DNA from: Nostoc sp. TH1S01
GTDB lineage: Bacteria > Cyanobacteriota > Cyanobacteriia > Cyanobacteriales > Nostocaceae
Length of the DNA stretch: 62,739 bases
NCBI GenBank assembly: GCA_018993265.1
Contig: JAGKSW010000025.1
Coordinates: 1 to 62,739, forward strand
Direction: 5' to 3'
Shown here piece after piece: positions 1-62,739 of the stretch. A program made the position numbers and the translations under genes. Each line of letters begins with the position of its first letter. Position 1 is the first letter of the stretch. The notes under the pieces were generated by a model that saw nothing but the letters and a program-made list of their open reading frames with translations, made no database searches and was not told where the DNA came from.

Positions 1-20
1 AATTCTTAACCGAGAAGTAT

Positions 21-44
21 TGCGTTACATGTAACGTCTCTACA
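21..44. repeat. Palindromic dispersed-type repeat at the window edge
   Basis: A perfect 14-bp palindrome, CGTTACATGTAACG, lies at 23-36 and is followed by GTCTCTACA. This looks like one and a half arms of the 'gtctctac' palindromic repeats common between genes in Nostocales. The segment also fits TGT-N9-ACA loosely (30-44), a weak NtcA-like spacing, but no -10 box is correctly placed, so I read it as a repeat. The rest of 45-245, upstream of the NADH dehydrogenase gene, shows nothing else I can name. Confidence 0.4.
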
Positions 45-245
45 TAGTTTTAGGTTTTACGCTTGTACCTCATGTACTCAAAATATGCTGTATCAATGTC
101 ATATCTATCACTTTGTGATTGTAGCCTGGCTTACCTTTATGTTTTTTTCATTTGTGCAGAGTGAACAGAAACATATATGACAAGTTTGATACATATTTGT
201 TAAGAATAGTTACAGCACCCGTAACACTAGGAAATATTTCTTCTT

Positions 246-1607
246 ATGGTAGACTCCCTTGAGAATAACCCACCGCATCAAGTTGTGATTATTGGTGGCG
301 GCTTTGGTGGACTGTATGCAGCAAAGGCATTAGCTAAGGCTAAAGTAGACGTAACGTTGATTGACAAACGTAATTTTCACTTGTTTCAACCATTGCTGTA
401 CCAAGTTGCTACAGGTACACTATCTCCGGCTGATATTTCCTCACCGTTGCGTTCGGTTCTAAGCAAAAGCAAAAATACAAAAGTCTTGTTGGGAGAAGTG
501 AATGATATAGATCCCCAGACACAGCAAGTTTTTTTGGGTGATCAAGCGATACCATACGATACATTAATAGTGGCTACAGGTGCCAAGCATTCCTATTTTG
601 GTAAAGATAACTGGGAAGATTTTGCTCCTGGTTTAAAAACTGTAGAAGATGCAATTGAAATGCGTCGCCGGATTTTCTCGGCGTTTGAAGCAGCAGAAAA
701 AGAAACTGACCCTGAAAAACGTCGGGCTTGGTTAACCTTTGTAATTGTGGGTGGTGGCCCTACCGGGGTAGAATTAGCAGGTGCGATCGCTGAACTTGCT
801 TATCAAACTCTCAGAGAAGATTTCCGCAACATCGATACATCTGAGGCGAGAGTTTTACTTTTAGAAGGACTAGATCGGATTCTTCCACCTTTTGCACCAG
901 AATTATCCCAACAAGCAGAAGCATCTTTACAGCAATTGGGTGTTAGCGTTCAAACAAAAACTTTAGTCACCAACATTGAAAACGATATTGTTACCCTCAA
1001 ACAAGGTGATGAAGTCAAAGAAATTGCTGCCAAAACAGTATTATGGGCAGCAGGTGTGAAAGCTTCAGCAATGGGACAAGTTTTAGCAGAACGCACAGGT
1101 GCAGAATGCGATCGTGCCGGACGAGTTGTTGTTGAACCAGACTTAAGCATTAAAGGTTATCCCAATATTCATGTAGTTGGTGACTTAGCAAACTTCTCGC
1201 ATCAAAATGGTAAACCTCTTCCTGGTGTTGCACCAGTAGCTATGCAAGAGGGAGAATATGTTGCCAAGTTAATTAAGGAAAAAATCAAAGGTAATATTTT
1301 ACCTGCTTTCAACTATAGCGATCGTGGCAGTTTAGCCATGATTGGGCAGAATTTAGCTGTTGTGGATTTAGGCTTTATCAAACTCAAAGGTTTCTTTGCT
1401 TGGCTATTTTGGCTCTTGATTCATATCTACTTCTTAATTGAGTTTGATAACAAACTCGTCGTGATGATTCAGTGGGTTTGGAACTATATCACCCGTAAAC
1501 GTGGCGCAAGATTGATTACTGGAAAAGAAGCTTTGGCACAAGTAGGAAATGAAGCGCCTAGTACCTATTACAAAGCCACGCCACCAAGACAAACAGTCAA
1601 CGCCTAA
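246..1607 (+). CDS. Type II NAD(P)H dehydrogenase (NDH-2), FAD-dependent
   Basis: This 453-residue protein is a single-subunit, non-proton-pumping NAD(P)H:quinone oxidoreductase, peripheral on thylakoid or plasma membrane. An N-terminal Rossmann motif for FAD (IIGGGFGGLYAA, residues about 15-26) and a second dinucleotide motif for NAD(P)H (VGGGPTGVELAG, about 167-178) give the usual order. The second FAD contact region with GDLA (about 316) is present. A hydrophobic, aromatic C-terminal stretch (about 375-420) fits the membrane-anchoring helices of the family. Length is typical. The ATG at 246 is the first start in frame. Cyanobacteria carry several paralogues (ndbA, ndbB, ndbC); I cannot say which this is. 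It stands alone, followed by a repeat-rich gap. Confidence 0.93.
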   Translation: MVDSLENNPPHQVVIIGGGFGGLYAAKALAKAKVDVTLIDKRNFHLFQPLLYQVATGTLSPADISSPLRSVLSKSKNTKVLLGEVNDIDPQTQQVFLGDQAIPYDTLIVATGAKHSYFGKDNWEDFAPGLKTVEDAIEMRRRIFSAFEAAEKETDPEKRRAWLTFVIVGGGPTGVELAGAIAELAYQTLREDFRNIDTSEARVLLLEGLDRILPPFAPELSQQAEASLQQLGVSVQTKTLVTNIENDIVTLKQGDEVKEIAAKTVLWAAGVKASAMGQVLAERTGAECDRAGRVVVEPDLSIKGYPNIHVVGDLANFSHQNGKPLPGVAPVAMQEGEYVAKLIKEKIKGNILPAFNYSDRGSLAMIGQNLAVVDLGFIKLKGFFAWLFWLLIHIYFLIEFDNKLVVMIQWVWNYITRKRGARLITGKEALAQVGNEAPSTYYKATPPRQTVNA

Positions 1608-1948
1608 AAAGGTAGGACTTCCGCACCAACATTGTCTGTAGAGATTGGGTTTAGGAGTGAAAGGGTATGGGGTGTAAGAGTTTTGGATACATACACCCCT
1701 ATACACATGTCTTGAACCTAGCCAAGACGAATGGAATTCGCGCGCCACTTGCTTCAAGTCGGGAAACCCGCCCAACGCAGTGGCTTGGCTATAAAAACGA
1801 AGTCCGCCTTCGCGGACTAATTGAAAATCAAGGGTTTTGAACCCGCGAAGGCGGGTTTTGTCTGTGTAGCCGCGACTTCAGTCGTTTGGTTCAAGATGTG
1901 AATATACCCTTTCACCCTTACCTATGATGATTTTTCGCTGTTCCCTTT
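1608..1948. repeat. Mosaic of dispersed repeats downstream of NDH-2
   Basis: No gene is visible here. Three repeat modules can be read. 1613-1700 resembles 11253-11340 (TAGGACTT, then a shared 'gagattg-gtttagg-gtg' core). 1748-1786 carries TTGCTTCAAGTCGGGAAACC followed by CGCCCAACGCA, also found in the array at 20375-20505. 1800-1904 has a strong hairpin (GTCCGCCTTCGCGGAC, 1802-1817), a second one (AACCCGCGAAGGCGGGTT), and a tail ending CGACTTCAGTCG that recurs at 37641-37713. These look like nested, non-coding, REP-like elements. Confidence 0.7.
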
Positions 1949-2344
1949 TTAACAATCATTAGATAGTACAAGTTTGGGTATCGGCAAGTTTTGATTTTCC
2001 AGCAACTCACCTGCGGAAATTTTGTTTACACTTGTTTGCTGTAATACTGTCAATAATTCGGCACTTTGGCTTAATAACTCATCTACATTAATACCGCCAT
2101 AACTATCTGGATAACGGCGTAGGCGGTTGCTACCTTCTCCGAGTAAAATAGCTGCGCCGCGCAAATTCTCATTTCTGAGATGATACAAGGCTACAGCAAT
2201 TTGGAGAATGCCCTGGTAAAAAGTTTTTTCGGGTTCGATGGCTTCGATCCACAAAGCCTCTAAAGTGTCATGACAGGCGTAAAACTGTCCAGAGTTGAAC
2301 TGTTCTACACCTTGCCAAAACTCTTGGGGCATAGTTTCGCTCAT
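1949..2344 (-). CDS. DUF309 domain-containing protein
   Basis: A 131-residue soluble helical protein of the DUF309 family, whose biochemical function is not established. The family's signature region, a His-Asp/Glu pair in a helix, is visible as FYACHDTLEALW (about residues 21-32), followed by GILQIAVALYHL and a Leu/Gly-rich helix. The start ATG overlaps the ftrC stop by four bases (ATGA), so the two genes are translationally coupled and almost certainly co-transcribed. That pairing suggests, but does not show, a link with redox regulation or chloroplast-type thioredoxin metabolism. Length is normal for cyanobacterial members. Confidence 0.85.
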   Translation of the reverse strand: MSETMPQEFWQGVEQFNSGQFYACHDTLEALWIEAIEPEKTFYQGILQIAVALYHLRNENLRGAAILLGEGSNRLRRYPDSYGGINVDELLSQSAELLTVLQQTSVNKISAGELLENQNLPIPKLVLSNDC

Positions 2345-2706
2345 GCCATGCTATCTCTTACTTCTTTAATAGTTTCGATAGAGATTTCTTGGCTTTGACC
2401 AGCAAATTCATTGTCTGGTGTTAAAAACAGCATACAATGGCATTCTTTCCGTTCTCTCATTGGCACACAAGGACAGTTCCAATATGTAGCCTTAACTTCA
2501 GCCTCTTTGTCTTCGTAGTGGCGGCAGGGACACAAAGGTGAACCTAGTTCGTCTTTATGTTTGGCTAACCCTTCAATTACCACTGCGGTAACAGAAGGTT
2601 CACTACAGAAGTACGTTCCAGTACGCTTGGCGTATTGTTCGGAAAAATGCCGCATTGCCTCTAGGCTTTTATCGCTGGAATTTGTGTTAACTTCTGATGT
2701 GATCAT
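2341..2706 (-). CDS. ftrC: Ferredoxin-thioredoxin reductase, catalytic (beta) subunit
   Basis: FtrC carries the [4Fe-4S] cluster and redox-active disulfide that pass electrons from photosynthetic ferredoxin to thioredoxins. The protein has the full family pattern: a lone Cys in TYFCSEPS, then CPC (SPLCPCRHY), CPC (WNCPCVPM) and CHC (KECHCMLF), seven cysteines in the canonical spacing. The longest open frame starts at 2760, but the 18 extra residues match nothing I know of the family. The ATG at 2706 gives the usual length of about 120 residues, starting MITSEVNTN. It is the first gene of a two-gene operon with the DUF309 gene. Confidence 0.93.
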   Translation of the reverse strand: MITSEVNTNSSDKSLEAMRHFSEQYAKRTGTYFCSEPSVTAVVIEGLAKHKDELGSPLCPCRHYEDKEAEVKATYWNCPCVPMRERKECHCMLFLTPDNEFAGQSQEISIETIKEVRDSMA

Positions 2707-2871
2707 GTGGATCGGCCGCTCATAATTTAAATATTTCTTTGCATTGTACCTCAGCCTCAAGGTGCTATTACTGGGGATATCTCCCCAACCTGAGCAGATT
2801 AAATGATGATGTTTGACAAAAACCTCAATAAATCAGCATTCATTGAAATATTGAATACATAGAATACTTAT

Positions 2872-4038
2872 TTACAATGCTTGTAAAGGTCTTTGTAGTT
2901 GAGGTTGTAAAGCTTGTTCGCTTTGCACCACAATACCAGGGCAGTCACGATTGACAACCACTGATGCTTTATCTGAGGAATTATTATTTTGCCACAAAAT
3001 CCAACGGCTGCCTTGAGGTAAAGAAGAGAGTGTCAGAGAATTTTGAGTTAACCAAATTAAAGGACTGTTTGGTATTTCTGTGGCGTTGATGTCCTCTTTA
3101 AATGTTGCCGCAGCTAGGGTTTCTAAGACTAGACGCTCGCCTTTCACCAAACTTGTTGCAGCTGTCCAGAGTTTGACAGGCATCCCCATACGCTGTGAAT
3201 AAAAGTACAAGCTAGCTGCGGCAATTACGGCTTGTTCAAAATCATCTTCTTGCCATTTACCTGCACTATCTAAGGCAATAACTATTTCTTGTCCACCTGT
3301 GACAACTTCTAACTCCCTGACTCGTAATTCACCATAACGGGCGCTAGTTCGCCAATGAATCAATCTGGTGGGGTCGCCAATGCGGTAAGGACGCAGCGAT
3401 CGCACTAATCCCGATGTCGCTGTTTGCAATGGGCGATTGATAGAATCACCTTTTTTGCTTTCTTCTTGTCCCATTTCATCAACTAACGGACAAGTGGTTA
3501 AAGGTAATACAGTCGGGTAAACAATGGCGATCGCTTCACAGTTTCGCTGACGACGACACCAAAATAAACCTAAAGGTGCGCCAGTCGCTAATTCAACATT
3601 GTGCCAACGATAAATACCTCGACGCTGGGTCGGGAGATAATAAATCCAACGGTAACTATTTTTACTCGGAATAACTTCTATTGCCTGTTTGATTGGCTCA
3701 CCCAAAACAAAAGGCAAAATATCCTCGACTTGCAGCAAACTCACAGATTGTGCTGTGGGATTATGGATTTCTAATTCTACAGTCAAGTCATCCCCAGCCG
3801 AGACAGGCTGAATAGGACTGCGAGTAATAGTTAAACCAACAAGCGATCGCGGTGGTAAAACTGCTGCTACTACTAACACTGCCACACTCACACCGCTAAT
3901 AGCATATAGCCAACCCGCCATTGTATTGACAGCCGCGCCAAAAAAACAAATAGCAATTCCCGCAAGCACCCAACCGCCGTATGTAGGTGTACTTGCCCGA
4001 TTTTCTAACCAGTTGGTGATGGGTTTTATAATTTTCAT
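2872..4038 (-). CDS. DUF58 domain-containing membrane protein
   Basis: A 388-residue protein with two adjacent hydrophobic segments near the N-terminus (about residues 20-62). An extracytoplasmic or cytoplasmic beta-rich region follows, and then the DUF58 hallmark LRPYRIGDPTRLIHWRTSAR (about residues 215-234). The C-terminal part (VIALDSAG and onward) resembles the von Willebrand A-like fold found after DUF58 motifs. DUF58 proteins usually sit beside MoxR-type AAA ATPases and transglutaminase-like proteins. Neither is adjacent here, so the gene is orphaned from its usual operon. The start ATG at 4038 is clear. Its molecular role is unknown. Confidence 0.88.
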   Translation of the reverse strand: MKIIKPITNWLENRASTPTYGGWVLAGIAICFFGAAVNTMAGWLYAISGVSVAVLVVAAVLPPRSLVGLTITRSPIQPVSAGDDLTVELEIHNPTAQSVSLLQVEDILPFVLGEPIKQAIEVIPSKNSYRWIYYLPTQRRGIYRWHNVELATGAPLGLFWCRRQRNCEAIAIVYPTVLPLTTCPLVDEMGQEESKKGDSINRPLQTATSGLVRSLRPYRIGDPTRLIHWRTSARYGELRVRELEVVTGGQEIVIALDSAGKWQEDDFEQAVIAAASLYFYSQRMGMPVKLWTAATSLVKGERLVLETLAAATFKEDINATEIPNSPLIWLTQNSLTLSSLPQGSRWILWQNNNSSDKASVVVNRDCPGIVVQSEQALQPQLQRPLQAL

Positions 4039-4052
4039 GTTTCTTTTTTAAC

Positions 4053-4265
4053 CCAACATCACCGGAAGTTCACAGTGGTGATGAGATCATTTCAGTAGCA
4101 GAAGTCAACTGGAAACCTGCACTTAACCTAATTCATGTTGTGATGTACAATCCGTTTTTTGCAGGGCCGACACGTGACAAATTGGATGTACCTTATATCA
4201 AAAAAGTAATTCAAGAAGCACTGCGCGAACCTTTATGTGAGCAAAATGGTATAACCTTGGTTTAA
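4053..4265 (+). pseudogene. C-terminal relic of an unidentified protein-coding gene
   Basis: A stretch between the DUF58 gene and the rhomboid gene reads as convincing protein in one frame for about 70 codons, ending at TAA 4263-4265. It contains ...AEVNWKPALNLIHVVMY and ...DVPYIKKVIQEALREPLCEQ. No ATG or GTG start with a ribosome-binding site precedes it, the frame closes at a stop near 4029, and its beginning runs into the divergent DUF58 start region. Codon use and amino-acid pattern look coding, so I read this as the surviving 3' end of a decayed gene. I do not recognise the family. Confidence 0.45.
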
Positions 4266-4361
4266 AAGGCAGATATTAATATTCCAGCCAAGAGGTAGAA
4301 GAAACTACAGGCGATATTCAGTAATTTGAGGCTAGTTGCTCAAAAATCAGGAAAAACGTCC

Positions 4362-5081
4362 GTGGTTCCCATTAAAGATAATAATCCTACACAAATTACC
4401 CCTTATGTAACTTATGGCTTAATAGCCGCTAATGTTCTGGCTTTTCTTTATGAAAGTAGCCTTCCGCCGCAAGCATTAGATGGCTTTTTACACCTTGCGG
4501 CTGTAGTTCCTCGCGAACTTAGCTTAAGCTTTGCTGGTGTTTCTGTACATCAACCAGTACCAGAGTGGGCTACTTTAATCACCTCACAATTTTTGCATGG
4601 TGGCTTATTACACTTAGCTGGTAATATGTTGTTTCTCTGGATATTTGGTAACAACGTTGAAGACAAATTAGGTCATGCCAAATACTTATTGTTTTATTTA
4701 GCTTGCGGTGTTTTAGCGTCTTTGACTCAGTGGTATTTCTCCCAAAATTCTAACATTCCGTCGTTGGGGGCTAGTGGTGCGATCGCAGGAGTGATGGGTG
4801 CATACATTCTCCGTTTCCCCAAAGCGGAAATTCTTGGTGTTGTACCTTTAGGAATTTTCTTCCCGACTTTCCGGGTTCCCGCCTACTTCTTTTTAGGATT
4901 TTGGTTTCTTCAACAATCTTTCTACGGACTTGCCAGTTTAGAAACCCCTACTAATATTGGTATGGAAAGTGGCGGTATTGCTTACTGGGCCCACGCAGGT
5001 GGTTTCATCTTTGGGGCTATTCTTGGGCCAATTTTAGGTTTGTTTAGCGACAAAACTCCCGAAGAATCGTGGTACAGCTAA
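4362..5081 (+). CDS. Rhomboid family intramembrane serine protease (first of tandem pair)
   Basis: A 239-residue polytopic protein of the rhomboid family, which cleaves transmembrane substrates within the bilayer. The catalytic serine lies in SLGASGAIAGVMGAY and the partner histidine in YWAHAGGFIFG. The family motif LLHLAGNMLFLWIFGNNVED is present. About six membrane segments are visible. The frame is open from a TTG at 4326, but I prefer the GTG at 4362. It has AGGAAAAAC directly upstream, and the second rhomboid starts at a GTG behind the same AGGAAAAAC, giving aligned N-termini (VPIKDNNPTQITPYVTYG versus FPLYDENPTRITPYFTYG). The substrate is unknown. Confidence 0.9.
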   Translation: MVPIKDNNPTQITPYVTYGLIAANVLAFLYESSLPPQALDGFLHLAAVVPRELSLSFAGVSVHQPVPEWATLITSQFLHGGLLHLAGNMLFLWIFGNNVEDKLGHAKYLLFYLACGVLASLTQWYFSQNSNIPSLGASGAIAGVMGAYILRFPKAEILGVVPLGIFFPTFRVPAYFFLGFWFLQQSFYGLASLETPTNIGMESGGIAYWAHAGGFIFGAILGPILGLFSDKTPEESWYS

Positions 5082-5207
5082 TACAATTTTGGATTTTGGC
5101 AAGGAATACTCCCTACTCCCTATTTTCACAGGTGCAATCTTCAAAATTTTTCAACTGCCAGCTACACAAGCTATATTGCAGTTAATTGATAATTAGGAAA
5201 AACACCT

Positions 5208-5885
5208 GTGTTTCCACTCTATGACGAAAATCCGACGCGAATCACACCGTATTTCACTTACGGTCTGATTGGCATGAATGTTTTAGTTTTTCTTCATGAA
5301 GTGAGTTTGTCTAATGCCCAGTTGAATTTATTTTTCAGTGAGTATGCTGTAGTACCCAGAGAATTAACCTACAACTTTGATGGAGAGTGGATCACTTTAA
5401 TTACATCACAGTTTCTCCACGGTGGTTGGTGGCACTTAATATCAAATATGGTGTTCCTGTGGGTCTTTGGCAACAATATTGAAGACAGATTAGGTCATTT
5501 CAAATATCTAATTTTTTATTTGGCTTGCGGTGCTTTAGCCGCTTTGTGTCAGTGGGCGATAGGAATGGATTCTCCAATTCCGTCCTTGGGGGCTAGTGGC
5601 GCAATTTCCGGAGTTTTAGGCGCATATCTCATTCGTTTTCCTCATGCCAGAATTACAACCTTAGTTTTCTTAGGTTTTTTTGTCACTACAATTAGCGTTC
5701 CTGCACTGGTAGTCATTGGCATTTTCTTTGTGCAGAATGTAATATCTGGTCTTGCGAGTCTCCAAGCAGCTGCCCACATGAGTGTCCAAACTGGGGGAGT
5801 TGCTTATTGGGCGCACATTGGTGGTTTCGTTTTCGGAGTCATACTTGCGCCGTTGTTTGGTTTATTTAAACGTGACTATGAATAA
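5208..5885 (+). CDS. Rhomboid family intramembrane serine protease (second of tandem pair)
   Basis: A 225-residue paralogue of the preceding gene, 126 bp downstream and on the same strand. Catalytic Ser (SLGASGAISGVLGAY) and His (YWAHIGGFVFG) are both kept, as is the loop motif WWHLISNMVFLWVFGNNIED, so both copies look active. It differs by deletion of a short loop after AVVPREL and by replacement of the segment after the Ser helix (HARITTLVFLGFFVTT). The start is GTG 5208 behind AGGAAAAAC. Divergence with conserved active sites suggests an old duplication with different substrate preference. Confidence 0.9.
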   Translation: MFPLYDENPTRITPYFTYGLIGMNVLVFLHEVSLSNAQLNLFFSEYAVVPRELTYNFDGEWITLITSQFLHGGWWHLISNMVFLWVFGNNIEDRLGHFKYLIFYLACGALAALCQWAIGMDSPIPSLGASGAISGVLGAYLIRFPHARITTLVFLGFFVTTISVPALVVIGIFFVQNVISGLASLQAAAHMSVQTGGVAYWAHIGGFVFGVILAPLFGLFKRDYE

Positions 5886-5897
5886 CCTCTTGACAAC

Positions 5898-6059
5898 TCA
5901 CTGCCCTAAAAGTGCGGTGATTCTTGGGCTGAATCTTGCCTCCACCAACAATGTTGATTTTGGTCTTACAGTCTCATATCGAGTCCGAAACACATCTCCC
6001 GATATGCCCCACTTATGGACTACTCCCCAAGCGTAACTTTCCTTGTGTCCCAAGGTAGT
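5898..6059 (-). pseudogene. Coding-like relic, family not identified
   Basis: In the 553-bp gap after the second rhomboid, the minus strand has about 53 codons of plausible protein with no proper start. It opens after a TAA at 6060-6062 and ends at TGA 5898-5900. It reads LGHKESYAWGVVHKWGISGD and continues ...RTRYETVRPKSTLLVEARF. Upstream the frame is broken by stops. This looks like the C-terminal end of a decayed gene, perhaps mobile-element cargo given the hairpin at 6208-6224, but I cannot name the family. Confidence 0.35.
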
Positions 6060-6129
6060 TTATTCAATTTCTATTTGCGTCCTTGCAGTTTGGATTTACT
6101 TTTACACCATTGACTGTTAGTAATTTCAG

Positions 6130-6260
6130 GATCACGGAGTAGGACGTTTTACCTGTTTCCTCATCGTTCCTGCGGTCATCGACCTATTAGTATTTTACCA
6201 TACAAAGTCGCCCTAGAAGGGCGAGGTTTTAAACCCAATTTTTCGATAACAAAGTGCTGA
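6130..6260. mobile_element. Possible right-end remnant of an IS200/IS605-like element
   Basis: A compact hairpin, TCGCCC-TAGAA-GGGCGA (6208-6224), is followed by GGTTTTAAACCCA, itself a small palindrome. Hairpins of this shape are typical of the subterminal ends of IS200/IS605-family elements, recognised as single strands. No intact TnpA or TnpB gene is present nearby, so at most an end is left. The assignment rests on shape and on general resemblance only. 6270-6438 is otherwise featureless apart from a short TGAAGTA-type array at 6350-6375. Confidence 0.25.
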
Positions 6261-6438
6261 GTGGGCAGGGGGAATTGGAAAAGATTCTTCTCCTGCCTTT
6301 TACTATCAGTTTTGCCCTGGACAAGATATGACTAGTACAAAAAGGCTGAAGTATGAAGTCTGAAGTATGAAATGAAAAAACCCTCATAGTGAGCTTTTCA
6401 GCAATTTATAATAGGTGCTTTATTTCCGCCGTACTGTA

Positions 6439-8631
6439 CTAGTTGTAAGTATTATTCACACCTGCGGAAACTTGGTCAGTTTCTTCAGCAATTGTTGATT
6501 CTGGTTCTGATGAAGATGTGGGTAAGGGTTGTGTAGTTTCTGGTAAAGGAACTTCAATATCAGTACCATTGATAATCACCCCCAATAATCCCAGTTCAGC
6601 TTCTTGTAATTGATCGATCGCTTCACCTAACATATTCTCTTGTGTATAGTTTGGTCGCGCTACCAGAACTATGCCATCGCTGTACGGCTGAATCAACAAA
6701 GGATCATTAGAGTAACTTAAGGGGCTAGTATCTAAAATCACTAAATCATAACGCTCACGGGCATCTTCCATCAGCCTTCGCATTTCGCTAGATTCGATAA
6801 TAGCTGGGGACTGCCGCACAGGGCCAGGGCTAGGAATAATGTATAAATTTTCAACATCAGGCACCAAGCGAATACAATCACTCAAGCTGGCATAATAACG
6901 TAAAGGTTCAATAGTCGCTTCGGGGTCAAGAGTAACTTTCAAGGATGCAGCCCGCGAAGGCGATCGCAAATCAGTTTCAATAATTAAGGTACGTTTCCCA
7001 GCACGAGCGCAAGCTACACCCAAGTTGTAAGCACTGACTGTTTTTCCTTCTTGAGCGCCAGTACTAGCAATTAGTAGTATCTTGACATCTTTACCAGCCA
7101 GACGACGTAAGTTACTGCGGAATTTTTCATAAAACTCTAAATAAGGCGAGTCAGGGGAAAATACCACTGGTACTGCATCTGGCGCTAAATTATCCACTGG
7201 CATTACAGGAATTTCGCCCAATAATACAACTTCCCGTTGTTTGAGACTGTCGCGGATATCCTCTTGGGTTTTGAATGTACCTTCTAGGGAACCCAACAAA
7301 AATATCACGCCACCACCCACCAACAATCCTAAGAAACCACCAATTCCTAAAGTAGCTGGCACACTCTTGACTTTTATGGGTTCGGGAATGATACTCGGTG
7401 AGCGGGCAATAGTCAAGCTACTAACAGTTTCTGCCTCTGCGGTTTTAGAATCGGTGAGTTTGGCTTGCATTTGGTCGTAAACAGCTTTTTTCAGAGCGAC
7501 TTCCTGTTCTAACCGCGATCGCTCTAATTGTTTGTTAGGTATTAAAGAATACTCCTGCCGGAGTCGGACTTCTTCGCGGATTTGCTGTGCTAACTGTTGT
7601 TGTAGTGTATCCCGTTGGGTTTGCAGTGTCACCATTTGATTCGCTAACCCTTGTCTGGCTGGGTCTAAATTACTTTGAGCGCGAATCCCAGAAATATTTC
7701 CGGCAAAAGGTGCGGCTGCGCCATTACCCCCAATCACTTCGTTCGCACGCTGTTGAATTAATTGCTCTGTGGCTTCTTTTTGACGATACAACTGAATCAT
7801 CGTCGGATGTTCAGGTCGCAAATCTTTCCGCAGCAAAGCGATTTGCGATTCTGTTTGATATAGCTGTGTTCGCAAATTATTCAGAATTGGGTCAGCACTT
7901 AAAGCCGAAGAAACATAAGCTTGATTGACATCTAAACCTAACTTTGCTCGCAAACTGCGAATTTGAGCATCAATGCCGGCAATATTTAATTCAATTTGCC
8001 GTTGTTGATTTTGGCTGTTAGTAACGGCTGCTAATAAACTACCATTCTCTGCTGATAATATTGCGGGACGTTCACGGCGATCGTACTGTTCTAATCTTTT
8101 TTCCGCTGTTTGTAATTCTGCTTTTGCCTGGGGTACACGTTCTTCGATTTTTTGAATAATTGCTTTTAATCGCCCCGTATTAATCTCAGTACTCAGCTTG
8201 ATCATTGCTTGCATCAATTCCTGTACCACCTCTTGAGCGCGCTTCGGATCAGTATCTTTATACTTCAGCTCAATAATTGTGGATACAGCTTCCCCCGGCT
8301 TAGCTTTTTCTGGTAATTTTAAGGCGACATTTGTACCTATAGTTTTCGGCTTCACATTAACTTTTGTGGCTACAGCTTCAATAATCTGGTCTGAGAGCAA
8401 AGCAGCCTCGCTTAATTCCTGTCCTTGTTGCTGAATTTCATTACCTGTTAGCGAAAATGAAACTGGTGGACGATTATAAGTCAGTGCGCCATCTGCTATG
8501 TAGTTTGTTGGTGGATCTGGTTGTACAGCTACCACGGTCGACCCTGCGACTACTAGAGCAAAACTAGCTAGTCCAATCCACTTGTACTTCTCGAATGCAA
8601 TTAGATAGCGTTTAACAATTGGTGGGGTCAT
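6439..8631 (-). CDS. Wzc-like polysaccharide copolymerase / tyrosine autokinase
   Basis: A 730-residue inner-membrane protein that regulates chain length and export of surface polysaccharide. The order is a Wzz-type N-terminal membrane segment (about 18-36), a long coiled-coil periplasmic region (about 150-400, including RPEHPTMIQLYRQ), a second membrane helix (about 425-447), and a cytoplasmic P-loop ATPase. Walker A is ASTGAQEGKT, Walker A' is TLIIETDLRSP and Walker B is YDLVILDTSPL. The C-terminal tail lacks the usual cluster of tyrosines (only the penultimate residue is Tyr), so autophosphorylation is doubtful. It lies downstream of the Wza-like gene, its usual partner. Confidence 0.88.
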   Translation of the reverse strand: MTPPIVKRYLIAFEKYKWIGLASFALVVAGSTVVAVQPDPPTNYIADGALTYNRPPVSFSLTGNEIQQQGQELSEAALLSDQIIEAVATKVNVKPKTIGTNVALKLPEKAKPGEAVSTIIELKYKDTDPKRAQEVVQELMQAMIKLSTEINTGRLKAIIQKIEERVPQAKAELQTAEKRLEQYDRRERPAILSAENGSLLAAVTNSQNQQRQIELNIAGIDAQIRSLRAKLGLDVNQAYVSSALSADPILNNLRTQLYQTESQIALLRKDLRPEHPTMIQLYRQKEATEQLIQQRANEVIGGNGAAAPFAGNISGIRAQSNLDPARQGLANQMVTLQTQRDTLQQQLAQQIREEVRLRQEYSLIPNKQLERSRLEQEVALKKAVYDQMQAKLTDSKTAEAETVSSLTIARSPSIIPEPIKVKSVPATLGIGGFLGLLVGGGVIFLLGSLEGTFKTQEDIRDSLKQREVVLLGEIPVMPVDNLAPDAVPVVFSPDSPYLEFYEKFRSNLRRLAGKDVKILLIASTGAQEGKTVSAYNLGVACARAGKRTLIIETDLRSPSRAASLKVTLDPEATIEPLRYYASLSDCIRLVPDVENLYIIPSPGPVRQSPAIIESSEMRRLMEDARERYDLVILDTSPLSYSNDPLLIQPYSDGIVLVARPNYTQENMLGEAIDQLQEAELGLLGVIINGTDIEVPLPETTQPLPTSSSEPESTIAEETDQVSAGVNNTYN

Positions 8632-8756
8632 AGCAGAGACATATAGAAATAAGCGAAAAACAGTTGGTTAATAGTTAATAGTCAATGGTCAATCAACAAT
8701 CGTCAATGGTTTGAATATGTCAATTGTGTGCCATCAAGCGACAAAAAAGACATACA

Positions 8757-10166
8757 CTAATTTGATCCACCGCCAAAAAATTGGAAGAAGCGGATAAAAC
8801 TTTGAACATCAAAGAACGGCCGAGTAATTGTACTAAAGATATTGGTGATTCTAGTAATTAAGTTGCGACCAACAACGATCACATCATTATCTTGTAAAGG
8901 TACATTTTGAGATATATCACCAGAAAGTGCTTTTTTGGCATCAAGTCTTTGTGTAACTGCTCGACCTCTTTCTGGGTCAAATCGAATTAAGGCAATATCT
9001 CTCAGGTTCGCTGTATCTAAATTAATGCCGCCCAAAGCATCTACAAAAGTACTGCCATTAGGCAATGTTTGCGTTACCAATCCCCCAGAGGCGTAGTTTA
9101 ACAGCCGGACGCGAATTTGCGGTACAGCCAAGGATGAACGTGCTATTAAATTGCGGTCATAACCATCATCATTACCTACCTCTCGACGTGGAATAATCAC
9201 TGCATCACCATCTTGCAAACGCAAATTTGGAACTGAACTACCATTTTGCAATGCAGCATACAAGTCAATATTTTGCGAAATTACAGAACCATCCATTAAT
9301 GTCCGGCGTACTTGTATTTGTCGCAGGTCGGCGTTCATTGTAGAACCGCCAGCTATCAGTAAAGCATCAGCGACTCTGGGGGTTGAAGAATTGACAGAAT
9401 AAATTCCTGGGCGAAAAACTTCACCACTAATCGTAATTTGTACAGGTCTTGTTGAAAATAGAGCTACAGTAATCATCGGATCAACCATGACCCGACTTAA
9501 ACTTAAGCGAATTTTTTCTTGAGCTTCTGCCAAACTCAAACCCTGTATAGATACTATTCCCACCTGTGGCACAACAATATTGCCTTCGGGACTAATTTGG
9601 GCTTGAAAACTCAAATCCTGACGTAGAGCCGTCAAAGACAACACAACTACAGGATTAATTACATAACGATTGAATAACAAACGAATTTTTTCTTGGGCTT
9701 CTTGTAAAGTTAAACCTTGTAGTGGCACTGTGCCTAATAATGGTGCTGAAATATTACCTTCTGGATTGATTGAAGCTTGAAAACTTAAATCTGGGAAGCG
9801 TTGAACTATCACACTAATAGAATCTCCCGGCCCTAAGCGATAAGCACCAGGAGGACGTTGAAATGTCACACTAATAGAATCTCCCGGCCCTAAAAGGTAA
9901 CGGTTGAGTTGCGAAGAAGCTGCACCACTTTCGTTGGGAATTACACCATCAGCATTTGGTGGCGGTGCAGGCGGTTGTAGTGGTGATTGTTCCGTTGCGG
10001 GATTTGCAGGTGGTAGTACCGGAAATTGCCTTGGCAATGTTTCAGAAGATGGTAAAGATTGAGCAACAACAGGTTGAACAGAATTTGTTAGCCAAACACC
10101 TGCTTGAAAACTCACAAAACATAAAGTGCTAAATGCACGTATATAAGGATGGGAGACTATAAACAT
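8757..10166 (-). CDS. Wza-like polysaccharide export protein (SLBB), with internal duplications
   Basis: A 469-residue outer-membrane/periplasmic polysaccharide export protein. It has an N-terminal hydrophobic signal (about 10-35), a Pro-rich linker, polysaccharide-export domain sequence, and SLBB modules (ITISGEVFRPGIYSV and later repeats). Two duplications stand out. The motif LGPGDSISV occurs twice, 19 residues apart (about 92 and 111), with 28 identical bases at 9809-9836 and 9866-9893. The whole export domain (DLSFQA-I-PEGNI ... EAQEKIRL) is also repeated in tandem (about 125-180 and 183-240). The longer repeat is diverged and old, while the 57-bp one looks recent. It is probably co-transcribed with the Wzc-like gene 125 bp downstream. 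Confidence 0.88.
   Translation of the reverse strand: MFIVSHPYIRAFSTLCFVSFQAGVWLTNSVQPVVAQSLPSSETLPRQFPVLPPANPATEQSPLQPPAPPPNADGVIPNESGAASSQLNRYLLGPGDSISVTFQRPPGAYRLGPGDSISVIVQRFPDLSFQASINPEGNISAPLLGTVPLQGLTLQEAQEKIRLLFNRYVINPVVVLSLTALRQDLSFQAQISPEGNIVVPQVGIVSIQGLSLAEAQEKIRLSLSRVMVDPMITVALFSTRPVQITISGEVFRPGIYSVNSSTPRVADALLIAGGSTMNADLRQIQVRRTLMDGSVISQNIDLYAALQNGSSVPNLRLQDGDAVIIPRREVGNDDGYDRNLIARSSLAVPQIRVRLLNYASGGLVTQTLPNGSTFVDALGGINLDTANLRDIALIRFDPERGRAVTQRLDAKKALSGDISQNVPLQDNDVIVVGRNLITRITNIFSTITRPFFDVQSFIRFFQFFGGGSN
9809..9893 (-). repeat. In-frame 57-bp tandem duplication inside the wza-like gene
   Basis: Two copies of a 28-base identical stretch (9809-9836 and 9866-9893; core CTAATAGAATCTCCCGGCCC) start 57 bases apart, which is 19 codons, so the reading frame is kept. 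Both encode LGPGDSISV. The near-identity at nucleotide level points to a recent event or to gene conversion. Confidence 0.9.
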
Positions 10167-10370
10167 CGGTGCAGTAAAGCTGTATGGAGAATTGATTCTA
10201 CCGAGTCGTTATTTTACGTTGAAAGTAACTTTTATATTTATTTTGAGTTGCATAATTGCTTATAGAAAAGAATCAAAATTTATAACTTATCACTCTCCGC
10301 AATTGTTTGCTCAAAGATAGCAGTTTCTCAACAACACTAGTTGATTTTGGATATTTGCCAACATGCTTGG

Positions 10371-11108
10371 CTATAAAGTATTTGCCATCAATGTAGTTTG
10401 TATTGCTTCACCCAGAGACTGAGCTAAAGACTTAGTAGTTTGCACATCACCCAAAGGCTCCATCGGTATCAGAATACTCACTGCAACCCAAGGACTACGA
10501 TGTTTTTGCCACTGTGCCAATTGATCTGTTAAAAACCAGCGTAAAGGTGATGGATCTCCACCATTGCGGAAAGCATACCATTGCAAAGCAGCAAAGGTCT
10601 CTTGTTGGGTCGAAACACGAAAAAATCTCGCTTTAACTGGCACATCAGAATGAGAACTGGAAGTTTGGGACAGTTTTACCGGAAATTCCAGAGAACGATT
10701 TTGGGCTATATCCCATTTTCCCCAGCGTAACTTACCCCAGCCGTTAATCTCCGTCCATTCAACTTCCGGTTGATCCTTCGGCCCGTTTTGTGGCAGTAAT
10801 AGCAAGATTACCTGAGTTGGCGAACTGGCTTGTTTAATAATTTGCAACGACCATTTATGCTCGCCAACCTGTTGTTCACTTTGTTGAATCGTTTCCCAAC
10901 CAGGAATGGTTAATCCGGTTTTGCGTATTTTTCTTAATTCCTTGAGGGTGGTGACAGGTGGTGGCTGTTTCCATTCCCAGCGCCCTTTTAAGTAGCTGGG
11001 AACTGCGCCCATTGCCAAGAGCAGCAGCAACAATACCAGAGGTATTATATAAGTCACCTGTTTTTCTTTGAGAACCTTAGAAAAGGAAGTCATCAGTAAA
11101 ATTTGCAA
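10371..11108 (-). CDS. Cyanoexosortase B system-associated protein
   Basis: A 245-residue protein with one N-terminal membrane segment (about residues 19-38, very Leu-rich) and a soluble domain beginning about WEWKQPPPVTTLKELRKI. It matches my recollection of the protein that accompanies cyanoexosortase B, and it sits 282 bp downstream of that gene on the same strand. Related EpsI-like partners of exosortases are thought to act in exopolysaccharide or sorted-protein export, but the biochemical role is not known. The start may be the ATG at 11108 or the one at residue 6 (MTSFSKV); both keep the membrane segment. Confidence 0.8.
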   Translation of the reverse strand: MQILLMTSFSKVLKEKQVTYIIPLVLLLLLLAMGAVPSYLKGRWEWKQPPPVTTLKELRKIRKTGLTIPGWETIQQSEQQVGEHKWSLQIIKQASSPTQVILLLLPQNGPKDQPEVEWTEINGWGKLRWGKWDIAQNRSLEFPVKLSQTSSSHSDVPVKARFFRVSTQQETFAALQWYAFRNGGDPSPLRWFLTDQLAQWQKHRSPWVAVSILIPMEPLGDVQTTKSLAQSLGEAIQTTLMANTL

Positions 11109-11252
11109 GTTTACGCAAGATTTTACTGAATAATTGGTACTCTGAGTTCAGTAAAAGTAGCAGTCTCTGATGATGGGGCCGTGGCGAAGACTAGACTAAA
11201 ATGGCTGGCAAAGCTATACAGAGTAAGTATTTTAAATTGATTAAATACCAGA

Positions 11253-11390
11253 TAGGACTTACACACAAAAATTATCTATCGAGATTGTGTTTAGGGGTGT
11301 AAAGGTTTTGGCAACCTGCACCCGTACACGCTTGCCACAAACCTTGATTTTTAGTTTTTATACGTTAGTCTTACAAACATAGATTTTTTG
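11253..11390. repeat. Dispersed repeat between exosortase genes
   Basis: TAGGACTTACACACA begins a segment (11253-11340) that matches 1613-1700 in order and wording: the TAGGACTT head, then 'gagattg-gtttagg-gtg', then a C-rich tail. It lies between the exosortase gene and its partner, in a stretch with no open frame. Confidence 0.6.
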
Positions 11391-12290
11391 TTAATTTTGC
11401 TCTTCTATTGGTTCTGCAATTTCTGGATCTGCTAAAAAATTGTTGTTCATCCAGTTCAGTAATGGTACTAATAATAAAAGCATACAAGCAGAGTAAACAT
11501 CACCACCCCAACTATCGTGTAACCATTTAAATCCAGCTTCGTTACCTGTGCCATGAAAGTAACTGAGAAAAGTGTTGCGGATGATGTTGGCGGTAACGCT
11601 CATGGCTAAAGCAATACACATAAACCAAGCACTAATGCGCCGTGAAACCAAAGCACCAGTCCAGTACAGCAGCATTAAGCTGACGTAGAGAGTCGTAAAC
11701 AACATTTTTAGCCCCGCACAATAGGGTGCTACTTCAACAATGCGTCCGCCAACATAAATATTGATTTCATCAACGGTGACTTGCATCCCCATTTGATTGA
11801 GAATGAATCCGGCTGTACCAGCGATAAAGCTTTGTAAGGGTAAGGTGTAGGGAACTAATAAATAAGGTACAAAAGTGGGGGTTGCCAAAAATACTAATAC
11901 CAGCGGAAAGGCTTGTAAGCGCAAACCTGCTACACCTTTAAACCATAGACACAATCCTGTCAGAATAATTGGCAAAGACAAGTTAACCCAATCGGCAAGC
12001 CCACTAAGATAAAATACTCCGCCGATTAACAGTAAAAAAGCACCCACAGGATGAGTGCTATCTGGTAGACGTTGCCATTGTTTGCGATTTAACCAACTCA
12101 GATAAGCAGCAAACGGTAGACCAATAATTCCGTGACTAAAATATTCGTGTTCGATGCTGATAGTTTTATGTAGCCAACCATCAAGCCAATGAAGCAACAG
12201 AGGTGTATACAGCAATGCTAAAACGCCAAAAATTGCTATGCTCAGTAATTGTTGTGTACTTCTAGTTTGAATTTGTTGCGGAAGTGCCAT
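11391..12290 (-). CDS. crtB: Cyanoexosortase B
   Basis: A 299-residue polytopic membrane cysteine protease of the exosortase family, expected to recognise and process C-terminal sorting signals (PEP-CTERM-like). About eight membrane segments are visible. The proposed catalytic triad is in place: Cys191 in VAPYCAGLKM, Arg238 in NIIRNTFL and His258 in KWLHDSWGG. It is flanked by its partner protein and by polysaccharide genes, the setting typical of exosortases. No PEP-CTERM substrate is encoded beside it. The symbol crtB is the one used for this exosortase class and must not be confused with phytoene synthase. Confidence 0.88.
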   Translation of the reverse strand: MALPQQIQTRSTQQLLSIAIFGVLALLYTPLLLHWLDGWLHKTISIEHEYFSHGIIGLPFAAYLSWLNRKQWQRLPDSTHPVGAFLLLIGGVFYLSGLADWVNLSLPIILTGLCLWFKGVAGLRLQAFPLVLVFLATPTFVPYLLVPYTLPLQSFIAGTAGFILNQMGMQVTVDEINIYVGGRIVEVAPYCAGLKMLFTTLYVSLMLLYWTGALVSRRISAWFMCIALAMSVTANIIRNTFLSYFHGTGNEAGFKWLHDSWGGDVYSACMLLLLVPLLNWMNNNFLADPEIAEPIEEQN

Positions 12291-12385
12291 GATTTTAAAG
12301 TATTACAATAATTCAGAATTCAGGAGCCAAAAGACGATCAGATTCAAAGATTACGCACGAGTGTTTCACTTTTGATTCACCTATC

Positions 12386-12419
12386 AGGAGATAGAATTCA
12401 ATTTTGAATTCTATCTCCT
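12386..12419. terminator. Perfect 16-bp inverted repeat (hairpin) between aminotransferase and exosortase
   Basis: AGGAGATAGAATTCAA (12386-12401) is mirrored exactly at 12404-12419 with a two-base spacer. Flanking AATTCAG/CTGAATT sequences (about 12309-12320 and 12424-12431) add a second, looser arm. No T-tract follows, so a processing, attenuation or REP-like role is as likely as termination. It would fold in the RNA between two genes read on the minus strand. Confidence 0.6.
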
Positions 12420-12439
12420 AGCGCCTGAATTATTTGGTG

Positions 12440-13609
12440 TTAAACGGATAACAACTGTTGTTGTTCACCACTCACTATTGATGTAATCTCTGCCACGACT
12501 TCTTTAATTTGGCTACTACTTAAACCAGGATACATGGGTAAAGATAATATCTGTTTGGCTAGTTTTTCAGATTGGGGAAAATCGCCTTGTTGATAGCCCA
12601 AGTAGGTGAATGCTGGTTGCAAATGGCAAGGAATGGGGTAGTGAATCCCAGTTTGAATTCCGGCGGCTGAGAGTTTGTCTTGAATTTGCTGGCGGCGTTC
12701 CGGTGAAAAAGCATCATCAATTTTAATCACATAAAGATGATAAACATGCCCTGCTCCACTTTGATTTTGTATGGGGATAATGCCAGCAGATGCTAAGGGG
12801 GCTAATTCAGTATCGTACTGTTGGGCAATGGAATTGCGATCGCTATTCCACTGTTGTAAATAAGGCAGTTTTGTCAGCAGTACTGCTGCTTGCAATGTAT
12901 CCAAGCGGCTGTTTGTCCCTGATTCTACATGCACATACTTTTGGGCTGCACCGTAGTTGCGTAAGCGCACCATTTTTTGGGCAATTTCTGGATCTTTGGT
13001 AATTAGCATTCCGCCATCACCAAAAGCCCCTAAATTCTTGCTGGGATAAAAGCTAAAAGCTGCTGCTGTACCTACAGAACCAGCCCGATAACCTTCGCGT
13101 TCGGCTAAGTGCGCTTGGGCTGCATCTTCAAAAATCAATAGTTTGTATGTCGCCGCAAAATCTAATAATTGTTTTGGTGATACCATCTGCCCATACAAAT
13201 GTACAGGAATAATTGCTTTCGTCTGGGTGGTAACTACTTTTGCTGCTGCTGCTAAATCAATTAAGGCTGTATTTGGGTCACAATCAACTAAAATTGGTTT
13301 TGCGCCAACCCGTAACACTCCAATTAATGTGGCGACAAAAGTGTTGGCTGGCAGAATTACTTCATCACCCACACCAATATTACAAGCTTGTAAACCGAGA
13401 GCGATCGCATCAGTTCCAGAGGCTACACCCACACCATATTGTGAACCAGATGCTGCTGCAAATGCTGCCTCAAAATCTGCGACTGCTTTACCTAAAACAA
13501 AGTCTCCTTTGTTTAATACATGATTAATGACTTGTTCTAATTGATTGTGAATTGGTCGATGTTGTAAATTTAAGTCAACAAAAGGAACTCTAACAGCCGT
13601 TTTATTCAT
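12440..13609 (-). CDS. DegT/DnrJ/EryC1/StrS family sugar aminotransferase
   Basis: A 389-residue PLP enzyme that transaminates nucleotide-linked keto-sugars, giving amino sugars for surface polysaccharides. Family landmarks are the PLP phosphate-binding GVASGTDAI (about 61-69), ILPANTFVAT (about 85-94), the Asp in FEDAAQAHLA (about 160-169), and the Schiff-base lysine Lys191 in FYPSKNLGAFGDGG. The end motif LPMYPGLS is present. It is the first gene of the minus-strand exopolysaccharide/exosortase cluster. Its exact sugar substrate cannot be read from sequence. Confidence 0.9.
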   Translation of the reverse strand: MNKTAVRVPFVDLNLQHRPIHNQLEQVINHVLNKGDFVLGKAVADFEAAFAAASGSQYGVGVASGTDAIALGLQACNIGVGDEVILPANTFVATLIGVLRVGAKPILVDCDPNTALIDLAAAAKVVTTQTKAIIPVHLYGQMVSPKQLLDFAATYKLLIFEDAAQAHLAEREGYRAGSVGTAAAFSFYPSKNLGAFGDGGMLITKDPEIAQKMVRLRNYGAAQKYVHVESGTNSRLDTLQAAVLLTKLPYLQQWNSDRNSIAQQYDTELAPLASAGIIPIQNQSGAGHVYHLYVIKIDDAFSPERRQQIQDKLSAAGIQTGIHYPIPCHLQPAFTYLGYQQGDFPQSEKLAKQILSLPMYPGLSSSQIKEVVAEITSIVSGEQQQLLSV

Positions 13610-14190
13610 TGATGATTGCGCCTCAAACTTTAGGTGTAAAACTTGCTAGAAATTTTTCTTCATGACATCCATGAATGACAAAAATATAAGCATGATGCTG
13701 ATTTTTGTTCACGACGCATTTATACTTCTTGACCAAAGAATTTTCAAATGCATTTGAATTATTTACTAAATGCTAAAAAAACTCTATATTTTGCCTGAAT
13801 ACAACTAAAACATTTCTTTTATCTTGATTAAACTATTGACCGCATTTGTACTTAAAAATATTTTTTTAAGTAAACAATAATTGCGTAAGTACGACATCAA
13901 CCTCCATTTTTACTCTATGTGTAGAACTAATACTGAGAACATATTTTTATACCAATCCTATGATTATATTACCCAGGTAAAGTTGAAAACTAACGCTGTC
14001 TAGCATCAAAACCTTGAGTAATCTTGACATCCTCCTAGCTCACCGTATTTTCCACAGTTGTATAAAATTTCTATGCGATTATTGTTTGTCGAGGGCAAAA
14101 TTGGGGAATGCTTAACAATAGGAAATCATAACCCAGCAACAGTGGTTATATATATTACAATATCGACGAATTATCAAGGTAGCGGTGGTA
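13610..14190. other. AT-rich intergenic region, no gene seen
   Basis: This divergent gap between the aminotransferase (minus) and the GAF kinase homologue (plus) has no convincing open frame, tRNA or array. It is AT-rich with short palindromes such as TTAAAAATATTTTTTTAA (13852-13869). It presumably holds both promoters, but I could not pick a reliable -35/-10 pair. Confidence 0.5.
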
Positions 14191-15744
14191 ATGGTAGAGC
14201 CTGAAAATAAATTATTTGCTCTTAAAGATGGTTGGGCTTCTCAGGAAACGAGAGAACAACAGCGCCTCACAGTGCTGTCGGAATTGGGTTTGCGGCAACC
14301 CGAAACAATACCAGTTTTTGAGGAAGCTACTCAAACGGCTGCCCATTTTTTGGAAGCGCCAATTTCCATATTGGGATTTGTAGATCAGGAACGTCACTGG
14401 TTCAAGTCAGCAGTAGGTTTATCTCGACTGGGATTGATGAATCATTTAGCGCAAAGCCGTCAGTTGTTGCGTCCAGAGTCTTTCTGCACTCAAGTAGTAG
14501 AAACTTGCAGAGAGTTAGTGATAAATGACACGCAAAAATTCAGTATTAATACTATTGCTACTAGTAAATTAGTACAAGAGTATGGCATTCGTGCTTACTT
14601 AGGAGTGCCACTAATCGATTCTTCAGGGCATTGTTTGGGTGCCTTGGCTGTGATGGATTTAGTGCCGCGCGAATTTAAAAATCGAGATATTGAATTTCTC
14701 CAAATCATCGCTCGTTGGAGCATGAGTGAATTTGAGCGCAACCGACTCCTCCAAAGTAGACCCGAAAAGCTCAATCACAAGAGTACGTCTACTTTGTTTA
14801 AAAATGAAGAAACCAGCAATGGCATAAAACTCACATCAGCAAGTTTAGAAAAAGAATCCCATTCTACTAAACAACTAAAACTAGAACTTTTAAGCCAACT
14901 TACTCAAGAGTTACGTACTCCTTTAACCTCTGTATTGGGTATGGCTAGTGTTTTAGGTAGAGAAATTTATGGGCCTTTGACAACAAAGCAAAGAGAGTAT
15001 CTAGAAATCATCCAACACAGCGGTCGTTACTTACTTTCTTTAGTTAATGAAATTACTGAATTAGGCACAGTAGATGACAATTCACTGGCACTCAACTTAG
15101 CTCCAGTAGATATTGAAATGTTATGCCAACAAGCTATCAATAGCTTGGAAGAGCCAGCTAACCGTCGGGAGCAAGATATTCGCCTATCAATAGAACCTGG
15201 GCGTGGTCGCATTTGGCCTTTAGACAAAGACAAGGTGCGGCAAATACTTTACCACATGGTTTTTAGTGTTATTCAATTATCAGCTACAGGTAGTATTGTT
15301 CGGATTCATGTCTCTTACAAGGAAAATACACTCAATATTACTGTTTGGGTGTCACATCCTTGGTTGGGAGATGGTATTACTGAAGTTGATCCGTATTTTC
15401 GGCTTCATCCCCTATCTCTGTTGGAACTGGCCAATGAAGCCGCAGCCTACAGTCCTTATTCGGCTAACCAAGAGGATTTAGGAGGTTTCTCAATCGCACT
15501 AGAACAATCACCAAACTTTAGCGATTCTTACTCAGATTTATTAACTGTAAACCCTGATCTGGAGTTAGTTCAGAGTAATAATAGTTTATCCCGCGAAAGT
15601 TTGGGTTTGTTGTTAAGTTGTCAACTGGCAGAATTGCATGGTGGGCAAATTTCGATCCAAGGTTCGGCCGAATCAGGACACCGTTACGTACTTTCTTTGC
15701 CGTTACAAACTGCTAATACTACTGAAGCTGTTAACGATATTTAA
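14191..15744 (+). CDS. GAF-domain histidine kinase homologue lacking the phosphoacceptor His
   Basis: A 517-residue soluble protein. An N-terminal GAF domain (about residues 28-180, with YGIRAYLGVPLIDSSGHCLGALAVMD) is followed by a HisKA-like helix pair and an HATPase-like region. The H-box reads LTQELRTPLTSVLG where the family has HELRTP, so the phosphorylated histidine is Gln (codon CAA, 14905-14907). The N-box Asn residues (QILYHMVFSVIQLS) and the DxGxG of the G1 box (WVSHPWLGDGI) are also lost, while the G2-like GLLLSCQLAELHGGQISI remains. It is therefore probably a pseudokinase sensor or scaffold. ATG 14191 has AAGGT at 14176-14180; a GTG at 14185 is the alternative. No response regulator is adjacent. 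Confidence 0.85.
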   Translation: MVEPENKLFALKDGWASQETREQQRLTVLSELGLRQPETIPVFEEATQTAAHFLEAPISILGFVDQERHWFKSAVGLSRLGLMNHLAQSRQLLRPESFCTQVVETCRELVINDTQKFSINTIATSKLVQEYGIRAYLGVPLIDSSGHCLGALAVMDLVPREFKNRDIEFLQIIARWSMSEFERNRLLQSRPEKLNHKSTSTLFKNEETSNGIKLTSASLEKESHSTKQLKLELLSQLTQELRTPLTSVLGMASVLGREIYGPLTTKQREYLEIIQHSGRYLLSLVNEITELGTVDDNSLALNLAPVDIEMLCQQAINSLEEPANRREQDIRLSIEPGRGRIWPLDKDKVRQILYHMVFSVIQLSATGSIVRIHVSYKENTLNITVWVSHPWLGDGITEVDPYFRLHPLSLLELANEAAAYSPYSANQEDLGGFSIALEQSPNFSDSYSDLLTVNPDLELVQSNNSLSRESLGLLLSCQLAELHGGQISIQGSAESGHRYVLSLPLQTANTTEAVNDI

Positions 15745-16047
15745 TCACAAACTCATTCTTTTGAATCCCCCAACTACTAACTAATTTGTTCCCTTCAATC
15801 AGCATCATCTGATGAATCATAACTAGTATGAAGAGGCATAAGTAAAAAGATTAAAAGCTTAAATTTCGATTTTTTGCCAATTTTTAGATGGAATATTCCT
15901 ATTTTCGCCTAGATGCAATAGTGGCTTTGCACCCTAGCATCTTAACTAAATTTGCAATCTTCGTTGTTACCTGTTTATAATCACCCGCATTATGATTAAG
16001 GGCAAGTTCTGCCTGTGCAGATTTGCTCATTAAATACAGCGTGTTTT
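15745..16047. other. Intergenic region, nothing recognised
   Basis: No repeat or RNA gene is visible. A 30-codon open frame begins at ATG 15888 (MEYSYFRLDAIVAL...) and ends at 15980, but it has no ribosome-binding site. The longer frame upstream of ictB (GTG 16015) adds 11 residues that do not look like part of the protein. Confidence 0.4.
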
Positions 16048-17475
16048 ATGAATTTAGCCTGGCAACGATTTACTTTATCTGATTTACCACTCAAACAATA
16101 CCTTGGAACGAGCTATCTACGCCGTTTTTCAGTTGGTTTACTCAACTCCTGGCGACAAAGCAGCATTTTGCTTCAGTGGGGAGACATCATTGCAGCTGGC
16201 TTAATCAGCTTAATTTATGCTCTTGCGCCTTTTGTGTCGAGTGTATTGATTGGGGTGCTGCTGACAGCATGTGTAGGATTTTGGCTGTTGTTGACTTTAT
16301 CTGATGAACCAATACCAGCCAACGCGCCGTTAGTCACTCCCATTCACTTGTTGGTATTGCTTTATTGGGGTATTGCTGTAGTCGCTACAGCATTATCACC
16401 AGTCAAAAAAGCAGCTTTGAATGACTTGGTAACTTTAACACTATATTTGTTACTGTTTGCCCTTTGTGCTAGGGTACTCAGGTCGCCACGGCTGAGGTCT
16501 TGGATAATTACGTTATACCTACATGTATCGCTAATTGTGAGTGTATATGGATTACGGCAATGGTTTTTTGGCGCTACCCAATTAGCCACATGGGTAGACC
16601 CAGAATCACCTTTGTCTAAGACAACTAGGGTTTATAGTTATTTGGGTAATCCTAATTTGTTAGCTGGGTATTTAATGCCAGCTGTAGTGTTGAGTTTAGT
16701 AGCGATTTTCGCTTGGCAAGGTTGGGTCAAAAAAGCTTTAGCGTTGACAATGGTAATTGTGAATACGGCTTGCTTAATTTTAACGTTTAGCCGTGGTGGC
16801 TGGATTGGACTAGTAGTCGCTATTTTAACAGCGATCGCATTATTAGTTTATTGGCAGAGTTTACAGCTACCTCCTTTTTGGCGTACTTGGTCACTACCGA
16901 TAATTCTTGGTAGTTTATTGGGATTATTGGTACTAGCAGTAATATTTGTTGAGCCAGTACGTCTGCGAGTTTTCAGTATTTTTGCTGATCGCCAAGATAG
17001 TAGTAACAATTATCGCCGCAATGTTTGGGATGCTGTCTTTGAAATGATTCGCGATCGCCCTATCATTGGTATTGGCCCCGGTCACAACGCTTTTAATAAA
17101 ATCTACCCACTGTATCAGCATCCTCGCTATAGTGCTTTAAGCGCCTACTCGATTCTGCTAGAGGTAGCGGTGGAAACAGGTTTTGTTGGTTTAGCTTGTT
17201 TTCTGTGGCTAATTATTGTCACCTTTAATACAGCATTCCTGCAACTGCGGAGATTGCGCCAATCAGGAAATGTTCAAGGATTTTGGCTAATCGGTGCTTG
17301 TGCGACTTTGTTGGGGATGTTGGCTCACGGTACGGTAGATACAATCTGGTTTCGGCCGGAAGTTAATACCCTTTGGTGGTTGATGGTGGCTATTATTGCA
17401 AGTTACTGGCGACCATTACAGCAAGATAGTAGCCAAACAATTAATTCCTCTAACCCAGAGTCTGCTACTAGTTAA
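16048..17475 (+). CDS. ictB: IctB family membrane protein (O-antigen ligase-like)
   Basis: A 475-residue polytopic protein with about ten to twelve membrane segments. The sequence matches the cyanobacterial IctB family, seen for example in VYSYLGNPNLLAGYLMPA, LTFSRGGWIGL and the RRNVWDAVFEMIRDRPIIG loop. That loop and GIGPGHNAFNKIYP also mark the wider O-antigen ligase (Wzy/WaaL) superfamily. IctB was named for a proposed role in inorganic carbon accumulation, but a direct bicarbonate-transport activity is disputed, so I give the family and not the transport function. I chose ATG 16048 (MNLAWQRFTL) over GTG 16015. It ends just before a strong hairpin terminator. Confidence 0.88.
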   Translation: MNLAWQRFTLSDLPLKQYLGTSYLRRFSVGLLNSWRQSSILLQWGDIIAAGLISLIYALAPFVSSVLIGVLLTACVGFWLLLTLSDEPIPANAPLVTPIHLLVLLYWGIAVVATALSPVKKAALNDLVTLTLYLLLFALCARVLRSPRLRSWIITLYLHVSLIVSVYGLRQWFFGATQLATWVDPESPLSKTTRVYSYLGNPNLLAGYLMPAVVLSLVAIFAWQGWVKKALALTMVIVNTACLILTFSRGGWIGLVVAILTAIALLVYWQSLQLPPFWRTWSLPIILGSLLGLLVLAVIFVEPVRLRVFSIFADRQDSSNNYRRNVWDAVFEMIRDRPIIGIGPGHNAFNKIYPLYQHPRYSALSAYSILLEVAVETGFVGLACFLWLIIVTFNTAFLQLRRLRQSGNVQGFWLIGACATLLGMLAHGTVDTIWFRPEVNTLWWLMVAIIASYWRPLQQDSSQTINSSNPESATS

Positions 17476-17579
17476 TACTGGTACCAAGTTGCAGTTAAAA
17501 ACAGTATTCTGGGGTGAGAGTAGGGAGTGGGGAGTGGAGAGTAGGAATATTCTTTCTCAAAGCAACTTAGTGTGAATAA

Positions 17580-17615
17580 ATGGGCAAGTTTCCACTGCAA
17601 CTTGCCCATCTCTTT
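17580..17615 (+). terminator. Intrinsic terminator after ictB
   Basis: An 11-bp stem, ATGGGCAAGTT (17580-17590) with AACTTGCCCAT (17599-17609) and an 8-nt loop, is followed by CTCTTTTGTT. It lies between the convergent ictB and the WGxxGxxG gene and would serve mainly ictB. A period-7 GGGAGTA-type array lies just upstream (17512-17546). Confidence 0.75.
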
Positions 17616-17646
17616 TGTTGATGTTTCTGCATTCTATTTTGTTGCA

Positions 17647-17925
17647 CTACTCCCGATAGCTAGTAGCACCAGGGGCATTAGGATCACGATAACGGGTAGG
17701 TTCATCGCTATGCTTTCTACCAGCTAAACCAGCTAAACCAATGAGACCTAATAATCCTAACCAACCCCAATCAAAATCATTGCGAGCGTAAGTTGTTGTT
17801 CGTGGCGCATCACCAGTGGTCGTAGTAGTATTATCCTGAGCTTGTACAGGCAAGGTTAAAGGCATAATTGCCATACCTAATGTTAGTACTCCGGCGCTAA
17901 CAGCTTTAGTAAAGTTGCGTTTCAT
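17647..17925 (-). CDS. WGxxGxxG family small exported protein
   Basis: A 92-residue protein with an N-terminal signal peptide (MKRNFTKAVSAGVLTLGMAI, cleavage likely after VQAQ), a short Thr-rich segment, and the hydrophobic motif WGWLGLLG (the WGxxGxxG hallmark) continuing into LIGLAGLAG and then RKHSDE. The family resembles C-terminal sorting signals, but here a 20-residue hydrophilic tail follows the Arg-Lys. The function is unknown. The ATG at 17925 is behind AAGGAA. A TTG at 17949 would add eight residues but is less likely. It could relate to the exosortase 5 kb away; this is only a suggestion. Confidence 0.78.
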   Translation of the reverse strand: MKRNFTKAVSAGVLTLGMAIMPLTLPVQAQDNTTTTTGDAPRTTTYARNDFDWGWLGLLGLIGLAGLAGRKHSDEPTRYRDPNAPGATSYRE

Positions 17926-18158
17926 GGTGAAGTTCCTTGTTGGTTCCAAAGTTACTCACCACTGTATCCATTCCTAACGTGACCAGAATCAATCTGTAGC
18001 TATAAACTAGGCTATGTTTCAACTCACGCTGAGGGTATATAAGGAAAAGTATGAAGTCAGAAGTGTTAAGTATGAAATTTTTTCCTTATACTTCTTGACT
18101 TGAAGTCAGGAGTAGGGAGTAGGGGAAGGGAGAATTACAAATGACAAATGACCATTGA

Positions 18159-18626
18159 CTAATAATTTTTCATTGCTCTTTGAATATCTCGTTGATCCTG
18201 ACGACGTTTGAGGTCTTCTCGCTTGTCATGGAGTTTTTTACCTTTACCCAAGGCAATGCTGACTTTTACCCAACCTCGTTTGAGGTACATCTTCAAAGGT
18301 ACCAGTGTCAAACCCTGTTGTTCAACTTTGCCAATTAACTTGCGAATTTCTTGACCATGTAGCAATAACTTACGTGTCCGTCGTGGTTCATGATTAAAAT
18401 ATTGCCCACTAGCAGTGTATGGAGAAATATGCACATTAATTAGCCATATTTCGCCATCACGAATCAAAGCATAACCATCTTTGAGGTTCACCTTGCCAGC
18501 ACGAATGGATTTAACCTCTGTTCCAGTCAACTGCACACCAGCTTCATAGGTTTCCAAGATTTCATACAAATAACGGGCTTGACGGTTGTCACTAATGACT
18601 TTGTAACTTTCGCTTTTGTCACTCAT
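18159..18626 (-). CDS. smpB: SsrA-binding protein SmpB
   Basis: A 155-residue small basic protein that delivers tmRNA to stalled ribosomes in trans-translation. Family features are NRQARYLYEILETYEAG, ELTGTEVKSIR-type sequence (VQLTGTEVKSIRAGKVNL), the DGYALI segment, and a Lys/Arg-rich tail ending GKGKKLHDKRED-LKRRQDQRDIQRAMKNY. The gene is complete. Its TAG stop (18159-18161) is the first three bases of an ATGACAA-type heptamer array read on the minus strand. The tmRNA gene itself is not in the window. Confidence 0.95.
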   Translation of the reverse strand: MSDKSESYKVISDNRQARYLYEILETYEAGVQLTGTEVKSIRAGKVNLKDGYALIRDGEIWLINVHISPYTASGQYFNHEPRRTRKLLLHGQEIRKLIGKVEQQGLTLVPLKMYLKRGWVKVSIALGKGKKLHDKREDLKRRQDQRDIQRAMKNY

Positions 18627-19104
18627 TGAAATTTTTATAAGTTTAAATGTGTTGCCAAAATCGTTGAAATTAGCTTGTGAATTTTATAGAGGCATATTAA
18701 ACCACTATAAATTAATTATTAGCGAATATTCAGTGTTATCCTATTAATTTAGCTTTTTACAACTATCAATTAAAATGTTTTTTGCCGCACCAGCTACTGC
18801 ATTATGATTGTTAAAGTCAATATTATTTACATTATGGTGAGTGTCTACTCTAAATTAATTGCGTGTTGTTAAGAATTACAAAAGTCTCTATGCCTAACAA
18901 GCACTAGCTATGCAACCTAAGTTAAACTGCTTGAGCCACTCCTAATGATTTAAGATTTTCTTTATAAATTAACTATTCGGACAGTCATTAGCTGGTAATC
19001 CTGTCATAGTATGAAACATAAGAACACTATTACTGCCTGTGTTCACTGAAGAAGCTCATAGAAGCAAATTTCTAAGTAACAAAAATGCTAGGGGTGTACT
19101 GTCC
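18627..19104. other. Intergenic region, nothing recognised
   Basis: This 478-bp gap lies between divergent smpB and the response regulator gene. It is AT-rich, without repeats or RNA structure that I can recognise. A frame continuing 22 codons upstream of the regulator's ATG (from GTG 19039) is open, but it does not resemble a receiver domain. Confidence 0.45.
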
Positions 19105-19788
19105 ATGCCCTTGACGATCCTTGTGGTGGATGACGACCTGGGCACTCGTCTGTCTATTAGCGATTATCTTGAACTGTCTGGCTATTCGGTGATCACGGCT
19201 AATGACGGTCAAGAAGCTTTAGCAATGGTAGAAGAATACCGTCCTGATTTAATTGTCACCGATATTGTTATGCCACGGATGAATGGCTATGAACTGGTAC
19301 GCAGGGTGCGTCAACAACCAGGATTCCGTCTATTGCCTGTAATTTTATTAACAGCACGTACCAAAACCCAAGAGAGAATTTTGGGTTATCAGTCGGGCTG
19401 TGATTTATATTTACCAAAGCCGTTTGAATTGGAAGAGTTAGCCGCAGCTATTCGCAATTTGTTGGAGCGATCGCAAATTATTCAATCAGAATACCGGGTT
19501 TCTCATAAAGAAAATCTGACTACTTCTACCCCAGCAACAGCAGTAGAAGCTCAGAACTCTGTCTTTACCCACCTAGACAAACCAGAGTTTTTCTCGTCCC
19601 TGACTTCCAGAGAGCAAGAAGTCCTAGAACTGTTGACGCATGGCCTGTCAAATGTCGAAATGGGTCAACAATTACACCTAAGTCCCAGAACAGTCGAAAA
19701 GTACGTTAGTAGTCTATTAAGAAAAACCGCTACCAGTAACCGGGCTGAACTGGTACGGTTTGCAATTAAACATGGTTTAGTAGAATAG
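19105..19788 (+). CDS. Response regulator with LuxR-type DNA-binding domain
   Basis: A 227-residue transcription factor. The receiver domain (about 1-125) has the acidic pair DDD near the N-terminus, the phosphoacceptor Asp in DLIVTDIVMPRMNGYE, Thr in ILLTARTK and Lys in YLPKPF. A linker precedes the NarL/FixJ helix-turn-helix (LTSREQEVLELLTHGLSNVE through RTVEKYVSSLLRKT). ATG 19105 has AGGGG about ten bases upstream and begins MPLTILVVDDD, the natural receiver start. No kinase gene is adjacent, so the input is unknown. It is a clear paralogue of the regulator at 61817-62512. Confidence 0.9.
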   Translation: MPLTILVVDDDLGTRLSISDYLELSGYSVITANDGQEALAMVEEYRPDLIVTDIVMPRMNGYELVRRVRQQPGFRLLPVILLTARTKTQERILGYQSGCDLYLPKPFELEELAAAIRNLLERSQIIQSEYRVSHKENLTTSTPATAVEAQNSVFTHLDKPEFFSSLTSREQEVLELLTHGLSNVEMGQQLHLSPRTVEKYVSSLLRKTATSNRAELVRFAIKHGLVE

Positions 19789-19806
19789 TTATTCGTCCTA
19801 AATCAA

Positions 19807-20292
19807 TTAAGCTTGTAATTGCTGTTGAGTAATCTCCTGAAGTAGACCTTCACAAGCGTCAACAAGTAAATCAATTACTTGATTGAATCCCTCTACTCCG
19901 CCGTAGTAGGGATCTGGAACTTCTTTCAAATTATGTCGAGTGCAAAAATCACACATTAAGCGCACTTTATTGTGATATTTGCCAGTGGGATCAAGAGTCA
20001 GAATATCATCGTAATTGTCTCGATCCATCGCCAAAATCAGATCAAACTCTTGAAAATCGGATTTAGCAAACTGTCTGGCTCGACCACGAAGTTGAATTCC
20101 TAATTTAGCCGCCGCCGCCGCATTCATCCGACGATCAGGCGGACTACCAATGTGATAGCTAGATGTGCCAGCAGAATCACAGACAATGCTGTTACTTAAT
20201 CCAGCCTGATCAATGAGATGATTCATGATATTTTCTGCCGATGGCGAACGACAGATATTTCCCAGACAGACAAACAACAGCTTGTAGGGCAT
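19807..20292 (-). CDS. Low-molecular-weight protein-tyrosine phosphatase
   Basis: A 161-residue cytosolic phosphatase. The P-loop CLGNICRS is at residues 9-16 (Cys9 nucleophile, Arg15), and the general-acid motif DPYYGG follows in VPDPYYGGVEGF. The frame is open to a GTG at 20322, but the ten extra residues (MTKDKVQKIS) are translated from an ATGACAA-type heptamer array, so ATG 20292 (MPYKLLFV) is preferred. Such enzymes often act on BY-kinases like Wzc. Here the Wzc-like gene is 11 kb away and lacks the tyrosine cluster, so a partnership is not indicated. Confidence 0.9.
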   Translation of the reverse strand: MPYKLLFVCLGNICRSPSAENIMNHLIDQAGLSNSIVCDSAGTSSYHIGSPPDRRMNAAAAAKLGIQLRGRARQFAKSDFQEFDLILAMDRDNYDDILTLDPTGKYHNKVRLMCDFCTRHNLKEVPDPYYGGVEGFNQVIDLLVDACEGLLQEITQQQLQA

Positions 20293-20295
20293 AGA

Positions 20296-20535
20296 TATTT
20301 TTTGTACTTTGTCCTTTGTCACTTGTCATTTGTCAATAGTCACTTGTCATTCGTTTCAACTAATGACTAATGAACGCCAGTTGCTTTAAGTCGGCAGAGC
20401 CGACGACAGTCGCCTCAAGTCGGGAAACCCTTTCGGCAGTTGCTTCAAGTCGGCAAAGCCGCCCAACGCACTGCCTCACCACGGCGCTGTCTCCCCAACG
20501 CACTGGCTCCTAATGACCAATGACTATTGACTAAA
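20296..20535. repeat. Inverted heptamer arrays flanking a mosaic repeat
   Basis: An array of degenerate TGTCATT-type units (20300-20350) and the reverse-orientation units at 20359-20373 and 20511-20533 (AATGACCAATGACTATTGAC) enclose a GC-richer block. The block is built from copies of 'TTGCTTCAAGTCGG(C/G)-AAA-CC/GCC', at about 20380, 20404 and 20440, with CCCAACGCACTG at 20463 and 20492. The same words occur at 1748-1786. No coding frame is present. The distal array runs into the ybaB stop codon. Confidence 0.7.
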
Positions 20536-20878
20536 ATCCAGGCAATTCCAATCCACTGGTCAATTCTTCCATGCGTTCCCGCATTGTGGCTGTGGACTTG
20601 TTGTAAGCGTCTTTCATCGCTACTGTTACAAGGTCTGAAAGTAGTTCTGCTCCTTGTGCTAAAGCATCAGGAGAAATTTCTACTCGCTTGGGTTCTTGGT
20701 TCCCACTGACAATCACCTTGACCAGGCCACCACCAGCTTCTCCTTGAATTTCCATTTGCTCCAATTCTTCTTGGAGTCGCTTTGCACCTTCTTGAACTTG
20801 CTGCGCTTTTTTAAAGGCTTCGGCTAGTTCTTTCATTTTACCTAAGCCAAAGCCGAATCCTTGTCCTTTACCTGTCAT
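20531..20878 (-). CDS. YbaB/EbfC family nucleoid-associated protein
   Basis: A 115-residue DNA-binding protein, dimeric in the family and associated with the nucleoid. The central segment [20 protein letters not shown] and [21 protein letters not shown] match the YbaB helix-strand pattern. The N-terminus is Gly/Phe-rich ([15 protein letters not shown]) as in other cyanobacterial members. The start is ATG 20878. The stop TAG coincides with the first unit of a heptamer array. It is followed upstream by murB on the same strand, 173 bp away. Confidence 0.92.
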
Positions 20879-20999
20879 AATTGATTGTCCGCGTGTGCTT
20901 TCAATAACAAATCAAATTCAATTATAGATGCGGGCGGGAATTTGCCACTTTTGTTACTAATAATTAATGCTAGGGGCTACTCAAGAATAAAGGATGAAA

Positions 21000-21046
21000 A
21001 CTAAAGCATAAAACTTCATACTTCATACTTCATCCTTCAGACTTTT
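21000..21046. repeat. TGAAGTA-type heptamer array between murB and ybaB
   Basis: About five tandem ACTTCAT/CCTTCAG units (21008-21043) lie nine bases before the murB stop. It is a period-7 array of the same family as at 27541, 28775, 33645, 37512 and 40293. Confidence 0.75.
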
Positions 21047-21051
21047 CCGTC

Positions 21052-22053
21052 CTAGCCACAAGCTGCCTGAAACTCACCCATCATTTTGACTTCTGGCTCT
21101 AACAAAATCGACCAGCGTTCTTGTACTTTTTCTTGGATGTGATGAATCAAGCAGAAAATATCACTAGCCTTGGCTCCACCACGATTCACAATAAAATTGG
21201 CATGGAGTTGAGCAACTTGTGCGCCGCCAATTTGATAGCCTTTGAGGCCTGTTTGTTCAATTAACCAACCGGCTGCATAAGGTTTGGGATTACGGAAGAC
21301 GCTACCGCAACTGGGGAAGTTATAGGGTTGAGTAGAGAGTCGATGCTGTTTGTGTTGTTTAGTCACGGCTAAAACTTTTGCGGGATCGGCACCTGGTTGC
21401 AGTTGGAATGTTGCTTGGGTGACAATGCGATCGCTACCTTGCAGTAATGAAGTTCTGTAGCTGTAACCCAATTGTTCAGGGGTGAGGGTTTCTAGTTTGC
21501 CATCTGGTGAAAAGACTTCAGCACTTACCAAGATATCTGCGATGCAGCTATTATGTGCGCCAGCATTCATGACTACAGCACCACCCACGGTTCCAGGAAT
21601 ACCAACAGCCCACTCTAAACCTTCCCAGCCCAGTTGTGCTGCTTCCCATGCTAGGCTAGGAATTGATTCTCCAGCAGCCACTGTCAATAAACCTGTCTCT
21701 GGGTCAAAGTGACTGTGGCGAAGATGGCGAGTGGCAATTACTAGCCCAGGTAAACCGCGATCGCTTACTAGCAGGTTAGAACCTGCACCTAAAGTTGTTA
21801 CAGTTAAATTATGTTCTTTTGCATAATTCAAGCTTGCTTGCAGTGCTTCTAAATTGCGAGGCGCAACATACCATTCCGCTGCTCCTCCGACTCTATAGGA
21901 AGTAAAAGCAGATAACGCAGCCTGTTGCTTGATAATGCAATCTGTACCTGGTAAGTAAATAATTTTGCTATCTGATGATTTATCTGTTTCCTGTTTCTGT
22001 GTAGGTGTAGCAGAAACTGTGCAGATGTTTCCAGCTGCCTGGGAGATTTTCAT
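21052..22053 (-). CDS. murB: UDP-N-acetylmuramate dehydrogenase (UDP-N-acetylenolpyruvylglucosamine reductase)
   Basis: A 333-residue FAD enzyme that reduces UDP-GlcNAc-enolpyruvate to UDP-MurNAc in peptidoglycan synthesis. Visible motifs are [10 protein letters not shown] (about 50-60), the FAD-binding [48 protein letters not shown] with the catalytic Ser/Cys region, [12 protein letters not shown], and the C-terminal catalytic Glu in LLEPEVKM. It has an extra N-terminal stretch of about 35 residues before the conserved core. It lies 89 bp downstream of murC on the same strand, so the two are probably one transcript. Confidence 0.94.
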
Positions 22054-22142
22054 TTTGACATCAATTTTGTGAAATTTTTACATTTTTCTGCCGCAAAAAT
22101 ACAGCAATAGATATGAATTAATAGCGCCGTTGCTCAACGGTT

Positions 22143-23603
22143 TTAAGATGTGGCTGTAGCAGCCTCACAAAGTGTAGTAATTAATTCCGGAATTACCTGA
22201 TTGAGATTTCCTGCACCAAGAAACAAAGCTAAGTCTCCAGGGCGTAGCGTTTTCAGCAAGAAATCGCGCACTTGGGGTAAAGTTGGTTGATAAATTACCT
22301 GCGGATGGAATTTACCAACTTCTGCTGCTAACTGTTCACCGCTGATTTGCCCTAAGTTGGGTTCGCCTGCACTATAAATATCAGTCAGTACAACCAAATC
22401 AGCATGAGCAAACGATTCCGAAAATTCTTCTAAAAATGTCAGTGTGCGACTATAGCGGTGTGGTTGGAAGATAGCCACCACTCTTTGCCCTGGTCTTGCT
22501 TGAAGACGTGCAGCCGCAAGAGTAGCTCGAATCTCACTGGGGTGATGGGCATAATCATCAATAAATGTAATCCCATCAACTTCTCCGCGAAACTCAAAGC
22601 GTCGTCTTGCACCTTCAAAGGTGGCAATAGCTTTGGCAATTTCACCAAATTCTAAATTTAATACTCTACCAACAGCAACTGCGGCTAAAGCATTGCTGAG
22701 GTTATGACGACCTAGTAAGCGTAATTTTAATACACCTAAAGCTTTACCGCGCTCCCAAACAAGTGCTGTGGTGCCATCGTGACGATAGTCAATATTTGTC
22801 ACGCTATAGTCAGCATTTGTATCTGGATGAAGGCTGTAGCTGATTGTGGGTTGCAGGCGATCGCGTACTGTTTCACAATCAATACTGCCTATTAAGGTCT
22901 TACAACCCCGTGCAAATTTTTGGAAAGTATCAACTACTTCTTCTAACGTGTCATAGTGATCAGGATGATCGAGTTCAATATTAGTGATAATGCCAATCTC
23001 CGGCGTATGTTTCACCAAAGAACCATCAGATTCATCTGCTTCTGCTACTAAATATTCACTTTCACCTAAGCGAGCATTGCCTTCCCAAGCATTGACTTCA
23101 CCGCCTACCAAAATTGTGGGGTCTAAACCAGCTTGTAGCAGCATGTAACCAATCATGCTACTAGTTGTAGTTTTACCATGAGTACCTGCTACAGCGATGC
23201 TTTTATAATCAGCAATCAAAGCAGCTAGTACATCTGAGCGATGTAAGATCGGACAACCTAATTCTAAAGCAGCTTTATATTCTAAATTGTTAGTGTTAAT
23301 TGCAGTTGAACAAATTACTTGAGGTAGTGCAGACGCAGGAACAGCTAATAATTCTTGTGAACTTAATGCTGCTTCATTCGTCATTACTTTGGGTTGAAAG
23401 AATTCAAGATTACTTGCTTCTTGCTTACCAAAAATATGTGTGCCGATAGATTCCAACTTGCGCGTAATATGATTTGGACGAACATCTGAACCTGATACTG
23501 GCAATTTACGCTTTGCCAAAACATATGCTAGAGCAGACATACCTATGCCACCAATTCCAATGAAATGGAATGGTCTACCGCCAAAATCCACAGCGTTACT
23601 CAT
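22143..23603 (-). CDS. murC: UDP-N-acetylmuramate-L-alanine ligase
   Basis: A 486-residue Mur ligase that adds L-Ala to UDP-MurNAc using ATP. The N-terminal UDP-binding motif (FHFIGIGGIGMSALAYVLA), the ATP-binding P-loop (VAGTHGKTTTSSMIGYML), the central EADESDGSL and NIELDHPDHYDTLEEV, the HNLSNALAA motif and the C-terminal DDYAHHPSEIRATL are all in place and in order. Length is typical. Start ATG 23603. It is first in a murC-murB pair. Confidence 0.95.
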   Translation of the reverse strand: MSNAVDFGGRPFHFIGIGGIGMSALAYVLAKRKLPVSGSDVRPNHITRKLESIGTHIFGKQEASNLEFFQPKVMTNEAALSSQELLAVPASALPQVICSTAINTNNLEYKAALELGCPILHRSDVLAALIADYKSIAVAGTHGKTTTSSMIGYMLLQAGLDPTILVGGEVNAWEGNARLGESEYLVAEADESDGSLVKHTPEIGIITNIELDHPDHYDTLEEVVDTFQKFARGCKTLIGSIDCETVRDRLQPTISYSLHPDTNADYSVTNIDYRHDGTTALVWERGKALGVLKLRLLGRHNLSNALAAVAVGRVLNLEFGEIAKAIATFEGARRRFEFRGEVDGITFIDDYAHHPSEIRATLAAARLQARPGQRVVAIFQPHRYSRTLTFLEEFSESFAHADLVVLTDIYSAGEPNLGQISGEQLAAEVGKFHPQVIYQPTLPQVRDFLLKTLRPGDLALFLGAGNLNQVIPELITTLCEAATATS

Positions 23604-24000
23604 TGATTACTCCTCTTACACCACACCATATTCACAAATGACACGCGTATCATAACAGGAATTTGTTTTTTACCGTAAATTTTTCTACACCTTTTTCAGG
23701 CTTGCTGTCTGAGAGCTTTTCCACCTTCGTTATGCGGATTGAGAATGATTTTACCTTTGTAGGAGGTTTTTGCTATTTCTGAACTGTTTTTAAGATTATT
23801 CTGCAAATTTACACTGCATCGGGAAAGAAATTCTTGTAATGAGAAATACATATTTTTAGAATCCTGACTGGTAAGGGTTACGATAATACATTCGTAACCA
23901 AATATCTTTTAAATTTCATCAAGCCAAGGCATGAATTGAGTACAATAATACATTGATAGTGAAATTGTGTTTCAAATGTACAAAGCCTAGGCATGATCGG
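23604..24000. other. Divergent intergenic region between murC and nadD
   Basis: No gene, RNA or array recognised. It must hold promoters for both murC and nadD. A longer frame upstream of nadD (from 23953) is open but adds 16 residues without similarity to the enzyme family. Confidence 0.45.
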
Positions 24001-24624
24001 ATGCAGCAACTTGCAATTTTCGGGGGCACATTTGATCCAATTCATTGGGGACACTTGCTTATAGCCGAAACGGCTTTGCATCAACTATCCCTAGAGCGAA
24101 TAATTTGGGTACCATCATTCAATCCTCCGCATAAACAAGCAGCACCATTTGAGCATCGGGTAAAGATGCTGCAACTAGCTACAAGAGAAAATCCAGCGTT
24201 TACTATCTCCTTAGTCGAGGCCAGTCGCTCTGGAACTTCCTATGCGATCAACACTTTGATTGATTTATCTGCTGTTTATTCAAATGCTCGCTGGTACTGG
24301 ATTGTGGGTTTGGATACTTTCCAAACTTTACCTCGTTGGTACCGTGGACATGAACTAGCACAAATGTGTGACTGGTTGATTGCGCCCCGTCAATTAGGTA
24401 GTGATACAGTTCAAAGCGATCTAATCTGCCAAGAAGTGGAGCAACAACTCAGACAGCAGTCACTTACCATTCACTGGCAATTCTTGAATATACCCTTAGT
24501 AGGAGTTTCGTCAAGACTTATTCGCAAACTTTGTGGCGAAAGTCAATCTATTCAGTATTTAGTTCCAGAGCCGGTTAGATTTTACATCACGACTCACAAC
24601 CTCTATTCAGAAAAATCTGAATAA
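24001..24624 (+). CDS. nadD: Nicotinate-nucleotide adenylyltransferase
   Basis: A 207-residue nucleotidyltransferase of NAD biosynthesis, converting nicotinate mononucleotide and ATP to deamido-NAD. The N-terminal IFGGTFDPIHWGHLLIAE contains the HxGH-type motif (here HWGH), and the C-terminal VGVSSRLIRKL corresponds to the ISSTxIR motif. VPSFNPPHK and WYWIVGLDTFQTLPRWY are also characteristic. I start at ATG 24001 (MQQLAIFGG) because this puts the first beta-strand at the N-terminus. It is followed by gap2 on the same strand. Confidence 0.9.
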   Translation: MQQLAIFGGTFDPIHWGHLLIAETALHQLSLERIIWVPSFNPPHKQAAPFEHRVKMLQLATRENPAFTISLVEASRSGTSYAINTLIDLSAVYSNARWYWIVGLDTFQTLPRWYRGHELAQMCDWLIAPRQLGSDTVQSDLICQEVEQQLRQQSLTIHWQFLNIPLVGVSSRLIRKLCGESQSIQYLVPEPVRFYITTHNLYSEKSE

Positions 24625-24741
24625 AATATATATATTTTTTTTGGATCTAACACTTTATAGTTATTAATACTCCCCTCCTTTGCGATATGATTGGGTTCAA
24701 AGATATCAACTTATAGGCATAAATACAGAGGGCAAGACACT

Positions 24742-25755
24742 GTGATTAGAGTCGCAATCAACGGTTTCGGGCGCATCGGGCGTAACTTTGCACGTTGTTG
24801 GTTAGGTCGGCAAAATAGCAATATCGACCTTGTAGCTATCAACGACACATCAGATCCTAGAACAAATGCTCACCTCCTGAAGTATGACTCAATGCTTGGG
24901 AAGTTAAAGGATGTTGACATTACCGCCGATGATAACTCTATCATCGTTAACGGTAAAACCATTAAATGCGTATCTGATCGCAATCCAGAAAACTTGCCCT
25001 GGAGAGAATGGGAAATTGACCTGATTATTGAAGCAACTGGGGTATTTACTAGCAAAGAGGGAGCTTTAAAGCACGTAAATGCTGGAGCCAAAAAGGTTCT
25101 AATTACTGCTCCTGGCAAAAATGAAGATGGTACTTTCGTCATCGGGGTGAATCACCACGAGTACGATCACAACACACATCACATTATTAGTAATGCCAGC
25201 TGTACTACCAACTGTTTGGCTCCCATTGCCAAGGTGCTAAATGAAAAATTCGGCATCATCAAAGGCACAATGACCACAACCCACAGCTACACCGGAGACC
25301 AGCGTTTGCTAGACGCTTCTCACCGCGATGTACGTCGGGCAAGAGCAGCAGCCATCAACATTGTTCCCACCTCTACAGGTGCAGCAAAAGCAGTGGCGCT
25401 AGTAATTCCAGAACTCAAAGGTAAGCTGAATGGTGTTGCCTTACGTGTACCAACCCCGAACGTCTCAATGGTAGATTTCGTTGTTCAGGTTGAGAAGCGT
25501 ACTATTACGGAAGAAGTAAACCAAGCCCTCAAAGATGCTTCAGAAGGGCCACTCAAAGGTATTCTAGACTACAGCGAACTTCAGTTGGTATCTTCTGATT
25601 ACCAAGGTACTGATGCTTCTTCGATTATTGATGCCAGTTTGACTCTGGTAATGGGCAGTGACTTAGTAAAAGTTATGGCTTGGTATGACAACGAGTGGGG
25701 TTATAGCCAACGCGTTCTAGATTTGGCTGAACTAGTAGCCGAGAAGTGGCAATAA
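24742..25755 (+). CDS. gap2: Glyceraldehyde-3-phosphate dehydrogenase, Gap2 (Calvin cycle) type
   Basis: A 337-residue tetrameric enzyme. The Rossmann start [20 protein letters not shown], the catalytic Cys in [12 protein letters not shown], and [26 protein letters not shown] and [11 protein letters not shown] are all present. The whole sequence closely follows the cyanobacterial Gap2 type, which accepts NADPH and serves CO2 fixation. The loop after the second strand reads [12 protein letters not shown], unlike the Asp-ended loop of strictly NAD-dependent forms. The frame is open to 24691, but GTG 24742, with AGAGGG about nine bases before it, gives the conserved start. It ends before an inverted heptamer array. 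Confidence 0.94.
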
Positions 25756-25758
25756 TTT

Positions 25759-25824
25759 GTCATTTGTCATTTGTCATTGGTGTTAGAACTAATGACAAAT
25801 GACTAAGGACTAAAGACAAACTCA
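25759..25824. repeat. Inverted ATGACAA-type heptamer arrays between gap2 and thiL
   Basis: GTCATTTGTCATT (25766-25778) is mirrored by AATGACAAATGAC (25791-25803) with a 12-nt loop, embedded in longer arrays of the same period-7 units on each side. It lies between two convergent genes and could act as a bidirectional transcript end, though no T-tract follows. Confidence 0.8.
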
Positions 25825-26829
25825 CTATTGACCAAAATGTTGAAATCCTTGACTAAGGCTGAGAACTTGGTCAGGGATTTTTTCATGTTCATCATGTAAT
25901 AGTACTTGTGAACCAGATGTAATGGTTCCGATAATTGCTGCATCTTGACCAAGTTTTTCTACTAGAGTATTTGCTTGTTCTTTTGGTAAACACAGCACTA
26001 ATTCAAAGTCTTCGCCACCATAAAGAGCATATTCTATTGCTTGTTCTGGTTTGAGCCAATGTTCAAAGGATGCAGGTACAGGAATTTTCTGGCGTTCGAT
26101 GACAGCGCCTACACCACTGGCGCGGCAAATTTGTAAAATAGCATCTGCTAAACCATCGCTACTATCCATTCCTGTAATGGGGAGTGGGAGTTGGGGAGTT
26201 AAAATTTCCCACAGGATGGGTACGACATCTAATCTTGGTTGAGGGCGTTGGTGGGCGTTGATAAGAGCCGTCTTTTCTGCTGTAGTGAGATTTTGCCCTA
26301 ATTGGGGATTCAAGAGCAATTGTAAGCCACCATGAGAGGCTCCATGAACACCTGTGACAACGATCGCATCTCCTACTTGAGCAGCAGAACGGCGGATAAT
26401 TTTTTGGGGATCAACTTGACCAAAGGCGGTAATTGAGAGAGTGGTAACAGGCGATCGCACTACATCACCGCCGACAATTAAGGTATTGTATTTTTGCAGG
26501 CATTCTGTCATGCCTTGGTACAGCCGCTCAACCCAACTGACGTTTAAATCGCCAGGAAGACCCAAACCGACAGTAATACCTAACGGCGAAGCCCCCATTG
26601 CAGCTAAATCTGATAAATTCGCGGCTGCGGCTCGCCAACCTGCATCCTCTGGGGAAGTGGTAGCATCACTGAAGTGTACACCATCAACTAAAACATCGGT
26701 AGTTACTACTAGTGATGTTCCTGGTGCTGTTTCTAGAACTGCTGCATCATCACCAATAATTTCTGGGGGACAAAAGTTTTGTAGTTTTGCTAATAGTCCT
26801 TGTTCGCCAATCTCTTTAACTTTGGTCAT
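25825..26829 (-). CDS. thiL: Thiamine-monophosphate kinase
   Basis: A 334-residue enzyme that makes thiamine pyrophosphate from the monophosphate with ATP. Characteristic stretches are the N-terminal IGDDAAVLE (Mg/ATP binding), TTDVLVDGVHFS, GWRAAAANLSDLAAMGA, the GGDVVRSP motif, and DSSDGLADAILQI. The C-terminal YGGEDFELVL is also conserved. The start codon ATG 26829 (MTKVKEIGE) lies inside an ATGACTA/ATGACCA heptamer array (26826-26845), so the repeat contributes the start. No TPP riboswitch is visible upstream. Confidence 0.93.
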   Translation of the reverse strand: MTKVKEIGEQGLLAKLQNFCPPEIIGDDAAVLETAPGTSLVVTTDVLVDGVHFSDATTSPEDAGWRAAAANLSDLAAMGASPLGITVGLGLPGDLNVSWVERLYQGMTECLQKYNTLIVGGDVVRSPVTTLSITAFGQVDPQKIIRRSAAQVGDAIVVTGVHGASHGGLQLLLNPQLGQNLTTAEKTALINAHQRPQPRLDVVPILWEILTPQLPLPITGMDSSDGLADAILQICRASGVGAVIERQKIPVPASFEHWLKPEQAIEYALYGGEDFELVLCLPKEQANTLVEKLGQDAAIIGTITSGSQVLLHDEHEKIPDQVLSLSQGFQHFGQ

Positions 26830-26970
26830 TAGTCATTAGTCAATTGTCTTTTGTTATTTTCCCTTCCTCTTGTCTTACCTACACCTCTGCACCTTTACCT
26901 CACCTACTCTCCACTTTCTATTCTCTCTTCCCTCAAGTTACGATAAAGCTATCGTCTAGGGGTCTGTGGA

Positions 26971-27540
26971 ATGGCCGCTACACCAGTAATAAAGCTTACG
27001 TTTGAAGAGTACTTAACTTACGATGATGGTACTGGTTTTCACTATGAACTAGTTGATGGCAGGCTGGAATTAATTAACATCCCCACGATAGAACATTTCT
27101 TAATTGCTAAATTCCTTGAGCAATTGCTGGATGCAGAAATCAAGCGGTTGAGTTTACCTGAGTTGACTTTTCAGCAAACTGGTATAAGGACGGGAATAAA
27201 TAAGTCTAGGTTAACTGACTTGTGTGTGGTAAAACAGGAGCAAGCACGAGACTTACTGAAAGCCTCAGCTGTATTTGAGACACCCCCATTACTGATTGTA
27301 GAAGTGGTTAGTCCAGATTCGATTAAACGAGACTATCGCCATAAGCGTTCTGAATATGCGACTGTTGGAGTGCCAGAATATTGGATTGTAGACCCGTTAG
27401 AGGGAAAAATTACTGTATTGTTGCTGGAAGAAGGATTTTACGAAGAAACAGTGTTTACGGCTGACCAGAAAATTTTATCGCAGACGTTTCCAGAATTAGC
27501 GATCGCGCCTCATCAAGTATTCGCGGCGGGAAATCTGTGA
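26971..27540 (+). CDS. Uma2 family (DUF820) putative restriction-endonuclease-fold protein
   Basis: A 189-residue protein of the Uma2 family, highly multiplied in cyanobacteria. It has a PD-(D/E)xK nuclease fold: an N-terminal LTFEEYLTYDDG, FHYELVDGRLELI, then PPLLIVEVVSPDSIKRDYRHKRSEYATVGVPEYWIVDP. The active-site Asp/Glu-x-Lys is usually read from the EVVSPD...K region. Cellular function is unknown; some family members have been thought to be domesticated mobile nucleases. The TGA stop is part of a TGAAGTG heptamer array that follows at once. Confidence 0.88.
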   Translation: MAATPVIKLTFEEYLTYDDGTGFHYELVDGRLELINIPTIEHFLIAKFLEQLLDAEIKRLSLPELTFQQTGIRTGINKSRLTDLCVVKQEQARDLLKASAVFETPPLLIVEVVSPDSIKRDYRHKRSEYATVGVPEYWIVDPLEGKITVLLLEEGFYEETVFTADQKILSQTFPELAIAPHQVFAAGNL

Positions 27541-27583
27541 AGTGTGAAGTATGAAGTGTTAAATTTCATACTTCATACTTGAT
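27538..27583. repeat. Inverted TGAAGTA heptamer hairpin between uma2 and the cyclophilin gene
   Basis: TGAAGTATGAA (27545-27555) and TTCATACTTCA (27565-27575) form an 11-bp stem with a nine-base loop, within arrays of TGAAGTG/TGAAGTA units. It separates convergent genes and includes the uma2 stop codon (27538-27540). Confidence 0.8.
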
Positions 27584-28690
27584 TTAGGTCGCTTGGGGTT
27601 GGGCTAGGTTTTCTATGCCTTGAGTTACTGTTGCAGATTCGATTTTGTCACCAGCTTTGAGTTTATCTAAAACATCTTTGCCTTCTGTTAGATAGCCAAA
27701 CACTGAGTAACGACCATCCAGCAAGTTACGTCCGGCGGGTGTGAGTTCTGGTTCAAACAAGAAGAAGAACACTTGCGATGAACCGCCATTGACTTCGCTT
27801 TCAGGACGGGCCATTGCCAATGCACCAAAGGACGAGAAAGGTAAAACAGGCATATCCAAATAACGACCAGCGTCTTCTAAGGTAATGCCGTAGGTTGGTG
27901 CTTTATCCCCTTCGACTAGGATTTCTAAAGGAATTGCCCTGTACTTGCCTGTTTTTGGGTCGATAAAACCTTGTTCTTTGCCTGGGGGGTCGCCTGTTTG
28001 CAAAACGTAAGATTCTTCAGAACGAGTAAATTCTAAGCCGTTATAAAAACCCCTTTGAACTAAATCTACAAAGTTGCCAGCCGTCACAGGTGCGCTGTAA
28101 CCATCCACAACAACAGTTAAGTCACCTTTATTGGTTTTAATTGCAATGGTCGCACGCCCTTTGAGTTGGGGTAAATTGCTGTACTCTTCAGGTACTTCAA
28201 AGGGAAATTCCTGCACCATTGACTCTTCTAGTAAAGAAACTAAATTCAGCAGTTTGTTTCGCCCTTGCAGAATTTGTTCTTTATCTTTGGATTGTGTTAA
28301 TTCTTGCAGTGTAGCTATACCAGATTTTAACTCGTCAAGCCATGCTTGGGCTTGAGGTTGGCGTTCTTCGGGGACGCTTGCTAAGATTTGTGAAGGCTTA
28401 TCGAGAGCGCGAGATGCTTTGCTCAGGTCTTTGGAGACAGCACCCCAGCGTCGATTAGCCCGCAACTGAGTTGATATGTCTTCTAGACTGGCTTGCAGTT
28501 GGCGTACAGGTTCATTTTTGATTGGGAGTGCATAGCGCAACAAAGCTTTGCCGTCGGTAATTGCATTGCCAGAGGGCAAGGCGGCATTACTGGAGGGAGT
28601 CCAGCCAGCTGTATTGATGCCTAAAAATATAGTTACCAACAGTATTGTTACTAGGCTGGACTTTAGCCAGGATTTTATTAACTTAAGCAT
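27584..28690 (-). CDS. Cyclophilin-type peptidyl-prolyl isomerase, CYP38/TLP40-like, lumenal
   Basis: A 368-residue exported protein. A signal sequence (about residues 1-36: SLVTILLVTIFLGINTAGW) precedes a helical region (about 50-160, LRYALPIKNEPVRQLQASLE, many charged helices). A cyclophilin domain follows (about 175-360) with VDGYSAPVTAGNFVDLVQRG, RSEESYVLQTGDP, GALAMARPESEVNGGSSQVFF and DGRYSVFGYLTEGKDVL. The order matches plant CYP38/TLP40 and their cyanobacterial relatives, associated with photosystem II assembly. The active-site residues FFLF and the Arg of the catalytic loop deviate from human cyclophilin A, so isomerase activity is uncertain. Confidence 0.88.
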   Translation of the reverse strand: MLKLIKSWLKSSLVTILLVTIFLGINTAGWTPSSNAALPSGNAITDGKALLRYALPIKNEPVRQLQASLEDISTQLRANRRWGAVSKDLSKASRALDKPSQILASVPEERQPQAQAWLDELKSGIATLQELTQSKDKEQILQGRNKLLNLVSLLEESMVQEFPFEVPEEYSNLPQLKGRATIAIKTNKGDLTVVVDGYSAPVTAGNFVDLVQRGFYNGLEFTRSEESYVLQTGDPPGKEQGFIDPKTGKYRAIPLEILVEGDKAPTYGITLEDAGRYLDMPVLPFSSFGALAMARPESEVNGGSSQVFFFLFEPELTPAGRNLLDGRYSVFGYLTEGKDVLDKLKAGDKIESATVTQGIENLAQPQAT

Positions 28691-28767
28691 GAGTATGGCT
28701 CAAATGCAGCATGAATATTGTTGACTGGGCGTAACCCATCAATAATCTTCCCACAGTAGGAGTGCGG

Positions 28768-28921
28768 AGAAAGTGTGAAGTGTGAAGTGTGAAGTATGAA
28801 ATTTCGTCTTTTCGACTTAAAAATCAAAATTTGGCTAAAAAAAGTTGCTAAAAGCTTCGCTCCTGTCTTATGTACCATTCTTACCATTTCAGACTTCTGA
28901 CTTCATACTTCATACTTCAGT
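28768..28921. repeat. Inverted pair of TGAAGTA heptamer arrays upstream of efp
   Basis: GTGTGAAGTGTGAAGTGTGA (28770-28789, continuing TGAAATT) and, in reverse orientation, ACTTCTGACTTCATACTTCA (28898-28917) flank about 95 bp of unrelated sequence. Neither strand of the interior codes for anything I recognise. Confidence 0.75.
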
Positions 28922-28993
28922 TGACTAATTAACCAATTACTCCGCTAGAAGGGTACAATAAATGCCGATTGTCTTCCAACATTTGAAAGCTTC

Positions 28994-29551
28994 ATGATCT
29001 CTAGTAACGACTTTCGACCCGGTGTATCAATTGTATTAGACGGGTCTGTATGGCGAGTGGTAGATTTTCTCCACGTTAAACCCGGTAAAGGTTCGGCGTT
29101 TGTCCGCACCACGCTCAAAAACGTCCAAAGCGGCAAGGTTCTAGAAAGAACTTTCCGGGCTGGGGAAACTGTGCCGCAAGCAACTCTAGAAAAAAGCACG
29201 ATGCAGCATACCTATAAAGAAGGCGATGAGTTCGTGTTTATGGATATGGAAACCTACGAAGAAGGACGACTCAGTGCTGCACAAATTGGCGATCGCGTTA
29301 AATACCTCAAAGAAGGTATGGAAGTTAACGTGGTTCGTTGGGACGATGTAGTTCTAGAAGTGGAATTACCTAACTCTGTGGTACTAGAAGTTATCGAAAC
29401 TGATCCTGGTGTCAAGGGTGATACAGCTACAGGTGGTACAAAACCAGCAAAGGTAGAAACTGGTGCAACTGTAATGGTTCCCTTGTTTATTTCTCAAGGA
29501 GAACGGATTCGGATTGATACGCGTGAAGATAAATATTTAGGCAGGGAATAA
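28994..29551 (+). CDS. efp: Elongation factor P
   Basis: A 185-residue translation factor that rescues ribosomes at polyproline stretches. The KOW-like N-terminal domain ([20 protein letters not shown]...[17 protein letters not shown]) has Lys at the tip of the conserved PGKG loop. Two OB domains follow, with the family-end pattern [20 protein letters not shown]. The start ATG 28994 is the expected N-terminus. It is followed 111 bp later by accB, the usual cyanobacterial gene order. Confidence 0.96.
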
Positions 29552-29662
29552 ATTTTCTCTTAAATTTTAGAGCTAATTGCGATTTAAATTCCTGTATAGG
29601 GTTTAAATCCCTGCCCTCACATAAAATAATCATTTTACGGACAGGTTGAGGTAATAAAAGCT

Positions 29663-30190
29663 GTGCCATTGGACTTTAATGAAATCCGCCAACTGCTGGT
29701 AACTATTGCACAAACAGATATTGCAGAAGTAACTCTCAAAAGTGATGACTTTGAGCTATCGGTACGTAAAGCTGGCAGCATAAACAATCACGCTGTACCG
29801 CAAGCTACTATTGGTGGTGTGGCGGCAGTGACGACAGTTGCAGCAGGAGGCGTGGCACCAACGCTCTCTCCAGAGCGAATGTTAGATACTGCTGTGGTAG
29901 GTGCTGGTCTACAGGTTTCAGGGAATGCGCCTTCAGCGATAGATCAAAGATTAGTCGAAGTTGCTTCACCAATGGTAGGGACTTTTTATCGCGCACCGGC
30001 ACCGGGGGAAGCACCATTTGTCGAAGTAGGCGATCGCGTCCGTCAGGGTCAAACTGTGTGTATCATTGAAGCTATGAAGCTGATGAACGAAATTGAAGCC
30101 GAAATCTCAGGACAAGTTATGGAAATTCTGGTTCAAAATGGAGAACCTGTAGAATATGGTCAACCTTTGATGCGAATTAACCCTGATTAA
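29663..30190 (+). CDS. accB: Acetyl-CoA carboxylase biotin carboxyl carrier protein
   Basis: A 175-residue carrier subunit of acetyl-CoA carboxylase (first step of fatty acid synthesis). The C-terminal biotinyl domain has the modified Lys in IIEAMKLMNEIEAE, and the thumb-type SPMVGTFYRAPAPGEAPFVEVGDRV. A helical N-terminus and an Ala/Pro-rich linker precede it. The start is GTG 29663 (PLDFNEIRQLL), with GAGG twelve bases upstream. It is transcribed with efp. Confidence 0.95.
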   Translation: MPLDFNEIRQLLVTIAQTDIAEVTLKSDDFELSVRKAGSINNHAVPQATIGGVAAVTTVAAGGVAPTLSPERMLDTAVVGAGLQVSGNAPSAIDQRLVEVASPMVGTFYRAPAPGEAPFVEVGDRVRQGQTVCIIEAMKLMNEIEAEISGQVMEILVQNGEPVEYGQPLMRINPD

Positions 30191-30252
30191 GTATTAATCT
30201 ATATATGAAATGAGTGATTGTTAACCTTGTCTGTTTTTACGGATCATTCCTG

Positions 30253-30600
30253 ATGAAACAAGCGTTGCCTGTACCGCCGGAAGTGGTGCAACAAGTAGCC
30301 GAATATTTCAGCCTGTTAAGTGAGCCGATGCGTCTGCGGCTGTTGCACTTACTACGGGATGAAGAAAAATGTGTACAAGAATTGGTAGAGGCAACACAAA
30401 CTTCGCAGGCAAATGTCTCAAAACACCTGAAAGTAATGTGGCAAGCCGGAATTCTTAGCCGTCGCAGTGAAGGAACTTGCGCTTACTACCGGGTGGAAGA
30501 CGAAATGATTTTTGAATTGTGTAATCAGGTGTGCGATCGCATCGCTACAAGGTTAGAACAGCAAGCTCGTAACTTTCGCGTTCTGAATACAAAACTTTAG
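30253..30600 (+). CDS. ArsR-family winged-helix transcriptional regulator
   Basis: A 115-residue protein of the ArsR/SmtB family. The winged helix is visible in SLLSEPMRLRLLHLL, then CVQELVEATQTSQANVSKHLKVMWQAGIL (recognition helix), then the wing RRSEGTCAYYRVED. The metal-binding ELCxCDL signature of classical ArsR is missing; only single cysteines occur, so the ligand is unclear. The frame is open back to GTG 30214, but ATG 30253 (MKQALPVPPEV) gives the normal length. Neighbours give no clear target. The TAG stop runs directly into a heptamer array. Confidence 0.82.
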   Translation: MKQALPVPPEVVQQVAEYFSLLSEPMRLRLLHLLRDEEKCVQELVEATQTSQANVSKHLKVMWQAGILSRRSEGTCAYYRVEDEMIFELCNQVCDRIATRLEQQARNFRVLNTKL

Positions 30601-30666
30601 GTCATTTGTCCTTTGTCATTTGTCATTTATGTTTACTAATGACTAATGACTAACGACTAATGACTA
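30598..30666. repeat. Inverted ATGACAA-type heptamer arrays between convergent genes
   Basis: GTCATTTGTCCTTTGTCATT and further units (30601-30627) face TAATGACTAATGACTAACGA (30638-30657 and on to 30666). The array provides or abuts the stop codons of both neighbours (TAG at 30598-30600 and, on the minus strand, TAG at 30664-30666). Confidence 0.8.
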
Positions 30667-31284
30667 AAGTGGATAATTTTTATCAAAGCTTTCACGAGTT
30701 AGAGGTTGTTCCAACTCTACACCTTCACCACCTAATACATCCAAAGGTTTACCGTTTACGTCAATGTAAACTTTGGCTTTGGGGTTCAAGCTAGAAGCTG
30801 TGTAAACAACTTGTCCTACACGTGCCACCATTGAGGTACTACCGCCTCCACTGGTAAAGCTATCGGATAAATTGACGTGGACTTCATCACCTTCTACTTT
30901 TAACCCCAGTAGCTTAGTACCTTTGGGAATGGTGGTGGAGTCTGTAGTGTCACTTGGCCCTGCTAATAATGCCTGAAAAGCTCTCTCTAAGGCTTGGTTC
31001 GGCTGATTAGCTGCTACTTCAACTGATTTAGGTACTAAAGCAATATTTCTTTCTTTAGGTTTCAACCAGTAAACTTGAGCAGTTTTTTCATTTTGTTGGG
31101 TAGTTGATGGCTGTGTAGGCTGTTGTTGAATGCTTTGATTGGGGTTAGCAGGGTTAGTTGTGACAGGAGCTTTTTGGGACTGGGTAGTCAACCAAGCTAC
31201 ACCACCACTAACTGCAATCACAGCTGCGGAGACGGCTGCAACTACACCCGAAGATACACGATTAGTTCTTGGTTCATCATTCAT
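30664..31284 (-). CDS. GerMN domain-containing protein
   Basis: A 206-residue membrane-anchored protein. One N-terminal membrane segment (about 11-30: SGVVAAVSAAVIAVSGGVAW), a Gln/Thr/Pro-rich linker (about 38-66), then the GerMN domain (VYWLKPKERNIALVPKSVEV and onward, with ALERAFQALLAGP and VNLSDSFTSGGGS). The domain is named from sporulation proteins GerM and LpqB. In cyanobacteria its role is not known, though peptidoglycan or envelope function is often guessed. Start ATG 31284. It ends in the heptamer array. Confidence 0.86.
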   Translation of the reverse strand: MNDEPRTNRVSSGVVAAVSAAVIAVSGGVAWLTTQSQKAPVTTNPANPNQSIQQQPTQPSTTQQNEKTAQVYWLKPKERNIALVPKSVEVAANQPNQALERAFQALLAGPSDTTDSTTIPKGTKLLGLKVEGDEVHVNLSDSFTSGGGSTSMVARVGQVVYTASSLNPKAKVYIDVNGKPLDVLGGEGVELEQPLTRESFDKNYPL

Positions 31285-31403
31285 ATTAAAAACCTTCCTG
31301 ACTGACTAAGGGCTGAAATAATTTTTATGTGAAGAGCAGCCTGGTTAAGGACGATACTTATAAGTTGAGAGTTTCCAGAGATTTCATCAATGGCTCTATA
31401 TGC

Positions 31404-31484
31404 CTAATATAATGCGATCGCTAAATCTAAATAGTCCTTATCTAATTCTAGAATTTGTACTTCAAATCCGTCATCTGTTAAATT
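31404..31484 (-). pseudogene. Short coding relic (26 codons)
   Basis: On the minus strand, between a TGA (31485-31487) and a TAG (31404-31406), the sequence reads NLTDDGFEVQILELDKDYLD followed by LAIALY. It has the texture of a real protein end, with no start or room for one. I take it as the tail of a decayed gene, but it is short enough to be chance. Confidence 0.25.
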
Positions 31485-31542
31485 TCATAAATCTCATTGT
31501 TTTGTAAGATTTAGGAAATTATTAAGAATTAGGCAATAGGGA

Positions 31543-31567
31543 ACAGCGAACAGCGAACAGCGAACAG
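31543..31567 (+). repeat. AACAGCG heptamer array
   Basis: Three exact and one partial unit of AACAGCG lie in tandem in the 519-bp gap between the GerMN and proS genes. It is another period-7 unit, distinct in wording from the TGAAGTA and ATGACAA families. The rest of 31485-31803 shows only AT-rich sequence and short imperfect repeats of 'gaagtcag'. Confidence 0.8.
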
Positions 31568-31803
31568 AATATTTATCTATAACCTGTACCTGTTTGTCTA
31601 ATTTTAAGAGTTACATTTTTTTCAAGCTGCAAACAAATCTCAAGCTTGTTTAGTTGAGAATTTTAGCGGTTAATTTTTTAAGAAGTCAGCACTCAGAAGT
31701 CAGAATTTAAAAGCAAAGCAGTATAATTCGACTATTGATTGAGAAGAATTCGACTAAATTTTTCAACATTCTGACTCCTGGATTCTGACTACTGAATTCT
31801 TAG

Positions 31804-33618
31804 TTAATTTTTAACTTCTATAGCGGCGGTAATCCATTGTTTAAGTGTAGTTATAACTTCATCAATGGCAATTTCTTGAGATTGACGAGTTGCTCTTTCT
31901 ACTACTTCAACTTTGCCGTTAGCAATTGCGCGTCCGGTAACAATTCTATAAGGTATGCCAATTAAATCAGCGTCTTTAAATTTAACTCCAGCGCGTTCAT
32001 CACGGTCATCTAATAATGTTTCAATTCCGGCTTGATTGAGTTCGGTGTAGAGTTTTTCGGCTATTTGCACTTGTTGGGCATCATTAATGTTAGGAATTGT
32101 CACAATTGCGTGATAAGGTGCGATCGCTACAGGCCAAATAATCCCATCTTTATCGTAAGATTGCTCAACTGCTGCTTGTGCTAATCGAGACACCCCTACA
32201 CCATAGCAACCCATCACTAAGGGTTTTTCTTCCCCTTGTTCATTGGTATAAGTTGCACCCATCGCTTGGGAATATTTTGTGCCTAATTGGAAGATGTGAC
32301 CGACTTCGATACCTCTGGCACTAGAGAGAGTTTGTTCGGGATTGTGCAGGGCGCGATCGCCCGGTCTGGATTTACGCAAATCTACTACACTTTCTGGTAG
32401 CTTAAAATGCTCATTCCAATTCGCCCCAACTACGTGATAACCAGTTTCATTTGCACCAGTCACGAAATTTTTTAAATCAACGGCTGTTTTATCTACTAAC
32501 CGCACAAATTTGGCGTGGACTTGTTTATTAGCTGCAATATATTCATCACTAATGTCTGGCGCAATGTAACCTAAAGGTAGCGATTTCGCCACCCATGTTT
32601 GTTGTGTTTCTGAACTTGGTACATTTAAGGCGATGACTGCTTTTGCGCCGTAGTTAGCTGCTAACCGCGTCAATTCATTTTGTAATTTAACTTCGTTGAC
32701 TTCCTGATCTCCACGAATACTTACCAATACCAACACAGTCAAGCCATTATCATAGACTGTTTGGTAAAGGACATTCTTAACCACTTGGGTGGGAGAACAT
32801 TTCAAGAATTGACAGAGTGTTTCAATTGTATCTGTCCCTGGTGTTTCGCGTTTTTCGTAGCTGATAAAAGCTGAAGTTTCCGCATCCGCAGGTAAAGACA
32901 CAGCTTTTTCCACGTTAGCGGCGTATTTACCATCTTCAGTGTAGAGAACTTCGTCTTCTCCAGCTTCCGCTAACACCATGAATTCGGTAGAACCGGAACC
33001 ACCAATTGCACCAGAGTCAGCCTCTACTGGACGAAAAGCTAATCCGGCACGCCGCAGCATATTGCTGTACGCTTGGTACATATCTTGATAGGTTTTTTTC
33101 AGGCTTTCTTCATCGACGTGAAAAGAATAACCATCTTTCATAATGAATTCTCGTCCGCGCATCAAACCAAAGCGGGGGCGAATTTCGTCACGGAATTTAG
33201 TTTGCAGTTGGTAGAGATGTAGCGGTAACTGACGATAAGAGCGAATCATATCACGAGCGATCGTTGTGATCACTTCTTCATGGGTCGGCCCTAATCCTAA
33301 TTGTTGATCGCGGCGATCGATTAGGGAAAACATAATTCCCTCAGCTTTTGTGTAAGTATCCCAACGGCCAGATTCCTTCCACAAATCAGCAGGCTGTAAT
33401 TGGGGTAGTAAACATTCTTGTGCGCCTGTGGCGTTCATTTCTTCGCGCACAATTTGAGAGACCTTTTGCAACACCCGCCACATAAATGGGAGATAAGCAT
33501 AAATACCGCTACCGATGCGACGAATATACCCTGCACGGAGTAATAACTTATGGCTGGGAATTTCTGCATCAGCAGGATCATCCCGGAGTGTAACGAATAA
33601 CATTTGTGACAGTCGCAT
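31804..33618 (-). CDS. proS: Prolyl-tRNA synthetase
   Basis: A 604-residue class II aminoacyl-tRNA synthetase of the bacterial (ProS1) type. Motif 1 region ([17 protein letters not shown]), motif 2 ([25 protein letters not shown]), an inserted YbaK-like editing domain (about residues 225-385, [20 protein letters not shown]...), motif 3 ([17 protein letters not shown]) and the anticodon-binding domain ([12 protein letters not shown]...) appear in that order. Start ATG 33618. Followed upstream by a repeat-rich gap. Confidence 0.96.
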
Positions 33619-33639
33619 CGTTTAATCCCTTTCCAAATC

Positions 33640-33925
33640 TTTTAAAGTATGAAGTCTGAAGTATGAAGTATAAAAGTGGTTGGTCAACTAAAGGCTGAAG
33701 TATAAAGTATAAAGTCTGAAATTACCCTAGTCATCAAGGCATGGGGTTTGAACTAAGAAAAAGGCTGTATTTTCTCACTTATTAGGAGGCTTGTCATAAT
33801 TCTTTCTTCATCCTTGATTCTTTTGTCGATTAATAGTCATTTATCACAAGACAAGAGGCAGAAGGCTAAAGTCTAAAATTTCAGACTTCATACTTCACAC
33901 TTTACACTTCATACTTCAGGAGAAA
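33640..33925. repeat. Inverted TGAAGTA heptamer arrays between proS and the acyltransferase gene
   Basis: Direct arrays at 33645-33672 and 33691-33721 face a reversed array at 33876-33919 (ACTTCATACTTCACACTTTA and further). About 150 bp of non-coding sequence lies between. The last reversed unit reads into AGGAG (33918-33922), which is the ribosome-binding site of the next gene. Confidence 0.75.
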
Positions 33926-33931
33926 CTTACC

Positions 33932-35320
33932 TTGTCAGACGTAATTTATCAAGCACAGCCACCTTTAGAATTTATTCCGCCAGCGTTTAATCCTTTATTT
34001 TTGCGAGTTGTTCACACGGTTCTACCTAGTTGGATACAATGGCAAACTGCTATTTCCCAGATAGAAGCTGACAACGTTGAGATTTTGGCGGATCTTTATC
34101 GTCAGTTTCAAGATCATAAGGTGCGCTTTTTGTTGGCGTTTCGTCATCCTAAAACAGATGATCCTTTTTGTTTGGTTTACTTGCTGTCTCAACTTGTGCC
34201 GAAGGTAGCACGAGAACAAGGTATAACATTACAGTCTCCCATTCATGCTCATTTTATCTACGATCGCGGCATTCCTCTCTGGGCGGGTAACTATGTAGGC
34301 TGGATAGCTTCACAGTTGGGTGGAACTCCTATTCAACGGGGTAAGGCTGACTGGACGGGGTTACGTTCGGCGCGTGATTTGTTCGCCAATGGTAAATTCC
34401 CGATGGCTGCTGCGCCGGAGGGTGCGACAAATGGACTATCAGAAATTATCAGTCCATTAGAACCCGGTATTGCCCAGTTAGGCTTTTGGTGTGCGGAAGA
34501 CTTACAAAAAGCCGGACGCTCGGAACAGGTTTTAATTGTACCAGTTGGAATTAAATATAGTTATACTGCTGCGCCTTGGAGTGCGATCGCGCAATTATTA
34601 AGTGATTTAGAAGCTGCTAGTGGTTTGCCTATGAATGTGGAAAAAACCGATAATATTGCTTCGATGGAGTTACTTTATCCGCGATTATTAACTTTAGCCG
34701 AACATTTATTAACTTTAATGGAGCAATTTTACACACGGTTCTATCATCAAAAGTTAGCAGATGCTCAAACTGTCGCGGAAATTAAAGATAGAAATGAAGC
34801 CTTAGCATTTCGATTACAAGCTTTATTAAATGCCGCCTTGCAAATATCTGAACAGTATTTTAATTTGCAACCAAAAGGCACTTTAACAGACCGTTGTCGG
34901 CGGGTAGAACAAGCGGGTTGGAATTATATATTTAGGGAAGATTATAAAGATATAAAAACATTATCATCTGTGGAGAGAGCTTTAGGCGATCGCGTTGCAG
35001 AAGAAGCAACTGCGAGAATGTGGCACATGCGATTAGTAGAAAGTTTCGTAGCAGTTTCCGGTAATTATATAAAAGAAAAACCATCAGTCGAAAGATTTGC
35101 AGAAACAACTTTAATTTTATGGCAGATGATTGCCAAAATTAAAGGTGAAAAATCTTTTCAGCGTCCACAATTGGGTAAGCAACGAGTTAATATTACTATC
35201 GGTAAGCCGCTATCTATATCTGAGCGTTATTCATTATATAAAGAAAGTCGCGCAGGCGCGAAGCAAGCAGTTGCTGATTGTACGCATGATTTACAACAGG
35301 CGATGCAAAGATTGACCTAA
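33932..35320 (+). CDS. PlsC-like lysophospholipid acyltransferase family protein
   Basis: A 462-residue protein with a glycerolipid acyltransferase-type core: the H(x4)D box reads HPKTDD in LLAFRHPKTDDPF (about residues 71-76), and the second box is PEGATNG (about 160). An additional helical C-terminal region (about 270-460) extends well beyond a normal PlsC. Substrates cannot be deduced. The start is TTG 33932 (SDVIYQAQ), supported by AGGAG ten bases upstream; no ATG nearby fits. The last codons of the gene show lower GC, and the glycosyltransferase follows 22 bp later. Confidence 0.75.
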   Translation: MSDVIYQAQPPLEFIPPAFNPLFLRVVHTVLPSWIQWQTAISQIEADNVEILADLYRQFQDHKVRFLLAFRHPKTDDPFCLVYLLSQLVPKVAREQGITLQSPIHAHFIYDRGIPLWAGNYVGWIASQLGGTPIQRGKADWTGLRSARDLFANGKFPMAAAPEGATNGLSEIISPLEPGIAQLGFWCAEDLQKAGRSEQVLIVPVGIKYSYTAAPWSAIAQLLSDLEAASGLPMNVEKTDNIASMELLYPRLLTLAEHLLTLMEQFYTRFYHQKLADAQTVAEIKDRNEALAFRLQALLNAALQISEQYFNLQPKGTLTDRCRRVEQAGWNYIFREDYKDIKTLSSVERALGDRVAEEATARMWHMRLVESFVAVSGNYIKEKPSVERFAETTLILWQMIAKIKGEKSFQRPQLGKQRVNITIGKPLSISERYSLYKESRAGAKQAVADCTHDLQQAMQRLT

Positions 35321-35342
35321 TATTTGATTAATTAAACACAAT

Positions 35343-36251
35343 ATGAGTATGAGATTAGCCTACTTAATACTAGCACATAACACCCCTAATCATTTTCACA
35401 GATTGATTAATGCTCTCAATACCCATGATGTTCATTTTTTTATCCACATAGATAAAAAAAGTTATATTTCTCCTTATCAAGAAAAAAATGCTATTAAAAA
35501 TATTACCTTTATTGTAGACAGAGTATCTGTTTTTTGGGGTGAATTTTCTTTAGTAGAGGCAACACTCAAGTTAATGCAAGCAGCATTGAGATATCAAGAT
35601 AAGTTTGACTATTTAATTTTAATTAGCGGCAGTGACTATCCTTTGAAAAGTGCAAATTACATCAAAAACCACTTTATTCAAGAAAACGGATATGAATTTA
35701 TAAATTTGGTTGAAATGCCTAACAAGAAAGCTGATAAGCTATTAAATAGACTTTACAACTACCAACCACAAACACTTTATAATCACAGGTATTATAGTAT
35801 AATTAAAAGAATTTTTGGGTTGGTAAATACCAGAATTTTTCACTGGCGACGAGATTATATCAAAGCCCTCGGAGATTTAAAGCCATACGCGGGTAGCGGT
35901 TGGTGGGCATTATCAGCAAATGCTTGTGAGTATATTTTATGGTTTACTCAAACTAATCCTAAAATAGTAAAGTTTTTCAAACATACATTTATTCCTGATG
36001 AATCTTTCTTCCATACAATTATAGGTAATTCTGAGTTCAAGAACAAAGTAACGAGGAATTTGACATTTACGAAATGGCAAAATCAGCTAAATCCAGAATT
36101 TATAAATATGGAAGATGTTCAAAATTTATTAAAGATGGATAAAGTGATGATAGATGATGTTTATGGATTGGGAGAATTACTATTTGCCAGAAAATTTTAT
36201 GATGATAGTGCGAACCTGACAAATATGATAGATAAAATCACATTGAATTAA
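35343..36251 (+). CDS. Beta-1,6-N-acetylglucosaminyltransferase-like (GT14, Branch family)
   Basis: A 302-residue glycosyltransferase resembling the core-2/I-branching (GT14) family. N-terminal MRLAYLILAHNTPNHFHRLI, HFFIHIDKKS, the YLILISGSDYPL motif with the family's Ser-Gly-x-Asp, GSGWWALSANACEYIL and PDESFFHTII are all characteristic. It probably adds a GlcNAc-type sugar to a surface glycan. It is markedly AT-rich with many Lys/Asn codons, unlike the upstream and downstream genes, which suggests recent acquisition. Start at 35343 or 35349. There is no signal peptide. Confidence 0.82.
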   Translation: MSMRLAYLILAHNTPNHFHRLINALNTHDVHFFIHIDKKSYISPYQEKNAIKNITFIVDRVSVFWGEFSLVEATLKLMQAALRYQDKFDYLILISGSDYPLKSANYIKNHFIQENGYEFINLVEMPNKKADKLLNRLYNYQPQTLYNHRYYSIIKRIFGLVNTRIFHWRRDYIKALGDLKPYAGSGWWALSANACEYILWFTQTNPKIVKFFKHTFIPDESFFHTIIGNSEFKNKVTRNLTFTKWQNQLNPEFINMEDVQNLLKMDKVMIDDVYGLGELLFARKFYDDSANLTNMIDKITLN

Positions 36252-36298
36252 AGATATAATTAAATCAGAACAAATTTATTGAAAAACTTAGACAATCG

Positions 36299-37510
36299 TT
36301 AAATCAAATCTAGAGAATATTTTGAAGACAGTTTTTTGAGTGCTGCGATCGCATGTAATTTTACCTGTTGATTCGAGTCTTTTACTAAAGCAGTTAATGA
36401 GGGGATAGCTTGCTGATTGCCTAACTGTCCTAAAGATAAAGCGATCGCACTTTTGATATTGCTAATTTCTATGGCTGGATGATGTGAATTTAATAACTCT
36501 AATAAAATTTCTGTGGCTTGTGTAATTAATTGTGGTTTTTCAACTCGCCCTAAAACTGTAACAATTTCCTGCCACAATGTTTCTGATTTAGTTTGTTTTA
36601 ATACCTGTTGTAAATATTCCAAACCAGATAGTGTCCCTACCCAAACTAAAGCGCGAATAATTTCTAGTTGTAAGGTTATGGGTGTGTGGGGTGACATCAG
36701 CACAGAAAATAAATGTTGGGTAGCCTCATCACCACCAAGACGAGAAAGGGCGACGGCTGTAGCACTACAAACGTCTATATTGAAGTCATAAAGCTTGGGT
36801 TGTAGTTTGGTGACTAAATCTAATTCCGCATTTAAATCGGGGCGGAAACTTAAACCCAGTACAGCAATGCGCCTAATTGTCGCCACCACATCATCTAAAG
36901 CATTGATTAGTACAGGTGGTACACGTTCATCATGAAAGCTGCTGAGGGCTTCTAGGGCGTTGGCGCGGACTGCAACTTCGGCATCTTGTACCACACTTAA
37001 AAGCGGTGTAATCGTTTCTGGAGTGCGAATATAAGCAAGCGATCGCACTGCCAAAAGCCTTGTATCATCTTGTTTTAACAGTTCTGAGAGTTCAGAAATT
37101 GCCAGACTACCCATTTGTCCCAAGGCTGTAGCTGCGATCGCTTTTAATTCTTCATCTTCGCTCTTTTTGAGTAGTTCTACCAAAGGTGCGATCGCATCTG
37201 GATGCTGAAATTCGCCTAAAGTCCGCGCCGCATACCAACGCAATTCCTCCTCTGCATCCTCATCTTCTAAAATCTCAATCAGTGGCGCAATAGCAATAGT
37301 TCCCAACCGCAGTAATACCTTGGTTATCTCCCAGCGTTGCTGAAAATCTCCCATTTCTAAAATAGGAAGTGCTAATTCCAGCAAATATTCTGAATTTTGC
37401 TTATCATCCACCAAAATCAACTGTTGCAGATATTGAATCAGCGATGACCAGTCAGCCGCATCATACGCTGTCTGTGCCTGTATCAAAAGCTGGTTAGTAT
37501 TACCTTCCAT
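36299..37510 (-). CDS. HEAT-repeat protein
   Basis: A 403-residue protein made almost entirely of helical HEAT/PBS-lyase-type repeats, about 10 units of roughly 31-37 residues. Examples are LRWYAARTLGEFQHPDAIAP, LLAVRSLAYIRTPETITPL and VRANALEALSSFHDERVPPV. Some repeat proteins of this kind are phycobilin lyases or scaffold proteins; this one lacks a feature that would tell which. There is no signal peptide. The start ATG at 37510 is followed on its upstream side by the TGAAGTA array at 37519-37559. Confidence 0.85.
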   Translation of the reverse strand: MEGNTNQLLIQAQTAYDAADWSSLIQYLQQLILVDDKQNSEYLLELALPILEMGDFQQRWEITKVLLRLGTIAIAPLIEILEDEDAEEELRWYAARTLGEFQHPDAIAPLVELLKKSEDEELKAIAATALGQMGSLAISELSELLKQDDTRLLAVRSLAYIRTPETITPLLSVVQDAEVAVRANALEALSSFHDERVPPVLINALDDVVATIRRIAVLGLSFRPDLNAELDLVTKLQPKLYDFNIDVCSATAVALSRLGGDEATQHLFSVLMSPHTPITLQLEIIRALVWVGTLSGLEYLQQVLKQTKSETLWQEIVTVLGRVEKPQLITQATEILLELLNSHHPAIEISNIKSAIALSLGQLGNQQAIPSLTALVKDSNQQVKLHAIAALKKLSSKYSLDLI

Positions 37511-37762
37511 AAAAAGTATGAAAAAAGTATGAAGTGTGAAGTCTGAAGTCTGAAGTGTGTTCGCCTTTGGCGTTCCCGCAGAGTAGTCCGCCTATCGCGC
37601 TTGCGCTGCGCTTGGCGCATTACGCATACTCACGTAAAAAAAGGGTTGGGAACCCGCGTAAGCAGGTTTTGTCTGTGTAGGTGCGACTTCAGTCGCTTGG
37701 TGCAAGATATATGCTATGAGTAGGTTAATTTTATACTTCATACTTCATACTTCATACTTCAA
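37511..37762. repeat. Composite repeat: inverted heptamer arrays around a mosaic block
   Basis: AAGTATGAAGTGTGAAGTCTGA (37524-37545, continuing) faces the reversed ACTTCATACTTCATACTTCA array (37737-37756). The interior holds a GC-rich mosaic (37561-37620, CCTTTGGCGTTCCCGCAG...) and a segment (37641-37713: AAGGGTTGGGAACCCGCG ... GTCTGTGTAG ... GCGACTTCAGTCGCTTGGTG) that matches 1830-1904 closely. It fills the gap between the HEAT gene and the Rieske gene. Confidence 0.8.
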
Positions 37763-38185
37763 TTAACTCTTAACTAAAACTGAACCGCCCTCAATTTTAG
37801 CGGTGTAAGTTTTTAGTGGTTTGGTAGTTGGGCCTTTTTGTACTTGACCATCAGTTCCATATTCTGCACGGTGACAGGGACAGGCAAATTTTTTTGCGTC
37901 GGCTTTCCAATCTACGGTGCAGCCTTTATGCGTACAAGCAGGATCAACAGCAATTAAATTTCCTGCTTGAGATGTGCCAACTACTAAAACATTTCCTACA
38001 GGAGAATTTTTGACTAAAAGTTGACCTTTTTGGTCTAATTCTTTGGCTGTACCTACAGTTTGCCATTTTCCAGATGCTTCAGATGTTGGTGTATCTGTCT
38101 GGGAAGAACAGGCAGCAATAGCCACGGGTAGGCTACTAGCTATCAAACCTAAACCAACCCAATTGATGAAATCACGACGTTTCAT
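37763..38185 (-). CDS. Rieske [2Fe-2S] protein, Tat-exported lipoprotein
   Basis: A 140-residue protein with a Tat-type signal (MKRRDFINWVGLGLIASSLP) ending in a lipobox-like IAAC (Cys about residue 26), so it is probably a lipid-anchored periplasmic or lumenal protein. The Rieske cluster ligands are in CTHKGCTVDW (Cys, His) and CPCHRAEYGTDG (Cys, His). The family's usual third-Cys disulfide is present. It is shorter than PetC and lacks its membrane-spanning hinge. It lies divergent from nirA across the 561-bp promoter region. A role in nitrogen metabolism is only a guess from position. Confidence 0.82.
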   Translation of the reverse strand: MKRRDFINWVGLGLIASSLPVAIAACSSQTDTPTSEASGKWQTVGTAKELDQKGQLLVKNSPVGNVLVVGTSQAGNLIAVDPACTHKGCTVDWKADAKKFACPCHRAEYGTDGQVQKGPTTKPLKTYTAKIEGGSVLVKS

Positions 38186-38310
38186 GATTGTGGAAATTAT
38201 TTGTACTAGATTAACAGCGATCGCCTGCTCTACGGTTAGCGGCTGGCATAAAATTCACGCCCAGCATAAAATCTCAAATTTTTGTCCATGCTGATATTGT
38301 GAATCGGCGC

Positions 38311-38345
38311 TTTTGCATCACTCACTTTCTCAGTGTGATGCAGAA
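38311..38345. promoter_or_regulatory. Palindrome upstream of the NtcA site, possible LysR-type (NtcB) site
   Basis: TGCATCAC (38314-38321) and GTGATGCA (38335-38342) form an 8-bp inverted repeat with 13 bases between, and the flanking TTTT/AAAA extends it. It is centred about 70 bp upstream of the NtcA box. NtcB, the LysR-type activator of cyanobacterial nir operons, binds near the nirA promoter in known species; assigning this site to it is inference. Confidence 0.4.
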
Positions 38346-38389
38346 AACGCATTAATTTTATCCGTAATTAGCAATATTACTAATATTTT

Positions 38390-38438
38390 GTAGCTATTTA
38401 TACGATTTTAGCAGAAATCTGACTTTAACCTTAAAAGT
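38390..38438 (+). promoter_or_regulatory. NtcA-activated promoter of the nir-nrt-nar operon
   Basis: GTA-N8-TAC (GTAGCTATTTATAC, 38390-38403) matches the NtcA consensus exactly. A -10 box TAACCT (38426-38431, form TAN3T) follows after 22 bases, the spacing of class II NtcA promoters. Transcription should start near 38438, giving nirA a leader of about 310 nt. NtcA is the CRP-family global nitrogen regulator of cyanobacteria. The rest of 38186-38746 shows no gene. Confidence 0.8.
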
Positions 38439-38746
38439 ATCGAAATTGTTACATAAACAATTGCCGTGTTTGCTTGGTCAATTTCTCCAATGTAAAAGAT
38501 TACAAATTTCCTCCCGGACTTTACGAAGTCAAGTTCAGTTTTAAACAGACTCTTGTTTGTTATGCATAACCAACAGATAAACCACCTGCGAACACACTTG
38601 AACAAGAGAAATCAGCCATAGATAAATATTTAATTTAAAGCTGCCAAAACTCGTAGAACCAACATCCAAACTACGGGTTGATTGATATTGGGTAAATACC
38701 GCCTGAAGTTCTCACTAGATGAGTAATTCGCAATGAGAGTTAGCTT

Positions 38747-40303
38747 ATGACAGATACAGGAACCACTACCAAAACCAGCGTCAATAAGTTTGAAAAATTC
38801 AAAGCTGAAAAAGACGGACTCGCCGTTAAAGCAGAAATTGAGAAATTTGCTGCCCTAGGTTGGGAAGCAATGGACGAAACCGACCGGGATCATCGACTCA
38901 AGTGGGTAGGAGTATTTTTCCGCCCAGTTACCCCAGGCAAGTTCATGATGCGGTTGCGGATGCCCAACGGTATTCTCACCAGCGACCAAATGCGTGTTTT
39001 GGCAGAAGTATTGCAGCGTTACGGAGATGATGGTAGTGCTGACATTACCACAAGACAGAATATTCAATTGCGGGGTATCAGAATTGAAGATTTACCAGAT
39101 ATCTTCAATAAATTCCATAACGTTGGTTTAACCAGTGTGCAGTCTGGAATGGATAACGTGCGTAACATCACAGGCGATCCCGTTGCTGGACTAGATGCAG
39201 ATGAATTGTTCGACACGCGAGATTTGGTGCAGCAAATTCAAGATATGCTTACCAACAAAGGCGAAGGCAACCCAGAGTTTACCAATCTACCCCGCAAGTT
39301 TAATATCGCCATCACAGGTGGACGGGATAATTCAGTTCACGCAGAAATCAATGATTTGGCATTTGTTCCAGCATTTAAAGAAGCAACATTCGGCTTTAAC
39401 ATACTTGTTGGAGGCTTTTTCTCTGCTAAACGTTGTGATGCGGCAATTCCTCTTAATGCTTGGGTAGCACCGGAAGATGTAGTAGCGGTATGTAGAGCCG
39501 TTTTAGAAGTTTTCCGAGACAATGGCTCACGCGCAAACCGCCTCAAATCTCGTTTGATGTGGCTAATTGATGAATGGGGTATAGATAAGTTGCGCGCCGA
39601 AGTCGAACAGCGTTTAGGTAAATCATTTTTACCTGCTGCGCCTAAAGATGAAATTGATTGGGAAAAACGCGACCATATTGGCGTATATAAGCAAAAACAA
39701 CCAGGAATGAACTATGTAGGCTTTAACATCCCGGTTGGTAGATTGTATGCCGATGATATGTTTGAAATTGCCCGACTAGCCGAAGTTTACGGTAGTGGTG
39801 AAATCAGACTGACAGTTGAACAAAACATCATCATTCCTAATATTTCTGATGGCAGCTTAGGGACATTTTTGGCAGAACCCTTACTAGAAAGATTTTCCAT
39901 CAATCCGGGGGCGTTAGAGCGATCGCTAGTTTCCTGCACAGGCGCACAATTTTGCAACTTTGCCCTCATCGAAACCAAAAACCGCGCTCTAGCCACCATT
40001 CAAGCTTTAGAAGCAGACTTAACATTCACCCAACCAGTCCGCATTCACTGGACTGGATGCCCAAACTCCTGCGGACAGCCGCAAGTTGCAGACATCGGCT
40101 TAATGGGTACCAAAGCTCGTAAAAATGGCAAAGCCGTAGAAGGCGTAGATATCTATATGGGCGGTAAAGTCGGCAAAGACGCTCATTTAGGAACCTGTGC
40201 AATTAAAGGTATCCCCTGCGAAGACTTGCAGCCAGTATTGCAAGACTTACTCATCAAAAACTTCGGCGCAAAACTCAAACAAGAAGCTTTGGTTGAAGTA
40301 TGA
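38747..40303 (+). CDS. nirA: Ferredoxin-nitrite reductase
   Basis: A 518-residue siroheme/[4Fe-4S] enzyme that reduces nitrite to ammonium with six electrons from ferredoxin. Cluster ligands are Cys397 and Cys403 (CTGAQFC) and Cys438 and Cys442 (CPNSC). Siroheme-region motifs TTRQNIQLRGI, RNITGDPVAG and VGGFFSAKR are present. The start ATG 38747 follows a leader of about 310 nt. The last three codons and TGA stop (GTT GAA GTA TGA) lie inside a TGAAGTA array that continues downstream, so the array may have shortened or changed the C-terminus. First gene of the nitrate operon. Confidence 0.96.
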   Translation: MTDTGTTTKTSVNKFEKFKAEKDGLAVKAEIEKFAALGWEAMDETDRDHRLKWVGVFFRPVTPGKFMMRLRMPNGILTSDQMRVLAEVLQRYGDDGSADITTRQNIQLRGIRIEDLPDIFNKFHNVGLTSVQSGMDNVRNITGDPVAGLDADELFDTRDLVQQIQDMLTNKGEGNPEFTNLPRKFNIAITGGRDNSVHAEINDLAFVPAFKEATFGFNILVGGFFSAKRCDAAIPLNAWVAPEDVVAVCRAVLEVFRDNGSRANRLKSRLMWLIDEWGIDKLRAEVEQRLGKSFLPAAPKDEIDWEKRDHIGVYKQKQPGMNYVGFNIPVGRLYADDMFEIARLAEVYGSGEIRLTVEQNIIIPNISDGSLGTFLAEPLLERFSINPGALERSLVSCTGAQFCNFALIETKNRALATIQALEADLTFTQPVRIHWTGCPNSCGQPQVADIGLMGTKARKNGKAVEGVDIYMGGKVGKDAHLGTCAIKGIPCEDLQPVLQDLLIKNFGAKLKQEALVEV

Positions 40304-40466
40304 AGTCTGAAGTATGAAGTCTGAAATTTTAGACTTCTGCTTTATTTCTGGAACTTACGCAAAACCTCTCAAACTCTCATTTCTCTGTGAACTCTGCGCC
40401 TCTGCGGTTCGTAACTCCTGCGTAAGTCCTACAAATGACAAATGACAAATAACAAAGGACAAATTA
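40293..40466. repeat. Repeat block between nirA and nrtA
   Basis: A TGAAGTA array (40294-40327) is followed by a segment bounded by ACTTACGCA (40353-40361) and its inverse TGCGTAAGT (40419-40427), and then by an ATGACAA-type array (40433-40466). The last array carries AAGGACAAATTA just before the nrtA start, so it supplies the Shine-Dalgarno-like AAGGA. Nothing codes. Confidence 0.75.
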
Positions 40467-41777
40467 ATGACCAATCTTTCCCGCAGAAAATTTATTTTCA
40501 CCACTGGCGCAGCAGCAGCAGCTTCTATTGTTGCTCATGGGTGTAGCAATACAGCCTCCAATGGCGGGAATGCACCATCCGCCGCACCAGTAGCCAATGT
40601 CACCTCTGCTAATGCTCCCAAAGTAGAGACAACCAAAGCCAAGCTCGGATTTATTGCTCTCACTGATTCTGCGCCTCTAATTATTGCCAAAGAAAAAGGT
40701 TTCTTTGCTAAATACGGCATGACCGATGTTGAAGTTATCAAGCAAAAATCTTGGCCTGTCACCCGTGATAATTTGAAAATTGGTTCTGCTGGCGATGGTA
40801 TTGATGGCGCACACATCCTCAGCCCCATGCCTTACCTGATGACCATCAACGATAAAGTGCCAATGTATCTCTTGGCGCGGTTGAATACCAATGGTCAGGC
40901 GATTTCTGTTGCGAATAAGTTCAAAGAACTCAAAGTCAATTTGCAAAGCAAAGCACTTAAAGATGCTGCAAATCAAGCCAAAGCTGATAAAAAATCCTTG
41001 AAAGCCGGGATCACCTTTCCAGGCGGTACTCATGATTTGTGGATGCGCTATTGGTTAGCTGCTGGCGGTATCAACCCAGATCAAGATATGGTTTTGGAAC
41101 CTGTACCACCACCACAAATGGTTGCCAACATGAAAGTTAATACAATCGATGCTTTCTGTGTGGGTGAACCTTGGAATGCTCAATTAGTCAGCCAAAAAAT
41201 AGGTTACACAGCCTTAGTTACAGGTGAGTTGTGGAAAGACCATCCTGAAAAAGCCTTTGCAATGCGCCAAGATTGGGTCGATAAAAATCCCAACGCTGCA
41301 CAAGCAATATTGATGGCAATTCTAGAAGCGCAACAATGGTGCGACAAGGCAGAAAACAAAGAAGAAATGTGCAAAATCTGTGCTGACCGCAAATACTTTA
41401 ACGTTGCTGCCGCAGATATTGTAGAAAGGTCAAAAGGTAATATTGATTACGGTGATGGACGCACTGAAAAAGAATACCCATACCGCATGAAATTCTGGGC
41501 TGATAATGCTTCCTATCCCTATAAGAGTCATGACATTTGGTTCTTAACCGAAGATATTCGCTGGGGTTATCTACCAAAAGATACCAAAGTTAAAGAAATT
41601 GTTGACAAAGTAAATAAAGAAGACCTCTGGAAGAAAGCTGCTAAGGCTCTTGGTGTACCTGATTCTCAAATTCCTACCAGCAGTTCTCGTGGTGTAGAAA
41701 CTTTCTTTGATGGGGTGAAATTCGACCCAGAAAAGCCAGAAGAATATTTGCAATCTTTGAAAATTAAGAAAGTCTAA
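40467..41777 (+). CDS. nrtA: Nitrate/nitrite ABC transporter substrate-binding lipoprotein
   Basis: A 436-residue periplasmic binding protein of the NrtABCD transporter. The N-terminus has twin Arg (SRRKFIFTTGAAAAASIVAH) and a lipobox Cys (HGCSNT), so it is a lipoprotein with Tat-like signal. The mature part begins ...AKLGFIALTDSAPLIIAKEK, the NrtA hallmark, and includes HDLWMRYWLAAGGINPDQD and FCVGEPWNAQL. The ATG 40467 is preceded by AAGGA inside a heptamer array. The protein is homologous to the C-terminal half of NrtC. Confidence 0.96.
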   Translation: MTNLSRRKFIFTTGAAAAASIVAHGCSNTASNGGNAPSAAPVANVTSANAPKVETTKAKLGFIALTDSAPLIIAKEKGFFAKYGMTDVEVIKQKSWPVTRDNLKIGSAGDGIDGAHILSPMPYLMTINDKVPMYLLARLNTNGQAISVANKFKELKVNLQSKALKDAANQAKADKKSLKAGITFPGGTHDLWMRYWLAAGGINPDQDMVLEPVPPPQMVANMKVNTIDAFCVGEPWNAQLVSQKIGYTALVTGELWKDHPEKAFAMRQDWVDKNPNAAQAILMAILEAQQWCDKAENKEEMCKICADRKYFNVAAADIVERSKGNIDYGDGRTEKEYPYRMKFWADNASYPYKSHDIWFLTEDIRWGYLPKDTKVKEIVDKVNKEDLWKKAAKALGVPDSQIPTSSSRGVETFFDGVKFDPEKPEEYLQSLKIKKV

Positions 41778-41846
41778 TTTTTCACATTTATCCCAACTAT
41801 CACAACCAAATTTAGTACTACTGAATTACCACGGAATAATAAAACA

Positions 41847-42686
41847 ATGACAGCTATTACTGGAAATCGTACATTTAGAAAAAAGCCCCAAAAGGCTATT
41901 AATAAATTTATTACTCAAAAAGTTGTGCCACCTTTGGTTGCACTAGCTATCTTTCTAATTATTTGGCAGTTACTTTGCTTAAATCCTGGCTTTAAGTTAC
42001 CCGGTCCAATAGAAACATTTTCGGAAACTTTTGACCCTTTTATTATTCATCCATTTTTTGATAACGGCGAAAGTGATAAGGGTTTGGGTTGGCAAATCCT
42101 CAGCAGTTTAGGAAGGGTTGGTTTAGGTTTTTCGTTAGCAACGGTTGTTGGTATTACATTAGGGATTTTAATTGGTGCTAATCAATTTGTATACAATGCG
42201 GTAGACCCTATATTTCAAGTATTGCGAACTGTACCGCCCCTAGCATGGCTACCAATTTCTCTAGCAGCATTTCAACAAGCTAATCCTTCAGCGATTTTCG
42301 TGATTTTTATTACTTCGATTTGGCCGATCATTATTAATACGACAGTGGGGGTGCAGCAGATTCCACAAGATTATGTAAATGTGGCGAGAGTTTTAAAACT
42401 CAAAGGGCCAAAGTATTTCTTTAAAATTGTGTTTCCGGCGACTGTACCTTATATTTTTACAGGTTTACGTATTGGAATTGGGTTATCTTGGTTAGCAATT
42501 GTTGCGGCTGAAATGTTAGTTGGTGGTGTGGGTATTGGTTCGTTTATTTGGGATGCTTACAACACGACAACTGAGACAAATTTGAGTGAGATTATTTTGG
42601 CATTAATCTATGTTGGTTTGGTGGGGTTGTTGTTGGATAGGTTGGTTGGTTTTATTGCTAGTAAGGTGGTAGCTGAACAGAAGTAG
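41847..42686 (+). CDS. nrtB: Nitrate ABC transporter permease
   Basis: A 279-residue integral membrane permease with about six membrane segments. The binding-protein-dependent transport motif (EAA-type) is in AARVLKLKGPKYFFKIVFPATVPYI-type sequence (RVLKLKGPKYFFKIVFPATV). An N-terminal segment of about 30 residues is cytoplasmic. It would form a homodimeric channel energised by NrtC and NrtD. It is 69 bp after nrtA; no array separates those two. Confidence 0.94.
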   Translation: MTAITGNRTFRKKPQKAINKFITQKVVPPLVALAIFLIIWQLLCLNPGFKLPGPIETFSETFDPFIIHPFFDNGESDKGLGWQILSSLGRVGLGFSLATVVGITLGILIGANQFVYNAVDPIFQVLRTVPPLAWLPISLAAFQQANPSAIFVIFITSIWPIIINTTVGVQQIPQDYVNVARVLKLKGPKYFFKIVFPATVPYIFTGLRIGIGLSWLAIVAAEMLVGGVGIGSFIWDAYNTTTETNLSEIILALIYVGLVGLLLDRLVGFIASKVVAEQK

Positions 42687-42797
42687 TCAAGAGTTTATAT
42701 TCTCTATTAAACAAACCGCAAAGGACGCATACTTCGACTTCGCTCAGTAACCAGAGACGCAGAGAAAGAGAAGTTTATAGAGAACGAGTATTAGAAA

Positions 42798-42832
42798 CAA
42801 ATGACAAATGACAAAGGACAAATGACAAATGA
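42798..42832 (+). repeat. ATGACAA heptamer array supplying the nrtC start
   Basis: Units AATGACAAATGACAAAGGAC (42802-42821) and AAATGACA run into the nrtC start ATGAC at 42829. The AAGGAC variant unit lies ten bases upstream of the ATG and works as a Shine-Dalgarno sequence. The segment before it (42715-42775) is a GC-richer 'gacttcgctcag...gacgcagag' repeat. Confidence 0.85.
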
Positions 42833-44814
42833 CTACTTTCGTTGAAGTTGACCACGTTGATAGAATATTTGATTTACCGAATGGTGGTAAATATATTGCT
42901 CTGAAGAATATTGAGTTAAAAATCCGCCAAGGTGAGTTCGTTTCTTTAATTGGACATTCTGGTTGCGGAAAGTCTACTTTACTTAATATTATTGCGGGTT
43001 TAGATAGAGCCAGTATTGGTGGTGTGACTCTAGAAGGTAAGGAGATTAGAGAACCTAGTCCCGACCGGATGGTGGTGTTTCAAAATTACTCGTTGCTTCC
43101 CTGGTTGACTGTGCGGGAAAATATCGCTTTGGCGGTGGATGAGGTTTATCAAAATAAGTCGAAAAGCGATCGCCTGTCCATCATCGAAGAGCATATCGAT
43201 ATGGTAGGCTTGCGTCTAGCAGCTAAGAAGCGTCCCAGTGAGTTATCTGGCGGGATGAAACAACGAGTTGCGATCGCCCGTGCTTTGGCTATCCGTCCGA
43301 AGTTGTTATTGTTAGACGAACCTTTTGGAGCGTTAGACGCGCTCACACGGGGTAGTTTGCAAGAGCAATTGATGAAAATCTGCAATGAGCATAATGTTAC
43401 CTGTGTGATGGTAACTCATGATGTGGATGAAGCATTATTGTTGAGCGATCGCATCGTTATGCTCACCAATGGGCCAGAAGCGCACATTGGCCAAATCCTG
43501 GAAGTACCTATCCCTCGTCCCCGTCAACGTTTGGAAGTAGTTAATCATCCCAGTTATTACAATCTGCGGAATGAGATGATTTACTTCCTCAATCAACAAA
43601 AGCAAGCCAAGAAACGCAAAGCCCAGCAAACAGTCGCACCTGTAGCGGTATCCCCAAGAGGTTTAGAAAAAGTCAACCTCGAAATTGGCTTTCTACCTTT
43701 AACTGATGCTGCACCTTTAATTGTGGCTCAAGAAAAAGGCTTCTTTGCTGAATATGGTTTAGAAGTCACTCTTAGTCGTGCAGCTAATTGGAATGAAATT
43801 GCTAAAGGCGTGGCTACAGGCAGATTAGACGCAGCCCAGATGGTTGCAGGGATGCCTTTAGCACTAACTTTAGGCGCAGGTGGTAAAACCCCAATTCCGG
43901 TTGTCAACGCGTTGAATCTTTCCCGCAATGCCAACGCTATCACCTTAAGCAAAAGACTGTATAGCGAAGGTGTCAGAAATCTAGGCGACCTCAAAGCCTC
44001 GATTAACGCCGCTCCCGACCAGATTTTGACATTAGGAGTTGTTCATCCTACATCCATGCAGAACTTAATTCTGCGTTATTGGTTAGCAGCTGGCGGTATC
44101 GACCCTGATAGAGATGTGAGTTTAACTGCGATCGCACCCACAGAAATGGTCGCTCAACTCAAAGCCGGAACCATTGACGGTTACTGTGCAGGCGAACCTT
44201 GGAGCCATATGGCCGTTCATGATGACGTAGGATTCATCGCAGCTACCGCCCTAGAAATTTGGTCAGGACAGCCCAAAAAAGTATTAGGAGTCCGGGAAGA
44301 CTGGGCGCAACAGTATCCAGAAACTTACTTAGCCCTCGTTAAAGCCTTACTAGAAGCTTGCAAATACTGTGATGACCTCCGCAACCGCGAAGAAATTCTA
44401 GATTTAATTTGCCGCCCTGAATACCTCAATATCAATCCTGCATACGTCCGCCCAGGCTTCACCGATCCCTACGATCGCGGCGATGGTACCCAACCCCAAT
44501 CACTCACAGCCTACAACCAGTTTTACCTCAACAAAACCAACTATCCCAACCGCACCGAAATCTTATGGATGGTAACTCAACTATCACGCTGGGGTTTAAC
44601 ACCCTTCCCGAAAAACTGGGTAGAAGTTATCGAAAGAGTTTGCCGTGCAGACATCTTTGGTGCAGCCGCCCGTGACCTCGGCTTACTCGATACCGGCTAC
44701 GACGACCCAATTCACTTATTCGATGGTAAAATTTTTAACCCTTCAGAACCTCTAGAATACCTCAAAAGCTTAGAAATCAAACGCGATATACGTGTAGAAG
44801 AAGTCTTTATTTAG
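42829..44814 (+). CDS. nrtC: Nitrate transport ATPase with regulatory substrate-binding domain
   Basis: A 661-residue fusion. The N-terminal ABC ATPase (about 1-260) has Walker A GHSGCGKST, the Q-loop, signature LSGGMKQR and Walker B LLLLDEPFGALD. After a Lys-rich linker, a NrtA-like domain (about 283-655; IGFLPLTDAAPLIVAQEKGF, FCAGEPW-type GYCAGEPWSHM) is known to be regulatory, mediating inhibition by ammonium. The start ATG is embedded in a repeat array, and the TAG stop is the first bases of another (44812-44845). Confidence 0.96.
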   Translation: MTTFVEVDHVDRIFDLPNGGKYIALKNIELKIRQGEFVSLIGHSGCGKSTLLNIIAGLDRASIGGVTLEGKEIREPSPDRMVVFQNYSLLPWLTVRENIALAVDEVYQNKSKSDRLSIIEEHIDMVGLRLAAKKRPSELSGGMKQRVAIARALAIRPKLLLLDEPFGALDALTRGSLQEQLMKICNEHNVTCVMVTHDVDEALLLSDRIVMLTNGPEAHIGQILEVPIPRPRQRLEVVNHPSYYNLRNEMIYFLNQQKQAKKRKAQQTVAPVAVSPRGLEKVNLEIGFLPLTDAAPLIVAQEKGFFAEYGLEVTLSRAANWNEIAKGVATGRLDAAQMVAGMPLALTLGAGGKTPIPVVNALNLSRNANAITLSKRLYSEGVRNLGDLKASINAAPDQILTLGVVHPTSMQNLILRYWLAAGGIDPDRDVSLTAIAPTEMVAQLKAGTIDGYCAGEPWSHMAVHDDVGFIAATALEIWSGQPKKVLGVREDWAQQYPETYLALVKALLEACKYCDDLRNREEILDLICRPEYLNINPAYVRPGFTDPYDRGDGTQPQSLTAYNQFYLNKTNYPNRTEILWMVTQLSRWGLTPFPKNWVEVIERVCRADIFGAAARDLGLLDTGYDDPIHLFDGKIFNPSEPLEYLKSLEIKRDIRVEEVFI

Positions 44815-44898
44815 TCAATGGTCAATAGTCATTGGTCATTTGTCCTTTGTAACTCTCCGCGCTTCTGCGTGAAAAAATCATAAAATTAGAAAAATATC
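44812..44898. repeat. Heptamer array between nrtC and nrtD
   Basis: TAGTCAATGGTCAATAGTCA (44812-44831) and TTGGTCATTTGTCCTTTG follow, beginning with the nrtC stop codon. The segment 44850-44880 is a 'ctctccgcgcttctgcgtg' fragment that also occurs in related form at 40390-40415. Confidence 0.75.
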
Positions 44899-45726
44899 AT
44901 GCAATTAGTAAATAAAACTCTCCAACAACCACAAACCAAAGCAGATAACTTCCTCGTCATCGAAGGCGTAAGCAAAATTTACCCAACCCCCGAAGGCCCC
45001 TACACCGTCCTTGATGGCATTGACCTCAAAATCCGTGAAGGCGAATTTGTCTGCTTAATTGGTCACTCTGGCTGCGGTAAATCCACCCTCCTCAACATGA
45101 TTTCCGGGTTCAACACACCTACTGATGGTGTTGTCATGCTACAAGACCAACCCATCACTGAACCAGGCCCAGACCGGATGATGGTGTTTCAAAACTACTG
45201 CTTACTGCCTTGGTTGAGTGTCTTTGAGAACGTTTATCTGGCTGTAGATTCCGTATTTCCCAAAAAGCCCCAAGCCGAAAAACGCGCCATTGTCAGAGAA
45301 CATTTAGCAATGGTGGGACTGACAGAAGCCGCAGATAAGAAACCGCATCAAATTTCTGGCGGGATGAAACAGCGAGTGGCTATTGCACGCGCCCTTTCCA
45401 TTCGTCCCAAAGTCTTGATTCTGGATGAACCCTTCGGTGCGTTAGACGCAATCACCAAAGAAGAATTGCAAGAAGAACTACTGCAAATCTGGAGTGACCA
45501 TCAAGTTACCGTCCTGATGATTACTCACGACATTGATGAGGCGTTGTTCTTAGCCGACAGAGTGGTGATGATGACTAATAGCCCGGCTGCTCAAATCGGT
45601 GAAGTTTTAGAAATTCCCTTCTCCCGTCCTCGCAACCGTCGCCGCATCATGGAAGACCCAGAATATTACAACTTGCGGAACTACGCTTTAGATTTCCTCT
45701 ATCGTCGATTTGCTCATGAGGAGTAG
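44899..45726 (+). CDS. nrtD: Nitrate ABC transporter ATP-binding protein
   Basis: A 275-residue ATPase, paralogous to the N-terminal half of NrtC and lacking the regulatory domain. Walker A GHSGCGKST, signature ISGGMKQRVAIARAL, Walker B ILDEPFGALD and the switch His (MITHDIDEAL) are all intact. It pairs with NrtC as heterodimer. The TAG stop is followed at once by TTATTTGTCCTTTGTCACTT, again a repeat. Confidence 0.95.
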   Translation: MQLVNKTLQQPQTKADNFLVIEGVSKIYPTPEGPYTVLDGIDLKIREGEFVCLIGHSGCGKSTLLNMISGFNTPTDGVVMLQDQPITEPGPDRMMVFQNYCLLPWLSVFENVYLAVDSVFPKKPQAEKRAIVREHLAMVGLTEAADKKPHQISGGMKQRVAIARALSIRPKVLILDEPFGALDAITKEELQEELLQIWSDHQVTVLMITHDIDEALFLADRVVMMTNSPAAQIGEVLEIPFSRPRNRRRIMEDPEYYNLRNYALDFLYRRFAHEE

Positions 45727-45833
45727 TTATTTGTCCTTTGTCACTTGTACTGAGCGCAGTCGAAGTATTGGTCATTTGTAACTCTCACCCCTACACCCTT
45801 ACACCCTCAAACCCCTAAACCCCTGCAACTAAA
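45724..45833. repeat. Repeat block between nrtD and nrtP
   Basis: Heptamers (TTATTTGTCCTTTGTCACTT, 45727-45746) are followed by 'actgagcgcagtcgaagta' and then by an AACCCCT/ACCCTTAC array (45783-45825). This last array is period 7 to 8, C-rich, and differs from the others. Confidence 0.7.
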
Positions 45834-47333
45834 ATGCTCAAAAATTTATTTTCATTCAGGGATCGCTACCGTATCTTACATCAGACTTGGTTTGCCTTTT
45901 TTCTCACCTTTGTCTGTTGGTTTAACTTTGCTCCCTTTGCTACCACGATTGGCAAGGAACTGCATTTAGCACCTGAGCAAATTAAAACTTTAGGAATCTG
46001 TAACTTAGCCTTAACGATTCCAGCACGCCTAATTATTGGAATGCTGTTAGACCGTTTCGGCCCCAGGATTACTTATTCGATATTGTTGGTATTTGCTGCG
46101 GTTCCCTGTTTAGCTACGGCGTTATCTCAGGACTTCAATCAATTAGTTATCAGCCGCTTGTTAATGGGAATTGTCGGTTCCGGGTTTGTCGTCGGTATCC
46201 GTATGGTAGCTGAATGGTTCCCTCCGAAGGAGATGGGAAGCGCACAGGGTATTTATGGCGGTTGGGGAAACTTTGGGGCTTTTGGTGCGGAATTTGCCTT
46301 ACCAATAGTTGCTGTTGCTACTAGCTTTTTGGCTGGTGGTGGTTCTAACTGGCGGCTTGCGATCGCACTCACTGGTATAATTGCCGCTATCTATGGCGTA
46401 ATCTACTTCAACACTGTTCAAGATACCCCTACTGGCAAAGTTTACAAGCGACCTAAGAAAAATGGTGCGTTAGAAGTTACCAGCGTTAAAAGTTTCTGGG
46501 CGATGATAGTTTCCAATTTTGGTTTGATATTCGCCCTCGGTTTATTAGCTTGGCGGTTAGAACAAAGAAATATTCACTTTTTAACTCTCAGCCAAATGTA
46601 TTTAGTTTGGTTAGCATTAGCTGGATTATTTGCTTATCAAACTTACAAAGCTTACGAAGTCAACAAAGAATTATTAACTGGTAAGAAAACTTACGCCCCT
46701 GCACAGCGTTATAACTTCAGTCAAGTTGCAATCCTCGAATTTACTTACGTAACTAACTTCGGTTCAGAATTAGCAGCAGTTTCTATGCTGCCAGCTTTCT
46801 TTGAAAAAACCTTTGGTTTAGAACACGTAGTTGCAGCGATGATTGCGGCAACTTATCCATTTTTAAACTTAATTTCTCGTCCTAGCGGTGGCGTAATTTC
46901 TGATAAATTTGGCTCTCGCAAATGGACAATGACCATTATTTCGGCTGGCATTGGTGTTGGCTATTTAATGGCACATTTTATTAATGGTAGCTGGCCGATT
47001 GGCCTGGCGATCGCAGTCACTATGTTTTGTGCTTACTTTGCCCAAGCTGGCTGCGGTGCAACTTATGGGATTGTTCCCCTCATCAAAAAAGAAGCTACCG
47101 GACAAATAGCAGGTAACGTCGGAGCTTACGGTAATTTTGGTGGCGTAGTTTACCTGACAATTTACAGCTTAACTGATGCACCAACCCTATTTAGCACAAT
47201 GGCTATAGCAGCATTGATTTGTGCTTTTATGTGTGCTTTCTTCCTCAAAGAACCACAAGGTTCCTTTGCTGGTGCGCCGGAAGAGTCAGCAGAAAATTCA
47301 AATCAACAATCAACAATTTTAGCGGAAGAATAA
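45834..47333 (+). CDS. nrtP: MFS nitrate/nitrite permease (NrtP/NarK type)
   Basis: A 499-residue 12-helix transporter. The nitrate signature is clear in the segments RMVAEWFPPKEMGSAQGIYG and GGWGNFGAFGAEF. Loop motifs RLIIGMLLDRFGPR and RPSGGVISDKFGSRKW are MFS-type. A longer soluble loop lies at about 205-285. NrtP takes up nitrate and nitrite in marine cyanobacteria and in Nostoc punctiforme, where the ABC system is absent. Here it sits between nrtD and narB, directly after a full NrtABCD. The ATG 45834 has no obvious Shine-Dalgarno. Confidence 0.94.
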   Translation: MLKNLFSFRDRYRILHQTWFAFFLTFVCWFNFAPFATTIGKELHLAPEQIKTLGICNLALTIPARLIIGMLLDRFGPRITYSILLVFAAVPCLATALSQDFNQLVISRLLMGIVGSGFVVGIRMVAEWFPPKEMGSAQGIYGGWGNFGAFGAEFALPIVAVATSFLAGGGSNWRLAIALTGIIAAIYGVIYFNTVQDTPTGKVYKRPKKNGALEVTSVKSFWAMIVSNFGLIFALGLLAWRLEQRNIHFLTLSQMYLVWLALAGLFAYQTYKAYEVNKELLTGKKTYAPAQRYNFSQVAILEFTYVTNFGSELAAVSMLPAFFEKTFGLEHVVAAMIAATYPFLNLISRPSGGVISDKFGSRKWTMTIISAGIGVGYLMAHFINGSWPIGLAIAVTMFCAYFAQAGCGATYGIVPLIKKEATGQIAGNVGAYGNFGGVVYLTIYSLTDAPTLFSTMAIAALICAFMCAFFLKEPQGSFAGAPEESAENSNQQSTILAEE

Positions 47334-47345
47334 CCTCGAAAAATC

Positions 47346-47382
47346 AAGGATGAAATTAGATAAATAGTTTCATCCTTATTCT
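47346..47382 (+). terminator. Hairpin after nrtP
   Basis: AAGGATGAAA (47346-47355) and TTTCATCCTT (47368-47377) form a 10-bp stem with a 12-base loop, followed by ATTCTTG. It could end or attenuate transcription before narB. Confidence 0.6.
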
Positions 47383-47522
47383 TGTATTTGATTCTGTGTG
47401 CATCGGCGGTTAATAATTAATCTTTATTACTAAACACATAAATTATTTTGATAAAAACCACAGATGAACACAGATAAATTATCTGTGTCTACTCTTCAAA
47501 AATATTAAAGTGGTGTAGCTAC

Positions 47523-49730
47523 ATGAGTGAATTTACTAAAACTCTTTGTCCTTATTGTGGTGTTGGCTGTGGTCTAGAAGTTTCGCCGCCAGCGCAACCT
47601 AATAAAGCAACTAATCGAGATAGCAAAGGTAATCCAATTTGGCGAGTCAGAGGTGATAAATCTCACCCTTCTAGTCAGGGGATGGTGTGTGTTAAAGGCG
47701 CGACAATTGCAGAATCTTTAGATAAAAATAGACTACATTACCCAATGGTGCGGGACTCTTTAGATCAAGAGTTCCGGCAAGTTTCTTGGGATGAAGCTTT
47801 TAATCTCATCACCAACAGAATTCAAACTGTGCGCTTCACTCAAGGGCCAGAAGCAATATGTATGTATGGTTCTGGTCAGTTTCAAACTGAAGACTATTAC
47901 ACCGCCCAAAAACTTTTAAAAGGGTGTTTAGGAACTAATAATTTTGATGCGAATTCACGCTTATGTATGTCCAGTGCTGTAGCTGGATATATTCAAAGTT
48001 TTGGTGCTGATGGCCCGCCTTGCTGTTACGAAGATTTAGAGTTAACTGATTGTGCATTTTTAATAGGAACTAACACCGCCGAATGTCATCCCATCATTTT
48101 TAACCGACTGGCTAAATACCACAAAAAAAACCGCAAAATGAAAATGGTTGTGGTTGATCCGCGTCGCACACCTACCGCCGAAGCCGCAGATTTACATTTA
48201 GCAATTCGTCCCGGTACAGATATTGATTTGTTAAATGGTATCGCCCATTTATTAATGCGTTGGGGATACATTGACACGATGTTTATCGATGACTGTACCA
48301 GCAATTTCTCGGCTTATGCTGAGGTAATTCGCCACTATCCCCCAGAAGTCGCGGCGCGTCAATGCGGTATCAGCATTGAAGATTTAGAAACAGCCGCCCG
48401 TTATTGGGGACAATCACAAAAGGTGCTGTCTTTGTGGTCGATGGGTGTCAACCAATCAACTGAAGGTACAGCTAAGGTTAGAACTATTATTAACCTACAC
48501 CTGATGACTGGACAAATTGGTAAGCCAGGGGCGGGGCCGTTTTCGTTAACAGGTCAACCGAATGCGATGGGCGGTAGAGAAGCCGGGGGTTTGTCGCATC
48601 TGTTACCTGGTTATCGCTTGGTAAAAAATGACCAGCATCGCGCCGAAGTTGAAGATTTTTGGGGGCTGAAACGCGGACAAATTTCCCCTACCCCTGGTTT
48701 GACTGCTTGGGATATGATTACAGGCTTAGAAACTGGTGATGTAGGTGTACTTTGGATTGCAGCTACTAACCCAGCTGTAAGTATGCCAGATTTGGAACGG
48801 ACGAAGAAAGCCTTATTGCGATCGCCTTTCACTATTTACCAAGACGCATACTATCCCACAGAAACCGCCGCTTATGCCCATGTGCTGTTACCTGCTGCCC
48901 AGTGGGGTGAAAAAACTGGCGTAATGACCAACTCGGAACGACGGGTAACTCTGTGTCAAGCATTCCGTCAACCGCCAAGAGAAGCCAAAGCCGACTGGGA
49001 AATTTTCGCGGAAGTTGGAAGAAGGTTAGGTTTTGCAGATAAGTTTAACTTTGCCAATTCTGCCGAAGTTTACGCCGAGTTTGCCCAACTAACGAAAAAT
49101 CGTCCTTGTGATATGTCAGGGCTTAGTCATGAACAATTACGCCAGCAAGGGCCAACGCACTGGCCACATCCAGGAGTGGGGAGTAATGAATTTCCTCATT
49201 CCCCACTTCCCAATGCATCGAAACGCCTCTACACTGATTTACGCTTCCATACTCCTGACGGTCGCGCCCGCTTTGGGGCGTATTACTCTAAAGGTTTAGC
49301 TGAACCACCAGACCCCGATTATCCTTTTGTGTTAACAACTGGAAGACTTTACGGACATTGGCACACTCAAACCCGTACTGGTCGCATCGAAAAAATTCGC
49401 TCAATGCACCCCGAACCGTTTATTGAAATTCATCCCCGTGATGCAGCTAAGTTGGGAATTACTGATAAACAATTGGTAGAAGTGCGATCGCGGCGTGGTC
49501 AAGCTCATTTTCCCGCAAAAGTGACAAAGGCGATCGCACCTGGTACAGTTTTTGTCCCTATGCACTGGGGCGCACTCTGGGCAAATGAGTCCGAAGCTAA
49601 CGCCCTCACCCATCCCGAATCTTGTCCAGATTCTCTGCAACCAGAATTAAAAGCTTGTGCAGTGCAACTAGCACCAATTTCTCTAGAAGTTACAAATAAA
49701 AATTATCAACTCCAGTCATCGCAATGGTGA
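47523..49730 (+). CDS. narB: Ferredoxin-nitrate reductase
   Basis: A 735-residue molybdenum bis-MGD enzyme of the assimilatory type that reduces nitrate to nitrite. The [4Fe-4S] ligands are Cys9, Cys12, Cys16 (CPYCGVGC) and Cys56 (MVCVKG). Cys148 (NSRLCMSSA) is the expected Mo ligand. The long molybdopterin domains continue to the C-terminal THWPHPGVG insert and the MPT-binding [19 protein letters not shown]. Length is as in other cyanobacteria. Start ATG 47523 after GGTGTAGCTAC. Confidence 0.96.
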
Positions 49731-49926
49731 TCTGCTTGTTATATCCTTAAACAAGAAATTGGTAATTTAGTAATTCAATCAATAGACAATAGTCAATGGT
49801 GATGATTAAAAATATTCATCTCCTACTCTTGACTATAAATAGGACATAATTTTTCTATGTCTCAATCCTTAATATTTACTCATTACCTCTGCTTTATTAC
49901 CAATTTTCTGTTTAACTAAAACCAGG

Positions 49927-50394
49927 ATGCAGCAGATGAAGAAACTATTTAAAAGTATTTTAGGATTAAGCACTGATGAAGGCTTTATGCACGTCATCGA
50001 ACACATCGAGGTAATAGTTTCTAAAGTTCTATCTGTTTTAATGGTACTGGTAATTTTGGTAGCGATCGGAGATTTGGGAGTTTTCTTGCTTAGAGAACTT
50101 TTTGATACTCCTTATGGTAAATTCAATACAACATTATTTAAGATATTTGGATTATTTTTGAATATTTTAATTGCTTTAGAAATTTTAGAAAATATAACTG
50201 CTTATTTACGCAAACACGTTTTTCAGGTTGAATTAGTTATTGTAACTTCTTTAATTGCTGTAGCTCGCAAAATTATTATTCTTGATTTAGAAAAAGTTTC
50301 TGGAATTGATATAATTGGTTTAGGTATTGCTATTCTAGCTTTATCAATCAGCTATTTAATCATTCGTGCTAGTAATTATAATAAATCTCATTAA
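49927..50394 (+). CDS. PsiE-family membrane protein
   Basis: A 155-residue protein with four predicted membrane helices. It resembles the phosphate-starvation-inducible PsiE family: GFMHVIEHIEVIVSKVLSVL, LLRELFDTP, an ILIALEILENITAYLRKHVF helix and VELVIVTSLIAVARKIIILD. The function of PsiE is not known. It is inserted between narB and narM, 196 bp after narB. Two starts are possible (49927 or 49936). The name should not be taken to mean phosphate control here. Confidence 0.82.
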   Translation: MQQMKKLFKSILGLSTDEGFMHVIEHIEVIVSKVLSVLMVLVILVAIGDLGVFLLRELFDTPYGKFNTTLFKIFGLFLNILIALEILENITAYLRKHVFQVELVIVTSLIAVARKIIILDLEKVSGIDIIGLGIAILALSISYLIIRASNYNKSH

Positions 50395-50482
50395 TATATT
50401 TTTGCATCAATTCAATTGATGCTTTTAAAAAATTGTTAAATTAATTTAATTTTAAATAATAAATTTTTAAATTACTTAAAAT

Positions 50483-50935
50483 ATGGCAACTTTTTTTGAA
50501 TTTGAAGCAGATTTCGTAACTTCTCTGCGCTGTATACCCATGCAAGTGCGATACAAATTAGATACTTGTGGAATTAAACTCAAGCTATCAGATTGGTTGC
50601 AAATGACTAAAGATGAGCGTGAAGCTTTACTTGAATTGCCTTGCACTATACAAACTGAAATTGAAGCTTACAGAGAATATCTCCAACAGCTAATTTTAGA
50701 AAAAACAGGTACACCTGTAGGACAACTACCTGTAGATGCTTATCCTGCATGGATGGACTCTAGTACTGTACCAGTTACCATACTAGAAAAAGCCCAAGAA
50801 CTAGGTGTCAACTTGAGTTTAGAACAGTGGGTAGGTTTAACTCCCTTACAAAGATTTGCATTGATTAAACTCAGCCGTCCCAGCCATGAAAATAAAAATT
50901 TTCCCAATGCCATAGCTGAATTCCATCTGCTTTAA
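50483..50935 (+). CDS. narM: Nitrate reductase-associated protein NarM
   Basis: A 150-residue soluble protein required in cyanobacteria for active NarB; its exact step (cofactor insertion or assembly) is not settled. The sequence matches the NarM family through FEFEADFVTSLRCIPMQVRY, KLDTCGIKLKLSDWLQM, EIEAYREYLQQLI and the SLEQWVGLTPLQRFALIKLS region. Start ATG 50483. Neither Cys (in LRCIPM and LDTCG) is in a metal-binding pattern I recognise. It completes the nitrate locus. Confidence 0.93.
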   Translation: MATFFEFEADFVTSLRCIPMQVRYKLDTCGIKLKLSDWLQMTKDEREALLELPCTIQTEIEAYREYLQQLILEKTGTPVGQLPVDAYPAWMDSSTVPVTILEKAQELGVNLSLEQWVGLTPLQRFALIKLSRPSHENKNFPNAIAEFHLL

Positions 50936-50997
50936 TTTTAGTCAAGAGTAAATGCTCATTAGTCCATTAATCCATACCTAAAAATTGAGGATAAAAC

Positions 50998-51597
50998 ATG
51001 GCAGCTAAGAAAATATTGATGCTTGTGGGCGATTTTGTGGAAGATTATGAAGTGATGGTTCCCTTCCAGGCTTTGCAAATGGTAGGACACACGGTTCATG
51101 CAGTTTGTCCAGATAAAAAAGCAGGTGACAAAGTAAGAACCGCAGTTCATGACTTTGAAGGAGACCAAACTTATAGTGAAAAACCTGGTCACAACTTTAC
51201 TTTAAACGCTACATTTACAGAAATAGATGTTAATACCTACGATGCGCTTGTCGTACCTGGAGGACGCGCACCAGAATATATCCGCCTCAATCAAAAGGTG
51301 TTAGAAATTACTCGTCACTTTGCTCAAAAAAATAAGCCAATTGCTGCGATTTGTCATGGCTTACAATTATTAGCTGCTGCTGATGTCCTACAAGGAAAGA
51401 ATTGTACTGCCTACCCAGCTTGTAGTCCAGATGTAAGTGCGGCGGGTGGTACTTATGTACAAATCCCAGTTGATGAAGCCATAGTAGATGGAAACCTAGT
51501 AACAGCACCAGCTTGGCCTGCACATTCCCGTTGGCTAGCGGAGTTTCTCAAAGTGCTGGGGACAAAAATCGAACATCCAGAGGTTGCAAAAGTCTAA
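50998..51597 (+). CDS. DJ-1/PfpI family protein
   Basis: A 199-residue protein of the class I glutamine amidotransferase-like DJ-1/PfpI family. The nucleophile elbow is [13 protein letters not shown] with Cys followed by His, as in the PfpI/YhbO group. The acidic residue of the active site lies near the N-terminus ([14 protein letters not shown]), and [12 protein letters not shown] gives the conserved oxyanion loop. Members are proposed to be proteases, glyoxalases or deglycases; I cannot choose. It is 62 bp after narM and ends before a hairpin terminator. Confidence 0.9.
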
Positions 51598-51621
51598 GGA
51601 TGAAAGAAAAAATTGGTCAAG

Positions 51622-51660
51622 CCTTATACTTTTTTAAGGTATAAGGTTTCCTTTATTTTT
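51622..51660 (+). terminator. Terminator after the DJ-1 gene
   Basis: CCTTATAC (51622-51629) pairs with GTATAAGG (51639-51646), flanked by AAG/CTT-like bases, followed by TTTCCTTTATTTTT. It closes the nitrate region. The remaining 51661-52002 is AT-rich and shows no gene or repeat that I can recognise. Confidence 0.65.
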
Positions 51661-52002
51661 GATGGATAATTTTACATTTTGTCAATTCCTCAAACTGTGG
51701 CAAATACTACTATAAATTCCAGCAATGACTGGACATTTTTTGGCTGTAGACTTTCCAGAAGATAAGATTTAATGTAATGTGAGAAATATTTCCTAGCAAA
51801 TAGGCACATAAGATACTCCAAATAGCCAGGATGCTTGTCAATATTGAGTTAGATAATTTTAAATTTTATATGAGAAAATTTTGAATTTCTTAGCAGAGAG
51901 TAAAGCTATAGTGGATTTAGCAATTCTGCTGTTAGTATGGCTGAGGTTAAGTCATCCTGCCAGAATATCTTATGAATTAGTTTGGGAAGACACTCTAACT
52001 CG

Positions 52003-53382
52003 ATGACAGGCAAAAACGCAAGACATAACGCTTTTCTGCGGCTGGTGTCTGGTAATGCAGCAGCTTTTGGCTCAGAATCTCGTTACGCGCTACATGCAAG
52101 TAAAGAGATGGTAATTGGACGTGATCCCAGCTGTCAGGTTGTCTTGGATGCCATGATGTATCGAATGGTATCTCGTCGTCATGCTGCGGTTCGCCCTCTC
52201 TCTTCCTCTCCAGACAATAAATTTACTTGGGTAATTTGTGATTTAAATAGTGCTAACGGTACTTATCTCAATGGTAAACGTTTTTATGGATGTCAAGAAT
52301 TACAGTCAGGCGATCGCATTGGTTTAGGTAGTGATGGCCCACAATTTATTTTTGAGTATGACTTGATACCTCAACCTACAATGATGACGAAACAAAGTGC
52401 ATCATTGCCTTCAGCAACTAACTACCAAAACCATACCCAAATTAAGCAGCCTGATTCAGTTAGCTTTACACAACTTTTTCCGATTATTTCTACTGGTAAG
52501 GATTTAACACGTAAGGCTTACCTTGTTCCCGGAATACTTACAGTAGTTTTTGTAGTGCTAATGTTTGCTACTGTTGGCAGACCACAGGCTAATCAAGTTA
52601 TTGTTGCCAGTTACATCGGTTTTGTTGTCTACTATTTTGTTTATCAACTTTGTGGCAAGCAAAAGCCTTGGTGGGTACTGATTGGTACAGCACTGACTAC
52701 AGCTTTAATTTTGCTCAGTCCTATCTTAGACTTATTTATTTTTGTGTTTCGCGGCGTTCTGCCGGGTAACTTACCTTCACCCCAGGATTCTACTACATTG
52801 ACAGAGTTGCTAGTACGAATGTTCTTCGGAGCGGGGTTGATGGAAGAATTGCTCAAGGCATTACCTGTACTAGGAGCGTTTGTACTAGGCAGACAATTGC
52901 CTTCACCGTGGCGAGAACGCATCGGTGTATGGGAACCTTTAGATGGCATCCTCTTAGGAACAGCTTCAGCTTTAGGATTTACACTTTTAGAAACTCTTGG
53001 ACAGTATGTACCAGATATTACACAAAATGTTAGCCAACAGGTGGGTATTGGTGCTGCTGGGCAATTAGCAGGTTTACAATTGCTAATTCCTCGTATTTTA
53101 GGCTCTGTAGCAGGTCACATGGCTTATAGTGGCTATTTGGGATATTTTATCGGTCTGGCTGTTCTCAAACCGAGGAAGAGTTGGCAAATTCTCTCGATTG
53201 GTTATTTAAGTGCGGCTGCACTCCACGCTTTATGGAATGCGACAGGTTCTATTAATGCTTTGTTGTTAGTAATTGTTGGAGTTTTATCTTACGCTGTTTT
53301 AATGGCAGCAATTTTAAAGGCAAGGGCATTATCTCCAACGCGATCGCAAAATTTCGCTACTCGCTTTCTCGGACCTAAATAA
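52003..53382 (+). CDS. FHA domain-PrsW family glutamic intramembrane protease fusion
   Basis: A 459-residue protein. The N-terminal FHA domain (about 20-125) has the phosphothreonine-binding residues in VIGRDPSC, VSRRHAAV and DLNSANGTYLNG. About eight membrane helices follow (from about residue 165), with the PrsW signature GAGLMEELLKALPV (two Glu), a second helix TASALGFTLLETLGQYV, and the His residues in GHMAYSGYLGYF and ALHALWNATG. PrsW enzymes cleave membrane proteins such as anti-sigma factors. A phosphopeptide reader would target the protease to phosphorylated partners. I start at ATG 52003; a TTG at 51982 would add seven residues. Confidence 0.85.
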   Translation: MTGKNARHNAFLRLVSGNAAAFGSESRYALHASKEMVIGRDPSCQVVLDAMMYRMVSRRHAAVRPLSSSPDNKFTWVICDLNSANGTYLNGKRFYGCQELQSGDRIGLGSDGPQFIFEYDLIPQPTMMTKQSASLPSATNYQNHTQIKQPDSVSFTQLFPIISTGKDLTRKAYLVPGILTVVFVVLMFATVGRPQANQVIVASYIGFVVYYFVYQLCGKQKPWWVLIGTALTTALILLSPILDLFIFVFRGVLPGNLPSPQDSTTLTELLVRMFFGAGLMEELLKALPVLGAFVLGRQLPSPWRERIGVWEPLDGILLGTASALGFTLLETLGQYVPDITQNVSQQVGIGAAGQLAGLQLLIPRILGSVAGHMAYSGYLGYFIGLAVLKPRKSWQILSIGYLSAAALHALWNATGSINALLLVIVGVLSYAVLMAAILKARALSPTRSQNFATRFLGPK

Positions 53383-53674
53383 ATATCTTGAAAATTTAGA
53401 AGCTCAGGGGTAGAAGTAGCAATTCTGCTTTCTGCCCGCTTTCTCCTAACATATTCTGATATGAGGTTTGATTAACTCTTAGCTTTTTCTATCTGGAGAT
53501 AGATTGCTTTGTTGGGAAAGTTGCTTTAATTTGAAATTATTCTATGAATCTTCTATCTCAAGAAAGATAATATTTCGTTTTAGAATCGGCACTACAAGCA
53601 CTACATGAGATAGAATCCGGTTCTGAAGGAGATTTAATCTCAGCCAGTAGATCAACAATCACAGCAAATTTTAA
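53383..53674. other. Convergent intergenic region
   Basis: A 292-bp gap between the FHA-PrsW gene and the unknown gene, without gene or array. 53495-53575 contains the loose inverse pair TATCTGGAGATAGA / TATCTCAAGAAAGATA, which may form a weak hairpin. Confidence 0.4.
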
Positions 53675-54322
53675 TTAAGCTTCAGTTTCTAATGTGTCTA
53701 ACTGTCTAAGAGCATAGTAGGCGATCGCAACGCTGACTTTGGCTTGCTCAATTTCCGATAAAGTTGCCCAATCCCGATTTTTAATTTTATTCATCACTGA
53801 TGTGAGGTTTTGCTGTTCGCTACTACGCATCGCATACGCATAAGGGCGAACAAACACTGCTATATCGTCGGTTTCCCATCCAGGTAATACAGTTTGAACA
53901 CATTGCACCAGTCGTTCGCTAATGGATTGTTGTATAGCGGCAACTTCTGTAGCTTTTTGTGCGATCGCATTCAGCCAACCTGTAGGTACTCCAGCAGCAA
54001 AGGTATTCTGTAAAGTTTCACAAAGACTATCTAAAATTCTAATTTCTGTAGTACATTTGTAATCGGCAGAAGTTGCAACTTGAGACCATAAATTATCTAA
54101 CTTTCCGTAAAAAGATTGCGCTCTTGTATGTAGTTCTTCATCCAGCACATCTTGCATAGGAAACTGCTGTTCTAATTCATCAAAATATGCTTCTGATTGA
54201 TCATCAGCAGGATTCCAAGGATAAGCCGCATCTTCAGGTTGTAGCAGTAATTCTAGGAACTCCAATTCTACTTGAGTTGCCGAAGGTGGGACATTGTTGG
54301 AATTGTTTACTTGTTTAATCAT
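53675..54322 (-). CDS. Hypothetical helical protein in the FHA/CHAT cluster
   Basis: A 215-residue protein that I do not recognise. It is predicted mostly helical, with an acidic N-terminal region (ELEFLELLLQPEDAAYPWNP, about 19-38), a central stretch of charged helices (ILDSLCETLQNTFAAGVPTGW) and a C-terminal helix (QAKVSVAIAYYALRQLDTLE). There is no signal peptide, membrane segment or known catalytic motif. It lies 172 bp from the CHAT-FHA gene on the same strand and may be transcribed with it and with the PP2C gene. A cargo or substrate role for one of the proteases is possible but only guessed. Confidence 0.6.
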   Translation of the reverse strand: MIKQVNNSNNVPPSATQVELEFLELLLQPEDAAYPWNPADDQSEAYFDELEQQFPMQDVLDEELHTRAQSFYGKLDNLWSQVATSADYKCTTEIRILDSLCETLQNTFAAGVPTGWLNAIAQKATEVAAIQQSISERLVQCVQTVLPGWETDDIAVFVRPYAYAMRSSEQQNLTSVMNKIKNRDWATLSEIEQAKVSVAIAYYALRQLDTLETEA

Positions 54323-54494
54323 TTTTCGACTCCTGATGAATTATTTAGCAGTACTGACTGCTACAAGTTCTAAATTAGAATTTCCGCAAAAATGAAACTG
54401 ATTTTATTTAGTACTTGAATAAGAAAAATTATGGCGCAGCAAGTATAAAGCACGAATTATAAAATTGATGGCAATTTTTATCCTGAAAGTATGC

Positions 54495-56072
54495 TTAATT
54501 TTCAATAATAAACTCCCAAGTTTCACTGCCGGAATTTCCAAACTTTAGCTTGGCTCCAGATTGTAATGGTACTTCCTCCCGAAGGATTTGTTGCCAGCCA
54601 TTAGATCCTAAACACCAAGTTGTGCCGTAAGTCGAAAGGTCTTGTAAATAGTAAGTTTGGACTGGAGTTGTACCAGTAAAAGTATTCCGACATAAAATTT
54701 CGGCATGACGCTTAGAAACTGATGGTTCGGGAATCACAATATCATTATCTTGGGTGCGCCCAATGCGAGTTACACCTGCTCGTAAAAACCAAGTTCTACC
54801 TCCTGGTGCTAGCGATCGCAAACAAGCTCTAGAAGTAGCAAAATTCACATTGATAATTGAAATATCTGGTAATTCTGTAATTCCTTCATCAAAACTTTTC
54901 ACAAGTTCGCCATCAAACTCTGGATGTAAATACAAAACTGGTAAAGTCCAAGCAGGTTGGTTGAACTTATACAGTGTTAACATTTCTTGCCGAGCTTCTG
55001 CTACAGCTTCATCAATTGGTTTGCGCGATCGCAAAGCTGCCGCAAAAGCTTTAATAAAACTATGACTTTCATGGTCAGCAATGACATCGCGCATTCCCAA
55101 AACGGCTGGTACGCCATGCCTAATTAGTACTTCTGCTAAACTACTAGCTGGAATTGCTTGGTGATTAACTGCTGCTGGTTGCGCTCCCCAACAAGCGTTG
55201 AACACAGCTAATTTTAGTCCACTCCGATTTAATACTTGCGCCAGTTCTATGCCATTGAGCGTCTTGTCAGGACGCAAAAATAACAATCCGCCATCTGGGC
55301 CAGGCAATCCATGACCAGCATAAAAAAATATATTGTACGCTTTAGTTTCTAATTCTTCAATCAACTCTTGGGGTGTTGGTTGAATCAGCGTTTTAACCAT
55401 ACAAGGAGCAAACCCTGAGTAATTGCGGTTGATTTGCGCTTGATTCTCCAGGATCTGCTGCAAGATAGTTGCTTCTTGTTCTAGTTGCAAATTTTCATCA
55501 TGACCTAATACTAGCAAGATATTTAAGGCCTGATCCGTGCGTAAAAATGGCAACGGCTCAACTTCACTAGTGGTACGACTAAACAGCAAGTCCTGAGAAA
55601 GAGAAATCGCTGATTGTCCGGGTTGACGCTGCATAATTTCCCAAGGTAAAGCAATCAAATCTGGATCACGAATTTCGATTTGAAAGCGCAAACGTTTATT
55701 TTGTCCCATCGCAATTCCACAACTGCGTTCGAGACTGCTGAGAATTGGCCCATCAAATACCCAACGCCACAGATACAGCCCCAAATATTGCATCAGACGA
55801 CCGCTATAACCAGGCATTTGACCAGTATTAGCAGAACCTAAGTTCAACGAGAGCGGGTTAGCAGATTGAGGCGCTGTGTTGGCTGTGATATTTAAACCGC
55901 TGTGTCCAGCAAACATTTGCTGCCACTCTTGCCAAACTTGATTTAGTTCGGAAGGCCATACACAGTCACGCAGAACATAGCCACTAGGATAGGGCGCTTT
56001 GACCACCCAAATGGCAAAGCTATCTGTGCCAGTATTGATGAGACGGGCGATCGCTAAGTTCAGGGATGGCAT
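54495..56072 (-). CDS. CHAT-domain caspase-like protease with C-terminal FHA domain
   Basis: A 525-residue protein. The CHAT domain (about 130-385) has the catalytic dyad His254 in FFYAGHGLPG and Cys294 in VFNACWGAQP, with the typical substrate-side motif GVPAVLGMRDVIADH. An FHA domain (about 425-525) follows, with TRIGRTQDND, VSKRHAEILC and DLSTYGTTW. The N-terminal 120 residues are unassigned and may be a sensor or lead-in segment. CHAT proteases occur in bacterial death and defence systems and in signalling. The FHA domain suggests recruitment to phosphorylated proteins. Start ATG 56072. Confidence 0.87.
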   Translation of the reverse strand: MPSLNLAIARLINTGTDSFAIWVVKAPYPSGYVLRDCVWPSELNQVWQEWQQMFAGHSGLNITANTAPQSANPLSLNLGSANTGQMPGYSGRLMQYLGLYLWRWVFDGPILSSLERSCGIAMGQNKRLRFQIEIRDPDLIALPWEIMQRQPGQSAISLSQDLLFSRTTSEVEPLPFLRTDQALNILLVLGHDENLQLEQEATILQQILENQAQINRNYSGFAPCMVKTLIQPTPQELIEELETKAYNIFFYAGHGLPGPDGGLLFLRPDKTLNGIELAQVLNRSGLKLAVFNACWGAQPAAVNHQAIPASSLAEVLIRHGVPAVLGMRDVIADHESHSFIKAFAAALRSRKPIDEAVAEARQEMLTLYKFNQPAWTLPVLYLHPEFDGELVKSFDEGITELPDISIINVNFATSRACLRSLAPGGRTWFLRAGVTRIGRTQDNDIVIPEPSVSKRHAEILCRNTFTGTTPVQTYYLQDLSTYGTTWCLGSNGWQQILREEVPLQSGAKLKFGNSGSETWEFIIEN

Positions 56073-56256
56073 GGGTTCTTTAAATTAAAATGTAGAAACC
56101 AAGGACTTGCGATAATAATTTTCCGTTAGGAAAACTCTTAACCTGGAATTTTTCAATCTGGTTATTATGTATTATTCCAGGCTTCTACAAGTTTATCGAG
56201 TATTTGTCGCATTTTCACTGATATTGTTCTCCCGTAATTGGGCTATACACAGGAGT

Positions 56257-58443
56257 TTATTTATCTGGCAGTTGGGACAAATTTTCACAACTGCTGGCTT
56301 CGTTTGATTTTAATACAGAGATGCCTGGACGTTGGAGTTGAGCTAGTTTTACTCGAAGTGTTTTCTGAGGTTGGGTAGATGCACTATTTTCTGAGGAGCA
56401 AAGTCTCAACTCTACTACAGATTCTTGAGAATTGGGTGTATCACTAGGTTCTGACTCAACGACTTGCAAAAAACTGCCAGGTAGTAACTTCTGATTATCT
56501 AAAGTAATTTCTTGGCTGTTTGTAATTACCCAGCCAGGGGCCAAGTTATTTAGCGATCGCTCGTTAGTTGGAGCAGCAGTAGTTGGCGGTACACTAGGGT
56601 TAGAACCAGTAGGAACTAATGGCGATTGCCAAAGCAGTCCGCGCACCAACAGTCCTAAAGAACCTGCTGCGATCGCTATAATCATTGGCACAATTAAATG
56701 AAGAGGCAGTTGTTGCAAAGAACTAGGCTTATTTTCAGGAATTAAAGTTTTTTGCTCAGAAATATCTTCTAATAAAGTTGGTTGCAGCGGCTTAGGTGGA
56801 ATTTTTGCGGTTGTGGTGCTAGGACGCTCAACAATGGAGGCTTTGAGAGTTAGCTCTGGCTCAACATATTTCACTTGATAATGAACTAGAGCGATCGTCA
56901 CATTATCGTGGCCATTTTTGGTGTTGGCAATTTCCAGCAATTTGTCAGCAACTGTGACTAAATCTGTTTCTTCAGTCAAAATTGGTAAAATTTCTGTTTC
57001 CCAGTATTCTTCCACACGGTCAAAGTCACTTAAGCCATCAGATGTCAGCAAAAACACAGCATCTTCATCCAGAATAAACCGCTGTGCTGTTGGATGTAAT
57101 GCCGCACTAGAACTCATTCCTAATGCCTGAACCAAGGAACCAGAACCACTCTGCTGCACAGCTTCCCGGTAAATGGCATATCCCAAACGTACTTCTCTAG
57201 AAGCAACATCATCATCCAAGGTGACTTGGTAGCAGCCATCGCGGGTAATCCAATAAGCGCGACTATCACCAACATGGGTAATATACATTTCATGAGCCAC
57301 TGGCAATGCCATCACCAAGGTTGTACCCATACGTTTCCTCCCCTGACGATTTTCACTGTCATTGCGCTGGCTGATTTTATCATTAGCAACTGCCACAGCT
57401 TGTTCTAAATCTGCCAGCAGAAGTGAGGGGTCTATATGGTTGTAAGGAACTTTGGTTAGTTGTTGTACTTGTTGCTGAATTGTTTCAATGGCTAAATTAG
57501 ATGCGACATTACCACCTTCATGCCCACCAATTCCATCACAGACAATAGCCAGGGCTGTAGCTTGTGGAGGTTTACTTAACAGTGTCCCACTGGGTGGATA
57601 ACAAGCATCTTCGTTGCGTTGGCGTTTTGGGCCAGTGTCAGTTTTGGTGATAATCTTAATTTTCGGCGATTGTAATTCTCCTAATTCTGCTAATCCGCGG
57701 TCTAACACTGAGATTAGCACTTCCACAGAATTGATTTCTCCCTGAATCAGATAACTACTAACTTGGTTAACAAATTCTGCGATGACTGGTTTGGTATCTG
57801 GTAATAATTGCTGCCAAAATTCTCCTAAATCTGATAATTTCGGTGTTGAGGTGTCAAATCGCAATTCTAACAACCGGACTAAAAGCCCTTCCACCCTTAA
57901 CAAGTGAGTATCAAGTAAGCTAGAAGCAACACCTTCACTGACTAAAGGTTGCCAGAGATGCGCTAATTGCCATAGCCAATTCAGTTGACGCATAGATGTA
58001 GCATTGCGCCAAGCAGTAGTTAACTGGGGACACAACCGTAATTGTGAATCTGTCGTCGGGTCTGTTAATAAGGGTGGTTTTTCTAACAGTAAAATTCCTT
58101 TGCGAGAGCGTCCATCCTTAAGAGGCAGCACTCCATATACCTGCGGTATATGTAAGCTGTAGGGAATTAGCCTCAAATAAGCTCGGATGGTTTGTAAGTT
58201 TTCTGTTTCTAATCCTTGGGGAAGTAATCCAGGCTTAGTATCCAAAACAACAGATTTATTTAGGACTAAGTAGCGATCGGCTAATATTTCTCCAGGACTA
58301 CCCACATTTAGAACATCACCCACAACCCACAGATATCGTTTGGGTATGGGTGTAGAACATCGTTGGCAAAACTTATGAGTCAGGGGATTCGCAGCCTGAC
58401 AAAGTTCATTTGGGCAGTAGAGGGTTGCCGCATCATTTTCCAT
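56257..58443 (-). CDS. PP2C-type Ser/Thr phosphatase with zinc ribbon, membrane anchor and kinase-like N-terminal region
   Basis: A 728-residue protein. A zinc ribbon (Cys10, Cys15, Cys26, Cys29) starts it. Residues about 50-255 resemble a degenerate protein-kinase fold (GEILADRYLVLNK, a hinge-like ILLLEKPPLL, and SLLDTHLLRVEGLLVRLLEL in place of a catalytic loop), with no HRD or DFG. The PP2C domain (about 265-520) has TDTGPKRQRNEDA, VCDGIGGHEGGNVA, HVGDSRAYW and SDGLSDFDR, with metal-binding Asp residues intact. A membrane helix (about 582-603) and a C-terminal region of about 125 residues end it. It would dephosphorylate Thr residues that the neighbouring FHA domains could read. Confidence 0.85.
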   Translation of the reverse strand: MENDAATLYCPNELCQAANPLTHKFCQRCSTPIPKRYLWVVGDVLNVGSPGEILADRYLVLNKSVVLDTKPGLLPQGLETENLQTIRAYLRLIPYSLHIPQVYGVLPLKDGRSRKGILLLEKPPLLTDPTTDSQLRLCPQLTTAWRNATSMRQLNWLWQLAHLWQPLVSEGVASSLLDTHLLRVEGLLVRLLELRFDTSTPKLSDLGEFWQQLLPDTKPVIAEFVNQVSSYLIQGEINSVEVLISVLDRGLAELGELQSPKIKIITKTDTGPKRQRNEDACYPPSGTLLSKPPQATALAIVCDGIGGHEGGNVASNLAIETIQQQVQQLTKVPYNHIDPSLLLADLEQAVAVANDKISQRNDSENRQGRKRMGTTLVMALPVAHEMYITHVGDSRAYWITRDGCYQVTLDDDVASREVRLGYAIYREAVQQSGSGSLVQALGMSSSAALHPTAQRFILDEDAVFLLTSDGLSDFDRVEEYWETEILPILTEETDLVTVADKLLEIANTKNGHDNVTIALVHYQVKYVEPELTLKASIVERPSTTTAKIPPKPLQPTLLEDISEQKTLIPENKPSSLQQLPLHLIVPMIIAIAAGSLGLLVRGLLWQSPLVPTGSNPSVPPTTAAPTNERSLNNLAPGWVITNSQEITLDNQKLLPGSFLQVVESEPSDTPNSQESVVELRLCSSENSASTQPQKTLRVKLAQLQRPGISVLKSNEASSCENLSQLPDK

Positions 58444-58547
58444 AGTGTTCGCACTGATTAGCGATTGGCAATTTCTTCAAAACCATAGGCAGTGAGCAGT
58501 AATCTAGGCTGCTCTTTTTTCTGCAAACAGACGCATCCCACTGGGGA

Positions 58548-58715
58548 TCATGATTCTAGCTGGGAAATACCAGCCAATGCTAATACTTGGTTTAAAGAAT
58601 TTATGCAAATATCACACTCCTTGGCCAATTCTACAGCCTCATCATAACTTTTATTATTCTGTGACTTTCCGTTGCCAGAGCAACTAACTTTAATTCTGTC
58701 AACAAAGCTTAACCT
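58548..58715 (-). pseudogene. Coding-like relic upstream of the PP2C gene
   Basis: A frame of 55 codons without ATG, GTG or a supported start runs from 58715 to TGA 58548-58550. It reads SYDEAVELAKECDICINSLN and continues QVLALAGISQLES. It lies just upstream of the PP2C gene on the same strand. I take it as the C-terminus of a lost gene, or a short gene whose start has been damaged. Confidence 0.35.
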
Positions 58716-59463
58716 CTACTTATCTGTAACTGTTTACTTTGAATCAATTAGAGCATTAAAAAGCAGCCCAGAATACAGCTGTTTCTTTAATTTATAAGTC
58801 AATATGGTTTAGTTAGAGTTAAAAATCCCAAATTTCAACAAAGCTAATGTATTTTACTGAACTATATTGGGCGATTAGTTCCCAGGTTTCAATTAATTTT
58901 ATTTAAGAATTAAAAAGTTAATTGTTAAACTAGCTAAATTACAGTTATTAATCTGCTACAGCAAGGAGAAAATTTCTAATGTAGATAAATTTTTATTCAA
59001 GGCGCTCAATCAGCAAAGTCCTGTAGCTGGCGGTTAAGGGTTAAGAACTTTGTTAGGTCAAATTAGAGTAATCATGAGAAGAGTAGGACGAGCATTTAAG
59101 TCAGATGATGACCTTATAGTTTTTGTCTTTTATCAGACTGGGTAATTTCGATAATTATCAAAAAAGTAAAAATACCCATTTTCTGCTAAATTCTCTCAAA
59201 AGGTTGACTGATTAATATGTGCTGAGATAAAAACCTTTATTAAAACTCACAAAGCGGAAAAATAGCTGAGATTAGCTTGGTAACTGTATATCACTAAATA
59301 GTTAGGAGTGAGAAGACACATCACTCCTAACTATTTAACTATTGAATAGAGATACCCATGTAAAGAGAAAAGTGGAGTTTATAACTCTTAATCAAACGGC
59401 TGAGTATGGGAAGTCTCCTTAATTTTTGATTTGTACTTCTGTCGGTTGCTGTACAGGTTGCTA
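58716..59463. other. Gene-free AT-rich region
   Basis: No open frame, repeat array, tRNA or clear hairpin can be supported. The sequence is AT-rich and holds several TTAAG/CTTAA words. The heptamer arrays so common between 17 and 46 kb are absent here. Confidence 0.5.
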
Positions 59464-59820
59464 CTACTTCTCGTCTACGGCAACTTGGGGAACTCCCATA
59501 CTGTAGTTGGTAACACGAGCAGATAGATTGTAGCTGATTTCGCCTTTTTGGAGGAGCGAGCGCAGATAATGCTCTAAATCTGAGCCAATGCGGCGCAAGT
59601 TGTAGTCTGTCAGGTCTGCACCACTAGAAGATTCTACCAATTCGTCAAACTTACGGTAAATTTTTTGCAGAGCATCTTCGTTCCAGTTAAATTCGTTGTC
59701 TGGGTCAACATCCAACGTTAAAACTTGATTACTGGGAACTAGTTCGCCATCCCGGTCAATTTCTGCCGCAAAAATGCGGATGTGTCGGGTTGTGGACTTG
59801 AGCAGCATTGGGTTGTCCAT
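59464..59820 (-). CDS. ndhM: NAD(P)H-quinone oxidoreductase (NDH-1) subunit M
   Basis: A 118-residue oxygenic-photosynthesis-specific subunit of the NDH-1 complex. The sequence carries the NdhM family stretches LLKSTTRHIRIFAAEI, LTLDVDPDNEFNWNEDAL, KIYRKFDELVES and LTDYNLRRIGSDLEHYLRSL. It takes part in cyclic electron flow and CO2 uptake complexes. The start is ATG 59820 (MDNPMLL) or 59808 (MLLKSTT). The upstream sequence has no Shine-Dalgarno for either. Confidence 0.94.
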   Translation of the reverse strand: MDNPMLLKSTTRHIRIFAAEIDRDGELVPSNQVLTLDVDPDNEFNWNEDALQKIYRKFDELVESSSGADLTDYNLRRIGSDLEHYLRSLLQKGEISYNLSARVTNYSMGVPQVAVDEK

Positions 59821-60733
59821 AGAAGGGTGTAAGGTTTAAGTTGATTACACTGAAATCATTGTAGACGGTTGCCCAGTCCTTAAATCTGCTCTATCCATAA
59901 GCTTTCATTAATTAGTCAGTAGTGAATTGTTATTCTCCCCATGCACTTGTCTCTTCAGTCTAAAGTTTGGGTAAGATTTTTGAGTGTTGCGACGGCTAGT
60001 ACTCCAAAACTCGTTTTTGTGCATATAAATAATGTTCATCTATATACCATTACCTAAACCATTAATTTTTTATTTTTATACGTAAGTTATTACTGGGCTT
60101 TTGATTACTGAAATTTACCTCCAGTAGTTGTCTTTTTTACGAGGCACAAAGTTGCAGGTTTTTGATGTAGATAAATTCTGCGTTTTGCACTTAATATTTG
60201 TGTGAGGTAATGTATATTTTCTTACTAAGAAATATGATTTTACTCTTAATAAATTTATTCATCAAAATCTCCTGAGATTGTCGATGAATAAAATTAACAT
60301 CAAGTGTTTTTACGTAATAATGGTAAAGCTTCCTCTGCTGTTAATTAAATTGAAAAAAGACAGCGGATTTACTTACGTACAATCACTAGAAATTAAGTAA
60401 AAACTCTAACTGTTATTGACGTTAAGATAAAGTTGATGTAAAAACCTTTAAAAAGCTAGAACAACTTCTTACAAAAACTTTATTGTATAGAATCTTAAAA
60501 ACTGAATAATAGTGATGGCTTACCTAAACCACTTCTGGCGGAGGAAGATCACAACTTCAGCCGTAAAAGACTAGCTAGAAAAAACACAAGAGATAGGAAT
60601 GAAATCCATAATGATATTGAATTGAAAAAATTCTTAATTGCAACGGTATGGATTCAAAAAAATATAAAGGATATTTGCAGAGGATAATAGTTCCTCACTC
60701 TGATGACCACCAAGTAAAGGAATTCGCAAAACT
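59821..60733. other. Gene-free region between ndhM and the 93-residue gene
   Basis: A 913-bp divergent gap. The only short frame, at 60515-60574, is 19 codons and unsupported. AAAGGAA at 60715-60721 is a good ribosome-binding site for the gene that follows. No RNA gene or repeat can be named. Confidence 0.5.
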
Positions 60734-61015
60734 ATGAACTCGAAAGCATTACCACGCCAGATAAATAATCTTGAAGTCGGTGTTTATGAATGTGAAATAC
60801 ATCTCAAATTCCGATTGATTGAGGAAAAGAGCCTCTTGGGCGATCGCGAGCAACTGTTACAGGTTCTACTAGACGCTTTGACTGAAGGTTCTGATGACTT
60901 TTTAGAGACACTACAAGCCTCTGTAAAAGCACAGGAGGTCTCGGAATTTAAAGCCTCCCCCCAAATGCGTCGTCAACTGATGCGCTTACGCAATGCTGCT
61001 GATAACACTCAATAG
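60734..61015 (+). CDS. Small protein of unknown function
   Basis: A 93-residue protein I cannot assign. An N-terminal beta-like stretch (EVGVYECEIHLKFRLIEE, about 14-31) is followed by an acidic helix (LGDREQLLQVLLDALTEG) and a basic helix near the end (QMRRQLMRLRNAAD). There is no signal peptide or membrane segment. ATG 60734 has AAAGGAA at 60715-60721. The HIP1 site GCGATCGCG lies in the coding part, as in conserved neighbours. Coding texture is convincing, but the function is open. Confidence 0.65.
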   Translation: MNSKALPRQINNLEVGVYECEIHLKFRLIEEKSLLGDREQLLQVLLDALTEGSDDFLETLQASVKAQEVSEFKASPQMRRQLMRLRNAADNTQ

Positions 61016-61816
61016 TTGGCTTTAAAGCGCTTGATCGATTGGTTAGCAATAGTTTATTTCTTGAGCATTGCAAAGGTAATTTTTGAAGTTCGCTCATTCC
61101 CTGCGCTATGCTATATCATCACTAAATTGATTTTTTACCTCACTACAAAGCTCCAAGCCTCTATTTACGTTGCTTTTGGAAAATTTCATCAAATCATCTA
61201 CAGTAGCTTTCATCCTTTTTACTAAGGAGTAATTTCGTCAGCTAAGTAATAGGTTGATGCGGTGTTTTCTGAGCAAGTTGAAGTTGATGAAAATTTATCT
61301 ACCAACATAATTTTGCTAACCAGGGTGCTGCTTTGCTAAAAACCAGTATTAGTTATTAACTTAAATTGTGAACAAACTAACTAATTCAAAGAATTTGTAA
61401 AATTTTGATTAAAAGCTCATATATTTGAGCAATTTTAGCTTAAATTTGAAGCCAAACTTCTCCTTTCAAGCTGGCAAATAACTTATTTAATACACCGTCA
61501 GTTTAAGTTGAGTTAGATTTAAAGTCTGTCAACAATTGGTAAAAAATAGGCCCTATCATTGTCAATCTAGAGCGTAAATAAAATTGTTAATTAACATCAG
61601 GAATTTAGGGTTTGCCACTTTCAAAGCAGCAGTTAGCTTATAAGCAATATTTGCTTTTTATAACCTGCCTAAGCTTAAACCCGATTATACGCATATATAT
61701 CCGATATAAGCTATTTTTTACCAATTGTTAGATAAGCCAGCAATCAGTTGATAACGGTTGTCCCAACCATTGATTTCTGGTATATACTCAAAAATTTAAA
61801 AATTAATCCAAAAAAT
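61016..61816. other. Gene-free region before the terminal response regulator
   Basis: An 801-bp AT-rich gap between convergent genes. A 69-codon frame starts at 61016, directly after the stop of the preceding gene, but its composition is not convincing. No terminator of clear shape is visible. Confidence 0.45.
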
Positions 61817-62512
61817 TTATTTAGCAAGACCGTGTTCTAATGCAAAACGAACTAACTCTGTACGGCTGTTTGTGCCAGTTTTACTGAACAAGCGGCTCAC
61901 ATATTTTTCTACATTACGAACACTGGTTTCTAAACGACGGGCAATTTCTTTATTCATTAACCCTTCAGCCACTAAGTTTAAGACACTTTGCTCTCTCGGT
62001 GTCAAATCTATTTTGAAGGGAGCCGGAGATTGAGTGATCGCACTTTTTTGCGTTAACAATGCTTTGATTTGGGCTATCTGATTTGCTAATTCGGCAATAT
62101 CTGGAGTTTCACTATCTTCACCTGTAAACGTAGGTTTAGCAAGACGACGAGAAAGCAAGTTTTCAACTATTGCTACTAATTCATCTGGATCAAAAGGCTT
62201 TGGTAGATATGCGTCAACACCAGCTTGATAACCTTGAATGCGATCGCCTGTCATTCCTTTAGCAGTTAAAAAGACAACTGGTAATGCTTGAAAGCGCGGA
62301 TCTTCTCTTAGTTGCTTCAGAAACTGATAGCCATCTACTTGGGGCATCATGATATCAGAAATCACTAAATCAGGTGTGTTTTTTTCCATCAACTCCCAGC
62401 CTTCACGGGCGTTACTGGCAACTTGAACACTAAAACCGCTTTCTTGTAAATAATCTTTCACGGCTTCTCGTAATCCTGGTTCATCATCTACCAGTAACAG
62501 TTGTGCTGACAT
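61817..62512 (-). CDS. Response regulator with LuxR-type DNA-binding domain (Ycf29-like)
   Basis: A 231-residue transcription factor. The receiver has DD at residues 9-10, the phosphoacceptor Asp in DLVISDIMMPQVDGYQ, Thr in VFLTAKGM and Lys in YLPKPFDPDEL. A linker (about 125-165, AELANQIAQIKALLTQ) leads to the helix-turn-helix (LTPREQSVLNLVAEGLMNKE to SVRNVEKYVSRLFSKT). Chloroplast and cyanobacterial Ycf29-type regulators have this architecture. Start ATG 62512. It is related to the regulator at 19105-19788 in both domains. The remaining 62513-62739 holds its promoter region and no other gene. Confidence 0.9.
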   Translation of the reverse strand: MSAQLLLVDDEPGLREAVKDYLQESGFSVQVASNAREGWELMEKNTPDLVISDIMMPQVDGYQFLKQLREDPRFQALPVVFLTAKGMTGDRIQGYQAGVDAYLPKPFDPDELVAIVENLLSRRLAKPTFTGEDSETPDIAELANQIAQIKALLTQKSAITQSPAPFKIDLTPREQSVLNLVAEGLMNKEIARRLETSVRNVEKYVSRLFSKTGTNSRTELVRFALEHGLAK

Positions 62513-62739
62513 TTAACACTTCCTTAAGTCTACTTCTTACAATTTAGCGAAAGTTGGGAGGCAATGGTCATAAGTTAAGACTCAAAAATGGTTGAATTAC
62601 CTGAGGAAAGCTCCTGGTCTATGTGTAATTAAGAAATTACCTAAACCTCCTTAGAGCTTCAAATCATATCTATGTTGATTGTTCAGAAAGCTTATAGGTA
62701 GAGACTTATGAAGCGATTCAAAAAAAAGGGCAAAAAAAG

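Follow-up and report, generated by a model that had tools for sequence, protein, structure and literature searches.

Near-obligate pairing of a HetF-like CHAT-FHA protease with the partner protein U215 in cyanobacteria suggests a regulated-cutting switch

Results

The window analyzed here is a stretch of 62,739 nucleotides from Nostoc sp. TH1S01 (contig JAGKSW010000025.1). Within it lies a locus of four genes, and a check of the open reading frames confirmed all four in place. The locus contains the following features:

51982..53382 (first ATG 52003), + strand: FHA-PrsW intramembrane protease, the convergent neighbor of U215, assigned by Pfam domains
53675..54322, - strand: U215, 215 aa, near-obligate partner of CHAT-FHA
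53825..53839, - strand: AYAMR motif of U215 (residues 162-166, the last being the invariant Arg166), putative contact or cut site
54215..54223, - strand: YPW (residues 34-36) of the U215 YPWNP motif, in an N-terminal part with a low-confidence prediction
54495..56072, - strand: CHAT-FHA protease, 525 aa, with Pfam CHAT and FHA domains
54537..54770, - strand: FHA domain at the C-terminus of CHAT-FHA (Pfam)
55191..55193, - strand: codon of catalytic Cys294 of CHAT-FHA (C in 33/33)
55311..55313, - strand: codon of catalytic His254 of CHAT-FHA (H in 33/33)
56257..58443, - strand: PP2C phosphatase, 728 aa, with Pfam PP2C_2
57658..58338, - strand: PP2C residues 36-262, possibly a degenerate kinase-like region (weak hhalign match)

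As the original prediction had it, U215 lies between the two proteases, separating FHA-PrsW from CHAT-FHA. The Met at the FHA-PrsW start (52003) was invariant in 9/9 relatives. Both domains of this protein exceeded their Pfam gathering scores (PrsW, PF13367, 139 bits against 23.5; FHA, PF00498, 61.7 bits against 20.7), and the match to PrsW proper stayed below the cut-off (NF033739, 20.9 bits against 225). Residues Glu288/Glu289, Glu337, His379, and His415, which we take to be catalytic, were invariant in 9/9, as were the canonical-looking FHA positions R47, S64, H67, and N92-G-T. FHA-PrsW occurred in 174 of 291 class-wide cyanobacterial genomes (E ≤ 1e-40), and its presence correlated weakly with that of U215 (phi 0.30). 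To call this an unusual fusion is too strong: the accessible text of an earlier paper already notes FHA-PrsW fusions of the same architecture (PMC3482391), and nothing new was found in this gene beyond its place.

CHAT-FHA comprises approximately 95 N-terminal residues outside the HetF match, a CHAT domain at about 101-369, and an FHA domain at 435-512. CHAT (PF12770) scored 70.8 bits against a gathering score of 24, and FHA (PF00498) scored 53.7 bits against 20.7. The NCBIfam HetF family NF045509 matched with 140.4 bits over residues 97-394 only, below its curated cut-off of 1200 bits over 836 positions, so the protein is not HetF proper. His254 and Cys294, the intact catalytic dyad, were kept throughout a broad set of 33 CHAT-FHA proteins and aligned with the His of AGHS and the Cys of N-S-C, respectively, in three HetF-like proteins. 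PDB sequence searches with CHAT-FHA returned FHA domains plus a handful of weak, unrelated matches; neither a CHAT protein nor separase was among them. In the same 33 proteins, the FHA positions R439, S453, and H456, which presumably read phosphothreonine, were conserved in 27, 32, and 33, respectively, and in 32/33 Tyr/Phe stood in place of the Asn that begins NGT in many FHA domains. Both FHA domains had been said to keep the phosphothreonine-reading residues. This held for PrsW but only in part for CHAT-FHA, given the Tyr/Phe substitution and the incomplete conservation of R439.

The phosphatase matched PP2C_2 (PF13672) with 47.8 bits (gathering score 24), and narrower PP2C families fell below their cut-offs (NF033484, 159.8 of 230; NF011149, 254.6 of 374). 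Its metal-binding Asp residues proved as intact as predicted, with Asp279, Asp303, Asp469, and Asp513 invariant in 12/12. Its parts, in order, are an N-terminal Cys4 zinc-ribbon-like motif, the region 36-262, the PP2C domain, and, near residue 582, a hydrophobic segment toward the C-terminus. When residues 36-262 were compared with 17 kinases of this genome by hhalign, E was 0.0097 and the score 25.1, at a probability of only 4%; 100 column shuffles reached at most 21.3. The N-terminal region had no kinase match in Pfam or PDB, and its model had a pLDDT of 40.5. This weak evidence hints at a degenerate kinase fold in the N-terminal region. PP2C was also the sole match when PADLOC was run on the four proteins (E 0.0051). 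The expectation of no active kinase here was correct for the adjoining genes scanned with Pfam, and the whole genome has 58 kinase domains over the Pfam cut-off.

We examined 14 Nostocales loci. CHAT-FHA adjoined U215 in all 14, PP2C stood beside the pair in 13 (L010 starts at a contig edge), and PrsW faced U215 in 11. Two of the remaining loci (L005 and L014) had no PrsW even though the sequence reaches 8 kb past U215, and L011 ends too soon to judge. In broader sampling, where U215 and PrsW both had listed places (97 genomes), the two were convergent and within 6 kb in 58; of the 110 genomes entered for CHAT-FHA and PP2C, 82 had these two on one strand and no more than 6.5 kb apart. This retained order and proximity would suit a system of four parts, in which phosphorylation brings the two FHA proteases to one common target, which PP2C then resets. 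However, at the cut-off, 37 of the 145 genomes with U215 had no PrsW and 66 genomes lacking U215 had one, the two loci without PrsW count against such a unit, and PP2C was found in 241/291 genomes (E ≤ 1e-15), much more widely than CHAT-FHA or U215. We consider the four-part system improbable. The neighborhood is conserved, as had been proposed, but more loosely than a four-gene unit; the four genes do not make up a single system with equal members, and FHA-PrsW is an accessory neighbor, not an obligate one.

The genes around the locus were surveyed as clusters of open reading frames in 40 loci of 29 genomes, with the 22 largest clusters inspected by eye rather than by domain scans. The top clusters were NdhM-like (9 genomes), followed by peptide-deformylase-like, ABC-type ATPase, and probable sensor-kinase families (7 each), and no Ser/Thr kinase cluster was recognized by eye among those 22. 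Close relatives often also keep NdhM, Npun_R1517, DJ-1, and a nitrate-reductase-associated gene, as would be expected if the neighborhood reflected only chromosomal stability and the genes were functionally uncoupled.

That explanation fares poorly for CHAT-FHA and U215. Among the 291 genomes, CHAT-FHA was found in 145, about half; both genes were present in 143, one alone in 4, and neither in 144. Of the 143 genomes with both, 118 had the two matches on one strand and no more than 5 kb apart; they were separated by 0.55-1.35 Mb on one contig in 4, and on different contigs in 21, some of which may be assembly breaks. That both genes persist in the 25 genomes whose matches are not close together, and are jointly absent from 144, makes stability alone very improbable for this pair, though not disfavored for PrsW. 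U215 occurred without CHAT-FHA in G037 and in G285 (72% complete), and CHAT-FHA without U215 in G081 (79% complete) and in G182, where only 142 bases separate the end of the gene from a contig end. Three more weak CHAT matches sit on HetF loci and were discarded as CHAT-FHA. HetF (E ≤ 1e-100) and CHAT-FHA disagreed in presence in 18/291 genomes, and U215 tracked CHAT-FHA in 18/18. Shared lineage nevertheless explains part of the pattern, because HetF co-occurs with U215 too (phi 0.85). The pairing of CHAT-FHA with U215 is near-obligate, even when the genes are unlinked, and U215 is the conserved partner gene expected for a CHAT protease with a dedicated substrate.

U215 is mostly single-copy, and searches against Pfam, PADLOC, and NCBIfam returned nothing for it at E ≤ 0.1. 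In a draw of 194 genomes from the phylum, whose out-of-class share is unstated, 49 had a match, and 49/49 belonged to the same family, order, or class. The protein has no hydrophobic segment and is predicted, with low confidence, to be all-helical; its AlphaFold model (pLDDT 58.7) matched no PDB fold at E ≤ 0.001. Arg166 was R in 164/164 readable sequences from CHAT-bearing genomes. In the model, a helix at 151-165 precedes a stretch of pLDDT under 50 at 165-173. Arg159 is as invariant as Arg166 and is followed by Pro. These alignments make Arg166 a candidate site at which CHAT-FHA may bind or cut, and it could also be structural. The latter would fit U215 being an adaptor or a structural subunit without which CHAT-FHA could not reach some other target, with Arg166 serving in binding or structure. 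The near-obligate pairing, a C-terminal half that is the best conserved part of U215, and the separate YPWNP motif all agree with an adaptor. The YPW residues were conserved as Y in 156/165, P in 150/165, and W in 151/165, and were kept in 6/6 CHAT-less proteins; a DNA pattern for YPWNP had no second match in this genome. However, an adaptor alone leaves unexplained why the residue after Arg166 is Gly, Ser, Asp, or Asn in 162/164 and why a loop of variable length follows, with 10-23 residues before Trp185 in 164/165. We consider the adaptor unlikely.

Loss of the pair is asymmetric, in that U215 outlives the protease, which an adaptor would also allow. In the family of G037 (19 genomes), 8 had both genes, 8 had U215 only (two truncated), none had CHAT-FHA only, and 3 had neither. 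Arg166 was present in only 2/6 full-length CHAT-less U215 proteins, against every readable sequence from CHAT-bearing genomes. These CHAT-less proteins form one clade (support 100/100), so the decay of Arg166 reflects one protease loss and at least two later substitutions. The clade has a long stem, and the well-conserved L104, W149, Y163, and M165 are changed in 6/6. For four pairs of full-length CHAT-less proteins dN/dS was 0.14-0.32, and for two CHAT-bearing pairs it was 0.21 and 0.33. Full-length U215 is thus under purifying selection in two CHAT-less genera, and we infer that it also has a role outliving CHAT-FHA. This persistence bears on whether U215 is a securin-like inhibitor, with Arg166 as a pseudosubstrate in the active site that keeps CHAT-FHA off until a phospho-signal arrives. 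CHAT-FHA was seen without U215 in just two assemblies, which are fragmented or incomplete, whereas several genomes have U215 and no CHAT-FHA, and a pseudosubstrate is compatible with an invariant Arg166; moreover, separase, a CHAT relative, is inhibited by securin (PMC9729208). A pure inhibitor, however, should decay once the protease is lost. We therefore regard the inhibitor as rather unlikely.

Discussion

We give roughly even odds (about 0.5) to the reading, drawn from sequence comparison, that CHAT-FHA is a soluble HetF-like cysteine protease with U215 as its dedicated partner, most likely its substrate. The evidence suggests that the two form a regulated-cutting switch in which U215 is probably cut by the protease or holds it. 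More tentatively, we propose a phospho-gated, caspase-like switch, second to HetF-PatU3, across much of cyanobacteria. An FHA-guided CHAT protease would cut a dedicated regulator, U215, after an invariant Arg, and PP2C, perhaps with a kinase-like domain, would reset the phospho-signal. Among the unlinked Ser/Thr kinases of the genome, one would generate that signal; the neighboring PP2C would reverse it, and the FHA domain of CHAT-FHA would take up the phosphothreonine cue. The protease would then dock on U215 and cut after Arg166 in AYAMR|(G/S/D/N), at the start of the variable loop. The cut would split off the C-terminal approximately 50 residues and so change the action of U215. That phosphorylation of U215 itself recruits the protease, as first envisaged, is unsupported because no conserved Thr was found among the aligned U215 sequences; among Ser and Thr positions, only Ser189, directly before the predicted helix 190-214, exceeds 90% conservation.

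To our knowledge, only a few CHAT proteases have known partners, among them HetF-PatU3, Craspase-Csx30, and the gasdermin proteases, and none of these is FHA-gated. CHAT-FHA is abundant and FHA-bearing, and its partner is mostly single-copy and offers one exact residue to mutate. If the proposal is correct, the pair links Ser/Thr phosphorylation, in a genome with 58 kinase domains, to site-specific proteolysis. In the open-licence literature searched, we found neither a description of a regulated-cutting switch of CHAT-FHA and a partner nor the CHAT and FHA combination in cyanobacteria. The accessible parts of an orthocaspase survey (PMC8283722) and of a DGR paper (PMC7517822) mention CHAT, not FHA.

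Among known systems, Craspase resembles the pair in that a CHAT protease (TPR-CHAT, Csx29) has a dedicated substrate, Csx30, encoded nearby, but it is activated by RNA-guided gRAMP. Craspase orthologues cut Csx30 at sites that are not conserved (PMC11106740), so a CHAT protease need not have an invariant P1 in its substrate, a point against the substrate reading. Separase is related to CHAT, has an inhibitor as its partner, and cuts substrates with Arg at P1 (PMC9729208, in part), but it is eukaryotic. In the library searched, the closest CHAT family was HetF (NF045509, 140 bits), which shares the same His and Cys. It is a separate gene in this genome (G000:C172, 1412 bits, over the NF045509 cut-off), differs in distribution in the 18 genomes noted above, and has TM and TPR parts (PMC8406250, available text). 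HetF cleaves PatU3 (PMC12288457, available text), and the likeness would lie in pairing a CHAT protease of cyanobacteria with a regulator that is its own dedicated substrate (PMC12288457 and PMC8406250).

Locus organization

In the 7.65-Mb source genome, three genes lie in the order PP2C, CHAT-FHA, U215 on the minus strand, separated by intergenic gaps of approximately 170–190 bases, and FHA-PrsW faces them. U215, a 215-residue protein predicted to be helical, had zero matches in Pfam, PADLOC, or NCBIfam.

56257-58443, minus strand: ORF, PP2C, membrane-anchored phosphatase
54495-56072, minus strand: ORF, CHAT-FHA, caspase-like CHAT protease with a C-terminal FHA domain
53675-54322, minus strand: ORF, U215
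52003 (ATG) to 53382 (end), plus strand: ORF, FHA-PrsW, intramembrane protease with an N-terminal FHA domain

The original prediction joined all four genes in one neighborhood. Among 14 comparison loci fetched with U215 (from Nostocales or uncultured cyanobacteria), much of this held, with CHAT-FHA adjoining U215 in 14/14 and PP2C present in 13 (the exception, L010, starts at a contig edge), but PrsW was present in only 11. One locus without it, L011, stops 1.6 kb past U215; in L005 and L014, PrsW was not found although sequence extends 8 kb past U215, and there the break is real. Genes for a nitrate-reductase-associated protein (PF09655; window 50483-50935) and a PsiE-family protein (window 49927-50394) lie beyond FHA-PrsW and are near it in 8/14 loci. 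Synteny between close relatives says little; because unrelated flanking genes were also often retained, we undertook a wider survey.

Among the matches listed, 97 genomes have a position for both genes; in 58 of these, PrsW and U215 are no more than 6 kb apart, and such nearby pairs never share a strand. The FHA-PrsW architecture, put forward as unusual, is already known, such fusions being published (PMC3482391), and we treat FHA-PrsW as an accessory neighbor. Of 29 genomes sampled, 7 carry a peptide-deformylase-like gene (name read from sequence) near FHA-PrsW, at L045:12889-13452, L046:5091-5654, and five further loci.

Co-occurrence across the class

One class-wide set of 291 genomes was searched for all four genes. 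The PP2C N-terminal region (E ≤ 1e-15) was found in 241, FHA-PrsW (E ≤ 1e-40) in 174, U215 in 145, and CHAT-FHA (E ≤ 1e-50) in 148, or 145 once matches on loci of HetF, a related CHAT protease, were removed (G010, G093, and G122, rejected as CHAT-FHA). CHAT-FHA and U215 occurred together in 143 genomes, each alone in 2, and neither in 144 (phi = 0.97; 0.95 with the three HetF-locus matches still counted). Two of the exceptions, G285 and G081, are assemblies 72% and 79% complete, and in G182, CHAT-FHA lies 142 bases from a contig end; the fourth, G037, with U215 and no CHAT-FHA, is real. The paired matches were within 5 kb in 118/143 genomes, every one on the same strand, 0.55–1.35 Mb apart on one contig in 4, and on separate contigs in 21, where fragmentation is perhaps behind some. 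Single stops lie within the CHAT matches of G173, G214, G240, and G271 and the U215 match of G015.

Lineage accounts for part of this pattern, since HetF (147 genomes at E ≤ 1e-100; 16 exceed the HetF family cut-off) correlates with U215 too (phi = 0.85). Where CHAT-FHA and HetF were discordant, U215 tracked CHAT-FHA in 18/18 genomes: it was present in 8/8 with CHAT-FHA and no HetF match, some of them incomplete (G254 83%, G279 69%), so that HetF may be missed, and missing in 10/10 with HetF and no CHAT-FHA. A HetF-like CHAT protease occurs in G019, G020, G036, G050, G064, G075, and G086, where CHAT-FHA and U215 are both missing.

Loss of the protease and Arg166 of U215

Of the 19 genomes in the family of G037, 8 carry both genes, 8 carry only U215, and 3 carry neither (two of the latter are 74% and 65% complete); none has CHAT-FHA without U215. 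In six genomes (G037, G301–G305), the order of PP2C, full-length U215, and PrsW is retained, and CHAT-FHA is missing from the space between the first two; searching the 900-base stretch of the G037 gap alone recovered a CHAT remnant (tblastn E 2.6e-8). In G307 and G308 (84% and 73% complete), CHAT-FHA was not found and U215 is shortened to 97 and 88 aa. These proteins (L141:3754-4044, L142:4339-4602), from two species of one genus, are the N-terminal, YPWN-bearing half. For U215, dN/dS was 0.14–0.32 in four CHAT-less full-length pairs; two pairs from genomes with CHAT-FHA gave 0.21 and 0.33.

We aligned 171 U215 proteins, 165 from CHAT-FHA genomes (some species possibly counted twice) and 6 CHAT-less. 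Position 166 is Arg in 164/164 CHAT-bearing proteins, the remaining one ending before the motif, and is followed by G (71), S (55), D (28), N (8), E (1), or A (1). In the CHAT-less six it is Arg in 2, Cys in 3, and His in 1, while, of the control positions, Asp153, Pro160, Trp185, Tyr34-Pro35-Trp36, and a basic residue at 195 are kept in 6/6 and Arg159 in 5/6. Nearby positions under looser conservation had changed as well: in the CHAT-less six, Met165 (M 147, L 15 of 165 CHAT-bearing) is T in 3, L in 2, and V in 1, and Tyr163 is Q in 3, S in 2, and A in 1. Arg166 to Trp185 spans 10–23 residues in 164/165, and the predicted model has pLDDT <50 at residues 165–173. The six CHAT-less full-length proteins form one clade on a long stem (support 100/100) and therefore point to one protease loss followed by at least two Arg166 substitutions. 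Read from the alignment, this decay is suggestive of a link to the protease, not proof.

Possible mechanism

We favor U215 as a substrate of CHAT-FHA, with a probability of about one half. HetF cleaves PatU3 (PMC12288457), and orthocaspases, another prokaryotic caspase-fold family, cleave after positively charged residues (PMC6426788). Against this, Craspase orthologues cleave between A and S, L and D, and M and K (PMC11106740). Weighing the precedents against this site variety ranks the substrate reading above U215 as an inhibitor of CHAT-FHA, which we consider unlikely, and as an adaptor, slightly less likely again.

We infer an FHA input to CHAT-FHA. Because the U215 alignment has no conserved Thr, such a residue is unlikely to be the FHA ligand. 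The source genome has 58 kinase domains above cut-off; FHA and Ser/Thr kinase matches apparently share one open frame (equal length, neighboring coordinates) on C226 (461 aa; G000:C226:4429-5517) and C144 (437 aa; C144:62778-63917), making these candidate upstream kinases.

PP2C residues 36–262 (window 57658-58338, minus strand) align with 17 source-genome kinases (hhalign E 0.0097, probability only 4%) in the order in which a kinase would have its N-lobe and its catalytic loop; an HRD-type motif is lacking. The score was 25.1, versus 13.5 ± 2.1 (maximum 21.3) for 100 column shuffles and 14.3 reversed. A Cys4 zinc-ribbon-like motif precedes this region, which may represent a degenerate kinase-like domain, a reading that stays a lead because Pfam and PDB searches gave no kinase match.

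Relation to known systems

Our searches, which covered a collection of open-access papers, yielded no description of a CHAT-FHA with a near-obligate partner. CHAT-FHA with U215 adds a further variant to the CHAT protease-plus-partner pairs.
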